Positions 1 to 64,000 of a stretch of DNA of 64,000 bases are shown here, in pieces. Under the pieces are notes generated by a model, which was given only the letters and a program-made list of their open reading frames with translations, had not been told where the DNA came from and ran no database searches. Source of the DNA: Solitalea lacus (GTDB lineage: Bacteria > Bacteroidota > Bacteroidia > Sphingobacteriales > Sphingobacteriaceae); NCBI RefSeq assembly GCF_022014595.1, contig NZ_CP091740.1, forward strand, positions 2,778,200 through 2,842,199. The letters are read 5' to 3'. Position 1 is the first letter of the stretch, and each line of letters starts with the position of its first letter. Made by a program: the position numbers and the translations under genes.

Positions 1-314
1 TTATGAATCTTTATAAAGATATTTACAGACCATATTTTATAATGGTCTTTGGATCTGATTATTCAAAAAAATATCTACAAGGCATTTCAGTTGGATCAAC
101 AATGGATAACTTAAATCATAAGATTTTGAATAGCCTTCCAATCCCTCTTCCACCTTTTTCTGAGCAAAATCGCATTGTAACTAAACTGGAAAAATTGATG
201 CAAATCTGTGATGAGTTGGAGCAAAGCATTTTAGAAAGCAAAACCCAAAACGAACAATTGTTGCAGCAGGTGTTAAAAGAGGTTTTAAGGCCTAAGGAAT
301 TGGAGGTGGGTTGA
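1..314 (+). CDS. hsdS: Type I restriction enzyme specificity subunit HsdS, C-terminal part (5' end outside window)
   Basis: Only about 103 residues lie in the window; full HsdS proteins are roughly 400 residues, so the gene starts upstream and the first in-frame ATG (position 3) is internal. The visible stretch runs from the end of the second target recognition domain into the conserved second coiled coil: the segment LNSLPIPLPPFSEQNRIV is the classic junction, followed by a heptad-rich helix (KLEKLMQICDELEQSILESK). HsdS chooses the DNA sequence recognised by the HsdR/HsdM complex. Its TGA stop overlaps the ATG of the next gene (TGATG), so the ATPase downstream is probably co-translated. HsdM and HsdR are expected upstream. 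Confidence 0.9.
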   Translation, partial: MNLYKDIYRPYFIMVFGSDYSKKYLQGISVGSTMDNLNHKILNSLPIPLPPFSEQNRIVTKLEKLMQICDELEQSILESKTQNEQLLQQVLKEVLRPKELEVG

Positions 315-1252
315 TGAGAACCGAAGTGACAATAACGCTGCCTGAACGTTTTTCGGATAATTTTGGAGAACCCATTCAGCATATATTCAACTTGCTTATA
401 CAGTTAAATAGTGCAGTATTTCAACGTAATTTTACCTTAGATTATGGTAATGCAAAATTCACACATCCCTTTTATTCTCTGGCACTCCCTTTAATTAAGA
501 AAAAGTTCGAACGTAAAGGGTATAACATTCAGATCTCTAGTGTTTTTGAAAAGGCGAATGTATCGGATTATATGTCTCGTATCGGATTCCCATTGGGTGT
601 TGATCCTGAGAATATTCCTCAGCAGCAACTCGGTGATTACTTAATGCAGTTTCAAGATAAAAGCTATCTTCCGATTATTAATTTCCCAACAGGAAGCAGT
701 ACTCAAGTTGCGGAAATTAGGGATAAGTTTCTAAGCGCATTAAATAATTTAATTGCAAAACAATGTGGCTTATCCGGCTCAATTAAAACTGCAGTCATGT
801 ATTTGATTGATGAAGCCGTAAACAATATATTGCACCATGCTAATGATGACAAAGGGTATCTTTTAGCGCAGTTTTATCGTTCAAAAGGGTATATTGATAT
901 TGCAATTGGAGATATTGGAAGAACTCTATTGGAATCTTATCAAAATTTCGATAAGTATAAAAATGAAGTTACAAGCCACTTGCTTGCTATGGAAGCAGCC
1001 CTTGCAGGTAAGTCCACAAAGAGTAATAATGTAGATCGTGGCTATGGTATAAGTACTTCAAAGAAAATGTTGGTTGATGGAATAAACGGAAAGTATTTTT
1101 TATTTTCAGGTAATGTATTTACAATTCATACTTCAGAAACTGAAAATATAGTAGAATTGCCAGATCAAACTTTTTGGCAAGGCGTGCTTTTATTAATGCG
1201 AATACCAACTGTTGCTAGTTCAATATTCAATTATGTTGACTATTTAGAATAG
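314..1252 (+). CDS. GHKL/HATPase-fold ATP-binding protein (anti-sigma-like), partner of the DUF4325 protein
   Basis: 312 residues from the ATG that overlaps the hsdS stop; an in-frame TTG lies 3 nt earlier and is less likely. The C-terminal half carries the Bergerat ATP-binding boxes: N-box DEAVNNILHHA (about 166-176), G1 box GDIGRTL (199-205), and a glycine-rich G2-like RGYGIST (242-248). There is no dimerisation/phosphoacceptor helix or membrane segment, so this is not an ordinary sensor kinase; the layout is nearer to SpoIIAB/RsbW-type switch kinases. The N-terminal 130 residues contain FTLDYGNAKFTHPFYSLAL, reminiscent of a degenerate STAS-like region. It is followed 60 nt later by a DUF4325 STAS-like protein. 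Function is inferred only: a protein-switch or conflict-related regulator linked to the restriction operon. Confidence 0.75.
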   Translation: MRTEVTITLPERFSDNFGEPIQHIFNLLIQLNSAVFQRNFTLDYGNAKFTHPFYSLALPLIKKKFERKGYNIQISSVFEKANVSDYMSRIGFPLGVDPENIPQQQLGDYLMQFQDKSYLPIINFPTGSSTQVAEIRDKFLSALNNLIAKQCGLSGSIKTAVMYLIDEAVNNILHHANDDKGYLLAQFYRSKGYIDIAIGDIGRTLLESYQNFDKYKNEVTSHLLAMEAALAGKSTKSNNVDRGYGISTSKKMLVDGINGKYFLFSGNVFTIHTSETENIVELPDQTFWQGVLLLMRIPTVASSIFNYVDYLE

Positions 1253-1312
1253 AAATGGTTTTTTGGCCAGTTTTAGTTATCTTTGTAACCCTTAGAAAAA
1301 AGAGAAGATGTT

Positions 1313-1669
1313 ATGATAGTTGCAGAAATTAGATTAACGGATCTTTTACCGAACACCTTAGATACTAGAGAAGGAGCCAGTAAATTGGTTCATGTAATTA
1401 AGGAAGAACTAAAAGATAATAACAAAATTGAATTAGATTTCTCTGATGTAGTTTTTATGTCTCGATCTTTTGCTGATCAATTTCATAAAGAAATTAATAC
1501 AGGTGATAATAAATTTGATATTGTGTTTAAGAACATAGATTATAGTATTACCGAAATGCTGGCAATTGTTTCTAAGACACAAACACACAGGAAACCTATT
1601 AATAAATCATATCAAGTGCTATCATTCAATGAATTGAGTAAAATGAGTGATTTTATTTATGCCTGGTAA
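1313..1669 (+). CDS. STAS-like domain protein (DUF4325)
   Basis: 118 residues, soluble, no signal peptide. The core stretch IELDFSDVVFMSRSFADQF (about 42-60) is the typical beta-strand plus helix signature of DUF4325, a domain related in fold to STAS anti-anti-sigma factors; the small-residue/serine patch (MSRSFAD) sits where STAS proteins carry their phosphorylated serine. The partner upstream is a GHKL ATPase, the kind of enzyme that phosphorylates STAS proteins in SpoIIAA/SpoIIAB-type switches, so the two probably act together. This pairing is known in bacterial genomes but its job here is not established. A strong terminator follows 16 nt after the stop, closing the hsdS-ATPase-DUF4325 unit. 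Confidence 0.75.
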   Translation: MIVAEIRLTDLLPNTLDTREGASKLVHVIKEELKDNNKIELDFSDVVFMSRSFADQFHKEINTGDNKFDIVFKNIDYSITEMLAIVSKTQTHRKPINKSYQVLSFNELSKMSDFIYAW

Positions 1670-1684
1670 AAACTTATAAGAAAA

Positions 1685-1708
1685 CTGCTCCCTAGAGCAG
1701 CTTTTTTT
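1685..1708 (+). terminator. Rho-independent terminator after the hsdS-ATPase-DUF4325 unit
   Basis: Perfect 6-bp stem CTGCTC/GAGCAG with a CCTA loop, followed by C and seven T. It lies 16 nt after the DUF4325 stop codon. Confidence 0.85.
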
Positions 1709-1945
1709 CTAAAAATTAGATATGCGTTTGCGGCCTGAAATACTCGTGTTCCTTGATGAATGGGCTGTATTTCACCCTTTCAGCCTTAGCCTACAAGTAT
1801 AAGTCACCAACATTGTTATAGAATTATATTTTTTTCTTCGTGCTCAGGGCAACAACCGTTGGTTCTTAATGAAATAAATCAGTTTTATTTACAGGATTGA
1901 TAATCACCAATAAAAGCCCGATCTTTATATTACTTTGAGACAGCC
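1709..1945. other. Non-coding flank downstream of the IS110 transposase
   Basis: No open frame of note. In IS1111-group relatives of IS110 the non-coding RNA (bridge RNA) that guides target choice is encoded downstream of the transposase, and the length of this flank would fit. No bridge RNA fold could be verified by eye, so this is a location hypothesis only. Confidence 0.3.
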
Positions 1946-3159
1946 TTATTGATGGCTGAGCTCGTTCAAACGCTTGTGGTAATATGCCTCAAGCGTTTGC
2001 CTTTTTCTGGCTTCCCAGCGTTGCAGGTCCACTTCCCTGTATTCTACCTGATCTTTTAAGATAAAATAGACGGCTTTAATGATTTTATGCGCAATGGCCA
2101 CAATTGCTTTTTTCGGCCCCCTTCGGACAACCAGCGCATGATACTTGCGTTGATAAAAAGTGTTTTTGGTATGCACAGCTGACCAAGCAGCCTCCACCAA
2201 TGTGGTTTTTAAGAGCTTGTTGCCTTTTACGGTACGCTCACTTTTCTTTTTGCCGGCGCTTTCATTGTTGCCCGGACAAACCCCGGCCCAGGAGGCCAGG
2301 TGATGCTCATCGGGAAACGTCTGCACATTCGGTCCGATTTCTCCCAAAAGGTTCATGGCGATGGCCTCGCTTATCCCCGGAACCGTTTTTAACCGGTTCA
2401 CTACTGCCCGATGTGTTTGTTTGTACAGGTCGATTCGGGTTTGGATGACTTCAATTTGCCCGTCGACGTCTTTGATTGCACTTTTAATAGCGCACAACAT
2501 AAACCGATGATGGTCAGTCAAGCGTCCCGATAGGGCTTTGAGTAGTTCTGTTTTTTTGTTTTTAAGCATTCCTTTGGCTAGTTGGTATAATTGTTCGGGG
2601 TCGGTAAGGCCTTGAATAATGGCCTCTATCATCGCCGCGGCACTTACCCCCGTACATTGCTGACCACACTGGCCAGCTTGATGTTGCCATCCTGCAAAAC
2701 TTTATGAAGCCGGTTCACATGCTCTACGCGTTGATTAATGAGCTTTTTCTTGTAGCGCACCAATTCTCGGAGTTCGCGAATAGATTGCTGGGGGATAAAA
2801 CTGGGTTTTAGTAAGCCACTGGCCAGCAGTTTGGCAATCCAGGCACTATCCTTCTTGTCGGTTTTATGCCCAGGGACATTTTTAACATGCCGGGCATTGA
2901 CCAGGATGACCCTGAAATGGGTGTCCAGAATCGTAAAAATCGGTTTTCAGTAAATCCCGGTACTCTCCATGGCCACATCGGTAACGCCTAAGGATTCAAG
3001 CCAGTAACAAAGGGATTCTAAATCCGGCGTGAAGGTGAGAAACGTACGGGTGCATTCTGTAATACCGGTACCTCTTACGGTTGCTACAACCGTTTTTTGA
3101 TGAACGTCTAAACCACAGCAACGTTCGATTTGAAGAGGAAATTCAACAACTTGTTCCAT
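1946..3159 (-). pseudogene. IS110-family transposase, inactivated by a nonsense codon and a frameshift
   Basis: The reading frame is recognisable in three pieces. Residues from the ATG at 3159 give the DEDD/RuvC-like N-terminus (CCGLDVHQKTVVATVRG, then VAMESTGIY). A TGA at 2947-2949 replaces the Trp codon normally found after STGIY. Reading on in the same frame gives the expected middle (NARHVKNVPGHKTDKKDS, then RELVRYKKKLINQRVEHVN) until a TAA at 2644-2646. One missing G in the run at 2647-2651 restores the frame into the C-terminal Transposase_20 domain (VPGISEAIAMNLLGEIGP, SWAGVCPGNNESAGKKK). Two independent lesions mean no full transposase can be made. An in-frame TTG at 3183 is an unlikely alternative start. 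Confidence 0.9.
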
Positions 3160-3222
3160 GAGAAGTGTTTTAGGTAGTAACAATTTTCATGGCCGTTGGT
3201 GAATTCCCAATTCATGTATGTT

Positions 3223-3609
3223 TTATTTATAGTGACTACTAATTCCTTTTAAACTTTTCAAAGAGCATGTCCCAACGGGATCGGCCAAATTAAAAGCTGT
3301 TTGAATTAATGAAATATTGTACCCAATTGCAACCCCTTCATTTTTAATATTAATTGAACTTTCTGATACAGTTGCATATTCCGAGCAGATATTCATAACT
3401 TCTTCCATAGCTGGTTGATTGAAAAGTGTTTCTCCAGCTTTTGCCCCAGAAAATCTACAGGCATAGACAACCGGCACGCCTACAACAGTAGGTTCACTTT
3501 GGGTGTTGACGAGAGTAACATTTCCGTAATCAATACCAATTACCATTAAATGATTCAACCTCAGGAGAAAAGTATTGAGGCAACATAGTAGGAACCTAAT
3601 TTTCAACAT
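3223..3609 (-). pseudogene. Degraded fragment resembling a class III nucleotide cyclase domain
   Basis: The readable part, starting near MVIGIDYGNVTLVN, looks like the second half of a class III adenylate/guanylate cyclase homology domain: G-I-x-x-G-x-V, then a VVGVPVVYACRFSGAKAGETL stretch where cyclases have the 'GxxVNxAARL...PGEIL' segment. The N-terminal half with the first metal-binding aspartate is missing; upstream codons are low-complexity and the frame runs back to a TAG near 3711-3713 without an ATG other than 3609. I read it as a 5'-truncated or frameshifted remnant next to the IS element. It could instead be a small unrelated protein. Its position beside restriction genes makes a former signalling-type defence gene (for example Pycsar-like) conceivable, but that is inference. 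Confidence 0.35.
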
Positions 3610-3749
3610 TGTTGTTCCAAAAGATCCGAAGTTTTTGCCATCTAGGAAAATTTCAAATTCGATAACCTCGACACCATCCTTAGGAGTTATGAAAGCTTGA
3701 TAGCTATATAGCTATTTTACAATATTTATTATTCGTTTATTTTGTAGGC

Positions 3750-5138
3750 TTACTTTCCGATACAAAATCTTGTAAAAATTGAATCCAGCAAGTCTTCATT
3801 TGATATATCGCCAGTTATTTCACCTAAATGATGTAATGCTCGCTTAATTTCAAAGGCCAATAATTCACCTCCAAATGGCTGATCCATCAAGTGCAGGGTG
3901 TCATCTAATGCTTCATTAGTTTTTTGCAGGGCCTCCAGGTGACGAACATTTGAAATCATCGTTTCATCATTATTCAACTGATCTACATGTGCTTTGTGCA
4001 ATAAGGTTTCAGTGAATTGATCTAGGTGCACTTTATCTCTGGCTGAAATAAATAAAACTCCATTAAGTTCTTTGTAACGTTTTTTCCATTCCTGCTCGTT
4101 ACCTTTATCCAATTTATTGGCTACCAACAATATTGATTCAGCTGAAGTATGTTTGGATAATTCCAGAACAATTTCGCCCAACTCTTTAGCATCGGTTTCT
4201 TCCGGATCAAACAAATAAATTACTACGGCAGATTGACGAATTTTTTCGTATGCTTTTTCAACCCCAATGGCTTCAATCTTGTCTGAAGTTTCCCGAATAC
4301 CGGCAGTATCAATAAAACGGAAATTGATGCCACCAATATTGATTTCATCTTCAATAGTATCACGCGTTGTACCGGCAATTTCAGAAACAATAGCTCTTTC
4401 CTCGTTCAACAACGCATTCAATAAAGTTGATTTTCCTACATTCGGTTTACCCGAAATTACTACCGGAATGCCATTTTTTATGGCATTTCCTAAGTCAAAA
4501 GAAGAAATAAGTTTACGTATTACACTCTGAATGCTGTTAATCAAAGCTTTTAGCTGAGGGCGGTTGGCGAATTCTACATCTTCCTCTGAAAAATCGAGTT
4601 CGAGTTCTATTAACGCTGCAAAGTCAATCAGCTGCTGACGCAAAACTTTCAGTTCATTTGAAAAACCGCCTCGTAGCTGACGTAAGGCCATATTGTGCGA
4701 TGCCTCAGTGCGGCTGGCAATTAAATCGGCAACAGCTTCGGCCTGAGATAAATCTAGCTGACCGTTTAAAAAAGCGCGTAATGTAAACTCACCAGGCTTT
4801 GCTGTACGAGCCCCATTTTTTATAAACAGGTTGATTAGCTTTTGGATAATGTATGGCGAAGCGTGACAAGAAACCTCAACAGAATTCTCGCGGGTATAAG
4901 AATGGGGTGCTACAAACACAGTTGCCAAAACCTCGTCAACAATTACATCATTTTCACGAATGGTTCCAAAATGAACCGTATGAGAGGTTTGTTTCTCCAA
5001 GTTTTTTCCAAAGAAAACCTTATTACAAATTTTAATTGCATCAGGGCCTGAAAGTCGGATAACAGCTATAGCTCCGGTTCCTGATGGTGTGGCTAATGCA
5101 ACTATGGTATCTTCAGCAAAAGGAGTGGTTTGTAACAT
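3750..5138 (-). CDS. mnmE: tRNA uridine-5-carboxymethylaminomethyl(34) synthesis GTPase MnmE
   Basis: 462 residues, full length for the family. With MnmG it installs the (carboxymethyl)aminomethyl group on U34 of certain tRNAs. The N-terminal tetrahydrofolate-binding domain begins DTIVALATPSGTGAIAVIRLSG; the G domain is inserted in the helical domain and shows Walker A GKPNVGKS (230-237), switch DTAGIRET and the guanine-specificity motif NKLD. The protein ends in FCIGK, carrying the conserved catalytic cysteine of MnmE. It is monocistronic here, with the next gene on the same strand 44 nt upstream. A TATCTTTG box 17 nt before the ATG is a likely promoter element. Confidence 0.97.
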   Translation of the reverse strand: MLQTTPFAEDTIVALATPSGTGAIAVIRLSGPDAIKICNKVFFGKNLEKQTSHTVHFGTIRENDVIVDEVLATVFVAPHSYTRENSVEVSCHASPYIIQKLINLFIKNGARTAKPGEFTLRAFLNGQLDLSQAEAVADLIASRTEASHNMALRQLRGGFSNELKVLRQQLIDFAALIELELDFSEEDVEFANRPQLKALINSIQSVIRKLISSFDLGNAIKNGIPVVISGKPNVGKSTLLNALLNEERAIVSEIAGTTRDTIEDEINIGGINFRFIDTAGIRETSDKIEAIGVEKAYEKIRQSAVVIYLFDPEETDAKELGEIVLELSKHTSAESILLVANKLDKGNEQEWKKRYKELNGVLFISARDKVHLDQFTETLLHKAHVDQLNNDETMISNVRHLEALQKTNEALDDTLHLMDQPFGGELLAFEIKRALHHLGEITGDISNEDLLDSIFTRFCIGK

Positions 5139-5154
5139 GCGTTTTGATTTGTGG

Positions 5155-5162
5155 CAAAGATA
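5155..5162 (-). promoter_or_regulatory. Candidate -7 box for mnmE
   Basis: TATCTTTG on the minus strand matches the Bacteroidota -7 consensus TAnnTTTG. No clear -33 TTG was found at the usual spacing. Confidence 0.4.
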
Positions 5163-5182
5163 AGAGATTGAACAGTGCAGCT

Positions 5183-5695
5183 TTAAAGTTTTTTGGCTTT
5201 TTCGGCACGCAACATCTCCCCAAATGTAAGGTTATAAATCATTGCATTTACTGTTAGCGCAATGCGTTTAATACGCGTAGGCTCAGTTTTAGCACTGTTA
5301 ACCCAATTAATAAAATAGTTTTGATTTGATTTGTTTAAACTTTCAAATTGAACTATAGCTTCAGGCTCGTCGCAAAGGCAGGTATATAAATCTTCAGGTA
5401 TTTCTATTTTAAAATCAACGTCTTCCTCTAACTCAACGTGGAGCATTGAACCTTCACTTTTGCCTAATTTTTTACGCAATTGTGCATTCAAACTTAGAAT
5501 AAAATTACCCGAACCGACAGGCAACAAGGCCATTCCATAAACCGGAGTAGAATCCAATCGTCCCCTAACTCTCATTTCCTTTTTGTTACCCGGTTTAATT
5601 TCATTAGCAACGTCTGCGGGAACATCAATATAAGTCCAGCCTGTTTTTTCACCCTTCTGTTTATATTTAAAAACGACTGCTTCAAAGGCCACCAT
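5183..5695 (-). CDS. YdeI/OmpD-associated family protein with DUF1905 domain
   Basis: 170 residues, cytoplasmic, no signal peptide. The first ~95 residues form a DUF1905-type beta domain (GWTYIDVPADVANEI, then VRGRLDSTPVYGMALLPVGSGNFILSL). The tail carries the OmdA-type helical segment (FESLNKSNQNYFINWVNSAKTEPTRIKRI) that gives the family its YdeI name; the repeated pattern 'NYFINWVNSAKTEPTR' is characteristic. The biochemical role is unknown; membership in these two Pfam-type families is clear. It lies between mnmE and a TIGR02757 gene on the same strand, with no sign of functional linkage. Confidence 0.85.
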   Translation of the reverse strand: MVAFEAVVFKYKQKGEKTGWTYIDVPADVANEIKPGNKKEMRVRGRLDSTPVYGMALLPVGSGNFILSLNAQLRKKLGKSEGSMLHVELEEDVDFKIEIPEDLYTCLCDEPEAIVQFESLNKSNQNYFINWVNSAKTEPTRIKRIALTVNAMIYNLTFGEMLRAEKAKKL

Positions 5696-5753
5696 GTTGT
5701 AAAGGTTATGTTTAGACGTATACTCTAAAATCGTAAATCCGAAGTCTTATTAA

Positions 5754-6530
5754 TTAAAATTTCTCTTCAATTCCCAAACCAAATAAGGCGAAATCATACT
5801 TCACCGGATCATTAGGATCCAGCAATCTTAGGTTTTCACTAAGTTCGAGTGTTGTTTGCCAATCAACTTGTTTACGTGTAATTAAACCAAGTTTACGTGC
5901 AACCCGTTCAACATGTAAGTCAAGAGGACAAAGCAAATTTTTCATCTCAATATTATCCCAAATACCAAAATCTACTCCTTTATCATCCTTTCTGGCCATC
6001 CACCTTAAAAACATATTTAATCGTTTACAAGTAGATTTGTTATTCGGACTGGTAACATGTTTTCGGGTACGATGCGGATAGTCGGGCAGGGAGAAGAAAT
6101 AAGTTTGAAAATGATTCAAACTATCTTCAACTGTCAATCCATCAGGTTTGTTTTGAGGGATAAATGCATGTTCTAAGCTGTTATGGTTATTATAGTGCTG
6201 CCTGAAAAATTCAATAAAATAAAGCGTATCGGTAGCATTGAAGGTGCGATGTTTAAAATGCAGAAATCGCTTTAAATCCTTTTCATCACATTGAGTAATA
6301 AACTGGTGGGGGACACCATCCATCAGTTCAATTAGTTCTTTACACTTTTTAATAATAGTAACCCGTTGCCCCCAAGCTAAAATGGAAGCCCAAAAACCCA
6401 TTATTTCTATATCCTGTTTTTGGGAAAATAAATGCGGAATACAAATAGGGTCATTTTTTATAAATCCGGGCTGATTGTATTGCGCTACTTTTGAATCGAG
6501 AAAAGGCTTTAAATCTAAAATCCTGGGCAT
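5754..6530 (-). CDS. TIGR02757 (DUF2400) family protein
   Basis: 258 residues. The conserved landmarks of the family are present: an N-terminal region with DPICIPHLFSQKQDIEIMGFWASILAWGQRVTII, a central RMARK-like segment (LRWMARKDDKGVDFGIWDN), LCPLDLHVERVARKLGLI, and the C-terminal DPNDPVKYDFALFGLGI. The fold is predicted to resemble helix-hairpin-helix DNA glycosylases, but no activity has been established that I know of. It is followed on the same strand by the YdeI-like gene. Confidence 0.88.
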   Translation of the reverse strand: MPRILDLKPFLDSKVAQYNQPGFIKNDPICIPHLFSQKQDIEIMGFWASILAWGQRVTIIKKCKELIELMDGVPHQFITQCDEKDLKRFLHFKHRTFNATDTLYFIEFFRQHYNNHNSLEHAFIPQNKPDGLTVEDSLNHFQTYFFSLPDYPHRTRKHVTSPNNKSTCKRLNMFLRWMARKDDKGVDFGIWDNIEMKNLLCPLDLHVERVARKLGLITRKQVDWQTTLELSENLRLLDPNDPVKYDFALFGLGIEEKF

Positions 6531-6603
6531 TTTGAGGAATAAAAAATTGAGGGTTAAAATTACGTACTTCTAACCCTCAACTCAACATCTTAGCTATTAT
6601 TTA

Positions 6604-6903
6604 TTAAAATCCTAAATTTCCTAATCCGGGAATATTAGGCATTATCGACTTCATTTCTGCGGCCATAAGCTGTTCGGCCTGTTCAAGTGCTCTGTTTACA
6701 GCAACTGTTATCAACTCTTCCACTTCTTCACGATCACGCACATTAAATACGCTTGGATTGATTTTGATATCCATTACCTTACGATTGCCGTTACAAGTAA
6801 CCACAACAGCTCCATTTTCCACTTCTCCGGTAACAGTAATAGTTTCTAACCTGTTTTTAATTTCCTCTGCTTTTTTCTTGGCCTCAAATAAATTTCCTAA
6901 CAT
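6604..6903 (-). CDS. YbaB/EbfC family nucleoid-associated protein
   Basis: 99 residues, the normal size for the family. Short N-terminal helix (LFEAKKKAEEIKNRLETITVTGE), three-stranded sheet with the conserved GAVVVTCNGNRKVMDIKINP, and a C-terminal helix (EELITVAVNRALEQAEQLMAAEM). These dimeric proteins bind DNA without strong sequence preference and help organise the nucleoid. In many bacteria ybaB sits with dnaX and recR; here it stands alone between TIGR02757 and a cystathionine gamma-synthase-like gene. The 19 nt before the ATG contain a TATCTTTG promoter-like box. Confidence 0.93.
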   Translation of the reverse strand: MLGNLFEAKKKAEEIKNRLETITVTGEVENGAVVVTCNGNRKVMDIKINPSVFNVRDREEVEELITVAVNRALEQAEQLMAAEMKSIMPNIPGLGNLGF

Positions 6904-6921
6904 GTTAAATTGATTTTAGAA

Positions 6922-6929
6922 CAAAGATA
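6922..6929 (-). promoter_or_regulatory. Candidate -7 box for the YbaB-family gene
   Basis: TATCTTTG on the minus strand, 18 nt before the ATG, matches TAnnTTTG. The upstream -33 element is not obvious. Confidence 0.4.
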
Positions 6930-6951
6930 CAAGATTACAAGCGTTGAACAC

Positions 6952-8097
6952 TTAAACTAATGAAAGTGCTTTATCTAGATCCGCTATTAAATCTCCCACA
7001 TCTTCAACACCCACACTTAAACGAATAAGCGTATCTGTAACTCCACTCTTTAATCGTTCTTCCTTAGGAATAGAAGCATGTGTCATAGAAGCCGGATGAC
7101 CGATTAATGATTCAACACCACCCAATGATTCTGCTAACGAAAATAGGTGAGTACCACTTAACACTTTCATTGCATCTTCTAAATGATCCCCTTTTAAAGA
7201 GAATGACATCATTCCGCCGAAATCAAGCATTTGTTGTTTTGCAATTTGATGATTAGGATGATCTTCAAACCCTGGCCAATAAACTTTATCGACCTTAGCG
7301 TGATTACGTAGAAAATGAGCTATCGCTTTACCATTTTCGCTATGGCGCTGCATACGAAGATGAAGGGTTTTTATACCTCGCAAAACCAAAAAGCAATCCT
7401 GCGGCCCGGGAGTTGCTCCACATGCATTCTGAATAAAGGCAATGCGTTGTGCCAACTCATCATCATTTACCACCAAGGCGCCCATTACAACATCAGAGTG
7501 CCCAGACATATATTTGGTTAAAGAATGCATCACCAAATCTGCACCCAAATCCATTGGATTTTGTAGATAAGCCGAAGCAAATGTATTATCAACCCCTAAC
7601 AAGATATTATGCTTTTTAGCAATAGCAGCACAAGCTTTAATATCTATAATTTTTAAAGTAGGGTTGGTCGGTGTTTCAATCCAAATAAGTTTAGTATTCG
7701 ATGTAATATAGTTTTCAATATTGGCGGCATCTTCCATGCCGATAAAATGAAACTTTAACCCATAATTCTGGTAAACCTTCGTAAAAATACGATAGGTTCC
7801 GCCATATAAATCATTGGTACAAATTATCTCATCACCAGGATTGAACAACTTCATTACTGTATCTATTGCCCCCATACCGGTACTAAAACAGAAACCATGT
7901 TTAGCGTTTTCAAGAGCTGCTATATTATCCTGTAATTGAGCACGTGTAGGGTTTTGTGTACGTGCATACTCATATCCTTTGTGTTTTCCAGGAGCTTCTT
8001 GTACATAAGTAGAAGTTTGAAAAACCGGTGTCATGATGGCTCCGGTTGATGGATCAGGAAAAACACCTGCATGAATGGCTTTAGTACCGAATTTCAT
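6952..8097 (-). CDS. Cystathionine gamma-synthase/lyase family PLP enzyme
   Basis: 381 residues, full length for the Cys/Met metabolism PLP-dependent family. It joins or cleaves sulfur amino-acid intermediates (cystathionine, O-acyl-homoserine). The Schiff-base lysine is K195 in SLTKYMSGHSDVVMG; phosphate-binding residues are in FSTGMGAI (71-78), and YEYARTQNPTR (42-52) supplies residues from the partner subunit. Sequence alone does not separate synthase (metB) from gamma-lyase (mccB) activity, so no symbol is assigned. A long non-coding region lies upstream; no SAM riboswitch was recognised in it. It is transcribed toward ybaB but separated from it by 48 nt. Confidence 0.93.
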   Translation of the reverse strand: MKFGTKAIHAGVFPDPSTGAIMTPVFQTSTYVQEAPGKHKGYEYARTQNPTRAQLQDNIAALENAKHGFCFSTGMGAIDTVMKLFNPGDEIICTNDLYGGTYRIFTKVYQNYGLKFHFIGMEDAANIENYITSNTKLIWIETPTNPTLKIIDIKACAAIAKKHNILLGVDNTFASAYLQNPMDLGADLVMHSLTKYMSGHSDVVMGALVVNDDELAQRIAFIQNACGATPGPQDCFLVLRGIKTLHLRMQRHSENGKAIAHFLRNHAKVDKVYWPGFEDHPNHQIAKQQMLDFGGMMSFSLKGDHLEDAMKVLSGTHLFSLAESLGGVESLIGHPASMTHASIPKEERLKSGVTDTLIRLSVGVEDVGDLIADLDKALSLV

Positions 8098-8504
8098 ATC
8101 AATAAAGTTAAGATTAATTAATTACGTATTAAGGTAAATAAAAATGTGGCAATAAATTTGAGTAATCCGTTTCATTAAATTAGAAATGAATTTCATCTAA
8201 TTACCACGCAAAAGAAAGAAAAACATTTCAAATTAAATTCAACTTTAACGTTCAGGGAGATTTATTGTTAAAACCGTTAAAGCCATTGAATTATAATGAT
8301 GATCAATCTTAACCTACTTATAGTAAAGAGTCCAAGTAAACCTTGGGCTCTTTCATTTATAAAAAAATTTATTTACTATTATTCAACTATTTAAACTCTT
8401 ATATTCACAATAATTAAAAAAACGAAACGTATTTTTTTATCCATCGTTAAACTATTCAGAATACTTTGAGTCTGAACAAGTAAACTAACCAACTGTTAAT
8501 AATT
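8098..8504. other. Divergent intergenic region between the PLP enzyme and a lipoprotein gene
   Basis: 407 nt, AT-rich, no credible gene. It holds the 5' regions of two divergent genes. Near 8179-8201 an interrupted dyad (ATTAG...CTAAT enclosing ATGAA/TTCAT) could be an operator. At 8327-8351 there is a strong hairpin with weak T-tracts on both sides. Nothing resembling a known riboswitch was recognised. Confidence 0.5.
8327..8351. terminator. Hairpin, possible terminator of an unrecognised short transcript
   Basis: Ten-bp stem AGAGTCCAAG/CTTGGGCTCT (one G-U pair) with a 5-nt loop. On the plus strand TTC ATTT follows. No gene on either strand clearly ends here, so either a small RNA terminates at it or it is the leader hairpin of the lipoprotein gene. 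Confidence 0.45.
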
Positions 8505-9377
8505 ATGAAACTTATCTCCACTAAATCATTGATCCTTGCAAGTGCACTTGCCTTAACATTTACCGCATGTAAAAAAGATGAAAATCCTGATCCTCAATCA
8601 AGCGAAGTCAGCGCTGTTGACAATCAGGCTGCAGATGATTTATCAACTGATGTTTTCGACCAGTTTAACATGACTATTCAGGAAAAAAACTATACTACAA
8701 GCAGTGCTTTTTCCAAATCGGTTGAAGAAACAACTCCAAATTTAACTACTCGTAAAACAAGCGGAATTGTAACAATAGTACCAACTCCTGGAACAATTTT
8801 TCCTGTAAAAATTACCATTGACTTTGGTACAGGTACTCCAGATCCGAATAACGCAAATATTATACGCAAAGGAAAAATTGTAGGTACCTTAACTAATTAC
8901 TGGATGGTTAAAGATGCTGAGTTACGCGTCGAAATGGTAGATTACTATGTTAACGGAGTACAAGTGACCGGCACCAAAACATTTACCAGCAACGGGTTTA
9001 ATCAGACAACCAATTGTTTTTCTTACAAAGTTAAAGTTGACAGAGCTCGTATTTCAGAGGATGGCAAAACCTTTACCTGGAGTGCAGAAAGAACTGTTTC
9101 TTACTTTACAAGTGGAACTCCTTTAGACCTTAGAGATGATTACATTACTTTGACCGGTTCAACTTCAGGAATTAACAGAAGAGGAGTGGAGTTTACAACC
9201 ACCATTACTACTGAACTTAAGAAACCTGTTATTTCTCGTTGGATTGTTTCAGGTGTTATCGAACACAAATCAAGCAAATTACCAACTATTACTTTAGACT
9301 ATGGTAATGGTACCATCGATAACAAAGCTACACTAACCGTAAACGGAAAAACTACTGAAATCACTTTACGTAAGTAG
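8505..9377 (+). CDS. Surface lipoprotein of unknown function
   Basis: 290 residues. The N-terminus is a lipoprotein signal peptide (MKLISTKSLILASALALTFTAC) with the lipidated cysteine at 22. The residues after it (KKDENPDP) are charged, like the signals that send Bacteroidota lipoproteins to the cell surface. The rest is rich in Thr, Ser and short beta-strand patterns (GIVTIVPTPGTIFPVKITIDFGTG; a similar DYGNGT near the C-terminus), suggesting an all-beta domain with internal repetition of 'ITxDxGxGT'. No enzymatic motif was recognised. It is monocistronic, bounded by its own terminator, and the family could not be named with confidence. Confidence 0.8.
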   Translation: MKLISTKSLILASALALTFTACKKDENPDPQSSEVSAVDNQAADDLSTDVFDQFNMTIQEKNYTTSSAFSKSVEETTPNLTTRKTSGIVTIVPTPGTIFPVKITIDFGTGTPDPNNANIIRKGKIVGTLTNYWMVKDAELRVEMVDYYVNGVQVTGTKTFTSNGFNQTTNCFSYKVKVDRARISEDGKTFTWSAERTVSYFTSGTPLDLRDDYITLTGSTSGINRRGVEFTTTITTELKKPVISRWIVSGVIEHKSSKLPTITLDYGNGTIDNKATLTVNGKTTEITLRK

Positions 9378-9397
9378 TCAGTAAAAATATAAAGAGA

Positions 9398-9434
9398 AAC
9401 TCCCGGTCAAATTAATAATTGACCGGGAGTTTTT
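9398..9434. terminator. Bidirectional terminator between lipoprotein and aldehyde dehydrogenase genes
   Basis: Thirteen-bp perfect stem AACTCCCGGTCAA/TTGACCGGGAGTT with an 8-nt loop and T-run on the plus strand; A-run on the other side lets it serve the convergent minus-strand gene too. Confidence 0.9.
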
Positions 9435-9469
9435 ATTTTTAAGTAATATTAAGCTACTTTTTTGATAGA

Positions 9470-10831
9470 CTAAGCAATAAAAACAGTCTTAATATTAACA
9501 AATTCATGAATGCCAAATAAACTTAGTTCTCTTCCGAAACCTGATTCTTTAATGCCTCCAAAAGGCAATCGAGGATCAGACTTAACCAATGCATTTACAA
9601 AACATGAACCTGCCTGAAGCCTTGTTTCTGCTATAGATTCACCCCTGGCAACATCTTTGGTAAATACCGCACTGCCTAAACCAAAAGAGGTATCATTCGC
9701 AACCCGAATAGCATCCTCCTCATTTTCAACCGAAAACAATAATGCTACGGGACCGAAAAACTCTTCTTTATAGGCAAAATTATCCGGTTTTATATTAGTT
9801 AAAATAGTAGGAGGGTAGAACGCCCCCGGGATTTGAGGAATATAGCCGCCGAGCAAACATTCAGCACCATCAGCAATACTCTTCTGAACCTGATCATGCA
9901 ATTGATCTCTTAAATCAATCCTAGCCAAGGGACCTATTGCTATTTCTTTTTGCAATGGATCTCCAAAACTTTTGGCTGCCATTAAGTTTATAAACTTTGC
10001 TGTAAATTCTTCTGCAACTTCTTTCACAACTATAAACCGTTTTGCAGCAATACAGCTTTGTCCACTATTTATTAAACGGCTGTTTACACATATTTCAACC
10101 GCTTTATCAATATCTGCATCATCCAAAATTATATAAGCGTCGCTACCGCCCAGCTCTAAAACAGTTTTTTTAATTAGGCTGCCTGCTTTAGCTGCTACCT
10201 TTTTACCTGCTTCCGTACTACCTGTTAAAGTAACCGCTTTTATTTTAGGATGTTCAATAACATGGTCAACTTCCTTTGCGCCAATAAGGAGGGTATGAAA
10301 TAGTCCTTGAGGGAATCCAGCCTCATTCATTATTGATTCGATGGCCAAAGCACAGCCGGGCACGTTAGAAGCATGCTTTAAAACAGCGGCATTGCCTGCC
10401 ATTAAGGCTGGACATAAAAACCGAAACACTTGCCAAAAAGGAAAGTTCCAGGGCATTATGGCCAGTATTACACCCAAAGGCTGAAAACTCACAAAACTTT
10501 TTTGAGCTTCAGTTTCTATTAATTGTTTTTTGAGATAATCAGCTGCATGCTGAGCATAATATTCACTACAAAAAGCGCATTTTTCTATTTCAGCCAACCC
10601 TTGATTATAGGGTTTGCCCATTTCTAAGGCCATGAGTTCTGCCAACTCATCTTTACGACTTCGCAAAACATCAGCTAATTTTAAAAGCAATGCAGAGCGA
10701 TGTTCAAATGAAGTTGTTTTCCATCTATTAAAGGCCTCATCTCCCGAGGTTATTTTTGTGGCAACTTCAACTGCTGTATGTGTGGTAAAGGTTTTTATGA
10801 TTTCGCTGTTAAGCGGGTTTATTGATTGCAT
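9470..10831 (-). CDS. NAD(P)-dependent succinate-semialdehyde dehydrogenase-like aldehyde dehydrogenase
   Basis: 453 residues, ALDH superfamily. Catalytic cysteine C260 in INSGQSCIAAKR, general base E226 in VLELGGSDAYI, the Asn of MPWNFPFWQV (about 129), and nucleotide-loop TLTGSTEAGKKVA (201-213). The relatively short length and the motif GQSCIAAKRFIV match the GabD/Sad-like subgroup (succinate semialdehyde dehydrogenase), which oxidises succinic semialdehyde to succinate. No GABA transaminase is next to it. It stands alone, convergent with the lipoprotein gene and 71 nt downstream of nuoD. Confidence 0.88.
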   Translation of the reverse strand: MQSINPLNSEIIKTFTTHTAVEVATKITSGDEAFNRWKTTSFEHRSALLLKLADVLRSRKDELAELMALEMGKPYNQGLAEIEKCAFCSEYYAQHAADYLKKQLIETEAQKSFVSFQPLGVILAIMPWNFPFWQVFRFLCPALMAGNAAVLKHASNVPGCALAIESIMNEAGFPQGLFHTLLIGAKEVDHVIEHPKIKAVTLTGSTEAGKKVAAKAGSLIKKTVLELGGSDAYIILDDADIDKAVEICVNSRLINSGQSCIAAKRFIVVKEVAEEFTAKFINLMAAKSFGDPLQKEIAIGPLARIDLRDQLHDQVQKSIADGAECLLGGYIPQIPGAFYPPTILTNIKPDNFAYKEEFFGPVALLFSVENEEDAIRVANDTSFGLGSAVFTKDVARGESIAETRLQAGSCFVNALVKSDPRLPFGGIKESGFGRELSLFGIHEFVNIKTVFIA

Positions 10832-10902
10832 ATTATTTAGAATTAAGCAGAGAATTTCAATAAGTATTTTCTAAAGCAGATAGTTGTATACTGGCATTAA
10901 TA

Positions 10903-12084
10903 TCATCGATCCACTTCACCCAAAACGAAATCCATTGATCCTAAAATGGCAATTAAATCTGCTATCATGCAGCCTTTGGATATTTCATTAACTACAGATA
11001 AGTTATTAAAACTTGGACCACGAGATTTTACCCTAAAAGGAATTTCTCGCTTGCCATCAGCTATGAAATAAAAGCCAAGCTCTCCTTTAGGATTTTCGGC
11101 CCTTACATAGAAATCCTGAGCTTTTGGAGTACACTTACGCGGAAGTTTAGCCCGAGGGTCGAACTCTTTATCCCTTTTAAGTTCTTTGGTTAATCTTTCC
11201 AAACATTGCTCAACAATTTTAACCGACTGCTCTATTTCATCAACCCTAACTTTATAACGATCCCAACAATCACCAACGGTACCCATTTCACCTTTTCCAA
11301 CAGGAATATCAAATTCAATTTCAGGGTAAGCCGAGTATTCATCTATACGACGTAAATCATACTTTAAACCTGATGCACGCAACATAGGCCCTGAAACCCC
11401 ATAATTTATGGCTACATCTAATGGCAACACCCCAACATTGGCGGTACGATCAATAAATATTTGATTGTGAGTTAATAGACCATTCAACTCACCCATTTTA
11501 GGTTTGAAATAGTTAATAAACTCTTTACAACGATCTTCAAAACCTACCGGCAAATCGTAAAATAAACCACCCACCCATATATAATTATACAACATTCTCG
11601 CGCCCGAAGCCCATTCGAGTAAATTCATAATGTGCTCACGATCACGAAAACACCACATAAAAGGTGTAAAAGCACCAATATCAATTCCGTAAGTTCCTAT
11701 CGCAATAAGATGGGAGGCTATACGATTAAGCTCACAAACTAAAACACGTATATATTCAACCCGTTTTGGAATATCCTTATCTATGCCCAACATCCGTTCA
11801 ACACCCATTACAAAACCATGGTTGTTATTCATTGATGCCAAATAATCCATACGATCTGTGTATGGAATAATTTGTGGATAGGTAAGCGACTCGCAATGCT
11901 TCTCAAAACAACGGTGAAGATATCCCAAATGTGGTATCACCTCTACTATTATCTCACCATCGGTAATGAGCTCTAAACGCAAAACACCATGTGTGGAAGG
12001 ATGTTGTGGCCCCATGTTAAGGATCATCTCTTCCGACTTTAAATTATTGATGCGCTCGTGATATTTATTTAATGCTGTAGTCAA
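10903..12084 (-). CDS. nuoD: NADH-quinone oxidoreductase subunit D
   Basis: 393 residues, full length for the 49-kDa subunit of respiratory complex I. The N-terminal [15 protein letters not shown] motif carries a quinone-site histidine; [15 protein letters not shown] contains the conserved tyrosine; the C-terminus [12 protein letters not shown] is typical. It sits on the peripheral arm at the interface with NuoB and NuoC where quinone is reduced. It follows nuoC by 27 nt on the same strand. The other nuo genes are not in the window, which is unusual because nuoA-N normally form one operon. Confidence 0.97.
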
Positions 12085-12111
12085 AACGAAGTTTTTAGAC
12101 TGTAAAAACGA

Positions 12112-12612
12112 TTAATAATCAATCTTAATACCCTTGTACTCGGCGGCGGTTTTATAATCTTTCCTTAAAGGATAACCTTCCCAGTCATCAGGAAGGAGGA
12201 TTCTTCGCAAATCAGGGTGACCTTCAAAGTTGATTCCAAATAAATCATACGCTTCGCGTTCATGCCAGTCGGCAGTACGCCAAACCTCTGAAACCGTTGG
12301 AAAGGAGGGCAGGTCATTACTTTCCCTGTCAAAGTCACACTCAACTTTTAAGGTTAATTGTTTTTTGTAAGGAATAGATGAAAGATGATAAACAACTCCC
12401 ATTTTTTTCAACTCTAAACCATAATCAACCCCGGAAAGGCAGGAAAGAAAATCGAAGTATGTGAGTTCATTATCTCTTAATTCACGACATACATCGGCTA
12501 TCATTTCCTTTTTTATGGTGAGAGAAGGTTGTAAACCATCAGCCTGTTCAGCAACAATTACCTCATTTCCAAATTTATCAATGAGCAATTGCTTGATTTC
12601 GTTAAAATCCAT
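12112..12612 (-). CDS. nuoC: NADH-quinone oxidoreductase subunit C
   Basis: 166 residues, the 30-kDa subunit of complex I, peripheral arm. The family signature is clear: VSEVWRTADWHEREAYDLFGINFEGHPDLRRILLPDDWEGYPLRKDY (about 105-150 overall). It is separate from nuoD, not fused as in enterobacteria. It lies directly upstream of nuoD and probably shares its transcript. Upstream is pdxH on the same strand with an 82-nt gap; nuoA and nuoB are absent from this locus. Confidence 0.97.
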   Translation of the reverse strand: MDFNEIKQLLIDKFGNEVIVAEQADGLQPSLTIKKEMIADVCRELRDNELTYFDFLSCLSGVDYGLELKKMGVVYHLSSIPYKKQLTLKVECDFDRESNDLPSFPTVSEVWRTADWHEREAYDLFGINFEGHPDLRRILLPDDWEGYPLRKDYKTAAEYKGIKIDY

Positions 12613-12694
12613 ATCGTCAAAAATAGGATATTTCAGCTATTAACCCACAAGGTTAATAGAGTATTTGATTATAAATTTAGGAAACAATTGAGCA

Positions 12695-13351
12695 TTAAGG
12701 AGCCAGACGCTGAATTTTCCAATTACCATCTGCTTCTAAAATATACTGAATTCGGTCGTGTAAACGACTAGGGCGTCCTTGCCAAAATTCAATTGAAGAA
12801 GGTTTCAGTAAATATCCTCCCCAGTATTCGGGTTTAGGTAAAACCTCCTGGTTTGCATACTGATTTTCCAGTTCAGCAAGCTTATTTTCCAAAACTTCCC
12901 GATCGGCAATTACTGTACTTTGCTCGGAAACCCATGCCCCAAGCTGGCTGCCTTTAGGACGAGTTTGGTAATAGCGGGTAGATTCATCTAAAGAGACTTT
13001 TTCAATTACCCCTTCAATAATTATTTGCCGTTGTAACTCTAACCAAAAGAAAGAAATGCAGGCAAAAGGATTTTGTCGCAATTCGTGTCCTTTACGACTG
13101 TTATAATTTGTGAAAAATGTAAATCCTTCGTCAGAAAACCCTTTAAGCAATACAACCCGGGCAGATGGCTTTCCCAGAGAGGTTGCCGTTGACAAGGTTA
13201 GTGCATTAGGCTCTAAAATACCTGATTGCATGGCTTCATTGAACCATAATTCAAACTGGCGAAAGGGATCTGAATTAACATCTTTTTCTGATAAGGATCT
13301 GGCGCTGTATTCCTGGCGCAAATTCTCTAAGGTAGTTTTTTCGAGGTTCAT
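12695..13351 (-). CDS. pdxH: Pyridoxamine 5'-phosphate oxidase
   Basis: 218 residues, FMN-dependent oxidase producing pyridoxal 5'-phosphate from PNP or PMP. Family landmarks: N-terminal DPFRQFELWFNEA, FMN-binding RVVLLKGFSDEGFTFFTNY and SRKGHEL, the RPKGSQLGAWVSEQS stretch (substrate-binding), and the C-terminal EFWQGRPSRLHDRI ending WKIQRLAP. Complete at both ends. A TAATTTTG box with a TTG 19 nt upstream lies only 4 nt before the ATG, so the transcript may be leaderless or nearly so. Downstream on the same strand are nuoC and nuoD. Confidence 0.97.
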   Translation of the reverse strand: MNLEKTTLENLRQEYSARSLSEKDVNSDPFRQFELWFNEAMQSGILEPNALTLSTATSLGKPSARVVLLKGFSDEGFTFFTNYNSRKGHELRQNPFACISFFWLELQRQIIIEGVIEKVSLDESTRYYQTRPKGSQLGAWVSEQSTVIADREVLENKLAELENQYANQEVLPKPEYWGGYLLKPSSIEFWQGRPSRLHDRIQYILEADGNWKIQRLAP

Positions 13352-13355
13352 ACAA

Positions 13356-13385
13356 CAAAATTAGGTATTCAACAGTTGATAACAA
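13356..13385 (-). promoter_or_regulatory. Candidate Bacteroidota-type promoter for pdxH
   Basis: On the minus strand: TTG (13383-13385), a 19-nt spacer, then TAATTTTG (13356-13363), matching the -33/-7 pattern TTTG-N17-21-TAnnTTTG. The predicted start of transcription falls at or next to the ATG at 13351. Confidence 0.6.
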
Positions 13386-13533
13386 TGACATTAATCAGGA
13401 AAATCAGGTTGTAATTTTGTCAATAAAATTTTCGATATTTTTTGTATTTTAAAGTTGAAACTACTGAGTTAAGACAAGGTCCTTTTAAACAATTACATCA
13501 GGTTCATTTTATTAACTTATTCCATTTAAGTTT

Positions 13534-14094
13534 ATGCTCAATCTTATAAAACCTACAGCCGGCAAAATGCTGATTTCGGAGCCATTTATGTCGGACCCCA
13601 ATTTTAAGCGCTCTGTTGTGTATCTGACTGAACATAACGAACAGGGAAGCGTGGGTTTTGTTTTAAATCAAAAAACCGAATTAACTTTAAATAATTTGGT
13701 TGACGATATAGAGGAGGCTGATTTTCCGGTTTATATTGGAGGGCCAGTCGGAAATGACAGCTTGCATTACATACATACTATAAATGATTTAGATGGCTGC
13801 GTATCGGTTGATAATGGCATTTACTGGGGAGGCAATTTTGAACTGTTAAAAATATTAATTCAAGCCGGCAAGGTTGAACGTAATGAGATTAGATTTTTTA
13901 TCGGCTATTCGGGCTGGGGAGAAACACAATTACAGGATGAACTTGATGAAAATGCATGGCTTGTTGCGGAAACAAACAAAGATTTCCTTTTCGGAGAAAG
14001 CAACGAGCGAGAACTTTGGGCACACGCAGTAAAGAGTTTAGGTGAAAAGTTTGCCATGATAATTAACTTTCCCGAAAATCCACGATTCAATTAA
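13534..14094 (+). CDS. YqgE/AlgH family protein
   Basis: 186 residues. The family core is evident: GKMLISEPFMSDPNFKRSVVYLTEHNEQGSVGFVLNQ (about 10-46), VYIGGPVGNDSLHYIHT, and IRFFIGYSGWGETQLQDELDENAWLV. These conserved proteins have a compact alpha/beta fold; AlgH was named from alginate regulation in Pseudomonas, but a biochemical function is not settled. Complete gene, single, with 122 nt to purK that contain a 14-nt tandem repeat. Confidence 0.92.
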   Translation: MLNLIKPTAGKMLISEPFMSDPNFKRSVVYLTEHNEQGSVGFVLNQKTELTLNNLVDDIEEADFPVYIGGPVGNDSLHYIHTINDLDGCVSVDNGIYWGGNFELLKILIQAGKVERNEIRFFIGYSGWGETQLQDELDENAWLVAETNKDFLFGESNERELWAHAVKSLGEKFAMIINFPENPRFN

Positions 14095-14145
14095 GGTTAC
14101 ATTTATACATTTTACAATAGTTTTCACTAAAAACTACGATTAAAG

Positions 14146-14187
14146 GATAAAATCATACCTCTAAAATCGTACTTCTAAAATTGTATT
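14146..14187 (+). repeat. Three tandem copies of a degenerate 14-nt unit upstream of purK
   Basis: Units GATAAAATCATACC, TCTAAAATCGTACT and TCTAAAATTGTATT follow each other without gaps. A solitary similar sequence (TCTAAAATCGTAAATCC) lies at 5724-5740 upstream of the YdeI-like gene. It may be a dispersed intergenic repeat or a binding-site array. Confidence 0.5.
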
Positions 14188-14216
14188 CCTATTTTTGAGA
14201 AATTAAACCAGAATTA

Positions 14217-15359
14217 GTGAAAACATTTAATTCATCAAATTTCAAATTAGGTATTTTAGGCGGTGGCCAATTAGGAAAAATGCTATTACAACCAGCCATG
14301 AATTATGGCGTGGATGTTTCCATTTTAGATCCTGATCCAGCTTCTCCTTGCAGTTTTTTTTGTAAAAACTTTCATTTAGGCAGTTTCAATGATTATAACA
14401 CGGTTTATAATTTCGGTCGCCATCTCGATTTAATAACAATTGAAATAGAAAACGTTAATGTTGAAGCATTAAAACGTTTAGAAGCCGAAGGGGTAACCGT
14501 TTATCCTCAACCCCATATTATTGAATTAATACAGGATAAAGGATTACAAAAAGACTTTTATAAGGAAAACAATATACCCACCTCTCCGTATGTTAAAATT
14601 CAAAACAGAGAAGAATTAAAATATTACGCAGATAAGTTTCCAGCTGTTCAAAAATTACGTAAAGCAGGTTATGATGGCAGGGGAGTATTTAAAATCAACA
14701 GCATTGAAGATCTTCCAAAATCATTTAATGAACCAAGTATTTTAGAAGATTTAGTTGATTTTGAAAAGGAAATTGCTGTATTAGTTGCTCGCAATCAATC
14801 AGGTGAAATAAAAACATTTGATGTGGTAGAAATGGAGTTTGATGCTAAAGCTAATTTGGTTGAACTTTTATTTACTCCTGCCAGAATTTCAGAGAATATC
14901 GAGAAACGAGCAAAAGAAATTGCGGTGGATGTAGTTGACAAACTTAAGATTGTTGGCCTGCTTGCAGTAGAAATGTTCGTAACCAAAGACGGCAAAGTAT
15001 TGGTAAACGAACTTGCTCCGCGTCCTCACAATAGTGGTCACCATACAATTGAGGCCTGCATTACTTCTCAGTACGAACAACATTTACGTGCAATTTTAAA
15101 TCTTCCACTTGGCTCTACCGAGTTACGCCAGCCGGCTGTGATGGTAAATTTATTAGGCGAAGATGATTTTGTTGGAGAAGCCAAATACATTGGTATTAAT
15201 GAAATTACCAAGCTTGATGGTGTTTATTTGCATTTGTATGGAAAGAAAATAACCAAACCTTTCCGTAAAATGGGGCACATCACCATTATTGACAATGATT
15301 TAGAGAATGCCTTTTCAAAGGCTAAGATTGTTAAAGAAACGTTCAAGATTCAGGCGTAG
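14217..15359 (+). CDS. purK: 5-(carboxyamino)imidazole ribonucleotide synthase
   Basis: 380 residues, ATP-grasp enzyme that uses ATP and bicarbonate to convert AIR to N5-CAIR in purine biosynthesis. The N-terminal dinucleotide-type loop LGILGGGQLGKML, the lysine-bearing QKLRKAGYDGRGVFKI, the ILEDLVDFEKEIAVLVAR metal/ATP region and NELAPRPHNSGHHTIEAC are all as in PurK. The start is a GTG at 14217; no ATG lies nearer the conserved GILGGGQ. purE follows 62 nt downstream, the normal partner, so the two probably form an operon. Confidence 0.97.
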   Translation: MKTFNSSNFKLGILGGGQLGKMLLQPAMNYGVDVSILDPDPASPCSFFCKNFHLGSFNDYNTVYNFGRHLDLITIEIENVNVEALKRLEAEGVTVYPQPHIIELIQDKGLQKDFYKENNIPTSPYVKIQNREELKYYADKFPAVQKLRKAGYDGRGVFKINSIEDLPKSFNEPSILEDLVDFEKEIAVLVARNQSGEIKTFDVVEMEFDAKANLVELLFTPARISENIEKRAKEIAVDVVDKLKIVGLLAVEMFVTKDGKVLVNELAPRPHNSGHHTIEACITSQYEQHLRAILNLPLGSTELRQPAVMVNLLGEDDFVGEAKYIGINEITKLDGVYLHLYGKKITKPFRKMGHITIIDNDLENAFSKAKIVKETFKIQA

Positions 15360-15421
15360 ATTTTAACAATCAACTAAATTCATTCAAATAATACAATTTA
15401 TCATTAATAATTTTAAAAATA

Positions 15422-15958
15422 ATGAGCAATCCACAAGTTGGAATTATAATGGGCAGCGATTCAGATTTAAAAGTAATGTCGGCCGCTGCTGAAATTTTAG
15501 AAAAATTCGATATTCCTTTTGAATTAACCATTGTTTCGGCTCACCGTACACCTCACAGAATGATTGAATATGCTGAACAAGCTGCTGAGCGTGGATTAAA
15601 AGTAATTATTGCAGGAGCCGGTGGAGCGGCTCACCTTCCAGGGATGGTTGCCTCTATTACTACTTTACCAGTAATTGGTGTTCCGGTAAAATCAAGCAAT
15701 TCAATTGATGGTTGGGATTCTGTATTATCAATTCTTCAAATGCCTGCTGGAATTCCAGTGGCTACTGTTGCATTAAACGGAGCTGCCAATGCGGGTATTT
15801 TAGCTGCAAACATTATTGGTGCATTTGATAAATCAGTTGCTGAAAAGCTTCAAACTTACAAAAACGAATTACGCGACAAGGTAATGACCAATGTTGACAA
15901 AATTGACCGTTTGGGATACAAAAAGGTTTTGGAGCATAAGTTAAGCATGCATCCGTAG
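15422..15958 (+). CDS. purE: N5-carboxyaminoimidazole ribonucleotide mutase
   Basis: 178 residues, class I PurE, which moves the carboxyl group of N5-CAIR to give CAIR. Signature [13 protein letters not shown] (7-19), the catalytic-loop [10 protein letters not shown] (40-49 region), [14 protein letters not shown] and [19 protein letters not shown] are all present. Pairing with purK confirms the N5-CAIR route. Followed by a hairpin shared with the convergent gene. Confidence 0.97.
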
Positions 15959-15979
15959 AGATCATAATCAACAAATGAG

Positions 15980-16023
15980 AATAAATAGGGCCTTGATTTT
16001 TAGTAATCTGGGCCTTATTTATT
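15980..16023. terminator. Bidirectional terminator between purE and a convergent gene
   Basis: Thirteen-bp stem (AATAAATAGGGCC with GGCCTTATTTATT, one G-U pair). T-rich flanks on both strands. The right arm overlaps the stop codon of the minus-strand gene. Confidence 0.75.
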
Positions 16024-16812
16024 TATTGAATAATCGGTAAGGGCAATAATACGCAGCGGGGCTCCACTGCCTCCACCTATTTTCATGGGTAAGGCTACTA
16101 TGCTAAAACCTTTGGGTGGCAATAAATGAAGATTGGCGACATTTTCAAAGATGGGGACTTCACTTTGAGCCAGTACAATGTGAGTTTGGAATGTTTGTGA
16201 TTGGCCAAAATCAATGCTAGGCGTATCAATGCCAACAGCTTTTATGTTCCGCTGCTCAATTAACCATTTGGCAGCAGCAGGATCTAAACCAGGAAAGTGA
16301 AGTGCTTTAACGCCTTCCTGTCCACGTAAATCGGTACCCATATACTTACTTCTATCAGGCCAATAATTTCCATATCCGGTATTAAGCAGTACAATCATAC
16401 CAGGCTTAATTTTCCCATTTGCAGATTCCCAATTGATAAAATCTTCCTTTTTAACCAGATAATCCGGAGTCTTTGCCGCTACCTTACTAATATCAATAAC
16501 AACAGCCTCTCCGATTAATTTTTCCAAAGCAACTTGGTCAACAGTTGCCTTGTTTGCATAAAAGTGGGCAGGAGCGTCAAGGTGAGTGCCTCCATGTTCG
16601 GCTGCGCAAAACGAATTGGCTTCATAGTGATATCCCTTTTCGGTGGTTCCTTTAAAACCAGTTTTTAATTGAAACCCACTCTCGGTAGGCCAGTAGATAG
16701 TTTCATTATTAAAAGGATAGGTAAGGTCGATGATCTTACCTGCAATTTGTGCATTTGCACTATTGGTGACCAAAAACAGTAAAATCAAAACATAAAAAGC
16801 ATACCGTTTCAT
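16015..16812 (-). CDS. Secreted cyclase family protein (kynurenine formamidase-like metal hydrolase)
   Basis: 265 residues. A cleavable signal peptide (MKRYAFYVLILLFLVTNSANAQ) sends it to the periplasm. The metal-binding signature HGGTHLDAPAHF (HxGTHxDxPxH) near residue 73 and the following 'VAIDI'-type segments define the cyclase/KynB family (PF04199). Other members hydrolyse N-formylkynurenine or isatin-like amides. With a signal peptide and no tryptophan-catabolic neighbours, the substrate is not predictable. Its 3' end overlaps the hairpin shared with purE. Upstream is a KAS III-like gene 65 nt away on the same strand. Confidence 0.88.
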   Translation of the reverse strand: MKRYAFYVLILLFLVTNSANAQIAGKIIDLTYPFNNETIYWPTESGFQLKTGFKGTTEKGYHYEANSFCAAEHGGTHLDAPAHFYANKATVDQVALEKLIGEAVVIDISKVAAKTPDYLVKKEDFINWESANGKIKPGMIVLLNTGYGNYWPDRSKYMGTDLRGQEGVKALHFPGLDPAAAKWLIEQRNIKAVGIDTPSIDFGQSQTFQTHIVLAQSEVPIFENVANLHLLPPKGFSIVALPMKIGGGSGAPLRIIALTDYSINK

Positions 16813-16877
16813 AGCTGTAAATTAACATGTTATAATTTACACAAAAAACCTGCAATGCTCAATGTGCTTTAAAACAA

Positions 16878-17960
16878 TTACACCTTATAGCAAACAGCAT
16901 TTATATTCATACCGGCACCAACTGAGGCAAATAATATAATATCTCCACTATTTATTTCATGCTCATCACCCAATTCTCCTTTTCTAACCAAATCATACAG
17001 TGTGGGGATGGTAGCAACCGAACTATTACCTAGTTTATGAATGCTCATTGGCATAATGTTCTCAGGAATATCCTTAATATCATAAAGCTTGTATAACTCT
17101 TTAGTGAATCCCTCATCCATTTTTTCATTAGCCTGATGTAAGAATATCTTTTTTACGTCCCTAACATCAACACCAGCCTTATCTAAACAAGCTTTCATTG
17201 CCGAAGGAACATGCTTCATGGCATATTCGAATACTTTTCGACCTTTCATTTTAATATAACGAACCCGAGGATCACTTCCTGGGAAATTACCTTTCCCCAT
17301 AAACAAATAATCAACTTCTTCATTACAATGACTGAGCACACTGCTTGCTAAAATACCAGCACCGGAAGTTGAAGAAGTCTCTGCTTCAACAATACAGGCT
17401 CCAGCACCATCAGAAAAAATCATGCTATCGCGATCATATACATCAATAACCCTGCTAAGGGTTTCCGCGCCAATAACTAAGCATCGTTTGGCAACTCCTG
17501 CTTTAATAAAAGCATCCGCCTGAATAACTCCTTGCAACCAACCGGGGCAACCAAATAACAAATCATAGGGCACGCAGGCAGGGTTTTTAATTCCTAAGCC
17601 ATGCTTTACCCTGCTGGCCAGAGTTGGTATTAAATCTGTTTGAATGGTGTGTTTTATAACATTACCAACGTTATGGGCTACAATCAGCTGATCAATTGTT
17701 TCTGGATCAATGCCTGCATCAGCAATGGCTATCTGAGCAGCAATAACTGCCATATCTGACGTATTGAGTTCACAAGTGGCATAACGACGTTCAGCAATAC
17801 CGGTTATTTGTTGAAATTTATCAGCAATTAAAGTAGGCGGTTGATTAATCAACTGCTGCTTTTCATCATAAAAATCATGAGCTGCAAAATCTCTGTTAGT
17901 TTTAACAAGGGAAGGAATAAATGAACCGGTTCCGGTAATAACACTCTTTGGTACTTGCAT
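16878..17960 (-). CDS. 3-oxoacyl-ACP synthase III family protein (FabH-like)
   Basis: 360 residues, thiolase fold. The catalytic triad of the KAS III family is visible: Cys138 in LLFGCPGWLQG, His275 in FLHQANEKM, Asn312 in HKLGNSSVATIPTLYDLV. The protein is longer than housekeeping FabH (about 330), and the CPGW context is different from the usual CAGF, so it may be a paralogue acting on a special starter unit rather than the fatty acid initiator. No acyl carrier protein or reductase is beside it. I cannot exclude that it is the main FabH. Confidence 0.88.
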   Translation of the reverse strand: MQVPKSVITGTGSFIPSLVKTNRDFAAHDFYDEKQQLINQPPTLIADKFQQITGIAERRYATCELNTSDMAVIAAQIAIADAGIDPETIDQLIVAHNVGNVIKHTIQTDLIPTLASRVKHGLGIKNPACVPYDLLFGCPGWLQGVIQADAFIKAGVAKRCLVIGAETLSRVIDVYDRDSMIFSDGAGACIVEAETSSTSGAGILASSVLSHCNEEVDYLFMGKGNFPGSDPRVRYIKMKGRKVFEYAMKHVPSAMKACLDKAGVDVRDVKKIFLHQANEKMDEGFTKELYKLYDIKDIPENIMPMSIHKLGNSSVATIPTLYDLVRKGELGDEHEINSGDIILFASVGAGMNINAVCYKV

Positions 17961-18347
17961 GTTGATACTTGCTTAATTGCTCTAGTTTAAAAGTTTGAAC
18001 AAACACAGAATACTATTTTAGTTTATAGTTCAAAAACATCGAATTTAAACCAAATACAATACTTGCAAGGTAGAACTTGATATCGAGGAGCAATATCCCA
18101 AAGGTAGTAATATTATGATGCCCAAACACAACTTTAAATATAGGAATGGGACAACATGAACTGAATCAAATTCCACAATGCCTATTAATTGGCTTTAGAC
18201 TTCACTTATAAGTAATTTCTAAACGATCAAAAGTATTAATTGGGAATAAAAAAGATGATGTCCAACAGCTGTCAAATAACCACCAAAAAAAACAGGAAAT
18301 CAATTTAAATCAATTTCCTGTTTTATGTTTTATCTTAAGATTAAAGT
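17961..18347. other. Intergenic region between KAS III-like and START-like genes
   Basis: 387 nt without a credible gene. AT-rich upstream part belongs to the KAS III gene's 5' side; a clear hairpin terminator for the START-like gene lies at 18289-18324. Nothing else recognised. Confidence 0.6.
18289..18324 (-). terminator. Terminator after the START-like gene
   Basis: Stem AAAACAGGAAAT/ATTTCCTGTTTT around a 12-nt loop; on the minus strand the stem is followed by a T-run. Confidence 0.85.
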
Positions 18348-18728
18348 CTATTCATCAAAGTAATCCTCAATGGCACCAAAATAATAGTTATTCCAGCCAT
18401 AAAGCATATCCTCCAGTTCTGTGTCAGGTACGTTTATATGACGCAATTCAACTGAAGTACCGTGTTTATCGGGATGTAATTTAATGGTAACAATTGATTC
18501 TTCAGGCTGATCACCAAAATACCATTGCTGAACAATTTTCTTATTCTCTTCAAATTCAATATTCTTACCTACAATGCTTCCATCCCAAAGTGAAAATTCA
18601 GAACCCGGTTCAGTACTCATCTCGGCAGGATAACCACTCCACAACTCAATGGTTAATGGATTGGTAATAGCCAGGTAAACATCTTCCGGAGCAGCATGAA
18701 TGAGGTAATATTTTTTTATATCCTTCAT
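18348..18728 (-). CDS. START-like (SRPBCC/AHSA1-type) domain protein
   Basis: 126 residues, one SRPBCC helix-grip domain. Typical features: APEDVYLAITNPLTIELWSG (helix alpha-1 region), EFSLWDGSIVGKNIEFEENKKIVQQWYFGD (central sheet), and the long C-terminal helix ELEDMLYGWNNYYFGAIEDYFDE. It resembles the C-terminal domain of Aha1-type Hsp90 activators, but single-domain bacterial members bind unknown hydrophobic ligands or act as cyclase-like proteins. Single gene with its own terminator; neighbours give no functional hint. Confidence 0.85.
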   Translation of the reverse strand: MKDIKKYYLIHAAPEDVYLAITNPLTIELWSGYPAEMSTEPGSEFSLWDGSIVGKNIEFEENKKIVQQWYFGDQPEESIVTIKLHPDKHGTSVELRHINVPDTELEDMLYGWNNYYFGAIEDYFDE

Positions 18729-18817
18729 TTGTAGTAAAGAGTAATGAATGTTGAATTATGAGTTATCAATGGATTCATTTTATAACTCATAATCCAACAT
18801 TACTAATTCCATATAGA

Positions 18818-20452
<1,635 letters not shown>

Positions 20453-20669
20453 CTAATTTTCAGCAAGAAAAACTAGTTTTATTTTTATTACTTTCTGATT
20501 TATAGTCTACCCAAATTTTTTTTCAATAAAATGTAACAGTTAAAAATCGCTGAAATCATTCATTAATATGAAAGCACGTAGGTTAATAGCTAAAAGAAAC
20601 ATAAATCACTCATCTATAAATATTTAAGAAAAACAATAAGATCGCATTATAACTTGTTTAAATGTTTAG

Positions 20670-20691
20670 TAGTTCATAGTTTTATGAACTA
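20670..20691 (+). promoter_or_regulatory. Operator of the ArsR-MFS-rhodanese unit
   Basis: Perfect inverted repeat TAGTTCATA / TATGAACTA with a 4-nt spacer (GTTT), ending 11 nt before the ArsR start codon. Both the size and position are typical for ArsR/SmtB-family autoregulatory operators. Confidence 0.8.
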
Positions 20692-20702
20692 TTAAAATAA
20701 AG

Positions 20703-21020
20703 ATGGATAAAAAGATATTTCAACTCCATGCTGATGTCTGCAAAGCATTAGGCAACCCTTTGCGTATTGAGGTTATTAATTTGCTTGAGAATAAAGAGCT
20801 GTGTTTTACTGATCTATTAGAAATAACCGGAGGACTTAAGTCTAATCTCTCACAACATCTTTCAGTTATGACCAAGAAGGGCATTTTAAAAGTCAGGAGA
20901 GAAGGGCAGTGCAATTACTATTCATTAGCTTCATTAAAAGTAGCCCAGGCATGCAGGTTAATGCGTGAAGTTTTAATAGAAAACCTCAAAAATCAAAAGG
21001 AACTCTTAGAAAAGCTTTAA
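20703..21020 (+). CDS. ArsR/SmtB family transcriptional regulator
   Basis: 105 residues, winged helix-turn-helix. HTH around 36-58 (FTDLLEITGGLKSNLSQHLSVMTKKGIL), wing with VRREGQCNYYSLA. Four cysteines (13, 34, 70, 84) are present; C34 lies in the alpha-3 region where arsenic sensors carry CVCDLC (here only ELCFTDLL), and C70/C84 are elsewhere. A cysteine-based metal, arsenite or reactive-sulfur sensor is plausible. It heads a three-gene unit with an MFS transporter and a rhodanese, and the perfect palindrome just upstream indicates autoregulation. Confidence 0.93.
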   Translation: MDKKIFQLHADVCKALGNPLRIEVINLLENKELCFTDLLEITGGLKSNLSQHLSVMTKKGILKVRREGQCNYYSLASLKVAQACRLMREVLIENLKNQKELLEKL

Positions 21021-21042
21021 TATTCATCTCTAATTTTAATTC

Positions 21043-22335
21043 ATGGATAACATCAAACTAGGTTTAAAGGAAAACTGGCAACAGTTTACAATACTGGTTA
21101 TCATTAACGGATTTGTAGGCGGAATGGTAGGATTAGAGCGATCTATTCTTCCACAAATTGCCGAAAAAGAGTTTGCAATTGCTGCAAAAACAGCCATTCT
21201 TTCATTCATTATTGTATTCGGTATTATAAAAGCTATTACAAATTATTTCGCCGGTACATTAGCCAATAAATTTGGAAGGAAAAATCTACTGGTTGCGGGC
21301 TGGTTCATTGGAATTCCAATTCCTTTTATATTAATGTATGCTCCCGATTGGAATTGGATAATAGGCGCTAATGTATTGTTAGGGATAAACCAAGGACTAA
21401 CATGGTCAAGTACAGTGGTAATGAAAATTGACCTTGTGGGCGAAAAACAAAGGGGCTTTGCAATGGGCTTAAATGAATTTGCCGGCTATCTTTCCGTTGC
21501 ACTTGTTGCTTTTTTAACCGGATGGATTGCAGGAAATTATGGAATTAGGCCTTACCCGTTTTATTTGGGGATTATTTTGGTGTTACTAGGATTAATTGGC
21601 AGTATCTTTTGGGTAAAAGATACGAAGCACCATGTGACCAAAGAAACGTCCTCCAATAGAATTCCCCGGTTAAAAAAAATTTTCTGGGACACCACATGGA
21701 AAAATAAAAATTTAGGTTCGGTTACTCAGGCCGGTCTAATCAACAACTTAAATGACGGAATGGCTTGGGGCATTTTCCCTATTATGCTGGCAGGTAAAAA
21801 TTATACACTTGAACAAATTGGGGTGGTAACTGCTTTGTATCCGGCTGTTTGGGGTATTGGGCAACTATTTACTGGTAAAATGGCCGACAAATTTTGTAAA
21901 AAGGATATGCTCTTTCTCGGGATGTTTTTACAAGCAATAGCGCTGATCTTTTTAATTCAGGCAAATTCGATACTTCACTTTGTGATCTTGTCATCAATTT
22001 TAGGCTGGGGAACAGCAATGGTTTATCCAACCTTTTTAGCTACCGTTGCTGAGAACACGCATCCCCAAGACAGAGCAAAAAGCATTGGTATATTCAGGCT
22101 GTGGAGAGACTTAGGCTATGCTATTGGTGCAATTTTAACAGGAATAATTGCTGATTTAGTAAGCATAAATGCAGCCATTCTGTTTATAGGGTGCTTAACT
22201 TTGTTTTCATCCTTAATTATCTTATTAAGAATGAAATGTGATGGAAAAGAGTCGGTAAAGATGCTATCATGGGTTTTAGGAAAAAACACTAATACTAATA
22301 AAGATGGAAACCTCAAACAAATGCATTGCTCTTGA
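21043..22335 (+). CDS. MFS transporter (ArsR-controlled)
   Basis: 430 residues with about 12 transmembrane helices and the loop 2-3 signature GTLANKFGRKNLL. It starts 22 nt after the ArsR stop. Its last 32 nt overlap the rhodanese gene. The C-terminal tail (about 20 residues after the last helix, ending KQMHCS) is poorly conserved and cysteine-bearing. The substrate is not evident. Coupling to ArsR and rhodanese suggests export or import of a toxic or sulfur-related compound (arsenical, sulfite, thiosulfate), which is inference from context. Confidence 0.92.
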   Translation: MDNIKLGLKENWQQFTILVIINGFVGGMVGLERSILPQIAEKEFAIAAKTAILSFIIVFGIIKAITNYFAGTLANKFGRKNLLVAGWFIGIPIPFILMYAPDWNWIIGANVLLGINQGLTWSSTVVMKIDLVGEKQRGFAMGLNEFAGYLSVALVAFLTGWIAGNYGIRPYPFYLGIILVLLGLIGSIFWVKDTKHHVTKETSSNRIPRLKKIFWDTTWKNKNLGSVTQAGLINNLNDGMAWGIFPIMLAGKNYTLEQIGVVTALYPAVWGIGQLFTGKMADKFCKKDMLFLGMFLQAIALIFLIQANSILHFVILSSILGWGTAMVYPTFLATVAENTHPQDRAKSIGIFRLWRDLGYAIGAILTGIIADLVSINAAILFIGCLTLFSSLIILLRMKCDGKESVKMLSWVLGKNTNTNKDGNLKQMHCS

Positions 22336-22606
22336 AAGTTTAAAAGAAGCACTGGACAATGAAAGTAATATTGTGATTTTTGATGTAAGAAGTCCAGAAG
22401 AATATACCGAAAGGCATATTCCAGGGGCAATCAATATTCCGCTGGACACGGTGGAGAGCGCATTGCCAAATTTAGACAAAGGCAAGCTTTATATAACCGT
22501 TTGCAAAAAAGGAGGAGGGAGATCGGAAGCTGGAGCAGAAAAACTGAAACAAGCTGGCTATAATGCGACCTGGCTTTGTGGAGGTACTTTGGGCTGGTTT
22601 GAATAA
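22304..22606 (+). CDS. Single-domain rhodanese (sulfurtransferase)
   Basis: 100 residues, one rhodanese domain without signal peptide. Substrate loop with Cys67 in TVCKKGGGRSEAG; the CH2A-like segments VIFDVRSPEEYTERHIPGAINIPL (24-47) and LCGGTLGWFE at the end are typical. Rhodaneses shuttle sulfane sulfur via a cysteine persulfide. It overlaps the MFS gene by 32 nt, so translation is probably coupled, and all three genes share one regulator. Confidence 0.92.
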   Translation: METSNKCIALESLKEALDNESNIVIFDVRSPEEYTERHIPGAINIPLDTVESALPNLDKGKLYITVCKKGGGRSEAGAEKLKQAGYNATWLCGGTLGWFE

Positions 22607-22744
22607 AATAAATGCAAAACCCAATGTCCTCAACATCGGCAAAATACTGATTATAAGAAAATTGCCTTTATTTCTTCAGGAGGGTTATGTTCTTTCAGTT
22701 TTGCTGCTTAAACTTGCAGCTTTAAATTAGTATTATTTTAGAAA

Positions 22745-23218
22745 ATGAATGAAGTTCTAGAAAATAGCGAGAAACAAAGTGGAGCAGGGGAGTTACACAT
22801 TGTACCCTCATATACAAGGTTTATAAACTACGTTATCGACTACTTATTTCTGAGTACAGCCATGTCGTTTTTTATGCCCAATGCCGAACTTGATTTCAAT
22901 AAATACCAAACCATTCAGGATTTTCTGTCTGATCCAATATTTATAAAGTTTAGTATAATAAACTTTGCAGTCACGCTATTATACTATTTGGTATGCGAAA
23001 GTGTTTTTGGTCAAACCGTAGGCAAGTTTGTTACACGAACGCATGTTGTGGATGATTATGGAAACAAACCCGGGTTTTTAAGAATACTAGCAAGAACTTT
23101 GTGCAGAGCCATTCCCCTTGAAGCTTTATCATTTCTGTTTACACCCATAGGTTGGCATGATTCTATTTCTAAAACATATGTTGTAAGGAAACAACCGTCA
23201 CTTATTTCACAGAGATAA
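22745..23218 (+). CDS. RDD family membrane protein
   Basis: 157 residues with three transmembrane segments. The family motif is visible at YTRFINYVIDYLF (arginine then aspartate in the first helix) and GQTVGKFVTRTHVVDDYGNKPGFLRILARTLCRAIPLE (the conserved G-x-x-GK-x...D...P stretch between helices), ending GWHDSISKTYVV. RDD proteins lack an established common function; some have been linked to ion transport. Its 3' end overlaps the convergent GyrI-like gene by 17 nt. Confidence 0.88.
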   Translation: MNEVLENSEKQSGAGELHIVPSYTRFINYVIDYLFLSTAMSFFMPNAELDFNKYQTIQDFLSDPIFIKFSIINFAVTLLYYLVCESVFGQTVGKFVTRTHVVDDYGNKPGFLRILARTLCRAIPLEALSFLFTPIGWHDSISKTYVVRKQPSLISQR

Positions 23219-23669
23219 ATATCGGAACCTGGGCATTATCCGATTGTAAATCATCCAAGGAATATACTTCAATGTCGAACGTGTAACTGCGTTCAATATC
23301 CGAATTCCAGATTTTAATCCAAGTATCAGCGATACAATCAGGAATAGTACCTTTTGAGATGAATTCGGCATAATTCGATTCCGGAATTTCTATTACTATC
23401 ATCCCTTCAGGAACTGATTCAGTATTTTCAACTCTGCATCCGATTGCAAATGAATAAGGTTTGGTAAAATCACCTTCATAATTATAATACAATCCAATGA
23501 TTCTATCACCTGACTTATGCTCGATTGCATCATACCATTTTTGCTCTAAAAATTGTCTCCACAGATTACCGATATCTGCTTCAGCAGTTTCATTTGATGT
23601 CCGAATTGATTTCCCTACAAAGGTAAAGGGAGTAAATTGAGTTAAAATGTAACCTGCTTGACTGCTCAT
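23202..23669 (-). CDS. GyrI-like/AraC effector-binding domain protein
   Basis: 155 residues, one SHS2-type effector-binding (GyrI-like) domain and no DNA-binding part. Family features: two long beta hairpins with FVGKSIRTSNETAEADIGNLWRQFLEQ, the characteristic Y-x-x-Y-E-G-D-F-T-K-P-Y-S-F-x-I-G core, IVIEIPESNYAEFISKG, DTWIKIW. Stand-alone members bind small hydrophobic or cationic molecules (as in Rob-type effector domains). The gene ends inside the convergent RDD gene. Confidence 0.8.
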   Translation of the reverse strand: MSSQAGYILTQFTPFTFVGKSIRTSNETAEADIGNLWRQFLEQKWYDAIEHKSGDRIIGLYYNYEGDFTKPYSFAIGCRVENTESVPEGMIVIEIPESNYAEFISKGTIPDCIADTWIKIWNSDIERSYTFDIEVYSLDDLQSDNAQVPIFISVK

Positions 23670-23784
23670 TTAACCGGATAGATTTAACAGACGTTTGTAG
23701 TAAATGTTAAAAATCGAGAACTTATCACTTATTTAATATAATAAAAATAAGTCGACTTTCAGGGGAGTGTAATAAGAAAAAGAA

Positions 23785-23820
23785 AACGTTTTGATGGTAA
23801 TAAAATACAACCAAAACGTT
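23785..23820 (-). terminator. Terminator after glutaryl-CoA dehydrogenase
   Basis: Stem AACGTTTTG/CAAAACGTT with an AT-rich loop; on the minus strand it is followed by TTCTTTTTCTT. Confidence 0.8.
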
Positions 23821-23830
23821 CTATCGTTTT

Positions 23831-25048
23831 TTATTTAAATGCATTGAATCCTGTTACATCCATACCTGTAACCAGTAAATGAATATCATGTGTTCCCTCG
23901 TAGGTAACAACCGACTCAAGGTTCATCATATGGCGCATAATCGGATATTCTCCCGTAATACCCATCCCTCCAAGCATTTGACGAGCATCCCGGGCAATGT
24001 TCAGGGCTGTTTCCACACTATTTCGCTTAGCCATTGATATTTGCGCTGCAGTTGCGCGGTTTTCACTTTTTAATACTCCTAAACGCCAAACCAACAACTG
24101 TCCTTTAGTAATTTCAGTAATCATTTCAGCTAATTTCTTTTGTTGAAGCTGAAATGCGCCAATTGGCTTGTCAAACTGAACGCGTTCTTTTGAATAACGC
24201 AATGCCGTATCATAACAATCCATTGCAGCACCCAGTGCTCCCCAGGCAATACCATAACGTGCTTGATTCAAACAACCCAATGGACCTTTTAGTCCTTGTA
24301 CATTTGGAAAAACATTTTCTTTAGGCACCTTCACGTTGTCAAATACCAACTCACCGGTTGCAGAAGCACGTAACGACCATTTATTATGTGTTTCAGGAGT
24401 ACTGAATCCTTCCATACCACGTTCAACCACCATTCCTCTGATAATACCTTGTTCGTCTTTTGCCCAAACAACTGCCAGATCAGCAAAAGGAGCATTGGAA
24501 ATCCACATTTTAGCTCCGTTTAGAATATAATGATCACCTGCATCCTTAATGTTGGTTATCATTCCTGACGGATTGGAGCCAAAATCCGGTTCTGTTAAGC
24601 CAAAGCAGCCTAACCATTCACCAGAACCTAATTTTGGTAAATATTTACGACGTTGTTCCTCGGATCCATAGGCATAAATCGGATACATTACCAACGATCC
24701 TTGAACAGAAGCAGTAGAACGTATGCCTGAATCACCACGCTCCAATTCTTGCATAATGATGCCGTAGGAAATATAATCTAATCCGCCTCCACCATACTCA
24801 ACCGGAATGGTCGGACCAAAGGCACCTATTTCTCCCAGTTTCTTTACCAAATGCCTTGGAAATTTGGCTTGTTGGGCATATTCCTCAATAATTGGGGATA
24901 TTTCTTTCTTAACGAATTCTCTAACTGAACTACGAATAAGTTTTTGCTCCTCGGTTAACAATTCATCGAGCAAATAATAATCAGGTGATTCGTACAAATC
25001 TTGTTTAGACGATCGTTTAATTTGATCTTCAGTGGTGAGTAATGACAT
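23831..25048 (-). CDS. Acyl-CoA dehydrogenase, glutaryl-CoA dehydrogenase type
   Basis: 405 residues, FAD enzyme. The order of domains is standard: N-terminal helical bundle, central beta domain (GCFGLTEPDFGSNPSGM), C-terminal helices. Catalytic glutamate E384 lies in TYEGTHDIHLLVTG, and the sequence TYEGTHDIH is typical of glutaryl-CoA dehydrogenase, which oxidises and decarboxylates glutaryl-CoA to crotonyl-CoA in lysine/tryptophan degradation. No other step of that pathway is nearby. It is divergent from folB; its promoter region is short. Confidence 0.9.
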   Translation of the reverse strand: MSLLTTEDQIKRSSKQDLYESPDYYLLDELLTEEQKLIRSSVREFVKKEISPIIEEYAQQAKFPRHLVKKLGEIGAFGPTIPVEYGGGGLDYISYGIIMQELERGDSGIRSTASVQGSLVMYPIYAYGSEEQRRKYLPKLGSGEWLGCFGLTEPDFGSNPSGMITNIKDAGDHYILNGAKMWISNAPFADLAVVWAKDEQGIIRGMVVERGMEGFSTPETHNKWSLRASATGELVFDNVKVPKENVFPNVQGLKGPLGCLNQARYGIAWGALGAAMDCYDTALRYSKERVQFDKPIGAFQLQQKKLAEMITEITKGQLLVWRLGVLKSENRATAAQISMAKRNSVETALNIARDARQMLGGMGITGEYPIMRHMMNLESVVTYEGTHDIHLLVTGMDVTGFNAFK

Positions 25049-25088
25049 ATTGATTGGTGTTGATCTATCAAAAATAGAAAATTGACGC

Positions 25089-25096
25089 TATTTTTG
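25089..25096 (+). promoter_or_regulatory. Candidate -7 box for folB
   Basis: TATTTTTG, 4 nt before the folB ATG, matches TAnnTTTG; no good TTG at -33 was found. If used, the mRNA would have almost no leader. Confidence 0.4.
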
Positions 25097-25100
25097 TATT

Positions 25101-25487
25101 ATGTCATTTCAAAAGATTCATACGATAGCACTTAATGGCTTAGAATTATTTGCCAACCATGGCTATTACCCTGAAGAACAATTAATTGGCGGAAAATTCA
25201 GGATTACAGTTAAGGTAGATACCGATTTTTCAAAAGCAACTGAAACCGACGAATTAAGTCAGACATTGAATTATGAGGCACTTTTTAGCATTGTAAAGAC
25301 GGAAATGAAGATTCCCTCTAAGCTTTTGGAACACGTTGGACAACGAATAGTGGACAGCATAGCCTCATTATCCGTTAAAATTCAACGTATTGAATTATTG
25401 CTCGAGAAGTTAAATCCTCCTTTTACCGCAAAAATTGAAAGCTCATCCATAAGTATTGTTTACACCAAACCCAACCATGCGCTTTAA
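25101..25487 (+). CDS. folB: Dihydroneopterin aldolase
   Basis: 128 residues, folate biosynthesis: cleaves dihydroneopterin to 6-hydroxymethyl-dihydropterin. Family landmarks: IALNGLELFANHGYYPEEQLIGGKFRITVKVDTD, where the EEQ glutamate region and GxxFRITV strand are typical, ETDELSQTLNYEALF, LLEHVGQRIVDSI, and IELLLEKLNPP near the end. The next gene starts inside it (ATG at 25477). Confidence 0.95.
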   Translation: MSFQKIHTIALNGLELFANHGYYPEEQLIGGKFRITVKVDTDFSKATETDELSQTLNYEALFSIVKTEMKIPSKLLEHVGQRIVDSIASLSVKIQRIELLLEKLNPPFTAKIESSSISIVYTKPNHAL

Positions 25488-26877
25488 AGCCGTTGATACA
25501 GAAATTATTGAACAGTTAAAAAACTTACTAGGAACTGAATCAGTATTTACCGAACCTGAAACGCTAAAAGAATATGCTCACGACGAAACTGAAGATCTTT
25601 ATTATTTACCCGAATTAGTAGTAAAACCCAGCACAACCGAGCAGGTTGCAAGGCTCATGAGGTTTTGCAATGAACGCAACATCCCCGTAACACCGCGAGG
25701 TGCAGGAACAGGTTTAAGTGGCGGAGCCCTGCCAATTTATGGGGGAGTTTCATTATCAATGGAAAGGATGAATAAAATCCTTCAAATTGATGAACGTAAT
25801 TTGCAGGCGCATGTTGAGGCAGGTGTAATTACTGAGGTGCTGATTGACGAAGTTGCAAAGCTAAATTTATTATATCCGATTGATCCGTCAAGCAAGGGAT
25901 CCTGTTTTATAGGTGGAAACATTGCTCATGGTTCAGGAGGACCAAGAGTGTTGAAATACGGAACATTACGTGACTATATTTTAAACCTGGAAGTAGTTTT
26001 ACCAAATGGTGAAATAATGTGGACAGGAGCCAATACTTTAAAGTACGCATCCGGTTATAACCTTACTCAATTAATGATCGGAAGTGAAGGAACACTGGGT
26101 GTAATTACCAAAGCAGTTGTAAAACTAATTCCTAAACCCTGTTACAATTTGTTAATGATGGCCTCATTTCCTTCGGCAGAGCTTGCTTGCCAGGCCGTTT
26201 CAGCAATTTTCAGAGCCGGCATGACTCCTTCGGCGCTTGAATTCATGGAGCGATCAGGCATAGAGTGGGTTATTAAATATGATGATATAAAGTTTGAAGT
26301 TAAGAATCACATTGAAGCTTATTTATTAATTGAGGTTGATGGCAATAACCTTGATGTATTACGCACTGATTGTGAAAAAATAGGAGAGGTGTTATATCAT
26401 CATAAATGCGAGGATATACTTCTGGGAGAATCAGCCAATGAAAAGGATGAACTTTGGAAAATCCGTCGAAAAATGCCGTTATCTGTAAAAGCAAATTCTG
26501 TTTACAAAGAAGAAGACACTGTTGTTCCAAGAGCAGAATTACCCACACTCCTAAAGGGAATTAAAAGCATTGGCAATAAATATGGCTTCAAATCGGTTTG
26601 TTATGGCCATGCAGGCGACGGTAATTTACATGTAAACATTATTAAGGATTCGATGAGTGAGCATGATTGGAAAACAAAACTCCCATTGGGTATTAAAGAA
26701 ATAATGGAACTGACCGTTAGTTTACAAGGCACTTTATCGGGAGAACATGGTATAGGCTTAATTCAACAGCCTTACATGAATATTAAATTCAGTGAAGCTC
26801 ACCTTCAACTGATGCGCAATATTAAACAAGTTTTCGACCCTAAAGGAATTCTAAATCCAGGAAAGATCTTCAATTAA
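25477..26877 (+). CDS. FAD-linked oxidase, GlcD/D-lactate dehydrogenase type
   Basis: 466 residues from the ATG at 25477, which overlaps folB by 11 nt; a TTG at 25456 would extend it by 7 residues. PCMH-type FAD domain with TPRGAGTGLSGGALPIYGG and SKGSCFIGGNIAHGSGGPRVLKYGTLRDY, C-terminal FAD-oxidase domain with YGHAGDGNLHVNI, LSGEHGIGLIQ and the ending FDPKGILNPGKIF. It oxidises a 2-hydroxy acid such as glycolate or D-lactate. No GlcE/GlcF partners are next to it. Confidence 0.9.
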   Translation: MRFKAVDTEIIEQLKNLLGTESVFTEPETLKEYAHDETEDLYYLPELVVKPSTTEQVARLMRFCNERNIPVTPRGAGTGLSGGALPIYGGVSLSMERMNKILQIDERNLQAHVEAGVITEVLIDEVAKLNLLYPIDPSSKGSCFIGGNIAHGSGGPRVLKYGTLRDYILNLEVVLPNGEIMWTGANTLKYASGYNLTQLMIGSEGTLGVITKAVVKLIPKPCYNLLMMASFPSAELACQAVSAIFRAGMTPSALEFMERSGIEWVIKYDDIKFEVKNHIEAYLLIEVDGNNLDVLRTDCEKIGEVLYHHKCEDILLGESANEKDELWKIRRKMPLSVKANSVYKEEDTVVPRAELPTLLKGIKSIGNKYGFKSVCYGHAGDGNLHVNIIKDSMSEHDWKTKLPLGIKEIMELTVSLQGTLSGEHGIGLIQQPYMNIKFSEAHLQLMRNIKQVFDPKGILNPGKIFN

Positions 26878-26901
26878 CGGATCTTAATAAGCCTATAGTT
26901 C

Positions 26902-26934
26902 AAGAGCTGCAATCAATGATTGCAGCTCTTTTTT
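26902..26934 (+). terminator. Terminator after the FAD oxidase gene
   Basis: Stem AAGAGCTGCAATC... with ...TTGCAGCTCTT around a small loop, followed by a T-run (TTTTTT). Confidence 0.88.
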
Positions 26935-26944
26935 ATTCAAAAAT

Positions 26945-26987
26945 GACATATTGGCATTTAAAAATAAGTATAAAATGACAATATGTC
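26945..26987 (+). promoter_or_regulatory. Paired inverted sites upstream of hsp20, candidate heat-shock operator
   Basis: GACATATTGGCAT at 26945-26957 is matched 12 of 13 by the reverse complement of 26975-26987 (GACATATTGTCAT). The right site also contains a perfect 11-bp palindrome (GACAATATGTC). The pair ends just before a TAATTTTA box at 26991-26998 that may be the -7 element. It is not a CIRCE element. Confidence 0.6.
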
Positions 26988-27088
26988 TTATAATTTTATC
27001 AATTATGCTTGAAAAACCGAGCGGCATATAAGTTGATTAACACAGTACAGAAATCAAAACTTGAAAAATTTAGTAGGAGGATATAATC

Positions 27089-27538
27089 ATGACACTAATT
27101 AAAAGAAGCTACCCGGTTAGAAACATTGAACGCGTTAACCCATTTGCACCAATGTTTAATGACTTTTTAGAAAGCATGTTTAACAACAATACCATGCCTG
27201 ATACAAGCTTTAAGACACCTGCTGTAAATGTGGTTGAAAACGCTGATGGCTATGCAATTGAACTTGCAGTTCCGGGCTTAAAGAAAGATGACTTTAACAT
27301 CGATTTAGAGAAAAACACCCTTACTGTTTCGGTTGAAAAAGAAAATGAAAGCAAAGAAGAAGGCAAAAACTATCATCGCAGAGAGTTTAGCTATACTTCA
27401 TTCAAACGTTCATTTAACTTACCAGAAACAGTGGATGTAGAAAAAATTGGAGCAGAGTACAAAGACGGAGTTTTAAGCTTAACTATTCCTAAAAAAGAGG
27501 AAGCACAGTTGAAAGCTAAACAGATCAAAGTCTCATAA
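27089..27538 (+). CDS. Small heat-shock protein, Hsp20/alpha-crystallin family
   Basis: 149 residues, ATP-independent holdase chaperone, cytoplasmic. The alpha-crystallin domain spans about 48-140 (VNVVENADGYAIELAVPGLKKDDFNIDLEKNTLTVSVEKE), with the conserved A-x-x-x-x-G-x-L-x-x-x-I-P-K near the end (EYKDGVLSLTIPKKEE). An unusually strong ribosome-binding site (AGGAGG) lies 9-14 nt before the ATG, uncommon in this genome where most starts lack one. Paired inverted sites about 100 nt upstream suggest stress control. Confidence 0.95.
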   Translation: MTLIKRSYPVRNIERVNPFAPMFNDFLESMFNNNTMPDTSFKTPAVNVVENADGYAIELAVPGLKKDDFNIDLEKNTLTVSVEKENESKEEGKNYHRREFSYTSFKRSFNLPETVDVEKIGAEYKDGVLSLTIPKKEEAQLKAKQIKVS

Positions 27539-27567
27539 AAATAGTTGTAGAGTGTTAGTTTAAGTGT

Positions 27568-27604
27568 AAAGGCCATCTCATTGTTATGATGATGGCCTTT
27601 TTAA
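27568..27604. terminator. Bidirectional terminator between hsp20 and a convergent peptidase gene
   Basis: Ten-bp stem AAAGGCCATC/GATGGCCTTT with a 13-nt loop, followed by T on the plus strand and preceded by A on the other. Confidence 0.88.
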
Positions 27605-27609
27605 CTTTA

Positions 27610-29793
27610 TTAATTCGCTTTAGCACTGCTGTTATCAGAAGCTTTCAGCTTTTGGTCGATATATTCTATCACTTTATTATACAAATGAACCCTGTCTTTA
27701 CCTCCGACATTGTGTTCATGACCAGGGTAAACAAAATAATCAACCTCCACACCGCTTTCAACACATTTTTTGATAAAATCCTGGCTATGCTGCCAAACTA
27801 CTACAGGATCTATTGTTCCATGGATTAACATCAAATTACCTTTCAAGTTCTTAGCTTTATCAAGTAATGATGCTTGTGCAAAACCTTCAGGATTGGCCTG
27901 AGGAGTATCCATGTATCGCTCGGTGTACATTATTTCGTAATAGCTCCAATCAATAACAGGCCCACCTGCAACACCAACTTTAAATACATCAGGATATTGT
28001 GTCATCAAACTAGTGGTCATAAAACCTCCATAACTCCAGCCGTGCACAGCCATTTTATCTGCATTTACAAATGGCAATGATTTCAGGTAGTTAACACCAA
28101 CAAGCTGGTCTTTCATTTCTTCCTGACCTAAATGACGGAAAGTAGCTTGCTCAAAAGCTTGCCCACGGTTTTTACTGCCTCTTCCATCTACTGTAAATAC
28201 GATATAGCCTTTATTTGCCAAATAGTACATCCAGTAAGAAGCACCAGTTGTCCAGGTATTTGTTACCATTTGAACGTTAGGACCATTGTATACATAAACT
28301 ACTACCGGATATTTTTTTGATGGATCAAAGTCGAAAGGCTTAATCATACGACCATGTAACAACGTTCCATCATTAGCTTTTAATTGAACTAAGGTATTTG
28401 ACCCGAATTTATAATCAGCAATTGGATTCTTCGAGTTTAAAAGTGCTACTGATGTTTTGCCATCAACCGACAATAAGTTTACCTTTTGAGGAACAGCTGG
28501 ACTGCTAAACGGATCAAGTATATATTTAGCATCTGCAGATAAGCTTGCCTGATCATGATAACCGCTTTCATTGGTTAAACGAGACGCAGCATACACACCA
28601 AGCTTTCCTGGCTTTTTCTTAAGATCAACCACATAAACCTGCATATCAATACTATCAGCATGATTGCCTGTAAAGAACAACTTCGTTTCAGTTGCATCAA
28701 CACCTAAATACTTGCGTACAATGATTTTACCTGTATTAATATGCTTAATCAGCTTTCCATTGAAATCATATTGATAAAACTGGTTATAACCCTTGGTTTC
28801 ACTTTGCCATAAGAATGAGTTTTTCAGGTTGATTGCCTCATGCTCAGGATGTACATACTTAGGATGAGTTTCTGTAAACAAGGTTTTAACAAACTGACCT
28901 GTAGCAGCATCGTATTGATTATACTTCAACTCATTCTGCTCACGATTAACAACTGCAATGTAAATTGATTTGTCATCGTTGCCCCAATGAATATTGGTCA
29001 AGTATTGTTCTTTTGGTTCTCCGGTTTGAAGGAATACGGTTTTCTTAGTCGCAGGATTATAAACTCCAACCGTCACTTCGTGACTTTTCATGCCTGCCAT
29101 CGGATACTTAATATTCTCCAACTTAGCCGGACGAACATCGGTGTTCACTAATGGATAGTCTGTTACCATGGTTGCATCCTCACGGTAAAATGCAAGCAGA
29201 CTGCCATTTGGCGACCAAAACGTTCCTTTAGAAATTCCAAATTCTTCACGGTGAGTACTCTTTCCGTTTTTAATTCCCCATTGGGTATCATTGGTTACCT
29301 GAACTTCAGCACCATTGATACTTACAAATAGATTATCACCCTTAGTATAAGCAGCTTTTGAATCTGTATATTCTATATCCACATTCTCTGCATCAGCAGG
29401 GAAGGAGTTCAGTGTTTTTGCCGACTTAGCCTTTACATCAAATAAAAACAACTTTCCTTCAGCACTGAAACGAAAATGGTCAGCATCAACCCAAGTTAGC
29501 TGTGGCCAGCTTCTGAACTTTGCACCGGTGGCAGCTTGAACATCATCAATAGTAACCAATACCGATGCTTTCGTATTAATTACAGAAGCAACCATTAAAT
29601 TCTTACCATCTACATAGCTGTAATTAGTGGAACCACCAACCCATTGCAAACCACGAAGGCGGTCTTCTCCGAATTTTGTAAAACGCCCCAGGATAGCATC
29701 TTGCAAGGTAATTTCTTTGCTTTGTGCAAAAACAGTCTGCGACCCTGAAATCAACAGAAACGCAAAGGCAATAAACTTGTAATTAAACTTCAT
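27610..29793 (-). CDS. S9 family dipeptidyl peptidase (DPP IV-like)
   Basis: 727 residues from the ATG at 29793, chosen because a signal peptide begins there (MKFNYKFIAFAFLLISGSQTVFAQ); a start 48 nt upstream would put a hydrophilic extension ahead of it. N-terminal eight-bladed beta-propeller (residues about 60-470) then alpha/beta hydrolase. Catalytic triad: Ser in HGWSYGGFMT (about 590), Asp in HGTIDPVVVW, His in YPGHEHNVGGKD. Such periplasmic enzymes cut dipeptides (often X-Pro) from the N-terminus of peptides. It shares a terminator with hsp20. Confidence 0.93.
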   Translation of the reverse strand: MKFNYKFIAFAFLLISGSQTVFAQSKEITLQDAILGRFTKFGEDRLRGLQWVGGSTNYSYVDGKNLMVASVINTKASVLVTIDDVQAATGAKFRSWPQLTWVDADHFRFSAEGKLFLFDVKAKSAKTLNSFPADAENVDIEYTDSKAAYTKGDNLFVSINGAEVQVTNDTQWGIKNGKSTHREEFGISKGTFWSPNGSLLAFYREDATMVTDYPLVNTDVRPAKLENIKYPMAGMKSHEVTVGVYNPATKKTVFLQTGEPKEQYLTNIHWGNDDKSIYIAVVNREQNELKYNQYDAATGQFVKTLFTETHPKYVHPEHEAINLKNSFLWQSETKGYNQFYQYDFNGKLIKHINTGKIIVRKYLGVDATETKLFFTGNHADSIDMQVYVVDLKKKPGKLGVYAASRLTNESGYHDQASLSADAKYILDPFSSPAVPQKVNLLSVDGKTSVALLNSKNPIADYKFGSNTLVQLKANDGTLLHGRMIKPFDFDPSKKYPVVVYVYNGPNVQMVTNTWTTGASYWMYYLANKGYIVFTVDGRGSKNRGQAFEQATFRHLGQEEMKDQLVGVNYLKSLPFVNADKMAVHGWSYGGFMTTSLMTQYPDVFKVGVAGGPVIDWSYYEIMYTERYMDTPQANPEGFAQASLLDKAKNLKGNLMLIHGTIDPVVVWQHSQDFIKKCVESGVEVDYFVYPGHEHNVGGKDRVHLYNKVIEYIDQKLKASDNSSAKAN

Positions 29794-29903
29794 TCTACTA
29801 GTTGGATTTGCTAAAGCGCCAAAATTATTGATTCTATTCACTTTATGTGAATTTTATAAGTGCTTAGTTGTATTTTATTTGTGACGAACTGCCTGAAAAC
29901 TAA

Positions 29904-29939
29904 AAGAGATGACACAATTTCTTGCATCATCTCTTAAAA
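29904..29939 (-). terminator. Terminator after the M28 peptidase gene
   Basis: Nine-bp stem AAGAGATGA/TCATCTCTT with a 14-nt loop; on the minus strand TTTTAGTTTT follows. Confidence 0.82.
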
Positions 29940-29958
29940 TAATATTGTTAAAGTTTTG

Positions 29959-31242
29959 TTATTGCAACTGAGTAGTATCTACTCTGCTAGGAGTATCTTT
30001 TCCGCTGATAATTGAAGTAGAGCTTAAAGCAATAGCTTTAATTATATTAGCCATATTGGTTAAATTCAACGTACTTACTTCGTCAGAAACTTTGTGATAA
30101 TTTGGCTCAACATCCATCTTAGAGGTTGAGATAGTATGCGCAGGCACACCTTTACGGGCTAGGGTAGCGTTATCGCTTCGGTAAAACAAACTTTGCTCTA
30201 GATAAGGATCCGGATAAAACTTGAACTGAGTTCCATCAAGGTTTTTCTGCATAATCTCACCCATATTTGATTTATCAAAACCGGTAATATAAGCTGCGTT
30301 TTCGCCCCATTTACTTTCGGTACCAATCATTTCAATATTAAACATGGCTGCAACCTTTGCAGGATTTAACTGGTTTGAAAAATACTGGGAACCAAATCCG
30401 CCGACTTCTTCAGCTGTAAAAGCTACAAAAATTATCGAGCGTTCGTTATTTTTTAGTGATTTGAAATACTTAGCCAAAGAAATCACAGCAGTTGTTCCGG
30501 CCGCATCATCATTTGCTCCATTATAAATAGAATCCGGTTTTCCTGAATTCTCAATTCCAATATGATCATAATGCGAAGAGAAGATTACATATTCATTTTT
30601 GAGTTTCCTTCCAGGCAACACCCCAACAACGTTAGATAATTTTAAGTCCTGGATTTCGTGTTCGGCTTCAATTGTGTAACCCTTTATCTCTTCATTTGAA
30701 AGAACAAACACTACGTTTTTATCGGTTTTAAACAGATACTTCTTAAGAAAAATGAGCCTGTTAAAGTTTTTTGCAAAAGATAAATCAACCTGAACAATAT
30801 AATTTTTATCTGCTTGAATAAAGGATTGAGCAGCACCAAATAAATTCTGCCCGGCTTTTATATATCCTTTTTCATAGTTTAATTGTTCAGTAATTTTAAC
30901 CTTCGGCTGAGCAGTAAACACCAATACGTTTTTCGACTCAAAATTTTTGTTATTTATAGTTGCACTAGTACTAATAAATTTAGGCTGTACCATTGAAAAA
31001 GTCTGCAAATAAGAGCCGTTTTTATCTAAAGGCTCCAGACCAGCCTTTTTAAATTCAGTACTTATAAACTCTGCAGCTTTATCAATAGAAGGAGTAAATG
31101 TAGCCCTTCCTTTCATATTGTCGTGAGCCAGAATCGTCTCTACTCTGGTTATTTCTTTTTCATTAAAAATACCATCTAAAGATTGGGAACAAGCAACTCC
31201 GCTAACGAAAAGCGAAGCTCCAATAAGATAAAAAGCTTTCAT
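29959..31242 (-). CDS. Secreted M28 family zinc peptidase
   Basis: 427 residues with an N-terminal signal peptide; Cys18 might be lipidated, though the -3 residue is Gly, unlike a normal lipobox. Metal-ligand pattern of M28 aminopeptidases is visible: HYDHIG (His), NGANDDAAGT (Asp), AFTAEEVGGFGS (catalytic Glu pair), FNIEMIGT (third ligand as Glu instead of the common Asp) and YHKVSDE (last His). It is expected to trim N-terminal residues of peptides in the periplasm. Neighbour bioD is 20 nt upstream on the same strand; a functional link is unlikely. Confidence 0.9.
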   Translation of the reverse strand: MKAFYLIGASLFVSGVACSQSLDGIFNEKEITRVETILAHDNMKGRATFTPSIDKAAEFISTEFKKAGLEPLDKNGSYLQTFSMVQPKFISTSATINNKNFESKNVLVFTAQPKVKITEQLNYEKGYIKAGQNLFGAAQSFIQADKNYIVQVDLSFAKNFNRLIFLKKYLFKTDKNVVFVLSNEEIKGYTIEAEHEIQDLKLSNVVGVLPGRKLKNEYVIFSSHYDHIGIENSGKPDSIYNGANDDAAGTTAVISLAKYFKSLKNNERSIIFVAFTAEEVGGFGSQYFSNQLNPAKVAAMFNIEMIGTESKWGENAAYITGFDKSNMGEIMQKNLDGTQFKFYPDPYLEQSLFYRSDNATLARKGVPAHTISTSKMDVEPNYHKVSDEVSTLNLTNMANIIKAIALSSTSIISGKDTPSRVDTTQLQ

Positions 31243-31262
31243 GTAATTTTTTTTGCTAATAA

Positions 31263-31892
31263 CTAAGCTGTTAAATTAATTAAATTTCCTAAGGCTGAAA
31301 TAGTCTCCTTAGATATGTCAGAAATTTCTGGAATTCTGCCTAAGCAATTCAATTTTGAGTAATTAAGGATATACTCTTCAGAATTGGCATTAGTTTCACC
31401 ATTAAAAACGATTCCCTTTATAGGTATCAATCTGCTTTTTAATAATTCTATGGATAACAGGGTATGATTGATGCTTCCCAAATAGTTTTTGGAAACCAAA
31501 ATCACTTCAGCACCTAACTTTTGGATAAGGTCAACAATCAAATCCTTGTCATTCAAGGGAACCATTAAACCGCCAGCACCTTCAATAATTAATTGATTGC
31601 TGGTTTGAGGTAGCTTAAACTTATTCAGTTCAATAGTTACACCATCAATTTCAGCAGATTTATGTGGTGAAAATGGTTGGGTTAATCGGTATGTTTCAGG
31701 ATGAAAAATTGATGTTTGATTACTAACCAATGATTGTACGGTTAGGGTATCAGCAGTATCCAAATCACCTGATTGTACCGGTTTCCAATAATCAGCATGT
31801 AGCTTTTCAACTACTATTGCCGATACCAATGTTTTTCCAATTCCGGTACCAATTCCTGTAATAAAATAAGGTTTTTTTTGACTATGGCTCAT
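31263..31892 (-). CDS. bioD: Dethiobiotin synthetase
   Basis: 209 residues. It carboxylates 7,8-diaminopelargonate to dethiobiotin using ATP. P-loop GIGTGIGKTLVSAIV (13-27), substrate loop YWKPVQSGD, IIEGAGGLMVPLN with the catalytic region. bioF lies 2.3 kb upstream on the same strand, separated from bioD by nagA and an opposite-strand AT-rich gene pair, so the ancestral cluster has been split. bioA and bioB are not in the window. Confidence 0.95.
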   Translation of the reverse strand: MSHSQKKPYFITGIGTGIGKTLVSAIVVEKLHADYWKPVQSGDLDTADTLTVQSLVSNQTSIFHPETYRLTQPFSPHKSAEIDGVTIELNKFKLPQTSNQLIIEGAGGLMVPLNDKDLIVDLIQKLGAEVILVSKNYLGSINHTLLSIELLKSRLIPIKGIVFNGETNANSEEYILNYSKLNCLGRIPEISDISKETISALGNLINLTA

Positions 31893-32062
31893 TTATGGGG
31901 GAACATAACTTCAGGGGCCAAAGTTATAGTTTTAGTTAATTTATGAGTTAACGAAATAAGCTAAAAAACATTCCGAAGGGTATAAAGTGGATGAAATACT
32001 GAAATCTAAAAAACTCAAATGTATAGGGATTTTCAATAATTATATAATATATTATAATATTA

Positions 32063-32070
32063 TATATTTG
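32063..32070 (+). promoter_or_regulatory. Candidate -7 box for the AT-rich two-gene islet
   Basis: TATATTTG (TAnnTTTG) at the end of a very AT-rich stretch; the -33 TTG is not clear. About 45 nt before the first islet gene. Confidence 0.45.
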
Positions 32071-32114
32071 TATTGATACAAGTTTATAGTTATAGTTATA
32101 AACCGGTTATTGTC

Positions 32115-32297
32115 ATGGGGAAAAATAAGTTTATTAATAATAATGTAGGTGGTGTTATAGTTGTTTCTAAAGATGCTAAAATAGCAATGGATCCTAAAAC
32201 TAATACACAGATCAGTCACGTACTTAATTTCAGAAAGGTCCCAAAAGAACTTATTGATAAGAATCGTGTTACTGGTTATACCCTTCTATTGCCTTAG
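32115..32297 (+). CDS. Small hypothetical protein of the AT-rich islet
   Basis: 60 residues from the ATG at 32115 (MGKNKFINNNVGG); a TTG 42 nt upstream would overlap the promoter box. Basic, AT-rich codon use, no signal peptide or known motif; internal VSKDAKIAMDPKTNTQISH and VPKELIDKNRVTGYTLL. Followed 24 nt later by a second unrecognised gene on the same strand. Function unknown. Confidence 0.5.
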   Translation: MGKNKFINNNVGGVIVVSKDAKIAMDPKTNTQISHVLNFRKVPKELIDKNRVTGYTLLLP

Positions 32298-32321
32298 TTT
32301 TTTGAATGTTTGACTCTTCCT

Positions 32322-32726
32322 ATGATTTTCGATTGGCTAATCGAATTAAAACAATTTGACAATGATCTTTATGCAATAAAATATTTTGATAAAAATCATT
32401 CATTATCATCAAACAAATTTAATCTTACAAATCATTTACCGCTAAAAAAAACGCATTTCCCAACAAGAATAATGGCAACATGTGTTTTAATAATGTTTAA
32501 AATTTATCAAACTAACCCAAATGTATCATTTGTTTTTACCGGTTCTCCGTCAAAAGGGGAAAGTAAAAGTGATACTAGAAGATTTAGGATTTATTCTTAT
32601 TTAGTTTGGAATAAATTTGGTCGTATAACTTTCTCTCACCGCTTCGATGTAGATAATAGTTGCTATCTACTATTTAATAACGCTAGAGGAGGTTTGAAAA
32701 ATCTCTTTCAAATAAGTAACTACTAA
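32322..32726 (+). CDS. Hypothetical protein of an uncharacterised Bacteroidota family
   Basis: 134 residues from ATG 32322 (MIFDWLIELKQFDNDL); an in-frame TTG at 32310 is possible. The central segment FVFTGSPSKGESKSDTRRFRIYSYLVWNKFGRITFSHRFD (about 71-110), with a TRRFRIY core, looks like a conserved motif, and I have the impression of a recurring family with 'NTKRFRIY' patterns, but I cannot name it. No transmembrane helices or catalytic motifs. It forms an AT-rich islet with the 60-residue gene, inserted between bioD and nagA. Confidence 0.55.
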   Translation: MIFDWLIELKQFDNDLYAIKYFDKNHSLSSNKFNLTNHLPLKKTHFPTRIMATCVLIMFKIYQTNPNVSFVFTGSPSKGESKSDTRRFRIYSYLVWNKFGRITFSHRFDVDNSCYLLFNNARGGLKNLFQISNY

Positions 32727-32906
32727 CTATAAGTAGGGGCCTCTATTCAGGCATATATTTGAAGCGACGAATTATTCGTTAACATATTTTCTCCCTCAGG
32801 TTTCTCAAATACACCTTCTCTGATACTGCCGATCAATAAGAAAAATATAAAAAAGAGCTCAAATGATAGGTAAAGGACGAGGAAGAAAATTATATACCAA
32901 GCTATT

Positions 32907-32939
32907 AAAAACGTCATTAATACAATGATTAATGGCGTT
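32907..32939 (-). terminator. Hairpin terminator-like element, minus strand
   Basis: Stem AACGCCATTAAT/ATTAATGACGTT (11 of 12 pairs) with CATTGT loop on the minus strand, followed by TTTAAT. It could be a second terminator behind nagA or close the converging gene pair. Confidence 0.6.
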
Positions 32940-32982
32940 AATTGTGACCCCAGAGAGACTTGGAATACTTAGTGTACAATTC

Positions 32983-33020
32983 ATTGTATAGAAGATTTAC
33001 GTTTAAACCTTCTATACAAT
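32983..33020 (-). terminator. Hairpin just downstream of nagA
   Basis: Perfect 12-bp stem ATTGTATAGAAG/CTTCTATACAAT with a 14-nt loop, 8 nt after the nagA stop on the minus strand. The T-run is weak, and an overlapping short dyad TACAAT/ATTGTA lies inside. Confidence 0.6.
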
Positions 33021-33028
33021 CTTATTAA

Positions 33029-34150
33029 TTAATCATTAGTAATTATTTCACCATTGGCAATTGTATAATGAACATTGTAATTATCATCAAAAACCACAAA
33101 ATCAGCCGCATAACCTGGCGCAACTTTACCCAAATAATGATCCAGATTAATCACCTTTGCAGGACCAGTAGAAGCCATGCGAAGCGCTTCTTCAACATCA
33201 ATACCCGCTTTTTCAATACAGTTTTTAACTGCTTTCATCATAGTGAGAGCCGAACCTGCTAAAGTCCCGTTTACATCCACAAACCTATCTGTTTCAGCCT
33301 TATATACATAATCTCCTTTCAGGTTTTCAACCACTGCATCAGTAATGATGAACAAGCGGTCTTTCATAATTTTTTTACTGATTCTTACTGAAGCAAAATC
33401 AGTATGAACACCATCAGGAATAATACTTGAATAAACCGATTCTGAATCATAAATGGCACCAACCAAACCTGGTTCCCTATGATTAAACCCTGACATGGCA
33501 TTGAACAGATGAGTAGCTACTTTTACCCCCATATTGAATACACCATTAGCCTGATCATAAGTAGCATTACTGTGCCCTACAGAAACAATAATATTATTTT
33601 CATGTAAGAACTCAACACACTCTTCAGTACACTGTTCCGGAGCCACTGTAATCATTTTTACAGCTCCTGCACTTTCGTCAACCAGTTTTTTCAGGTGTTT
33701 GATTGTTAAGGGCTGTATAAACCGTTCAATATGAGCTCCTTTTTTCTCCGCATTTATGAAAGGTCCTTCTAAATGCAAACCAATTAAACCCGGTCCGCCT
33801 TCGTCCAGGTACTCTCTGGTTGCTTTAATACATTTAGAGATGGTTTCTGGTGAACTGGTTGGAATGGTGATCAAAAAGCTGGTGGTACCTACTTTTTGAA
33901 AACTTTCGGCAATTCGATAAAGCCCTTGTTTGCTTGCATTGGTAGAAAATAAAATGGCATCGCCCCCGTAAACCTGTAAGTCAATAAAACCCGGAGCAAG
34001 ATTTAATCCGTTTAAATTAAAGGTCCGTATATCACTTGGCAGATCTTTTTCGTTAATAATATCAATGATACTGTTTTCATCAATTAAAATAGCCTTACGA
34101 TACTCGAGACCGGTTCCGGTGTAAATGGTAGAATTTGTTATCGCATACAT
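33029..34150 (-). CDS. nagA: N-acetylglucosamine-6-phosphate deacetylase
   Basis: 373 residues from ATG 34150, where the first beta strand of the metal-hydrolase fold begins (MYAITNSTIYTG); a start 57 nt upstream would add a low-quality extension. Amidohydrolase fold: GLNLAPGFIDLQVYGG, catalytic LHLEGPFINAEKKGAH, HSNATYDQA (metal His), THLFNAMSGFNHREPGLVG, TDAVV with the catalytic Asp. It removes acetate from GlcNAc-6-P in amino-sugar and cell-wall recycling. nagB is not here. It sits inside the split bio gene region. Confidence 0.95.
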   Translation of the reverse strand: MYAITNSTIYTGTGLEYRKAILIDENSIIDIINEKDLPSDIRTFNLNGLNLAPGFIDLQVYGGDAILFSTNASKQGLYRIAESFQKVGTTSFLITIPTSSPETISKCIKATREYLDEGGPGLIGLHLEGPFINAEKKGAHIERFIQPLTIKHLKKLVDESAGAVKMITVAPEQCTEECVEFLHENNIIVSVGHSNATYDQANGVFNMGVKVATHLFNAMSGFNHREPGLVGAIYDSESVYSSIIPDGVHTDFASVRISKKIMKDRLFIITDAVVENLKGDYVYKAETDRFVDVNGTLAGSALTMMKAVKNCIEKAGIDVEEALRMASTGPAKVINLDHYLGKVAPGYAADFVVFDDNYNVHYTIANGEIITND

Positions 34151-34224
34151 ACTAAAAGGTTTGGTTTTACAAGGGATAAATAGAGTAAATAGATTCTTGA
34201 TTACCAACTACCAATAGTTATTTT

Positions 34225-35349
34225 TTATAAGTTTTGATTGATTTCATTTGCCAATCTAGCTACATCTTCATCACTATTAAACAAGTGAAGGCAAATGCGT
34301 AATCTTTCTTTGCCTTTTTCAACGGTTGGCGAGCGAACCGCTCCTACACTAAACCCGTTTTTTTTCAAACTTTCTGCTGCAGCAACCACCGTCTCATTTC
34401 CCTCCACAATAATAGACTGAATAGGAGCACTACTCTCTAACAACTGAATTCTGCTACTCAGTTTCGACTTGAACAAGTCAATCTTATCCCTTAATAATTT
34501 TTGAAGTTCTGGATGCACATTTAAATAATGATAAGCCATTTTAACGGCAACCAACGAATGAAAGGGCGCTGCTGTTGTAAAAATGAAACTGCGTGCTGTA
34601 TTAATTAAGAAATCCCGCAGGTTAGTTGAGCCTAAAACAATGGCCCCGTGAGAACCAATGGCTTTCCCAAAGGTGTGAATGCGCACAAACACTTTACTTT
34701 CAAGTCCTAATTCGGAAACCAAACCCTTACCACAATACCCTAACACGCCGGCTCCATGCGCTTCGTCAATAATGATATTTGCATTGTATTTGGCTGCCAA
34801 TTCAACCATGGCTTTTAAATCAGGCGAATCACCATCCATTGAATAAATGCTTTCAATACCTATAAAAATGTTGCCCCTTGCTACTTTTAGTTTCTGCTCC
34901 AGACTGCCTAAATCATTATGCATGAATTTATACCTGGTTGCATAACTCAATCTTGCCCCATCAATAATACAGGCGTGAACCTTTTCATCTAAAATAATTG
35001 TATCGCCTTTTTGCGGAATGGAGGAAAAAACGCCCAAATTGGCATCATAGCCCGAATTAAACAATAAACCCGCCTGAGCATTATGTTGAGCGCTTAACCA
35101 TTGCTCCAATTCTGTCGCGTAATTGGTATTGCCTGAAATTAATCTTGAGCCAGTAGAACCAATCAAATAATCGGGATACTTGTTCAATTCTTCATCAATA
35201 AGTTGTTTAAGCTCTGCACAGTGGGCTAAGCCTAAATAATCATTCGATGAAAAATCAACCAAATCAGAATCGGGCTTAAGTGCCCTAAGTAAATGCTTTG
35301 ATTGTAGGTTGGTTAACTGACTGGCTAAAAAGGCCTCTATAGTGTTCAT
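34225..35349 (-). CDS. bioF: 8-amino-7-oxononanoate synthase
   Basis: 374 residues from the ATG at 35349; a longer frame from 35400 adds an unlikely 17 residues. PLP enzyme of the alpha-oxoamine synthase family: SSNDYLGLA (33-41), GSTGSRLISGNTNYATELE, DEAHGAG (195-201), and Schiff-base lysine K229 in HTFGKAIGSHGA. It condenses pimeloyl-thioester with alanine, the first committed step of biotin synthesis. nagA lies directly downstream. Confidence 0.94.
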   Translation of the reverse strand: MNTIEAFLASQLTNLQSKHLLRALKPDSDLVDFSSNDYLGLAHCAELKQLIDEELNKYPDYLIGSTGSRLISGNTNYATELEQWLSAQHNAQAGLLFNSGYDANLGVFSSIPQKGDTIILDEKVHACIIDGARLSYATRYKFMHNDLGSLEQKLKVARGNIFIGIESIYSMDGDSPDLKAMVELAAKYNANIIIDEAHGAGVLGYCGKGLVSELGLESKVFVRIHTFGKAIGSHGAIVLGSTNLRDFLINTARSFIFTTAAPFHSLVAVKMAYHYLNVHPELQKLLRDKIDLFKSKLSSRIQLLESSAPIQSIIVEGNETVVAAAESLKKNGFSVGAVRSPTVEKGKERLRICLHLFNSDEDVARLANEINQNL

Positions 35350-35445
35350 TAAGGTTGTGTATTGAGCATGCAATTTAAAAAGATGCAATGAAAGCACCAT
35401 ATTAATACCTCAATAAGTCAATTTATGCTCATATATAAACTTTCC

Positions 35446-35490
35446 CTTCATTTCTTTTGCTTACACAAAAGAAATCAAGCAAAAAAAGTA
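35446..35490. repeat. REP-like palindromic intergenic sequence
   Basis: Perfect inverted repeat ATTTCTTTT/AAAAGAAAT at 35450-35458 and 35467-35475 with an 8-nt loop, embedded in a pattern (TTTCTTTTGCTTxxACAAAAGAAA) that recurs in intergenic regions of unrelated bacteria. Only one copy was noticed here. Confidence 0.5.
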
Positions 35491-35606
35491 TAAATCCGAA
35501 AGCTTCAAATCTTCCTGTCGGAATGTCTTGTTGAAATCACTCAATCAAATTTGTACCGATATTTTTTATTATTTGCCTTCATCTAAATCACCTATTCCCA
35601 AGAATT

Positions 35607-38600
35607 CTAATTCGTTTCTGTTTGTTTTATCAATCGTTCAATTGTCGCTAATTCCATAAACCTACAAAATGGATTGGCAAGCTTAATTTGTTCGGGTGAT
35701 TTACAATCAGGTTCAAATAATCTTGGGCTCCCAACCATAATAAAAATCGCTTTTGCTCTTGAGACAGCTACGTTGAATCTATTGGGGCTATACAAAAAGT
35801 CCATTCCCCGAGGGGCATCTTCAGGTGATGAACTTGCCAAGCTGTAAATAATCACAGGGGCTTCCTGTCCCTGAAATTTATCAACTGTCCCAACCTCTAC
35901 ATTCGGTATTCTTTTTTGCAATTCAAAAACATTACTGTTATATGGCGTAATAATTTTTATATCACCAAATTGTAAAAGACGGCTGTTATTTTTTTCATCT
36001 ACCCAAAAAACATCTCCTTTTGTCAGTTCCTGAATGATTTGTACAATTTCATCAATTTCTTCAATGCTCAAATTCGTATTGCCTTCATGCTCTACCGGCT
36101 TGTAAAACAGGCCTGAACCTTTGTAACAGGTATTGCCTTCAATTTTTTGATTTTCATCAAGACCGTCAACAGAATGAAGTCTTGACTCATAAAACATTTC
36201 AGAATCAAAAGAACAGATACTCGGATGCATTCTCCATGTTTTGTCTAAAAAGATTCCTTTTGTTTCAGGAATTGTTTTTCTTCCTTCAAGCAAATGTTCC
36301 AATGCAGACACATCAGTTCCTTCGGGGTGGACTCCCTTGATAGGTTGTTTAAGCTGTTGATGGTCACCCAATAATATGATGTTCTTTGCAGAATGCGATA
36401 CAACAATTGTATCAATCAAGGCAAATTGACCTGCCTCATCTATAAACAGATAATCCACTGAACCAATTAATTTTTCGTTACACCACATAAAACTAGTCCC
36501 GGCTATAATATGATTATCAGAAAGTTTAGAAACTACCTGATCCACATTCTTAGCAATATCCCACGGGTATTCCTTTTCATCGGATGAGGAGCCTTTATAT
36601 TGTATTTTTAAGTCAAAATTTTCACTGTCTGCAATTTGCTTTACTTTATAAAGAATATTGACAATAACTTTATGGCTTAGAGCAGTAATTCCAATCCTTT
36701 TCCCGTTTTTAAGCAATTCAAAAATCATATGACTTGCAGTATAACTTTTTCCGGCTCCTGGAGGTCCCTGAATCGGTAAATAACTGTTATCCAATTTTGT
36801 CGCCCAATCGATACTTTTTTCTACAGTATTATTACTGCTCATAACAGTGTCGGAAACCCTTGGAATATTATTTAATAATAAATCGCGAGCAGTCTTGTAT
36901 TCAGAGCTAGTGCTATCGAATCCGTTCTCCACGATCCATTCTGCGAACCGTATTAAAGCATTCTCTTTATCTTTAGTTGGGAATCTTTCAAATTTGAACA
37001 ATGTTTCAGGATGTATATCCTTAATTTTAGGACCTTTTCTTAATTTAATTATGTTTTTAGTTTCATCAAATTCAACAATATCACCAAAAGTAATATCGCT
37101 TTCATTTTTTATCTGATTTCCTACTTTTAGTTCACATTCCTGATTAGGAAAAGTATAAGAATCTATTACACTACGCTTGTCGGTAACTCTTTCTCCTTTA
37201 AATTGTAAACAGGTAAGTGCAGCCTTTTCATCCAATAATTCGTCTAGTTGCAACTCTTTGATTCTGAAATACTCCCACCAAAAAGATTTTTCTTCCCGAC
37301 GATACCAATCAAGCATATTGGCAAGGAGATATTTAGCTTGTTCGGTTGAAGACCGTTCTTCAGATAAAGGAGATACGTCGTGCATCAGGGCTTTATATAT
37401 AGGCTCAATACGTTCTAAATGGGCAATTATATTTTCAGACACTTCTACTTCATTTAGAACAGGTCTTGGTATGTTTTCAGAATTAATGATTAGAATTTCC
37501 CGTTCTTTTTCAAGCCACTTGTGAAGATTTTGAGTTGAAAAACAATCATCCCGATTGTAAAGTTCAATGGCCTCTTTCATTTCATTCATCACTTCTTCTG
37601 TCACTTCTTCCAACCTATTAGATTCCAATAAAAATTCAAACATTGACTTGAATTTCGAAAGTGAGCGTAAATCCATTTCCCTGGTATAACCATGATATTT
37701 TTCCAAATCTTTCAATGAATACTTTTCGATTCCCGCCCTGATGGATTGCCTTAAAATACGGTGCAAATCAACAAATGATTGAGTACGCAAAAGAATATCT
37801 ATTTCATTTTCTTTTGTCGCATATTTTCCCATCATTCTTTTCAGTGCTGCGGTTTCATATGGAGCAAAATGATAAATATGAAGTTTCGGGTATTCCTTTC
37901 TTTTTTTAAATACAAAATCAACAAATTCCTCCAGAGCGGCTTTTTCCTGCTCTATATTGGTTACCCAGATCTTATGATAATCATTTTGATAAACCCATCC
38001 AAATAAATACTCCAATCCAGTCGGTTCAACCAAAGGATCTCCTTCAAAATCTAAGTAAATATCTCCACCAGTAGGTTCAGGCAAATTGTAAAAGCCTGTA
38101 TTCTCAACTCTTTCTAAAATTTCATATGTAGGTTTGTTTGTAGTCCTAGCTTCATTCTGAAGACGTGCCTGTTCCCTCAACTTTACAAATGTTTCAATGG
38201 AACCTTTTGTTGGTTTAAATGGTAACGGGAGAGGCAGTTTCGACATCGCATCCAATGTTTCAACTCCATGAAGTTTTACTTCCTTAATTTGAGAATTTCC
38301 CATACCGGCTATAAAACTTAAATGATCATCGTCCCTTCTTATCTTATTGCAATGTTCCCACCAATTACAAATTTCACAATGTGAACAAGGGTCAGGATAA
38401 GTGAAAACCGGAGTTTGAACAGCTTCATCCAGTCTCCTTTTCATTAAGCGTAGATAAGAAATGTAGTCATTTACCCTGTATTTCATTTCATCTTCAGGGG
38501 TCCTTACACGCATATATTCCGGCAACACGCCTTGTATTTCTTTTAAAATTTCAGAATAAAGGGCAATTTGCAAAATTGTACCTGCTCTTGTTTCTGTCGA

Positions 38601-39002
38601 CAATTTAGTATCTATAACTTCATAAGACCAATCGCCCAATTCACTTGGCACTGGCACTTTCATTAAAAAGTCTGCCCAACCCTGCCATTTTTCATTACAC
38701 AGCCTTGCCTGATAAATATAATCTATTCCCTCTCTCATGGCATCAATCGTCTTTTGTTGAGCACCTGATTCATATTGGCCAATTTTTAAAATACTGTGAC
38801 CTTGCTGTTCAAGAGTTGTCAAAAATGAATTTTCAAAATCGAGGCCTCTTTCTCTTAATAAATCCAAAACTCTGTTTGTATTTACAGGCTTTTCCAATAA
38901 ACCTTCGGCAACGTCTTTGTTAAGTTTTGACAAGTGTTTGCAATGCACATGATTGGATAAATCAGATGCAGAAAAAACAAATTGATTATTCAATTTCCTC
39001 AT
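35607..39002 (-). CDS. TM0106-family RecB/Cas4-like nuclease fused to RNase H-like exonuclease and SF1 helicase
   Basis: 1131 residues, one polypeptide. (1) N-terminal RecB/Cas4-like nuclease, about 1-220: GWADF (Asp111), VIDTKL (Asp131/Lys133), and Fe-S-type cysteines C21, C206, C209, C212, C218. (2) RNase H-like 3'-5' exonuclease, about 310-500: first acidic pair DxE at 318/320 (YLDFEGDP), HFAPYET, and ELYNRDDCFST near 485. (3) SF1B helicase like Dna2/UPF1, about 740-1131: Walker A GPPGAGKS (746-753), DEAGQ (855-859), LDKTWRMHP, then VGTVDKFQGQEAPVIIYS and NRFNVAVSRAKA. Such enzymes can unwind and cut nucleic acid ends. No partner gene is attached in an operon; the AT-rich flank and neighbouring pseudogenes suggest an accessory, possibly defence-related locus. 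Confidence 0.9.
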   Translation of the reverse strand: MRKLNNQFVFSASDLSNHVHCKHLSKLNKDVAEGLLEKPVNTNRVLDLLRERGLDFENSFLTTLEQQGHSILKIGQYESGAQQKTIDAMREGIDYIYQARLCNEKWQGWADFLMKVPVPSELGDWSYEVIDTKLSTETRAGTILQIALYSEILKEIQGVLPEYMRVRTPEDEMKYRVNDYISYLRLMKRRLDEAVQTPVFTYPDPCSHCEICNWWEHCNKIRRDDDHLSFIAGMGNSQIKEVKLHGVETLDAMSKLPLPLPFKPTKGSIETFVKLREQARLQNEARTTNKPTYEILERVENTGFYNLPEPTGGDIYLDFEGDPLVEPTGLEYLFGWVYQNDYHKIWVTNIEQEKAALEEFVDFVFKKRKEYPKLHIYHFAPYETAALKRMMGKYATKENEIDILLRTQSFVDLHRILRQSIRAGIEKYSLKDLEKYHGYTREMDLRSLSKFKSMFEFLLESNRLEEVTEEVMNEMKEAIELYNRDDCFSTQNLHKWLEKEREILIINSENIPRPVLNEVEVSENIIAHLERIEPIYKALMHDVSPLSEERSSTEQAKYLLANMLDWYRREEKSFWWEYFRIKELQLDELLDEKAALTCLQFKGERVTDKRSVIDSYTFPNQECELKVGNQIKNESDITFGDIVEFDETKNIIKLRKGPKIKDIHPETLFKFERFPTKDKENALIRFAEWIVENGFDSTSSEYKTARDLLLNNIPRVSDTVMSSNNTVEKSIDWATKLDNSYLPIQGPPGAGKSYTASHMIFELLKNGKRIGITALSHKVIVNILYKVKQIADSENFDLKIQYKGSSSDEKEYPWDIAKNVDQVVSKLSDNHIIAGTSFMWCNEKLIGSVDYLFIDEAGQFALIDTIVVSHSAKNIILLGDHQQLKQPIKGVHPEGTDVSALEHLLEGRKTIPETKGIFLDKTWRMHPSICSFDSEMFYESRLHSVDGLDENQKIEGNTCYKGSGLFYKPVEHEGNTNLSIEEIDEIVQIIQELTKGDVFWVDEKNNSRLLQFGDIKIITPYNSNVFELQKRIPNVEVGTVDKFQGQEAPVIIYSLASSSPEDAPRGMDFLYSPNRFNVAVSRAKAIFIMVGSPRLFEPDCKSPEQIKLANPFCRFMELATIERLIKQTETN

Positions 39003-39344
39003 TTTTATTATCTAGAATTTGTTTTAAATCACCAATAATTTAGCCAAAACCTAAGGCAAAAAAGGTAAAAAAAGTGCTTACCCATGATTTGGGTTCGCTA
39101 CTACACACCATTCGCAAGTGTCTTGGAACTAATGATAGGTGAAATTTTTGGCATGGTAAAGAACATCATGACCTACACAACCTGACCCATAACGTGTTGC
39201 TACATCTTCTCTCAGCTTGTAACGACTCGCGCGTTCTAGTACCATATTAATAATATTATTAAATAATTAAATATTAATATTAATTAGCTGTTATAAAAAA
39301 TTATATTGAGTTATAATTTTTTATACCCTATAACTATCCACTCT
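39003..39344. other. Non-coding region between the nuclease-helicase gene and the exonuclease pseudogene
   Basis: 342 nt. GC-rich first half without a convincing reading frame, then a markedly AT-rich part ending in a perfect 14-bp inverted repeat (39292-39325). Nothing else recognised; it is the divergent promoter region of two genes. Confidence 0.55.
39292..39325. repeat. Perfect 14-bp inverted repeat ahead of the exonuclease gene
   Basis: TATAAAAAATTATA and its exact complement around a 6-nt loop (TTGAGT), ending 19 nt before the ATG at 39345. Could be an operator or a terminator of an upstream transcript. Confidence 0.55.
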
Positions 39345-39913
39345 ATGCTGCTCTTTTTTGATACTGAAACAACAGGACTTCCTTCTAACTGAAGGCTCCA
39401 GTCACGGATTTAAATAATTGGCCTCGGCTTGTTCAATTGGCATATCTACTATATGACAATAACGGAAACAAAATTACCGAAGGAAACCATATAATTAAGC
39501 CTGATAGGTTTACCATTCCATTAGAAGCTTCAAGAGTTCATGGAATTACTACTGATAGAGCTAATAGAGAAGGAAAAGAATTGATTAATGTCTTAAAGGA
39601 TTTTCAAATATTACTTAATAAGGCAGAATGCCTTGTTGCGCATAACATGAGCTTCGATGAAAAAGTCATTGGAGCTGAGTTTTTGAGAAACCAAATGACA
39701 AATGGAGTCGGAACCAAAAGGAAGATCTGTACCATGGAAAAAACAACAATTTTTTGTGCTATTAATGGACCTTATGGATATAAATGGCCCAAGCTTTCGG
39801 AATTGTATTTTAAGCTTTTTGGAGAAACATTTGAAGAAGCTCACAATGCATTTGTTGATATTAAAGCAACAGCTAAGTGTTATTGGGAGTTGAAAAAACG
39901 TTCTAAAATTTAA
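39345..39913 (+). pseudogene. DnaQ-like 3'-5' exonuclease broken by a 1-bp deletion
   Basis: The ATG at 39345 begins FFDTETTGLPSN (ExoI motif DxE) but meets a TGA at 39390-39392. Shifting by one base after 'TG' gives KAPVTDLNNWPRLVQLAYLLYD and then continues without interruption to 39913, with ExoII CLVAHNMSFDEKV and ExoIII EAHNAFVDIKATAKCYWEL. A lost G of a Trp codon (TGG) explains it. The product would be about 189 residues, close to normal. Either a pseudogene or a sequencing error; the reading downstream of the lesion is intact. Confidence 0.85.
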
Positions 39914-40111
39914 AAAATGCATTCAATGCACATTCGGCAAGCACTAGCTGAAAGGGTTTTGTTCCTAAGAATTTTATTTTTCACGAGTGTAAACTTGAAC
40001 AAAATCTGCCACCAAAGCTCACATTCATCATGAGATTCTTTTGAGTGCGGCGTGAAACTAGGAAATAGCAAAACCATTAATCTTTCCCTCAAAAAGGATA
40101 AATTAGACCCA

Positions 40112-40981
40112 ATGAATTTTTACATATCTGCAATCTTATTGGGCTTAAGTTTATCTGCCATTGCCTTGGGAATTTTCATCTCAATGAAAATTTTTAATAT
40201 TCCTGATATTACTACTGATGGAAGTTATACACTTGGCGCAGTAATTACGGCTATTTGTTTAACCAATGGTATTTCAATGGTACCAACTTTTTTGTTTACG
40301 GTATTGAGCGGGGCCGTTGCTGGCAGCATAACTGGCTTCATTCACACCAAATTAAAGGTAAATGCCCTTTTAGCGGGCATTTTAACAATGACGGCTTTGT
40401 ATTCTGTCAACCTAAGCATCTTAGGGCGCTCTAATTTGCCTTTAGTAAACGTTAGAAATCTATTCCAAACGTTGCAGCTAAGCTCAAATGACACTCTTAA
40501 TAGTTTAATGCTACTCTTACTGTTTATTGGCTTGTTGTTTACCGGGTTAACACTTTTACTAAAAACCGACTTTGGCTTGGCCATGCGTGCTACTGGCAAC
40601 AGTGAAAGCATGATAAGGGCTTTAGGGGTAAATACCAACCGGATGAAAATTATTGGCATAGCAATCTCAAATGGATTGGTTGCTACCGCCGGTTTTTTAG
40701 TGACTCAATACCAAGGTTTTGCAGATATTAATATGGGTATAGGGATTGTGATTGTTGGCTTAGGTTCGGTAATGATAGGAGAGGCGCTAAATCATTGGTT
40801 CCATATCCAAAGCATCTGGATGCAGCTCTTACTGGTTATTTTAGGAGCAATTGCTTTTCAACTGGTTCTGGCCTTTACATTATCCTTAGGTATAGATCCT
40901 AATTTGTTAAAGTTAATTACTGCTGTTTTTGTACTGATAATTGTAAGCATTCCTCAAATCCGTTTCCGTAAGCAATCATGA
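40112..40981 (+). CDS. ABC transporter permease (COG4120-like)
   Basis: 289 residues from ATG 40112; an upstream in-frame GTG at 40052 would add 20 hydrophilic residues before the first helix and is less likely. Eight or nine hydrophobic segments, with FNIPDITTDGSYTLGAVITA typical of this permease family (BPD_transp_2), and GLAMRATGNSESMIRALGVN. These transporters usually work with a substrate-binding lipoprotein (COG2984) and an ATPase (COG1101). The ATPase follows with a 4-nt overlap; no binding protein gene is next to it. Confidence 0.88.
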   Translation: MNFYISAILLGLSLSAIALGIFISMKIFNIPDITTDGSYTLGAVITAICLTNGISMVPTFLFTVLSGAVAGSITGFIHTKLKVNALLAGILTMTALYSVNLSILGRSNLPLVNVRNLFQTLQLSSNDTLNSLMLLLLFIGLLFTGLTLLLKTDFGLAMRATGNSESMIRALGVNTNRMKIIGIAISNGLVATAGFLVTQYQGFADINMGIGIVIVGLGSVMIGEALNHWFHIQSIWMQLLLVILGAIAFQLVLAFTLSLGIDPNLLKLITAVFVLIIVSIPQIRFRKQS

Positions 40982-41727
40982 TTAAGGTAAAGAACATTTC
41001 GAAGAATTTTAATAAAGGAAAGGCCAATGAGGTTAATGCGCTGCTTGACATCAATTTAACAATCAACAGGGGCGAATTTGCTGTAGTAATTGGGGCCAAT
41101 GGCTCAGGAAAGTCTACTTTTTTAAATTTAATTGCCGGAAATCTGTTTCCAAGTTCAGGAACGATTGAGATTCAGCAGCAAAACGTCACTAATTTACCCG
41201 ATTACAAGCGTAGCAAATGGATTGCACGTGTTTTTCAAAACCCGTTAAGTGGAACGGCTTCCGAATTGAATATTCTCGACAATTTCAGACTTGCTGCCAT
41301 TAGAACACAGTCCAAGAAACTTAAAATAGGCACTTCCAAAGCATTTATTCAGAAGGTAAAAGAAAAGGTATCTACCTTAAAAATGGGCTTGGAAAACAAA
41401 TTAGATCAACCAATGGGGTCTCTCTCTGGAGGACAGCGACAGGCACTTACCTTATTAATGAGTGTAATGGATGAAGCCAGGATTCTATTACTGGATGAAC
41501 CAACGGCAGCTCTTGATCCGCGGTCGGCTAATTTTGTAATGCAAACTGCCAACCAACTAATTTCCGACTATCAACTTACAGCCATTTTAGTTACACATAA
41601 TCTTAAAGATGCCTACACCTATGGCAACCGGATTATCCAGTTTTCGGAAGGAAAAATTATAAGGGATTTATCCGCTGAAACAAAACAGGAACTGGAACTA
41701 AATCAATTATTTAGTTGGTTTGAATAA
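40978..41727 (+). CDS. ABC transporter ATP-binding protein (COG1101-like)
   Basis: 249 residues. Walker A GANGSGKSTFLN (about 39-50), Q-loop VFQNPLSGTA, ABC signature LSGGQRQALTLLM, Walker [14 protein letters not shown]-loop ILVTHNLKDA. The stop/start overlap with the permease (ATGA) implies one operon and one importer. Family members are annotated as tryptophan/tyrosine or unknown-substrate uptake; the substrate here is not determined. Confidence 0.92.
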   Translation: MIKVKNISKNFNKGKANEVNALLDINLTINRGEFAVVIGANGSGKSTFLNLIAGNLFPSSGTIEIQQQNVTNLPDYKRSKWIARVFQNPLSGTASELNILDNFRLAAIRTQSKKLKIGTSKAFIQKVKEKVSTLKMGLENKLDQPMGSLSGGQRQALTLLMSVMDEARILLLDEPTAALDPRSANFVMQTANQLISDYQLTAILVTHNLKDAYTYGNRIIQFSEGKIIRDLSAETKQELELNQLFSWFE

Positions 41728-41794
41728 AACTTAAAAGACCAAATTCGATAGCCAATATAAAATTATATTCAATTAAGCACTATGGACTACTCTT

Positions 41795-43045
41795 CTAATT
41801 TGTATACTCAAACCTAAACTTACTTAAGTCCGGTAAATAAGCTTTCTTCCGTTTCAACTCAAAATCATAAATAACCCTACCTAAATTACCCAGGAACGGA
41901 AGGCAAATACTTTCATATTCGTATTTGCTATCGTTAAAAATTTCATCTTTATTACTGAAAACCACCGCCGAAAGCAAAAACTCTACTTTATTATCAAAGT
42001 CAACTATATAAGCATTATCAAGCATATAACCGTAAGAATCGCCCACTTTATTGAATATGCGAATATTGGCAGGCAACTGGTCTTTTTTATCACCAAACAT
42101 CAAGAACTTAACATAGGAAGGGTGATACTCTTTGGTATTGCTATAATTGGGGTGTTTGCTTTCCTGTGGCAACATCGACATGTACTAGTATACAAAATTA
42201 TAATCATCATCAGTGAGACCAAAACGCTGAGAGGCCGCAACAGATTCAGGGAATAATAAGGTTTTCAGTAGTTTTTGTTGCTCTTGCAGCGGATAAAAGT
42301 TTTTATACTGAAGATTGTACGGTTTATTTATGAGAGAGTCCTTAGCATTAAGATACCCTTTACCCTTAAAAATGGGCTTTAGTCCTTTATAAATATTGTT
42401 TGAGTTATAAACCTGGGGCTGACTATAAACCATTTTACCACCAGAATAAAACTGCATAGGATTGGTATATCTGGCTGTAATCGTATCATCGCCCACCACA
42501 TACCTGTTTAAAATTCTAACATCTCGAAAACCCTTTTCCTTCAACCTTTCATCGATATATTGCTGTCCTAAAAACTCATACAAACGGTTATAGGCATCAT
42601 TATCGCTTACAAGAAGAATCTTTTTTATATAATTAGAAATCGATGGAAGTCCGTTTGAAGCCGAAGTATCAACACTCACAGCGATTTGCTTGCGGGAAGC
42701 ACTGTCAATCTTCAGCGCAGCTTCCTTGTTTAGTCCATTAATATTTAGCTTATTGATCTTTTCAAGAGAAAGAAGTGCCAAAGGGAGCTTTACAGTGCTT
42801 GCTGCATAGAAAAAACGGTTTCTATCTACATTAAAAGTATACGTTTTAAAAGAGGGACGGTTGTTTTTATCACGATTAATTTGCGTGTAAACCACTTGTA
42901 CTTCATGTTTATCCGGATCATTGAATATTTCTTTAAACAGTTCCGGTTTAGATTTAAGCAGCTTTTCAATGAAATTTTTATCTGCTTGCGCTGTGGCAAC
43001 TTTATTAAATAAAATAATAAGCAAGAGCACTAAAACTTTCTTCAT
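41795..43045 (-). pseudogene. Class A beta-lactamase-like serine hydrolase split by an in-frame TAG
   Basis: Starts at ATG 43045 with a signal peptide (MKKVLVLLLIILFNKVATAQA); a longer frame to 43117 adds an implausible leader. The serine-hydrolase motifs are STVK (SxxK, in AASTVKLPLALL), SDN in LLVSDNDAYNRL and, after the break, KVGDSYG (KTG-like). At 42185-42187 a TAG interrupts FVY/YMSMLPQESKHP; the frame is identical on both sides, so a single nonsense mutation separates the third motif from the first two. The total is about 416 residues. Periplasmic, acting on cell-wall or beta-lactam-type substrates if repaired. Confidence 0.85.
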
Positions 43046-43076
43046 ATAATAACTCTTAAAGCGTTTCAATTTCAAC

Positions 43077-43109
43077 TTTTGCAATTTATAAAAGCAAATC
43101 CTAATTTTG
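43077..43109 (+). promoter_or_regulatory. Bacteroidota-type promoter of the B12 riboswitch-btuB unit
   Basis: TTTTG (43077-43081), 20-nt spacer, TAATTTTG (43102-43109). The predicted start of transcription (about 43115) coincides with the first base-paired stretch of the riboswitch. Confidence 0.75.
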
Positions 43110-43114
43110 CATTG

Positions 43115-43336
43115 CATTTGGTTTGCGTTTTACCCTACTCAGAAACGCAATTAAAAGGGAATCAGGTGAAAATCCTGAACAGGCCCGCTGCTGTAAACTC
43201 AATTACTTATAGTTCATTGTTTAAATAGTATTCATTGAATTAAAGAGTAAAAATTTCTTCGGCCTACAAGCCACTGTTGAACACACAACAACGGGAAGGC
43301 GCTGCAAGAAAAGAGTAAGTCAGAAGACCTGCCAAT
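43115..43336 (+). promoter_or_regulatory. Cobalamin (AdoCbl) riboswitch
   Basis: The B12 box is present nearly to consensus as AAGTCAGAAGACCTGCCA (43317-43334). Upstream are GGGAATCAGGTG, AATCCTGAACAGGCCCGCTGCTGTAA (conserved core, 43158-43196) and GCCACTG...CGGGAAGGCG (43269-43300). It precedes a TonB-dependent receptor, the classic arrangement for repressing B12 uptake when cobalamin is plentiful. Confidence 0.97.
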
Positions 43337-43420
43337 GCTCGATAATTATTTCATAGCTTTCGGGGACCAAAGCTGGAATGTGAATACTGCTAGCGTATTT
43401 CCATTTACTTTCCTTGTTAG

Positions 43421-43443
43421 TTATGAGCTTCTTCAACTCATAA
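43421..43443 (+). promoter_or_regulatory. Candidate expression-platform hairpin before btuB
   Basis: Stem TTATGAG/CTCATAA with a 9-nt loop, ending 10 nt before the TTG start of btuB. Position suggests translational control of initiation rather than termination; no T-run follows. Confidence 0.5.
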
Positions 43444-43453
43444 ACTATCAAAA

Positions 43454-45364
43454 TTGAAAAAAACAATTACTTTACTGACGCTTACTGCCGTTTCATTAAC
43501 AGCATTTGGCCAGGACAAGAAGTTAAGCCTGGACGAAGTTAACGTTACAGCTACTAAATTTGCCAAACAATCATCTGAGACCGGAAAAGTAGTTTCTATC
43601 ATTTCCAGAGAAGAGTTAGAACGTAGCGGAGGTAAAAACATTAACGACCTACTGAATATTCAGTCCTCTTTAACTCTTAATGGAGCTAACTCTAACCGTG
43701 GCATAAATATTTCAACTTTTCTTCGTGGAGCCCCAAGCGGTTACGTGCTGATTTTAATTGACGGAATTCCGGTGAATGATCCTTCCCAAATTTCAAATGA
43801 TTATGATCTGAATTTAATCAGCTTGGAAATGATTGACCATATTGAGATTTTACGCGGCGGACATTCAACCTTATACGGTTCGGATGCAATGGCAGGTGTA
43901 ATAAATATTATTACAAAAAAAGGTGGAGATAAGCCTGTAAGTTTAAATGCACTCTTAACAGGGGGCAGTTACAATACTTTTAAACAAAACTTAGGTGTAA
44001 ATGGACGCTTTAAAAAAGTAGATTACAACTTTTCTCTTACTAACGAAGATTCCAAAGGTTTTTCAAGCGCTCAAAAATTTGGAGATACCGGAGAATTTGA
44101 CAATGATGATTTTCATCTAAAAGCAATTAATGCAAATTTAGGATGGGCTGCTACATCAAATTTAATGATAAGACCATTTGTACGATACAGTGACTCAAAA
44201 ACGATGATCGATTATGGCGCATTTACCGATGATAAAGATTATAAAGGGAAATCCTCTGAACTTGCTAGTGGTTTTACAAGTAATTTAAAACTCAATTCAG
44301 CCGACCTGTTTTTCAATTATAGCTACAATAATGTAAAGCGTTATTTCCTGAACGATAGCATTACAGGCCCACAAGAATATAGTTTAAGCGATATGAAAGG
44401 TCAGCTTCATAATGCAGAAGTTTATAGTAAGTTTAACCTTTCTAATTATATTGAGCTTTTAACAGGAACTAGCTACCATTTTGCTAACACCAATCAGATT
44501 AGCAAATACATAAGCCCTTACTGGCAATCTACGTCAGAGCTAAATGGTGATTCAGCAAAAAACTCTATTGCCAGTGTATACGCTTCATTTTTCCTGAAAA
44601 ATCTATATGGTTTTAATTTTGAAGGCGGGGCTCGATTTAACCATCATTCTATTTACGGAAATAACTTTACTTACACCATAAATCCATCTTTTTTGGTTGA
44701 TGAAAACACCAAGCTTTTTGTAAATATTTCGTCAGCCTTTAAAGCACCTTCTCTTTACCAACTGTATTCAATTTATGGGGATAAAAATCTGAGTCCTGAA
44801 AAGGCAACTACCTATGAAGCTGGTTTCCAAACTGTATTTTCTGATGGAACGGTTAAAGTTGGGTTAAACGCATTCAGACGTGATGGTAAAGATGTGATAG
44901 CCTTTACAAATAAATATGTGAATTACAACAAACAAAAGGATCGTGGTATGGAAGTTGAAACTGAAGTTATACCTGTTAAAGACTTAACTTTAAAGGCTTT
45001 TTATTCTTTAGTTTATGGAAAAGTTACCACACAAAATGCTACTTTTAATAACCTTTACCGTCGTCCACGTAACAGTTTTGGATTAAATTTAGGTTACAAG
45101 GTTAACGATAACTTTTTTGTCTCAACTAACTTAAAAATTACCGGTGAACGTATTGATCCGTATTTCGATTCAAATACTTATCAGTCAACCAATCTTACAC
45201 TAAAAAGTTATGCATTATTGGATGCTTACGCAGAATATAAACTGTTAAAAAAGCTTAAACTTTTTGCTGACATAAAAAATATAACCGATGAGAAGTATGT
45301 TGAAATAACAGGATACAACACTCGCGGATTTAACTTTAGCACCGGTTTAAGTCTAAGTCTATAA
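43454..45364 (+). CDS. btuB: TonB-dependent vitamin B12 receptor (BtuB-like)
   Basis: 636 residues, outer membrane. TTG start chosen because the signal peptide begins there (MKKTITLLTLTAVSLTAFGQ) and no ATG is near. N-terminal TonB box-like region and plug domain: DEVNVTATKF, GKVVSIISREELERSGGKNINDLL, GYVLILIDGIPVNDP, GHSTLYGSDAMAGVINIITK; then the 22-strand barrel ending GFNFSTGLSLSL with the C-terminal aromatic/hydrophobic residue. Length and the cobalamin riboswitch upstream identify the substrate class as corrinoids. A DUF6580 gene follows 19 nt later. Confidence 0.92.
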   Translation: MKKTITLLTLTAVSLTAFGQDKKLSLDEVNVTATKFAKQSSETGKVVSIISREELERSGGKNINDLLNIQSSLTLNGANSNRGINISTFLRGAPSGYVLILIDGIPVNDPSQISNDYDLNLISLEMIDHIEILRGGHSTLYGSDAMAGVINIITKKGGDKPVSLNALLTGGSYNTFKQNLGVNGRFKKVDYNFSLTNEDSKGFSSAQKFGDTGEFDNDDFHLKAINANLGWAATSNLMIRPFVRYSDSKTMIDYGAFTDDKDYKGKSSELASGFTSNLKLNSADLFFNYSYNNVKRYFLNDSITGPQEYSLSDMKGQLHNAEVYSKFNLSNYIELLTGTSYHFANTNQISKYISPYWQSTSELNGDSAKNSIASVYASFFLKNLYGFNFEGGARFNHHSIYGNNFTYTINPSFLVDENTKLFVNISSAFKAPSLYQLYSIYGDKNLSPEKATTYEAGFQTVFSDGTVKVGLNAFRRDGKDVIAFTNKYVNYNKQKDRGMEVETEVIPVKDLTLKAFYSLVYGKVTTQNATFNNLYRRPRNSFGLNLGYKVNDNFFVSTNLKITGERIDPYFDSNTYQSTNLTLKSYALLDAYAEYKLLKKLKLFADIKNITDEKYVEITGYNTRGFNFSTGLSLSL

Positions 45365-45383
45365 TAATCTAAATCTGTATATT

Positions 45384-45932
45384 ATGAACAACAAACCACG
45401 CATTTTTGCACTGCTTAGCTTTATTGCTTTGGCGCTGATTAGCAGAATTTATCTATTCCCGACCCATGGTTTTGCTCCAATTGATGCTATAGCCATTTTC
45501 AGTGGCGCATATTTTGGCCGCAATTGGCTTGGGTTTATCAGTCCGTTAATTGCTGTTTGGATTAGCGACCAAATTGTAAACCTTCAGTTTTACCACAAAA
45601 TCGTTCCCTTTTATGATGGTTTCTACTGGCAATACGGATGCTATATATTAATGGTTATTATAGCCTCAATAGCTATTAAAAAACCAAAAGCTTTAAACAT
45701 TGCAGCATGTGCAGTTGCATCAGGGTTATTGTTCTTCATTATTACCAATTTTGGTGTTTGGGCGGGAGGAACTATGTATCCTATGAATCTAACAGGACTT
45801 ACCACCTGCTACATTGCCGGTTTACCATATTTAAACACATCAATTTTGGCTAACTTCATTTATTGTGCTCTATTATTTGGTGGGTTTGAGCTGGTAAAAT
45901 ACCGTTTTCCAGTATTGGCTCATCAAGCATAA
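45384..45932 (+). CDS. DUF6580 family membrane protein (putative transporter component)
   Basis: 182 residues, five to six hydrophobic helices, no signal peptide. The family hallmark is the GGTMYPMNLTGLTTCYIAGLPYLNTSILANF stretch near the C-terminus and FAPIDAIAIFSGAYFG near the N-terminus. It resembles ECF-transporter S components in size and topology. It sits directly behind btuB and ahead of cobU under the same riboswitch. A clear paralogue is at 53589-54110. A role in corrinoid transport across the inner membrane is a reasonable inference because BtuCD is absent. Confidence 0.82.
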   Translation: MNNKPRIFALLSFIALALISRIYLFPTHGFAPIDAIAIFSGAYFGRNWLGFISPLIAVWISDQIVNLQFYHKIVPFYDGFYWQYGCYILMVIIASIAIKKPKALNIAACAVASGLLFFIITNFGVWAGGTMYPMNLTGLTTCYIAGLPYLNTSILANFIYCALLFGGFELVKYRFPVLAHQA

Positions 45933-45962
45933 CTTGTCAGTTCGGCTGATAAATTATTTTCT

Positions 45963-46021
45963 CTGCGTCTTCGCATCTCTACGGCCTAATCTATCATTAC
46001 CGCCGAGGTGCAAAGACGCAG
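45963..46021. repeat. REP-like inverted repeat between DUF6580 and cobU genes
   Basis: Arms of 22 nt (45963-45984 and 46000-46021) match 18 of 22, with loop of 15 nt; the arm contains CTGCGTCTT...GC, part of a short intergenic sequence type seen in many bacteria. It may act as a transcription attenuator between btuB/DUF6580 and the cob genes. Confidence 0.5.
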
Positions 46022-46054
46022 TATTCATTTTAAATATAATTCGTTATTAACAGC

Positions 46055-46561
46055 ATGATTATTTTCGTAACAGGAGGTGTTAAATCAGGTAAAAGCAGGT
46101 ATGCTCATAATCTGGCAAAAAACTTAAGCGATAATCCTGTTTATGTGGCTACCGCCAAAATTTGGGATGATGAATTTAAAGAAAGAGTTCAGCGCCATCA
46201 GTCTGATCGCGGACCAGAATGGGAAAACTTTGAAGAAACACATGCTGTAAGCTCCTTGCCAATTGACAATAAAACAGTTGTAGTGGATTGTTTAACCCTA
46301 TGGCTCACCAACTTTTTTATCGATCATAAGCAAAACATTGATTCATGCCTTACACAGTTCAAATTTGAAATTGACCAACTAATGGAAAAAGCCGGAACGT
46401 TTATTTTAGTATCCAATGAAATAGGCATGGGTGTTCATGCAGAAACTGCCATTGGACGCAGGTTTACCGATTTACAAGGCTTGGCCAATCAGTATGTTGC
46501 TCAAAAAGCGCAAAAAGTAATATTAATGGTTTCAGGCATACCATTAACGGTAAAAGAATAG
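46055..46561 (+). CDS. cobU: Adenosylcobinamide kinase/adenosylcobinamide-phosphate guanylyltransferase
   Basis: 168 residues, bifunctional: phosphorylates adenosylcobinamide and then adds GMP to give AdoCbi-GDP. P-loop FVTGGVKSGKSRYAHNLA (4-21), then ATAKIWDDEFKERVQRHQSDRGPEW with the nucleotide-binding histidine, VVVDCLTLWLTNFF, and SNEIGMGVHAETAIGRRFTDLQGLANQ. Complete. First enzyme of the salvage cluster; the DUF71 gene starts 2 nt after it. Confidence 0.95.
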   Translation: MIIFVTGGVKSGKSRYAHNLAKNLSDNPVYVATAKIWDDEFKERVQRHQSDRGPEWENFEETHAVSSLPIDNKTVVVDCLTLWLTNFFIDHKQNIDSCLTQFKFEIDQLMEKAGTFILVSNEIGMGVHAETAIGRRFTDLQGLANQYVAQKAQKVILMVSGIPLTVKE

Positions 46562-46563
46562 CA

Positions 46564-47274
46564 ATGATAAAAACGAAAGCAGCCTTATTCTGGAGTGGAG
46601 GAAAAGATTCGGCTTTTTCCCTTTACAAAATCCTGAATGATCATCCTCAAATTGAATTGTCTTGTTTAGTTACCACTATCAATGAAGAATATAAACGAAT
46701 TTCAATGCATGGAGTTCGAGAGGATCTACTTGACCAACAAGCCCAGAGCATTGGCATTCCGTTAAAAAAAATGTACGTGCCGGCTACCTGTACTAATGAA
46801 GATTATGAAACTGTACTACTTGGCTTATTTAAACAGCTAAAACAAGAAGGTATTACTACCATTATTTATGGAGATATCTTCTTAGATGATCTGAAAATTT
46901 ACAGGGAGAAGCTATTAGAAAAAGCAGACCTTCAAGGTTGTTTTCCGCTTTGGAAAAAGAACACAAGTACATTAGTTAAAGACTTTATTGACAAAGGTTT
47001 TCGAACCATTATCTGTTGCGTAAAATCAGAACTGCTAAATAAAGAACAGTCAGGCAAGGAGATTGATACCACTTATATAAACTCGTTGCCAGAAACAGTA
47101 GACCCTTGCGGTGAGAATGGTGAATTCCACAGTTTTTGTTTTGATGGCCCCATCTTTACTAAACCAATAAATTTTGAAATAGGCGAAACGATTTTTAAAC
47201 CCTACAGCACAAAAACAACCGAAGGAACTTTTCAACATGGCTTTTGGTTCACCGATTTAATTCCTGTTCACTAA
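46564..47274 (+). CDS. DUF71 (COG2102) ATP-pyrophosphatase, B12-cluster type
   Basis: 236 residues. N-type ATP pyrophosphatase loop FWSGGKDSAFSLYK (9-22) and C-terminal DPCGENGEFHSFCFDGPIF are the family signature (relatives are diphthine-ammonia ligase DPH6). Bacteria have no diphthamide, so the target is different; a DUF71 clade in B12 gene neighbourhoods has been predicted to act in corrinoid salvage or amidation. Its place between cobU and cobT supports that. Exact reaction unknown. Confidence 0.85.
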   Translation: MIKTKAALFWSGGKDSAFSLYKILNDHPQIELSCLVTTINEEYKRISMHGVREDLLDQQAQSIGIPLKKMYVPATCTNEDYETVLLGLFKQLKQEGITTIIYGDIFLDDLKIYREKLLEKADLQGCFPLWKKNTSTLVKDFIDKGFRTIICCVKSELLNKEQSGKEIDTTYINSLPETVDPCGENGEFHSFCFDGPIFTKPINFEIGETIFKPYSTKTTEGTFQHGFWFTDLIPVH

Positions 47275-47283
47275 TTTTTTAAC

Positions 47284-48321
47284 ATGAAAAGCTTTACTAT
47301 TAATAAACCTAATCACGATTTGCATAAAGAAATTCAGCATAAAATTGATTTTAAAACCAAACCGTTGGGTGCATTAGGCAATCTAGAAACTATAGCTTGT
47401 AGAGTTTCTGCCATACAACAAACGCTTAATCCAGAACTTATCAATCCCCATATTGTAGTTTTTGCCGCCGATCATGGCATTGCTCAATCAGGGGTGAGTA
47501 AATACCCCCAAGAGGTAACATATCAAATGGTGCTCAATTTTATCAACGGCGGAGCAGCAATTAATGTGTTTTCAGGCCAGCATAATATTGAATTAAAGAT
47601 TGTTGATGCGGGCGTAAAAGGATGTTTTAATGATTGTCCTTCGGTGATAGATATGAAAATTGCTGAAGGAACCAGAAACTTTGCAAATGAACCAGCAATG
47701 TCAATAAAAGAGGCAGAATTGGCAATTAACAGGGGCGCTGCATTGGTTAAAGAAATTGCGCAAACAAACTGTAATATTATTGGCTTTGGCGAAATGGGTA
47801 TTGCCAATACTTCATCAGCGGCTGTAATTATGCATAAAATAACCGAAATCCCATTGAATTTATGCGTAGGCAGAGGTACCGGACTTGATGATGAAAAGCT
47901 TGTTGAAAAATGCAAAGTCCTGGAGGCGGCAGCTAGTAAATATCAACCTCAACAGCCGATGGAGGTTTTAAGCACTTTTGGAGGCTTTGAAATTGCTCAA
48001 ATTACAGGAGCCATGTTACAAGCAGCTGAAGAAAGAATGGTGATTTTAATTGATGGTTTTATTGCTACATCGGCTTTATTAATTGCACAGGCTATTAATC
48101 CAGCTGTACTTGAATATTGCATTTTCTGCCATCAAAGTGATGAAAGCGGTCATAAACTAATGCTGGAGTTTTTAAATGCTGAGCCGATTTTAAAGCTCAA
48201 TATGCGTTTAGGCGAAGGAACTGGCGCCGCACTGGCCTATCCAATTATCCAATCAGCAGTAAACTTTATGAACGAAATGGCTTCTTTTGAAAGTGCAGGA
48301 GTGAGCAATGTTACCACTTAG
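47284..48321 (+). CDS. cobT: Nicotinate-nucleotide--dimethylbenzimidazole phosphoribosyltransferase
   Basis: 345 residues. It makes alpha-ribazole-5'-phosphate from a lower-ligand base and nicotinate mononucleotide. Family landmarks: KTKPLGALGNLE (24-35), VFAADHGIAQSGVSKYPQEVT, IGFGEMGIANTSSAAVI, LSTFGGFEIAQITGAMLQAA and the C-terminal LRMLGEGTGAALAYP-type segment (RLGEGTGAALAYPI) with the catalytic glutamate. Complete; operon with cobU and cobS. Confidence 0.95.
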   Translation: MKSFTINKPNHDLHKEIQHKIDFKTKPLGALGNLETIACRVSAIQQTLNPELINPHIVVFAADHGIAQSGVSKYPQEVTYQMVLNFINGGAAINVFSGQHNIELKIVDAGVKGCFNDCPSVIDMKIAEGTRNFANEPAMSIKEAELAINRGAALVKEIAQTNCNIIGFGEMGIANTSSAAVIMHKITEIPLNLCVGRGTGLDDEKLVEKCKVLEAAASKYQPQQPMEVLSTFGGFEIAQITGAMLQAAEERMVILIDGFIATSALLIAQAINPAVLEYCIFCHQSDESGHKLMLEFLNAEPILKLNMRLGEGTGAALAYPIIQSAVNFMNEMASFESAGVSNVTT

Positions 48322-48378
48322 TGGCAGACAATAAAGCATTACGCTAAAAGTATTTTTAGACAAACTCATAAACCCCAT

Positions 48379-49227
48379 ATGCAAGAAACTGAGCAAATGC
48401 TTTCACAGCAAGTTAATTCAACCCCAGACAAGTCGTCATTTAAAAGGGCATTGATTATTCAGCTTAACTTGTTTTTTACAGCAATAATGTTTTACACGCG
48501 AATTCCTTGCCCTAAATGGATTACTCATCAGCAAGAATATTTAAACCGGGCAACTGTTTATTTTCCAATTATCGGTTGGCTGGTGGGTATGGTAGCAGCA
48601 ATTACGTTTTGGCTTTCTTCCCAGCTATTTAATCCCGCTCTTGCTGTAATAATAAGCATAATCAGCAGTATTTTAATTACAGGAGCCTTTCATGAGGATG
48701 GCTTTGGGGATGTTTGTGATGGCTTTGGAGGTGGCTGGACTAAACAGCGTATCCTTGAAATAATGAAAGATAGCAGGGTAGGAGCTTATGGTGTAATTGG
48801 AATTGTCCTTATGTTAAGCATCAAGTTTTTTGGCTTAACTGCAATAAACCTTACAATTTTGCCTTTTGTAATAGTTGTGGCCCATTCATTAAGTCGTGCA
48901 ACAGCTTTGTCATTCATTTATTCCCACGAATATTCACGAGAAAACGAAGACTCAAAGGCAAAACCCATTGCTAAAAAGCTACCATTTAGAAGTCTTTTAC
49001 TTGCCATGTTTTGGGGTATTTTACCATTACTAATTGTATGTTATTATTTTAACAACTGGTTGTACTTAGCTGTATTTGTGCCTTTAGTATTGTTAAAGTA
49101 TTACCTGGGTAGATATTTTAATAAATGGATTAATGGTTATACCGGTGATTGCTTAGGGGCAACCCAACAGCTAGCTGAAGTAATTATTTATTTGTTTTTT
49201 GCTTCAACCTTATGGACATCTATTTAA
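48379..49227 (+). CDS. cobS: Adenosylcobinamide-GDP ribazoletransferase (cobalamin synthase)
   Basis: 282 residues, polytopic inner-membrane protein joining AdoCbi-GDP to alpha-ribazole(-5'-phosphate). Conserved motif HEDGFGDVCDGFGGGWTKQRILEIMKDSRVGAYGVIG (about 108-143), then TGDCLGATQQLAEVIIYL near the end. The first ~25 residues are a polar N-terminal extension before helix 1, so a later start is possible though no other ATG is nearer. Overlaps cobC by 16 nt. Confidence 0.95.
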   Translation: MQETEQMLSQQVNSTPDKSSFKRALIIQLNLFFTAIMFYTRIPCPKWITHQQEYLNRATVYFPIIGWLVGMVAAITFWLSSQLFNPALAVIISIISSILITGAFHEDGFGDVCDGFGGGWTKQRILEIMKDSRVGAYGVIGIVLMLSIKFFGLTAINLTILPFVIVVAHSLSRATALSFIYSHEYSRENEDSKAKPIAKKLPFRSLLLAMFWGILPLLIVCYYFNNWLYLAVFVPLVLLKYYLGRYFNKWINGYTGDCLGATQQLAEVIIYLFFASTLWTSI

Positions 49228-49778
49228 TCCGTCATACAGAGGTAAACATTGCCAAAGGTATATGTTACGGGCAAAGTGATCTGGATGTTTTACAGGATTC
49301 TGTACAACAAACGAGCGAGCAATTATCTTTACTGCTCCCTCAAAATAAAACTCTGTATTCCAGTCCACTGAAACGTTGCAAAACCTTAGCCAGCCACCTT
49401 ACCAACCAAGTCTTATTTGACGATCGTTTAATGGAAATGAACTTCGGAGACTGGGAACTTCAGGACTGGAATAATATAAATCAAGCCGAATTAAATCCAT
49501 GGATGGAAGATTTTGTAAACATTCAGGTGCCAAACGGTGAAAGTTTTGTTCAATTACATGGGCGAACAGTTGATTTCATTAACGAACTGATTAATAATCA
49601 AGAAAAACAGATCGTAATAATAACTCATGCAGGAGTAATCAGAAGCTGGTTATGTGAAGTTTTGGGAATACCATTAAAAAATGCTTTTAAATTGGCAATT
49701 GATTACGGTTCAGTTAGTAAATTGTCATTCAATTACAATCATTGGTCAGTTCAATTTATCAATAATAAATTGTCGTGA
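49212..49778 (+). CDS. cobC: Alpha-ribazole phosphatase, histidine phosphatase family
   Basis: 188 residues. Phosphohistidine motif LIRHTEVN (His8) near the N-terminus; second His in ITHAGVIRSW (about 137). It removes the 5'-phosphate from alpha-ribazole-5'-P or cobalamin-5'-P, the last step of nucleotide loop assembly. The start codon lies inside cobS, so the two are translationally coupled. Last member of the salvage run. Confidence 0.92.
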   Translation: MDIYLIRHTEVNIAKGICYGQSDLDVLQDSVQQTSEQLSLLLPQNKTLYSSPLKRCKTLASHLTNQVLFDDRLMEMNFGDWELQDWNNINQAELNPWMEDFVNIQVPNGESFVQLHGRTVDFINELINNQEKQIVIITHAGVIRSWLCEVLGIPLKNAFKLAIDYGSVSKLSFNYNHWSVQFINNKLS

Positions 49779-49790
49779 TTTTAGCATATT

Positions 49791-50480
49791 ATGAAAAAAC
49801 TAGTTGTACTTACAGGTGCCGGCATAAGTGCCGAAAGTGGTTTAAAAACATTCAGGGATAGTGATGGTTTATGGGAAGGTTACGACATCAATGAAGTAGC
49901 TACTCCTGAAGGTTGGCGTAAGAACCCTGCTTTGGTGCAAGAGTTTTACAATATGCGCCGAAAGGCGGTTGTTGAAGCAGAACCCAACGCTGCACATTAT
50001 GCTCTTGCCGAGTTGCAACAATATTTTGATGTAGTAATTATTACTCAAAACATTGATAATCTACATGAAAAAGCAGGTTCAAACAAGGTGATTCATTTAC
50101 ACGGCATCATTACCAAATCACAAAGCAGTTTGGACCCGAACCTTACTTATGACATAGAAGGTTATGAAATTAAAATGGGAGAGAAGTGCGAAAAAGGCTC
50201 CCAGCTACGGCCGCATGTGGTATGGTTTGGTGAAGCCGTTCCGATGATTGAACCTGCCGCCCGTGAATGTTCAGAGGCAGATTTGTTTGCAGTCGTTGGG
50301 ACTTCCTTACAAGTTTATCCGGCTGCTGGACTAATTGACTTTGTTCCATATGAAAGCCCTAAGTTTTTGGTCGACCCTAATACACCTTATGTTTCAGGAA
50401 ATATCAAAACCATTAAAGAAAAGGCTAGTGTCGGTTTACCACTATTAGTTGAGCTCCTTTTACAAGAAAATGGGGGATAA
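49791..50480 (+). CDS. NAD-dependent protein deacylase, sirtuin family
   Basis: 229 residues. NAD-binding GAGISAESGLKTFRDSDGLW (9-28) and QNIDNLHEKAGS, catalytic His in HLHGI (about 104). FYNMRRKAVVEAEPNAAHYAL matches the Y-x-x-R pattern of succinyl/acyl-lysine-specific (SIRT5/CobB class) sirtuins. Unlike E. coli CobB, the four zinc cysteines are missing: only one Cys lies in the ITKSQSSLDPNLTYDIEGYEIKMGEKCEKG stretch. It follows cobC by 12 nt but is a coincidental name match with bacterial cobB; a link to B12 is not implied. Confidence 0.9.
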   Translation: MKKLVVLTGAGISAESGLKTFRDSDGLWEGYDINEVATPEGWRKNPALVQEFYNMRRKAVVEAEPNAAHYALAELQQYFDVVIITQNIDNLHEKAGSNKVIHLHGIITKSQSSLDPNLTYDIEGYEIKMGEKCEKGSQLRPHVVWFGEAVPMIEPAARECSEADLFAVVGTSLQVYPAAGLIDFVPYESPKFLVDPNTPYVSGNIKTIKEKASVGLPLLVELLLQENGG

Positions 50481-50553
50481 GCTAATTTTGCCCCCTAAGT
50501 TGAGGTATAAAATCAATATATAGCAGATTAAAGCGATTTCACTCATTTTACCT

Positions 50554-50561
50554 TAACTTTG
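50554..50561 (+). promoter_or_regulatory. Candidate -7 box for the methyltransferase gene
   Basis: TAACTTTG (TAnnTTTG) 11 nt before the ATG at 50573; no convincing -33 element. Confidence 0.35.
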
Positions 50562-50572
50562 CTTTTTTACAG

Positions 50573-51766
50573 ATGATGGATAATTCAGTAGTTTACAATA
50601 CATTTTTTGATCATTTACGTACAAGTTTATCTAACGAAACGTTTGCTAAGCTTACTTTGGCTAAAACTATTGGGAATACCCAGTTATTAAACATATACGT
50701 TAAACCGGTTAAACTTAAACAAGAACTAAAACTTTCCCTCACTTATCATTTTCAAACTCAAGATAAGGTTGAAAACTATGATATTGAAGAGGGGATAGAG
50801 GTTCTGAAGTCATATATCAACAATCCGTTTCTATCGGCTATATTATTTACCACCCAGGCTGACATTGCATTGAAACTGAATAAAAAGCGTGTTGCTACTA
50901 TAATTGAATCAAAACCAACCTTTACCCAATCGGTGGCTCAAACGCATGATCAACCTAAAAAACGCTTAATCGAAGCTGACAAAGCTAATTACCTCATGCA
51001 TTTGGGCATTGTTGATGAAAAGGGCCAGGTTATAAAATCAATGGCTGATAAATACCGTCAAATCAATAAATACATTGAGATTATTGAAGGTTTGGTTAAG
51101 AATGCAGCAATAAGTAAAGAGGATTTCCAAGTTATAGACATGGGATCGGGAAAGGGCTATTTAACCTTTGCCTTGTATGATTATTTAGTGAATAATCTGG
51201 GTATAAATGCAACAGTTATCGGCATTGAATTAAGAAAAGAATTGGTTGACCTTTGTAATTCCATCGCTCAAAAGTGCGGCTTTAAAAATTTGCATTTTGT
51301 TTCGGAACGAATAGAGAATTACAAAACTGAAAAAATTGACCTGTTGATTGCTTTGCACGCCTGCGATACAGCAACTGATGATGCCTTGTATAAGGGTATT
51401 AGTGCAGGGGCCCAGCTTATTGTTTGCGCACCATGTTGTCATAAACAAATCCGCAAACAACTTCATTGCTCAACAGAACTTACCCCTGTTTTAAAGCATG
51501 GAATTTTTGAAGAACGACAGGCCGAAATGCTTACCGATGGACTGCGCTCTTTATTACTTGAATCACAGGGATATAAATCAAAAGTATTTGAGTTTATCTC
51601 TAATGAGCATACACGTAAAAATGTTATGATTGTGGGTAGTAAGATGAAGGATAATAAAAATCAAAGGACAGTTAAAGCTCAAATAGATCAACTAAAATTA
51701 GCTTACGGTATTAAGGAACAGCAATTGGAAACCCTATTAATCAATAATGGATTTTATAATGTTTAG
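50573..51766 (+). CDS. Class I SAM-dependent methyltransferase (Methyltransf_32 type)
   Basis: 397 residues. C-terminal domain holds the SAM-binding loop VIDMGSGKGYLTFALYDYL (about 184-202) and the acidic GIELRKELVDL; downstream CAPCCHKQIRKQL is characteristic of the METTL25/RRNAD1-like Methyltransf_32 family. The N-terminal ~150 residues are not clearly assigned and look like an RNA- or protein-binding extension. Substrate unknown. Two adjacent ATGs (50573 and 50576) exist. Followed by a strong terminator. Confidence 0.85.
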   Translation: MMDNSVVYNTFFDHLRTSLSNETFAKLTLAKTIGNTQLLNIYVKPVKLKQELKLSLTYHFQTQDKVENYDIEEGIEVLKSYINNPFLSAILFTTQADIALKLNKKRVATIIESKPTFTQSVAQTHDQPKKRLIEADKANYLMHLGIVDEKGQVIKSMADKYRQINKYIEIIEGLVKNAAISKEDFQVIDMGSGKGYLTFALYDYLVNNLGINATVIGIELRKELVDLCNSIAQKCGFKNLHFVSERIENYKTEKIDLLIALHACDTATDDALYKGISAGAQLIVCAPCCHKQIRKQLHCSTELTPVLKHGIFEERQAEMLTDGLRSLLLESQGYKSKVFEFISNEHTRKNVMIVGSKMKDNKNQRTVKAQIDQLKLAYGIKEQQLETLLINNGFYNV

Positions 51767-52085
51767 TATCAATATTATTAATCTAATAAGGTAAAACAAC
51801 ATTTGAATTAATTTAATATTAGTGCAGCCTCTGTAAAATACATTTACAGAGGCTGTACCATTTTCTACAGTTTTGTATTCACATCTGGCTCTATTGCTAA
51901 AAACAAATTTTCAAACTTTACACACATCTATTAATTAGCTAAAAATCAGTAAATTACATTCAAAAATCAAGGCCACTTATGGCCAATCATTAGCTGCCTT
52001 ATCCCATCATTTTAAAAGTTCTAAGCCTCAAACTTTGCATTAAAAGGTAATTTGATAAGTGAACATTCATTAAACCGTTATTTCT
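51767..52085. other. Intergenic region between methyltransferase and outer-membrane protein genes
   Basis: 319 nt. A perfect terminator hairpin (51825-51855) ends the methyltransferase transcript. The rest is AT-rich and serves as the upstream region of the beta-barrel gene; no gene or riboswitch recognised. Confidence 0.65.
51825..51855 (+). terminator. Terminator after the methyltransferase gene
   Basis: Perfect 13-bp stem CAGCCTCTGTAAA/TTTACAGAGGCTG with a 5-nt loop; TACCATTTT follows. Confidence 0.85.
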
Positions 52086-52847
52086 ATGGAAAATTTACCA
52101 GGTACCTCACGTCATTGGTTGTTATTGCTTATACTATGTGTTGCAAGCATGATAACCCATGCCCAAGGCAAAAAATGGCATTATATAGTTGAACCCTACA
52201 TATTGTTTCCCAACATGCATGGTACAATAGGCTTAGGAAATTTACCGGATGCAGATATTGATGAAAACCCAGGTGATATTTTCAATCACCTGCAATTAGG
52301 AGCCATGCTTTATGCAGAAGCAACAAATAATAAATGGACTATTAGCTCAGACCTACTTTATATGGATCTTGGAGAAGATGTAACGAGCAGTTCCATAATA
52401 TCCTCTGGCGATGTGGATGCCAGACAATTAGGTTGGGAAGTTGATGGTTTATATAAGGTGTTACCTTGGTTGGATGTAGGAGCAGGAGCAATATTAAATG
52501 CCATTAAATCAGAAGCAAACCTAACAGTAAATAGTCCAACAGGCCCTAGTGAGTTGAATCGCGAAATTTCCAAAACCTGGGTAGATCCCGCACTTGTTGC
52601 CAGGGCAATGTTTCCTTTAGATAAATGGTTATTTCAATTGCGTGGTAATATAGGTGGTTTTGGTCTTGGTTCTGATCTAGCATGGCAACTGCAAGGGTAT
52701 GCCACTTATCGTTTCTCTAATCTATTTATGCTAACAGCAGGATATCGCGTATTCAATATTGATTACTCTAGCGGTAGCGGTCAGGATCGTCTTTTATATG
52801 ATGTTACCACTTTTGGCCCTGTGATTAAGTTTGGATTTAACTTTTAA
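52086..52847 (+). CDS. Outer-membrane beta-barrel protein of unknown function
   Basis: 253 residues. Signal peptide (LLLLILCVASMITHAQ) followed by alternating hydrophobic/polar strands (WHYIVEPYILFPNMHGTIGLG, VGAGAILNAI, LMLTAGYRVFNIDY) and an aromatic C-terminus (FGFNF), as in small 8-10 strand barrels. It resembles members of the OmpW/OmpA-like or 'outer membrane protein' families without a clear match. Single gene. Confidence 0.78.
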   Translation: MENLPGTSRHWLLLLILCVASMITHAQGKKWHYIVEPYILFPNMHGTIGLGNLPDADIDENPGDIFNHLQLGAMLYAEATNNKWTISSDLLYMDLGEDVTSSSIISSGDVDARQLGWEVDGLYKVLPWLDVGAGAILNAIKSEANLTVNSPTGPSELNREISKTWVDPALVARAMFPLDKWLFQLRGNIGGFGLGSDLAWQLQGYATYRFSNLFMLTAGYRVFNIDYSSGSGQDRLLYDVTTFGPVIKFGFNF

Positions 52848-52963
52848 AGAAAATAATCGATTTCTAGTAGAGTATAGTTTATTATTACAGTGCTAAAGGC
52901 TAAAAAGTATTAATCCTTTAGCACTGTTTATTTTATTCCTGAGGAAGGTCGTTGGGTTATTAT

Positions 52964-53353
52964 TTATTCTAATTTAATATTTGACTTTTTAAGCTTCTCC
53001 GCTACATAATTCATAAACTTATCCCGTTTTTCAGTACCCATAATGGCATCTAACTGAGCACTTCGAGCAGCTGTTGCAAACTCAGCTAATTTTTCCTTGT
53101 CTTCCTCAGTTTTAGCATATCTGTTAATTCTGTCCAAGGTTGACAAATAGCAAACATTCACATTGTCAATATCTTCCAATTGAGTTGGAGTCATTTTGAG
53201 TTCATTTTTTAAATACTTCTGATTGTCTTCTCTAAAAGCTTTTGCTTTCATCATTTTTTCTTCTTTTGACAAATCAGACCATTTTTGGTTTTGAGCGCTG
53301 GCAACCTGCAAACTAACAAGGGTTACAACCAACAAGAGCATAAACTTTTTCAT
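52964..53353 (-). CDS. Small secreted helical protein of unknown function
   Basis: 129 residues from ATG 53353 (MKKFMLLLVVTLVSLQVASAQ is a signal peptide; an earlier ATG at 53392 would put 13 residues ahead of it). The mature part is charged and helical (KMMKAKAFREDNQKYLKNELKMTPTQLEDIDN) and contains LTPxQ-like spacing reminiscent of Spy/CpxP-type periplasmic chaperones, but the match is weak. Function unknown. Confidence 0.65.
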   Translation of the reverse strand: MKKFMLLLVVTLVSLQVASAQNQKWSDLSKEEKMMKAKAFREDNQKYLKNELKMTPTQLEDIDNVNVCYLSTLDRINRYAKTEEDKEKLAEFATAARSAQLDAIMGTEKRDKFMNYVAEKLKKSNIKLE

Positions 53354-53525
53354 AACATAAATTTTGATTTTAAAATTTTTCAGCAAAAACATCAGCTAAA
53401 CAGATGTAAACTTCTTTCAAGTAGTTAGACAAGTCTTAATTTACCAATTTACTCCTGATTTACAAATACCACTACGCATAATTATATGTAAATAAACACT
53501 TTGAAGCACCCCCCAATAAAAGGAC

Positions 53526-53563
53526 ATAAAAAAACGCCCTTTTAGTTTTAGCTAAAAAGGCGT
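53526..53563 (-). terminator. Terminator after the second DUF6580 gene
   Basis: Stem ACGCCCTTTTAG/CTAAAAAGGCGT (11 of 12 pairs) with a short loop; on the minus strand it is followed by a long T-run. Confidence 0.85.
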
Positions 53564-53588
53564 CTAAAATATATTTTTAAAACTTTAA

Positions 53589-54110
53589 CTAGCGAACTGC
53601 TAAAGCCGGATATTGCTTTTCCAGTAAATAAAATCCCCCGAAAAAAATCAGATTAAAGAAAACGGTACCTGCAAGCATATTCCAAAAGAAGGGAATTGCA
53701 GCAGTGTAGCATAATAATAATCCTTCAAATGTTTGAGGATACATTGTACCGCCAAACCATACAAAGAAGTTGCTTACAACAAAAAACAAAACTGCAGAAG
53801 CCAAAGTTGCAAGTACAACATTTTTAACACCAACTTTATTGCGCAACATAAAGCCTATAATAACAATACCTACAAAACTTGCATAAACAGCAGGTGAAAA
53901 CCCGTAAGGGATAAACAAGTCGCTGATAAACATTGCAGCCAAAGGCATAATTACAGCTAATCGCTTATCTGCATACATTGCACCTCCAAATAAGGCTAAT
54001 GAACCAATAGCAGTAAAGTTAGGTGGGTGTGGTAAGAAGCGGGTAATAGCCGCTATTACTATCATTAAAGTTACCACGGCAAAACGCGGATTGATCAGTT
54101 TATTTTCCAT
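53589..54110 (-). CDS. DUF6580 family membrane protein, second copy
   Basis: 173 residues, the same architecture as the protein at 45384-45932: FTAIGSLALFGGAMYADKRLAVIMPLAAMFISD early, and WFGGTMYPQTFEGLLLCYTAAIPFFWNMLAGTVFFN late. It lies about 8 kb from the B12 cluster, on the opposite strand, with no riboswitch seen upstream. Divergence between the copies suggests different substrates or duties. Confidence 0.82.
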   Translation of the reverse strand: MENKLINPRFAVVTLMIVIAAITRFLPHPPNFTAIGSLALFGGAMYADKRLAVIMPLAAMFISDLFIPYGFSPAVYASFVGIVIIGFMLRNKVGVKNVVLATLASAVLFFVVSNFFVWFGGTMYPQTFEGLLLCYTAAIPFFWNMLAGTVFFNLIFFGGFYLLEKQYPALAVR

Positions 54111-54167
54111 ATATCAAAAGTACTAAAAATAGAGTAGGGTATTAAAATCTATAAAAACTAACGCCAA

Positions 54168-54410
54168 TTAAAGAGCTGACAGCTGTTCCTCAAAATCTGC
54201 ATCCATTTGGCGAAAGCGATCCATCACTTTAGTAAGAAAATCTTCATTCAGCATTTTCTTTACATCATCCAAACCAAAAATCAGGTCTATTTCGGCTACT
54301 TTATAAGTTTGTTCTAAACTGCCCTTCTCAAATTTGATGATAAACTTTTGGTTCATCGCCAAAATACTCACTTTACATCCTGGAAAGGCTATTTCTTCTA
54401 CAACTCTCAT
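54168..54410 (-). CDS. Small conserved-looking hypothetical protein
   Basis: 80 residues, acidic, no signal peptide; sequence MRVVEEIAFPGCKVSILAMNQKF suggests a small alpha/beta fold with conserved F, G and D positions, then FGLDDVKKMLNEDFLTKVMDRFRQMDADFEEQL, a helical tail. No domain assigned. It precedes the DUF6580 gene by 57 nt on the same strand. Confidence 0.6.
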   Translation of the reverse strand: MRVVEEIAFPGCKVSILAMNQKFIIKFEKGSLEQTYKVAEIDLIFGLDDVKKMLNEDFLTKVMDRFRQMDADFEEQLSAL

Positions 54411-54478
54411 TTTTATTATTCAGTTATTAAATTAATGCAACAAAAGCAAAATTAGCTAACAACACAACATAAATAATA

Positions 54479-54512
54479 AGAGCCAAGTTGCTACAAAGTA
54501 GCGCTTGGCTCT
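54479..54512. terminator. Hairpin downstream of the nucleotidyltransferase gene
   Basis: Nested stems AGAGCCAAG/CTTGGCTCT and GCTAC/GTAGC; moderate T-run on the plus strand and short one on the minus strand. Confidence 0.7.
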
Positions 54513-54543
54513 AATTTTTATAATATGTTTCAGTTATTCTATC

Positions 54544-55440
54544 TTAATTCCACAATTTCTCTGGGTAAACACCATCAGCAATAAGTTTTTTAAGCGAATT
54601 ACTTACAAACTCCTTGTCTTCAGTATAGGTAACTCCAAACCATGTACTATTAGTTTCAAACACTTTAACACGTGCCGACTTTTCTTCAATCATTTCCTGA
54701 ACCGGAAGTGGAATAAAGAACTCAGATTTAGGATCGCTAGCGTTTTCTTTTACAAATTCTGCAAAACGAGTTTTAAAACGGTCGAACACATCAGGAGTAA
54801 AGCCCCAGAAGTTCATTGAAACAACGGTGCTTTCAGGTAAAACACCTTTACCGCTCTTGTCATCATATTTAATTCCTGTACCGTTGCGTTCAATTTTAGT
54901 ACGCTCAATTACCTCTGTAAGGAAACCATTTTCAACCTGGCAGCAACCACGAGAAACAGATCCATAATCAGAAAGTGTATTACTCAAAATGTAGCCTACC
55001 ATTGAATAATCGCCTTCCTTTAAGTCACCTGAAAGATATTTGGCTAAAATTTGGTATGCTTCAGGACCGTAATAGTCATCTGCGTTAATAACTGCAAAAG
55101 GCTCATTAATCTTATCAGCAGCCGCAAGTACAGCATGACCAGTACCCCAAGGTTTACCACGCTCTATACCAGTAGGGATAATATCCGAAGGCTCCTCTAA
55201 ACGTTGAATGGCATATTCAACCTCAACATGTGGTTTTAAGTTCTTATCAAATAAATCTCGAACATCTTGTTCAATTTCTTCGCGAACAATGAATACAATT
55301 TTACCAAAACCGGCTTTAACAGCATCGTATAATGAATAATCCATTAAACATTCGCCATTAGGGCCGAATTTGTCAATTTGTTTAACGCCGCCATAACGGC
55401 TTCCCATTCCTGCTGCTAAAACTAGTAAAGTAGGCTTCAT
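54544..55440 (-). CDS. Sugar-phosphate nucleotidyltransferase (GalU/RmlA-like)
   Basis: 298 residues. Rossmann-like signature LVLAAGMGSRYGGVKQIDKFGPNGECLMDYSLYDA (5-39), the activator/metal region INADDYYG (about 123), and NGTGIKYDDKSGKGVLPESTVVSMNFWGFTPDVF. It transfers a nucleotidyl group to a sugar-1-phosphate; GGVKQI matches relatives of UTP-glucose-1-phosphate uridylyltransferases, though the substrate pair cannot be set. Divergent from the FucP-like gene. Confidence 0.88.
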   Translation of the reverse strand: MKPTLLVLAAGMGSRYGGVKQIDKFGPNGECLMDYSLYDAVKAGFGKIVFIVREEIEQDVRDLFDKNLKPHVEVEYAIQRLEEPSDIIPTGIERGKPWGTGHAVLAAADKINEPFAVINADDYYGPEAYQILAKYLSGDLKEGDYSMVGYILSNTLSDYGSVSRGCCQVENGFLTEVIERTKIERNGTGIKYDDKSGKGVLPESTVVSMNFWGFTPDVFDRFKTRFAEFVKENASDPKSEFFIPLPVQEMIEEKSARVKVFETNSTWFGVTYTEDKEFVSNSLKKLIADGVYPEKLWN

Positions 55441-55722
55441 TGATAAATAGTAATTTCTATAAAGTGGTTTGCATCCAAACGAGCTTAATGCAAGTTTGGA
55501 AAGTTAATTAGTTCAAATTCAAAACGGCGTAAATATCAACATTTAAAATTAAAAGCAAAGATAAATTGGCATTATAAATTTCTTAATTAATTGAGAATAA
55601 TATAAAACGAATGCAGTTTCATTAAGAAACAATTTAAAAAATGTTAAATAATTAGTTTTATTTATGAAAAAACTTAATTACGTTAGCGCCGATAAACATT
55701 AAAAACCAAAAGATACTATACA

Positions 55723-57045
55723 ATGTCTGAAATCTCTACTTCAACCCTTGTTGCCGAGGAAAAGAAAACGTCCGCGTCAAGCAGCTTTCTTTCACCTCTT
55801 GTGATTATTTGTATGCTGTTTTTCATTTTCGGGTTTGTAACCTGGGCTAATGGAACATTAATACCGTTTTTTAAACTTTCGTTTGGTCTTACAAATGCTC
55901 AAGCGTTTTTGGTAACATTTTCCTCTTACATGGCTTATTTCTTTTTGGCTTTACCTTCCTCATGGATTTTAAAGAAAATTGGATTTAAAAATGGAATTAT
56001 TGTCGGATTATTAATATTAGGCTTGGGATCATTAATGTTTATTCCGGCAGCCCAAACCCGCACATTTGGATTATTTTTAACAGGAATTTTTGTACAGGGA
56101 GCAGCATTGGCCTTATTACAAACTGCCTCTAATCCATATTTAACGATTATTGGCCCAATTGAAAGTGCCGCAAAGCGAATTAGTTTTGCTGGTATCTGTA
56201 ATAAAACAGCAGGTATCACTGTACCTTTCATTATGGGTAGTATTTTTTTGAAAAACGCTGAAACAGTAGAGAAAAAAATTGAGGCAGCAACAGGCTTAGA
56301 AAAAGAACAGCTATTAAATGAAGTTCTAAGTCGTGTAAACACACCTTACATTGTTTTGGCGGTTTTGTTCTGCTTATTTGCTGTATTAATTAAATACACC
56401 AACTTACCTGAAGTCCAGGTGGAAGAGGATGTTGTTGATGATGCCAGCGGAGAGGTAATTAAACACAAAAGCATATTTCAATTCCCACATTTGTTCTTAG
56501 GAGCCTTCTGTATTTTTGTTTATGTAGCTGCCGAAGTTATGGCTGGAGACATTATAGGTGTTTACGGAAAAGCATTGGGAATTAGTGCTGATATTGCAAA
56601 ATATTTTACAGCTTTAACGCTGTCAGGTATGTTGATTGGCTATATTTTGGGTATTGTTGCAATTCCTAAATATATTTCACAACAGAAAGCATTAAGAATT
56701 TGTGCTATTTTAGGAATTATATTCTCTGTACTTGCCTATGTAACTTCAGGATATACCTCAGTAATCTTTATCGCATTATTAGGATTAGCTAATTCATTAA
56801 TGTGGCCTGCAATTTTCCCGCTTGGTATTAATCACTTGGGAAAATTTACAAAAACAGGTTCTGCAATTATGATTATGGGTATTGCAGGCGGTGCAATTTG
56901 GCCTTTATTTTATGCTTTTTTAGAAGATCATTTACACTTAAACTTCCAATTAGCATACTTTATCGCTATCATTCCTTGCTATTTATATATTTTGTATTTT
57001 GCAGTTTCAGGACATAAAGTTGGCTTAAAACATAAGTATAACTAA
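55723..57045 (+). CDS. FucP-type sugar:proton symporter, first copy
   Basis: 440 residues, MFS with about 12 helices. FFIFGFVTWANGTLIPFFKLSFGLT is the FHS/FucP N-terminal signature; SNPYLTIIGPIESAAKRISFAGICNKTAG and SLMWPAIFPLGINHLGKFTKTGSAIM are typical. Imports L-fucose, glucose or galactose-type sugars. Not accompanied by a catabolic gene. Terminated by an unusually long stem. Confidence 0.9.
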   Translation: MSEISTSTLVAEEKKTSASSSFLSPLVIICMLFFIFGFVTWANGTLIPFFKLSFGLTNAQAFLVTFSSYMAYFFLALPSSWILKKIGFKNGIIVGLLILGLGSLMFIPAAQTRTFGLFLTGIFVQGAALALLQTASNPYLTIIGPIESAAKRISFAGICNKTAGITVPFIMGSIFLKNAETVEKKIEAATGLEKEQLLNEVLSRVNTPYIVLAVLFCLFAVLIKYTNLPEVQVEEDVVDDASGEVIKHKSIFQFPHLFLGAFCIFVYVAAEVMAGDIIGVYGKALGISADIAKYFTALTLSGMLIGYILGIVAIPKYISQQKALRICAILGIIFSVLAYVTSGYTSVIFIALLGLANSLMWPAIFPLGINHLGKFTKTGSAIMIMGIAGGAIWPLFYAFLEDHLHLNFQLAYFIAIIPCYLYILYFAVSGHKVGLKHKYN

Positions 57046-57409
57046 GATTTTATATTTTCTAATCGTAAGGAAGGCTTGCAGACAATCTGCAAGCCTTCCT
57101 TCGTTTTAATTCTATCCTTCCAGATCAAATAAATCGATTTAGCATTACTTTTAAATTAATACCTTAACGGTCAATGAGGTTAGTTTTAACTAGTATTTAT
57201 TTTTTTGATTTTTAGAAATAGTATTTAGATTAGCCATATGAACTTTTGTAAAGAAGTATTTGTGCAAAATTTTTATTTATGTTAACATGCAATTTCAAAA
57301 GTTTTAAAATCTTCCTTGACTATTTGCAAAATGCTGAATAAACTAAGGGGAATTTTAGGGACGTTAAACAAACATTGATTTATTCGATAAACACTTACAA
57401 TCAAAAATC
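57046..57409. other. Intergenic region between two FucP-like genes
   Basis: 364 nt. The first 60 nt contain a long terminator hairpin; the remainder is AT-rich upstream DNA of the second permease. No gene, small RNA or riboswitch recognised. Confidence 0.65.
57067..57103 (+). terminator. Terminator after the first FucP-like gene
   Basis: Perfect 16-bp stem AAGGAAGGCTTGCAGA/TCTGCAAGCCTTCCTT with a 3-nt loop and T-rich tail. Confidence 0.9.
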
Positions 57410-58834
57410 ATGACTAACAGTAGTTCAACCAAATCCCAGTTTCTTACGCTGGTAACGGTATTTTTCTTTTGGGGCTTTTTAGCAGCTTCCAATGGGGTAT
57501 TTATACCGTTCTGTAAATCACATTTCGAGTTGACCCAATTACAGTCGCAGCTGATCGACTGGGCATTTTACTTTGCTTATTTCTTCGGTTCTTTAGGTTT
57601 ATATCTTATTGATAAAATCGTAGGAATCGATATTTTAAATAAAATAGGTTACAAAATGGGCATCATTTACGGATTGTTTTTCTCTGCTTTTGGAGCGTTG
57701 TTAATGATTGCGGCAGTAAACTCCGGCTCATATACCTTCATTTTGGCTTCTTTCTTTGTTATTGCTTTAGGATTCTCACTGCAACAAACCTGTGCCCAGC
57801 CATTTGCCATTTCACTTGGTGAACCAAAATCTGGTGCCAACCGATTGAGTTTTGCCGGTGGTGTTAATTCATTTGGAACAACTGTAGGTCCTATTATTGT
57901 TGGTTACTTCTTATTTGGAGGCCCAGGAGGTGATGCTTCTAGGGTAGAAATTACCTCTGTAAATACTATGTACATGATTTTAGCGGGACTGTTTGTTGCT
58001 GTTGCTTTATTCTTCATGTTCTCTAATCTTCCCAAAATTACCCACGATGAACATATTGAGCCAGGTTTAGGAGCGTTGAAATACCCTCAATTGGTTTTAG
58101 GTATGGTCGGTATTTTTATCTATGTAGGTGTTGAGGTTACTATTCAGAGTAACATGGGCGCCTTGTTAAAATTGCCTGAGTTTGGTGGTTATGAAGAATC
58201 TCAAATTGCTCACTTTATTTCATTATACTGGGCCAGTTTGATGATTGGACGTTGGACAGGTGCTATTTCAGTATTTAATTTTTCTTCGTCAACCAATAAA
58301 ATTTTGACTGTTTTCATTCCTTTCATTGCCTTTGCAGTTGCTTTGGGTGCAAATTATTTAGGCGGACATCCTATCAGTGATTTATATCCGTATGCGTTCT
58401 GTATTGTATTGTTTATTGTATGTTACTTTATAGGTGAAGATAAACCAGCAAAAACGCTTTTGATTCTTGCTTTATTTGGTGTTGTTGCCATGTTAATTGG
58501 TTTATTCGCAAAAGGCGCCGTTGCTAAGTTTGCCTTCATCAGTGGTGGTTTAGCATGTTCTATCATGTGGCCTTGTATTTTTGCTTTGGCTACAGCTGGC
58601 TTAGGTAAATACACCAGCCAGGGGTCAATGTTCTTAATTATGATGATTCTAGGCGGGGCAATCATTCCATTAGTTCAGGGAGCTATTGCCGATAGCAGTA
58701 TAGGTATTCACCAGTCATATTGGATTGCCGTTGTTTGTTTTGCTTATCTTGCATTCTTTGCCGTTCGTGTAAAAGGTATCCTTAAAGCGCAGGGTATTGA
58801 TTATGAACAGGAAGCGGTAGCGGCTGCTCACTAA
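57410..58834 (+). CDS. FucP-type sugar:proton symporter, second copy
   Basis: 474 residues, MFS, 12 helices. FFFWGFLAASNGVFIPFCKSHFELT, CAQPFAISLGEPKSGANRLSFAGGVNSFG and SIMWPCIFALATAGLGKYTSQGSMFLI give the same FHS/FucP family as the first copy, but the two are clearly diverged (different length and loop sequences). Probably a separate sugar specificity. No neighbouring isomerase, kinase or regulator. Confidence 0.9.
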   Translation: MTNSSSTKSQFLTLVTVFFFWGFLAASNGVFIPFCKSHFELTQLQSQLIDWAFYFAYFFGSLGLYLIDKIVGIDILNKIGYKMGIIYGLFFSAFGALLMIAAVNSGSYTFILASFFVIALGFSLQQTCAQPFAISLGEPKSGANRLSFAGGVNSFGTTVGPIIVGYFLFGGPGGDASRVEITSVNTMYMILAGLFVAVALFFMFSNLPKITHDEHIEPGLGALKYPQLVLGMVGIFIYVGVEVTIQSNMGALLKLPEFGGYEESQIAHFISLYWASLMIGRWTGAISVFNFSSSTNKILTVFIPFIAFAVALGANYLGGHPISDLYPYAFCIVLFIVCYFIGEDKPAKTLLILALFGVVAMLIGLFAKGAVAKFAFISGGLACSIMWPCIFALATAGLGKYTSQGSMFLIMMILGGAIIPLVQGAIADSSIGIHQSYWIAVVCFAYLAFFAVRVKGILKAQGIDYEQEAVAAAH

Positions 58835-58856
58835 TAATATTCGATTTATCTTATCT

Positions 58857-58890
58857 AAAAAGGGATTTCTGCAATGAAATCCCTTTTTGT
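58857..58890 (+). terminator. Terminator after the second FucP-like gene
   Basis: Stem AAAAAGGGATTTC/GAAATCCCTTTTT with a 6-nt loop followed by TGTTTT. Confidence 0.88.
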
Positions 58891-58965
58891 TTTCTGCAAT
58901 TCCCAGCTTGCGGTGTACAAATCGTATTACTCACTAACCATCTTCCAATTACGAGTGAAAACAAC

Positions 58966-58973
58966 TATCTTTG
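58966..58973 (+). promoter_or_regulatory. Candidate -7 box for the U32-family gene
   Basis: TATCTTTG (TAnnTTTG) 18 nt before the ATG at 58992; no clear TTG upstream at the usual spacing. Confidence 0.4.
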
Positions 58974-58991
58974 CAGGCTGATTTTTTTGTA

Positions 58992-60236
58992 ATGCAGAAT
59001 ACTAACAGATATATAGAGCTGATGGCTCCCGCCGGTAATTTCGAATCGTTGCAGGCTGCTATCGACAATGGTGCAGATTCGGTGTACTTCGGTGTTGAGC
59101 AGTTGAATATGAGGGCTGTATCATCTATTAATTTTGTTTTAGAGGATATTCCTGAAATTGTTGCCCGCTGTAAACCCAAAGGTATTCGTACCTATATCAC
59201 CCTAAATACAATTGTTTACGACCATGATATGAATATGGTTAAAAACATTGTGGGTGAAGCAAAGAAACACGGAATTACGGCAATTATTGCCGCTGACCAT
59301 GCTGTTATTGCACATGCGCGCAGTATTGGCATGGAAGTACATATTTCAACACAGGTTAACGTTACTAATGTTGAAACTGTTAAGTTTTATGCCCTGTTTG
59401 CTGATACGGTTGTTTTAAGTCGTGAGCTAAGTTTGAATCAGGTGAAAAAAATCACCGATGCCATTGAAAAAGAACAGATCAAAGGCCCTTCTGGTAAACT
59501 GGTTGAAATTGAAATTTTCGGTCATGGGGCGCTTTGTATGGCCGTATCTGGAAAATGCTATTTAAGTTTGCACACTCATAATTCTTCTGCAAACAGAGGT
59601 GCCTGTCGCCAAAACTGCCGCAAAAAATATGTGGTTACTGATGAAGATGGAATTCAGTTAGAAATCGATAACGAATACATCATGTCGCCGCAAGATTTAT
59701 GCACTATCAATTTCCTTGATAAAGTATTAGATGCAGGTGTGAGTGTATTAAAAATTGAAGGACGTGGACGTGCTGCCGATTATGTGGCTACAACTATAAA
59801 ATGTTACCGCCAGGCTATTGACTCTTATAAAGAGGATAGCTACTCTAAAGAAAAAGTTGATAACTGGATGGAGCAATTGGCAACAGTTTATAATCGTGGT
59901 TTCTGGAGTGGCTATTACTTGGGCCAGGAGCTAGGAGAATGGACAAAGGATCATCCCGGATCACATGCGACTCGTAAAAAATTGTTTGTTGGAACTGGAG
60001 AACATTACTTTACCAAAGCCGGAATTGCTCAATTTAAACTTGAAGCATTTGACATTAAAGTAGGTGATAAAATGTTAATTACCGGACCTACTACAGGGGT
60101 TAAAGAATTTGACATTGACAAACTGATGGTTAATGATGTATTTGCTGAACAAGCTGTAAAAGGCGATCAGGTTACTATACCTCTTGATTTTAAAATCCGT
60201 AAGTCTGATAAATTATATAAGTTAGTAGAAGCATAG
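58992..60236 (+). CDS. U32 family protein (RNA hydroxylase type; formerly 'collagenase')
   Basis: 414 residues from the ATG at 58992; an earlier TTG at 58971 would add 7 residues. N-terminal TIM-barrel-like domain: LMAPAGNFESLQAAIDNGADSVYFGVEQLNMR, HISTQVNVTN; cysteine set ALCMAVSGKCYLS and RGACRQNCRKKY, spaced like an iron-sulfur or metal site; C-terminal beta domain. E. coli relatives TrhP and RlhA hydroxylate tRNA U34 or 23S rRNA C2501. A small ferredoxin gene follows 40 nt downstream, fitting an electron-donor role. Confidence 0.9.
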   Translation: MQNTNRYIELMAPAGNFESLQAAIDNGADSVYFGVEQLNMRAVSSINFVLEDIPEIVARCKPKGIRTYITLNTIVYDHDMNMVKNIVGEAKKHGITAIIAADHAVIAHARSIGMEVHISTQVNVTNVETVKFYALFADTVVLSRELSLNQVKKITDAIEKEQIKGPSGKLVEIEIFGHGALCMAVSGKCYLSLHTHNSSANRGACRQNCRKKYVVTDEDGIQLEIDNEYIMSPQDLCTINFLDKVLDAGVSVLKIEGRGRAADYVATTIKCYRQAIDSYKEDSYSKEKVDNWMEQLATVYNRGFWSGYYLGQELGEWTKDHPGSHATRKKLFVGTGEHYFTKAGIAQFKLEAFDIKVGDKMLITGPTTGVKEFDIDKLMVNDVFAEQAVKGDQVTIPLDFKIRKSDKLYKLVEA

Positions 60237-60276
60237 AGCGAGGTTGCACACAGTTAAAGTGTGATTACAAAACATT

Positions 60277-60507
60277 ATGGTTATTATTACGCTGCAACGC
60301 GAAAAGTGCATTGGTTGTAATTATTGCGCAGAACTTGATCCGGAGCATTTTCGAATGTCGAAAAAGGATGGAAAGTCAAACCTACTGCACTCAGTTGATA
60401 AAAAGGGATTTCATACAGTACGCGTTCCGCATGATTTTGTTTTTGAACAGGTAGAAATCGCTGCTAATGCTTGCCCAGTGAGAATAATTAAAGTAAGTAA
60501 AATATAA
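60277..60507 (+). CDS. Small 4Fe-4S ferredoxin-like protein
   Basis: 76 residues. Cluster motif CIGCNYC (C-x2-C-x2-C) near the N-terminus and the fourth Cys in ANACPVRII near the C-terminus, as in single-cluster ferredoxins. Probably donates electrons to the U32 protein encoded just upstream. Bounded by a terminator. Confidence 0.9.
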   Translation: MVIITLQREKCIGCNYCAELDPEHFRMSKKDGKSNLLHSVDKKGFHTVRVPHDFVFEQVEIAANACPVRIIKVSKI

Positions 60508-60513
60508 GAAGAG

Positions 60514-60543
60514 AGGCTGTTTAATTTTTTAAACAGCCTTTTT
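60514..60543. terminator. Bidirectional terminator between ferredoxin and OPT genes
   Basis: Stem AGGCTGTTTAA/TTAAACAGCCT with a TTTT loop; T-run follows on the plus strand; convergent OPT gene ends 19 nt beyond. Confidence 0.87.
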
Positions 60544-60561
60544 CAATATATGTTCAAATTA

Positions 60562-62604
60562 TTAATCTCTTTTCATAGCTATACGATATAAAACTAGCCC
60601 CATAAAAGCAAACAACAGTGTTCCCAACAGCTGATATCCTCCAGAACCTAGAGCAGCTGTTAATGAATCCTGCCAACTGACTGCTTTTAATTGTTCTTCA
60701 AATAAAACCTGCGCAAAGGCAATTAACACTCCTGCAACAGCTCCTCCGGCAACCAATCCGGTAGCAAACAGACTTCCTTTTCCTAATTCTTCGTCTTCAT
60801 GGCGATTTTCCTTCTTCATTTTCCAATCAACCAATCCTTTAATTGCCCCACCTACAAAAATTGGCAGGGTAGTAGACAAGGGCAGATAAGCTCCTACAGC
60901 GAATGATAATGCATTAACCCCACACAACTCAATTGTAATGGATAAAAACGCCCCCACTAAAACATATTGCCAATCAAGATTAAATGACAACAAACCACGA
61001 ATTAAAGTAGCCATTAATGTTCCTTGCGGAGCAGGAAAAGCTTTAGTACCGATAGTATGCATAACTCCTTCTCGCATTGCCGCCTCAGTAGGGGTATCCA
61101 ACATTTTGATTGTGGCGCCAATAACGACTGAGGAAACCACTGCGCCAATAAACAGCGCTATTTGCTGATATTTAGGAGTTGCTCCTATGATAAATCCGGT
61201 TTTTAAATCCTGAGAAGTAGCCCCGGCATTGGCAGCAGCAATACAAATTATAGCACCTATTACCAAAGCCATTGGCTCGAAAACTTTTCCAGTCCAACCG
61301 ATGCTGATAAAAATTAAACATGTACCCATCAAAGTTGCGATGGTCATACCCGAAATAGGGTTGGAGCTTGATCCTATCAGACCTACAATTCGACTTGAAA
61401 CGGTAACAAAAAAGAACCCAAATACAATTACTAAAACCCCAATCAGCAACTTACCTATTAAAGAGCTGCTAGGTATTTGAGGCATAAACAAAACCAATAA
61501 TACCAGAATAACACTACCAATAATGACCACTTTAAAAGAAAGGTCTCGCTCTGTCCTTGAAATTCCATCGCCCGATTGACGATCCTTCAATGACCCGATA
61601 CTTTCTTTAAATGAGCGAATAATAGTTGGAATACTTTTTAACAAAGTCATTAAACCTCCTATGGCCACTGCGCCAGCACCAATTTGCCGTACATAAGCAT
61701 AATAAATTGCCGATGCGGTATCTTCAAAAGTTTTATTAACAGGATTCCAACCCAAATCGCCTCCTCCAGTAGCTAAATCCTTCATGTAACCCAACTTGAT
61801 TAATTGCGTTGCAATAGCTTCACCTGGAACCAATGATGCAAGCAAAGGAATCAAACCTAACCAAGCAAGGACACCACCTGCTACTAATACCCCTGCAATA
61901 CGGGGACCTATAATATAACCCACTCCTAAGTATTCAGGAGTAATTTCACCATTAACGGTAGCGGATGGAAAAAATTTATCAGTTTGCTTAGTGGCCCATG
62001 TAGGAACAGCAGCTATCAGATTGAATATTTTCTGAAATACGGCATAAACAATGGCAAACCCTAGACCTTGGTAAGCCGTTTTAGAAAAGTCGCCGCCCTT
62101 TTCACCGGCAATTAATACCGATGCACATGCTGTACCTTCAGGGTAGGGAAGATTTCCATGCTCCTTAACAATTAGCGACCTGCGCAATGGAATCATCATT
62201 AAGGTGCCCAAAACTCCACCCATTGCAGCTAAGGTAAATATGGTAAGATAATTAAAGTAATCAGCACCAACACTTTTTCCTCCATCACCAATGGACAGAA
62301 ACAGAAATGCAGGCAAGGTAAAAGCCACACCAGATGCAATAGATTCGCCTGCAGAGCCAGTTGTTTGGATAATGTTGTTTTCCAGGATAGTGGTCTTAAA
62401 AAGTTTTCTACCCAGCGAAATGGCCATTACTGAAATCGGAATGGATGCAGAAACAGTGAGACCGGCTTTAAGAGCCAGGTACACATTGGCTGCTCCGAAA
62501 ATAATACCAAATATTCCGCCCAATAATATGGACTTGACTGTAAACTCGGCCAAATCAGAGCTGGCAGCAACATAAGGCTTAAACTGAGGTGTAGAATCTT
62601 GCAT
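60562..62604 (-). CDS. OPT family oligopeptide/metal-chelate transporter
   Basis: 680 residues, about 15-16 hydrophobic segments. Family signatures include GGIFGIIFGAANVYLALKAGLTVSASIPISVMAI (about 30-62), NLPYPEGTACASVLIAGEKGGDF and GATSQDLKTGFIIGATPKYQQ. Imports oligopeptides or metal chelates across the inner membrane. Single gene with a 295-nt non-coding upstream region in which nothing else was recognised. Confidence 0.93.
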   Translation of the reverse strand: MQDSTPQFKPYVAASSDLAEFTVKSILLGGIFGIIFGAANVYLALKAGLTVSASIPISVMAISLGRKLFKTTILENNIIQTTGSAGESIASGVAFTLPAFLFLSIGDGGKSVGADYFNYLTIFTLAAMGGVLGTLMMIPLRRSLIVKEHGNLPYPEGTACASVLIAGEKGGDFSKTAYQGLGFAIVYAVFQKIFNLIAAVPTWATKQTDKFFPSATVNGEITPEYLGVGYIIGPRIAGVLVAGGVLAWLGLIPLLASLVPGEAIATQLIKLGYMKDLATGGGDLGWNPVNKTFEDTASAIYYAYVRQIGAGAVAIGGLMTLLKSIPTIIRSFKESIGSLKDRQSGDGISRTERDLSFKVVIIGSVILVLLVLFMPQIPSSSLIGKLLIGVLVIVFGFFFVTVSSRIVGLIGSSSNPISGMTIATLMGTCLIFISIGWTGKVFEPMALVIGAIICIAAANAGATSQDLKTGFIIGATPKYQQIALFIGAVVSSVVIGATIKMLDTPTEAAMREGVMHTIGTKAFPAPQGTLMATLIRGLLSFNLDWQYVLVGAFLSITIELCGVNALSFAVGAYLPLSTTLPIFVGGAIKGLVDWKMKKENRHEDEELGKGSLFATGLVAGGAVAGVLIAFAQVLFEEQLKAVSWQDSLTAALGSGGYQLLGTLLFAFMGLVLYRIAMKRD

Positions 62605-62899
62605 GTTTTAATTTTTGTTTTCTTTCACTACAAAATCATGTAAACAACTTAATATCTGTTGGTTTCAATAGTGAAAGTAATCAGGTTTCTTGGTTATCTA
62701 TTTTAGTAAAGATATTTAATTCTTTGTAGTTACAAAACGTTGCTTAAAGTTCAATACTACTGGCAAAAACCAATATTCCATGAAGTTTGGTTTATGGTTG
62801 AAACAATAAATAAAGTTTTAAATCATCATATTTGCAAAGGGATTTAAGGAAGAATAATGTTATTCCTCCAACAAAATCAAATTCAATTTAACAAGCAAT

Positions 62900-63388
62900 A
62901 TGAACAAGGCAGTTTTCCTCGACCGAGATGGCGTTTTAAATAAAGAACTAGGTGATTACGTTTGTACGTTGAATGATTTTCAAGTTCTGGAGCACAATTT
63001 CGAGCCGTTGAAAGTTCTTCGTGACAGGGGATTTTTACTGATTGTAGTGACCAATCAAGGAGGGTTAGCAAAAGGTTGGTATACCGAAGCTACTTTGCAA
63101 AGCATGCACACCGAATTACGACGTATTTATGCAGAGCATGGTATTGAATTTGCTGAAATTTACTACTGCAATCATCACCCTGAATACACAGGCAGTTGTT
63201 TTTGTCGAAAACCAGGATCTTTACTACTGGAAAAAGCTATTGCACGGTTTAATATTGATAAAACAAAATCATACTTTATTGGCGACCGTGAACGGGATGT
63301 TATAGCAGGAGAAAATGCTGGTGTTACAGGAATTTTAATTGATAGTGATCAACCAATTTCAGAAATTATGCACTTAATTACCGCCTGA
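62900..63388 (+). CDS. gmhB: D-glycero-D-manno-heptose 1,7-bisphosphate 7-phosphatase-like HAD phosphatase
   Basis: 162 residues. HAD motif I FLDRDGVLN (Asp8, Asp10), motif II VVTNQ, motif III with RKPGSLLLEKA, motif IV GDRERDVIAGENAG. The zinc-loop cysteines CNHHPEYTGSCFC (C-x-H...C-x-C pattern) distinguish GmhB from other HADs. Part of LPS heptose synthesis. Next gene starts 4 nt after its stop. Confidence 0.92.
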   Translation: MNKAVFLDRDGVLNKELGDYVCTLNDFQVLEHNFEPLKVLRDRGFLLIVVTNQGGLAKGWYTEATLQSMHTELRRIYAEHGIEFAEIYYCNHHPEYTGSCFCRKPGSLLLEKAIARFNIDKTKSYFIGDRERDVIAGENAGVTGILIDSDQPISEIMHLITA

Positions 63389-63392
63389 TTGT

Positions 63393-64000
63393 ATGTCTAA
63401 ACAGTTTCAAATAGCTTGTTACAAAGTATTGACATTGCTTTTAATATTCACTTTGTTCAGAATATTATCTAGATGGTCATTCTTTATCGATCATATTTAC
63501 CATGAGCATTTGTATAAAGCTATTTCTACTGTGCAGCGTTTAATCACAGGCTGGTTGCCTTTTAGTTTTGGAGACATACTTTATACGATAATTATCTCAA
63601 TAGCTTTAATTGGAATCATTCGTTATATAAAACACTTAATAAAACAGAAAGAAAACCGTTTTTCGGTTATTGGTTTAGGCTTTTTGAACAGTTTTTCATG
63701 GATAATTTTAGCCTACCTAATCTTTCAACTTTTATGGGGGTTTAATTATTTCAGACAGCCCTTAAGTGAACAACTTAATCTCAATACTGAAAGGGGAGAC
63801 AAAGAGCAATTACATAAACTAGCTCAATTTTTAGCTGCCGAAGTAAATAAAACTCATTTACAGCTCACCGGCGATTCTTTAAAACAATACCGATCAAACA
63901 AAGGAGCCCAGGAGCTATATGCAATCGCTCAACGGGGTTACCAACAACCGGATTCATTTTCGATCAATTATTTTTCTACAAAAACATCGGTTTATAATAT
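63393..64000 (+). CDS. DUF3810 family membrane protein, 3' end outside window
   Basis: ATG at 63393, 4 nt after the gmhB stop; the frame is open to the window end (about 202 residues so far; family members are around 350-380). N-terminal hydrophobic helix (LTLLLIFTLFRILSR), a second at about 65-83 and a third at about 100-120; then the DUF3810 signature WGFNYFRQPLSEQL. No known function; several relatives have a C-terminal metallopeptidase-like HExxH part, which would lie beyond the window. Confidence 0.85.
   Translation, partial: MSKQFQIACYKVLTLLLIFTLFRILSRWSFFIDHIYHEHLYKAISTVQRLITGWLPFSFGDILYTIIISIALIGIIRYIKHLIKQKENRFSVIGLGFLNSFSWIILAYLIFQLLWGFNYFRQPLSEQLNLNTERGDKEQLHKLAQFLAAEVNKTHLQLTGDSLKQYRSNKGAQELYAIAQRGYQQPDSFSINYFSTKTSVYN

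What the first reader, a model, noticed from the sequence alone, without database searches (positions are those of the whole stretch)
35607..39002. Three-enzyme fusion: Cas4-like nuclease, RNase H-like exonuclease and SF1 helicase
One 1131-residue polypeptide carries an Fe-S-type RecB/Cas4-like nuclease, a DEDD exonuclease and a Dna2/UPF1-like helicase, without any obvious partner and near several broken genes. It could process phage, plasmid or R-loop substrates. The role of TM0106-family proteins is unclear.
Basis: partly seen in the sequence, partly recalled or inferred. Interest (0 to 1): 0.6.

Follow-up and report, generated by a model that had tools for sequence, protein, structure and literature searches.

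The report
Mobile Dna2-like nuclease–exonuclease–helicase fusion
A single large bacterial protein joins two DNA-cutting enzymes to a DNA-unwinding motor; it moves between unrelated bacteria and plasmids and sits among antivirus genes in its closest relatives, so it is more likely an undescribed anti-phage or anti-plasmid weapon than routine DNA-repair equipment.

Summary
In detail: window 35607-39002 (-) encodes an intact 1131-aa protein with a TIGR03491/COG2251 half (PD-(D/E)XK nuclease with four Fe-S-type cysteines, then an RNase_H_2 DEDDy exonuclease) and a UPF1/Dna2-type SF1 helicase. All three active sites are conserved in 34-36 homologues, and selection is purifying (dN 0.19, dS about 2). 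The architecture was noted in 2014 without a function.

New here is the context. The gene is absent from three congeners and found in one other genome among 120 relatives, yet is 73% identical in a Flavobacterium, with DNA similarity confined to the gene. Near-full-length homologues lie on 58 plasmids. Its nearest relatives sit beside BREX, Wadjet, type III restriction, PglZ or Mrr genes. In alphaproteobacterial plasmids a divergent WYL regulator precedes it (27 of 41 records with that regulator), and McrB-McrC or SbcCD-like genes often follow. One lineage keeps it at a fixed, non-defence location.

Best reading: a mobile Dna2-like DNA-degrading effector of antiviral or anti-plasmid defence, used with exchangeable partners; this copy is an orphan. 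Repair is the main rival. No activity was tested, and the predicted structure is poor.

The parts
35607..39002 (-). Complete CDS of the 1131-aa fusion (TM0106/TIGR03491-family nuclease, DEDDy exonuclease, SF1 UPF1/Dna2-type helicase)
   Evidence: Open frame; TIGR03491 240 bits, PF13482, PF13086, PF13087; 73% identical over full length to F. dankookense
38313..38972 (-). N-terminal PD-(D/E)XK (RecB/Cas4/Dna2-like) nuclease, about aa 11-230; D14, E57, Q98, D111, D131-x-K133, Q145, Y149
   Evidence: TIGR03491; PF12705 in 21/31 homologous N-termini; residue conservation
38940..38942 (-). C21, first of four predicted Fe-S cysteines
   Evidence: Conserved together with C209/C212/C218; all four lost together in one clade
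38349..38378 (-). C209-x2-C212-x5-C218, the other three predicted Fe-S cysteines
37512..38060 (-). RNase_H_2 / DEDDy 3'-5' exonuclease domain, aa 315-497; D318-x-E320, H378, E383, D402, D412, Y482-x3-D486
   Evidence: PF13482 70.9 bits; invariant residues
36924..37349 (-). Predicted long helices around a beta-rich region (stalk and beta-barrel as in Dna2), aa 552-693; low-confidence model
   Evidence: Secondary structure of the AlphaFold model; Dna2 as top fold match
36348..36800 (-). Helicase domain 1A, aa 735-885: Q745, Walker A GPPGAGK 746-752, DEAGQ 855-859, GDxxQL 879-884
   Evidence: PF13086; conservation
35727..36311 (-). Helicase domain 2A, aa 898-1092: R924, TVDKFQGQE 1039-1047, R1075, R1082
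   Evidence: PF13087 102.7 bits; conservation
39345..39913 (+). Broken divergent DEDDh exonuclease: DxE motif in a 15-codon fragment that ends in TGA, remainder in another frame from 39437; not found at related loci, so probably not a partner
   Evidence: Sequence; RNase_T PF00929 45.7 bits for the remainder; tblastn against all loci held finds only the window's own copy
35311..40091 (.). Segment without counterpart in the congeners; holds the fusion gene and the broken exonuclease
   Evidence: Congener DNA similarity ends at 35310 and resumes at 40092; the flanking arms lie at separate loci in congeners

Best explanation
It is a mobile, Dna2-like nuclease-helicase that most likely destroys invading DNA. 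Inferred mechanism: a DNA end or single-stranded region of phage or plasmid DNA is bound by the UPF1/Dna2-type SF1 motor; the Fe-S PD-(D/E)XK domain, a threaded nuclease as in Dna2, cuts the strand that passes through it, while the DEDDy domain trims the 3' end of the other strand, so that one polypeptide degrades both strands. In relatives the ends or the alarm would come from exchangeable partners (McrB-McrC, SbcCD-like, BREX, type III restriction), with expression controlled by a divergent WYL regulator; the window's copy acts alone or has lost its partner. Shown: the three-domain architecture, intact and conserved active sites, purifying selection, horizontal transfer, plasmid carriage, defence neighbourhoods, and the WYL and McrBC linkage in one clade. 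Inferred: substrate, polarity, Fe-S cluster, cooperation with partners, protection against phage or plasmids.
For: Architecture and catalytic residues. Fe-S cysteines lost all-or-none in one clade while nuclease residues stay. Dna2 crystal structures are the top fold matches, aligned over 1205 columns. dN 0.19 against dS about 2 versus F. dankookense, low dN in every domain. Absent from three congeners, present in one other genome among 120 relatives and in 2 of 300 Flavobacterium, yet 70-73% identical in two Flavobacterium species with DNA similarity limited to the gene. 64 plasmid records, 58 near full length, 25 conjugative. Clade mates adjoin integrases + PglZ + BrxHII-type helicase, Mrr, type III R-M, Wadjet JetB + type III R-M, BREX brxA/brxC. 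WYL beside it in 27 of 41 plasmid records; McrB in the same orientation with 0-9 bp gaps or overlap in five records, and McrC-McrB in a distant branch in Acaryochloris.
Against: No phage or plasmid protection has been tested. The window locus has no defence neighbour. Partners differ between loci, which also fits a generic DNA-processing enzyme. Several plasmid copies lie beside DNA-repair genes (imuA/dinB/dnaE2 in L063, L064; SbcCD-like in L069, L073). Family f80 keeps the gene at one fixed non-defence place. PADLOC has no model for the family. The AlphaFold model is poor (mean pLDDT 62.6, pTM 0.41). Plasmids and islands are rich in defence genes anyway; one of 16 control loci held a BREX-3 system.
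Confidence: 0.6

Rival explanations
1. DNA repair enzyme: an accessory end-resection or excision nuclease-helicase, analogous to Dna2 or to B. subtilis MrfAB, carried as optional repair equipment.
For: PF13482 is the family of the MrfB/YprB exonuclease (MrfB described in PMC12458937; the Pfam link of YprB is from my own knowledge); Dna2-like fold match; neighbours imuA/dinB/dnaE2, alkB and SbcCD-like genes on some plasmids; WYL regulators such as PafBC also drive DNA-damage responses (PMC9122601, PMC11804915); fixed location in f80.
Against: Patchy, transferred, absent from most relatives; the window's clade sits with restriction/BREX/Wadjet genes, not core repair genes; several copies are disrupted (L006 frameshift, L063 split gene, IS5 in two plasmids).
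Confidence: 0.22
2. Transcript or R-loop surveillance: the UPF1-like motor unwinds phage RNA or RNA-DNA hybrids and the two nucleases degrade them, as proposed for the CnuH helicases of CoCoNuT systems.
For: Best sequence matches to solved structures are UPF1/NAM7, ahead of Dna2, SEN1 and SMUBP-2; CnuH, a UPF1-like helicase, is coupled to McrBC-type genes and predicted to target RNA (PMC11090510); some relatives of this protein also adjoin McrBC.
Against: Fe-S PD-(D/E)XK nucleases of the Cas4/Dna2 type act on single-stranded DNA (established knowledge; PMC4716839, PMC5704561); the domain order matches Dna2, the top fold match.
Confidence: 0.1
3. Plasmid or island self-help: it processes the mobile element's own DNA (replication, conjugation or exclusion of rivals) and gives no defence to the host as such.
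For: Common on conjugative plasmids, in some cases beside rep or transfer genes.
Against: Also chromosomal and solitary; no constant linkage with rep, tra or integrase genes; not found in phage records or viral contigs.
Confidence: 0.08
4. Inert relic in this genome after transfer.
For: No partner, broken exonuclease next door, rearranged flanks.
Against: Intact 3.4-kb frame, all catalytic residues kept, dN/dS about 0.1.
Confidence: 0.05

Closest known systems
COG2251 / TIGR03491 (TM0106 family RecB-like putative nuclease)
   Same: PD-(D/E)XK + PF13482 DEDD exonuclease, frequently followed by a tandem of AAA domains (PMC3985635); 240 bits over a cut-off of 97
   Different: The family is functionally undescribed; this report adds context, active-site conservation and a proposed role
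Eukaryotic Dna2 nuclease-helicase
   Same: Order Fe-S nuclease, beta-barrel with stalk, SF1 5'-3' helicase (PMC4716839); top fold match
   Different: DEDDy exonuclease between nuclease and helicase; bacterial, mobile and dispensable; no RPA-binding part tested
UvrD-Cas4-like fusions of microbial defence islands (PMC5704561)
   Same: Cas4-like nuclease joined to an SF1 helicase; type III R-M neighbours
   Different: Other helicase family (UPF1/Dna2-like here, UvrD there) and an extra DEDDy domain
MrfAB / YprAB (B. subtilis mitomycin repair)
   Same: An exonuclease of the same superfamily working with a helicase
   Different: No DUF1998 SF2 helicase; one polypeptide; additional Fe-S nuclease
Mokosh (MkoA/MkoC)
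   Same: UPF1-like helicase core; best PADLOC match, 142 bits, helicase part only
   Different: No kinase or PLD nuclease partner; other nuclease domains
CoCoNuT CnuH with CnuB/CnuC (PMC11090510)
   Same: UPF1-like helicase next to McrBC-type genes, as in the alphaproteobacterial relatives
   Different: No Cas4-like or DEDD domains reported for CnuH; the window copy has no McrBC

Membership tests
TIGR03491 / COG2251 with helicase | Full-length match over the curated score | tested here: met
   240.1 bits, cut-off 97.45, positions 2-462 of 462
TIGR03491 / COG2251 with helicase | PF13482 exonuclease and C-terminal AAA pair | tested here: met
   PF13482, PF13086, PF13087 over cut-off
PD-(D/E)XK nuclease of RecB/Cas4 type | Profile match of the N-terminal domain | tested here: inconclusive
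   None for the window copy; PF12705 in 21 of 31 homologues, best 2.4e-6
PD-(D/E)XK nuclease of RecB/Cas4 type | Catalytic GxxD, D/E-x-K, QxxxY | tested here: met
   D111, D131-x-K133, Q145-x3-Y149 conserved in all homologues with the domain; D131 is E in one
PD-(D/E)XK nuclease of RecB/Cas4 type | One N-terminal and three C-terminal Fe-S cysteines | tested here: met
   C21, C209, C212, C218; lost together in L018, L067, L076; metal content not testable
CRISPR Cas4 | cas1/cas2 neighbourhood | tested here: not met
   No such genes seen in the window or in the loci inspected
SF1 UPF1-like helicase | Q motif, Walker A/B, motifs III-VI | tested here: met
   Invariant or nearly so in 35-36 homologues
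Dna2 | Nuclease - beta-barrel/stalk - SF1 helicase | tested here: inconclusive
   Order agrees and Dna2 is the top fold match, but from a low-confidence model
Dna2 | No other catalytic domain between nuclease and helicase | tested here: not met
   DEDDy domain aa 315-497
MrfAB | YprA helicase with DUF1998 | tested here: not met
   No such match
UvrD-Cas4 fusion | UvrD-type helicase | tested here: not met
   Helicase matches AAA_11/AAA_12 and UPF1, not UvrD
Mokosh | Kinase partner or PLD nuclease | tested here: not met
   Match to the helicase part only; none among neighbours
CoCoNuT type II/III | CnuB/CnuC McrBC pair beside the helicase | tested here: not met
   None at the window; McrB-McrC present in relatives L070, L072, L076
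Anti-phage/anti-plasmid defence system | Protection of a host | not testable with these tools
   Needs phage and plasmid challenge

The most novel reading that the evidence does not exclude
An undescribed defence family: a WYL-regulated, Dna2-like triple enzyme that serves as a common DNA-degrading effector and is plugged into different sensors (McrBC, SbcCD-like, a ubiquitin-like conjugation operon, SIR2-HerA, BREX), with an ancestral mobile form and one lineage that domesticated it at a fixed chromosomal site.
Probability: 0.4. Interest if true: 0.7.

Novelty: new variant of a known kind. Interest (0 to 1): 0.5.

Why it matters
Many genomes and plasmids carry genes labelled 'TM0106 family RecB-like putative nuclease', a name with no function behind it; no paper found in the library is about the family. 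If it is a defence effector, it adds a Dna2-type machine with two nucleases to bacterial immunity, explains why McrBC and WYL genes recur beside it, and gives directly testable operons in culturable rhizobia and sphingomonads. It also bears on where the Dna2 architecture comes from.

Tried and rejected
A fixed chromosomal (housekeeping) locus in the window's genus: rejected, no homologue in three congeners. The DEDDh neighbour as partner: rejected, broken and absent from the other loci. Type III R-M as universal partner, as for UvrD-Cas4: rejected, seen only in two clade mates (L039, L040). SbcCD-like genes as a general partner: 23 plasmid records hold them, only eight near-identical ones beside the fusion. 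Flanking repeats as insertion marks: one 15-bp direct repeat (35393-35407, 39238-39252), about what chance gives in AT-rich DNA by my own estimate; no tRNA in the window. Odd base composition as a sign of transfer: not useful, GC 35.5% against 37.7% (sd 2.5) for other genes. Homologues in phages and viral contigs: none found. Solved structures by a profile of the N-terminus: nothing significant. My first reading that the G038 copy is broken was wrong: its TGA is the normal stop. PADLOC tallies of neighbours (143 proteins near mobile copies matched 187 models; 96 control proteins 32; 39 in f80 35) point the same way but count models, not genes, and are not a test.

Full report
1. Observation. 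The window holds an intact 1131-codon frame at 35607-39002 on the minus strand. TIGR03491 covers aa 11-497 well over its curated cut-off, PF13482 (RNase_H_2) covers aa 315-497, and AAA_11/AAA_12 cover the C-terminus. The best sequence matches among solved structures are UPF1/NAM7, Dna2, SEN1 and SMUBP-2, all over the helicase. The genome has only this copy over the TIGR03491 cut-off.

2. Active sites. In 34-36 homologues, 28-73% identical, the nuclease residues D14, E57, Q98, D111, K133, Q145 and Y149 are invariant (D131 is E once); the DEDDy set D318, E320, H378, E383, D402, D412, Y482, D486 is invariant; the helicase motifs are invariant or nearly so. Four cysteines (C21, C209, C212, C218) have the one-plus-three spacing of Fe-S nucleases. 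All four are present in 30 sequences (two more, L009 and L010, are truncated or gapped at one of them, and L008 lacks the region) and all four are absent in L018, L067 and L076, which form one supported clade and keep every catalytic position. That all-or-none pattern is what a shared cluster predicts. The nuclease fold is weakly but repeatedly recognised: PF12705 in 21 of 31 N-termini.

3. Structure. Only seven sequences could be used for AlphaFold, and the model is poor (mean pLDDT 62.6, pTM 0.41). Even so the top PDB matches are Dna2 structures over 1205 columns, ahead of UPF1, and the predicted long helices around strands at aa 552-693 fit the stalk and beta-barrel that lie between nuclease and helicase in Dna2 (PMC4716839). 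I treat this as support for order and kind, not as a test of membership; the DEDDy domain in any case sets the protein apart from Dna2.

4. Selection. Against F. dankookense dN is 0.19 and dS about 2.1, with dN 0.14-0.27 in each region. dS is near saturation, so the ratio (about 0.1) is approximate, but the gene is plainly maintained.

5. Mobility. No homologue exists in three congeners, and only one other genome (G038, 50% identity) among 120 relatives has it. In a phylum sample 19 of 396 genomes match, two of them over the helicase only; in Flavobacterium 2 of 300. Yet F. dankookense (73%) and F. glaciei (70%), which belong to another family, are its nearest kin, and DNA similarity to them covers 35652-39006, the gene and nothing else. 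Congener similarity stops at 35310 and resumes at 40092; the two flanks lie at separate loci in the congeners, and genes that neighbour them there lie at 2.24 and 2.33 Mb in this genome, against 2.81 Mb for the window gene. So the gene sits at a rearranged junction. Sixty-four plasmid records hold homologues, 58 of them near full length, 25 on plasmids typed as conjugative; none were found in phage records or viral contigs.

6. Neighbourhoods of the window's clade. F. dankookense: two integrases upstream, then a UvrD-like helicase, a kinase (by eye), PglZ and a BrxHII-type helicase downstream. Flavobacterium MAG L007: Mrr-type restriction endonuclease 36 bp upstream, integrase downstream. G038: type III Mod-like and Res-like genes. 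G256: Wadjet JetB and type III Mod and Res, Res 103 bp away and divergent. G293: brxA and brxC, with a PLD-helicase protein on the other side. Rhizobial plasmids L062 and L063: SIR2, HerA-like and KTSC genes. The window copy itself has none of this.

7. Neighbourhoods of the second clade. In alphaproteobacterial plasmids a WYL regulator lies divergently beside the fusion. Searching from the regulator's side and comparing coordinates by hand, 27 of 41 plasmid records with that regulator have it next to the fusion, mostly 60-600 bp away and at most about 2.1 kb; eight of these are near-identical sphingomonad plasmids, so independent cases are fewer. McrB (AAA_5) and McrC (PF10117) follow the fusion in Leisingera and R. 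daejeonense. From the McrB side, six records hold it at full length, five of them directly behind the fusion with 0-9 bp between or overlapping. McrC-McrB also precede the fusion in Acaryochloris, in a distant branch of the tree, so the pairing probably arose at least twice. SbcD/SbcC-like genes adjoin it in Sphingobium and Mesorhizobium, but most of those genes occur without it. A ubiquitin-like conjugation operon ends 20 bp before the fusion in Phenylobacterium.

8. Counter-evidence. In family f80 (L043, L047-L052) most copies keep one place, between a glucose/sorbosone-dehydrogenase-like gene and a prolyl-oligopeptidase-like gene, which looks domesticated. These copies nest inside the plasmid-rich clade in a quick tree, so the fixed form is probably derived. 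Repair genes lie near some plasmid copies.

9. Interpretation. Defence is the best reading: transfer, plasmid carriage, disrupted copies, defence neighbours across phyla, and linkage with WYL regulators, a class that controls phage-defence and DNA-damage genes (PMC9122601, PMC9122588). The mechanism is inferred from Dna2 and DEDD chemistry. One caution from Dna2: its motor does not drive threading through the nuclease (PMC4716839), so coupling here cannot be assumed.

10. Known and new. The architecture was reported in 2014 for COG2251, without a role beyond presumed 3'-5' exonuclease activity (PMC3985635). A different helicase fusion, UvrD-Cas4, was linked to type III restriction in 2017 (PMC5704561). 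Searches for TM0106 and TIGR03491 found no paper on the family, and PADLOC (2023) has no model for it. The library lacks most subscription papers, so prior description cannot be excluded.

Noticed in passing
39345-39913 (+): DEDDh exonuclease gene broken after 15 codons, divergent from the fusion; no relative found at the other fetched loci.
   Followed up: yes
L018, L067, L076: A clade of the family has lost all four Fe-S cysteines but keeps the nuclease catalytic positions.
   Followed up: partly
L043, L047-L052: Family f80 keeps the fusion at a fixed site between a glucose/sorbosone-dehydrogenase-like gene and a peptidase S9 gene: a possible domestication.
   Followed up: partly
L066:8624-15357: Plasmid operon of multiubiquitin, E2, E1, DUF6527 and a ClpP-like gene ending 20 bp before the fusion gene in Phenylobacterium.
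   Followed up: partly
L061:5606-15390: SNF2-type helicase, sacsin-domain protein and the fusion in a tight row on an Ensifer conjugative plasmid; possible three-gene system.
   Followed up: partly
L006:10001-13355 and L063:12001-15397: The F. glaciei copy is frameshifted near aa 1003 and the R. johnstonii copy is annotated as two genes; IS5 lies in the copies of two other plasmids (NZ_CP019604, NZ_CP014001).
   Followed up: partly
43101-43350 (+): Cobalamin riboswitch (Rfam RF00174, 85.4 bits) ahead of a TonB receptor and genes that look like cobalamin salvage.
   Followed up: no
33029-35400 and 40052-41727: The bioF/nagA arm and the ABC-transporter arm that flank the insert lie at separate loci in the congeners, so a rearrangement joined them here.
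   Followed up: partly
1946-3183 (-): Two ORFs that look, by eye, like pieces of an IS110-type transposase.
   Followed up: no
3-314 (+): Looks, by eye, like the C-terminal end of a type I restriction specificity subunit, cut by the window edge.
   Followed up: no
L091:3112-15928: The Leisingera plasmid that carries fusion-McrBC also has a WYL gene with a BREX-3 system elsewhere on it, met as a control locus.
   Followed up: no
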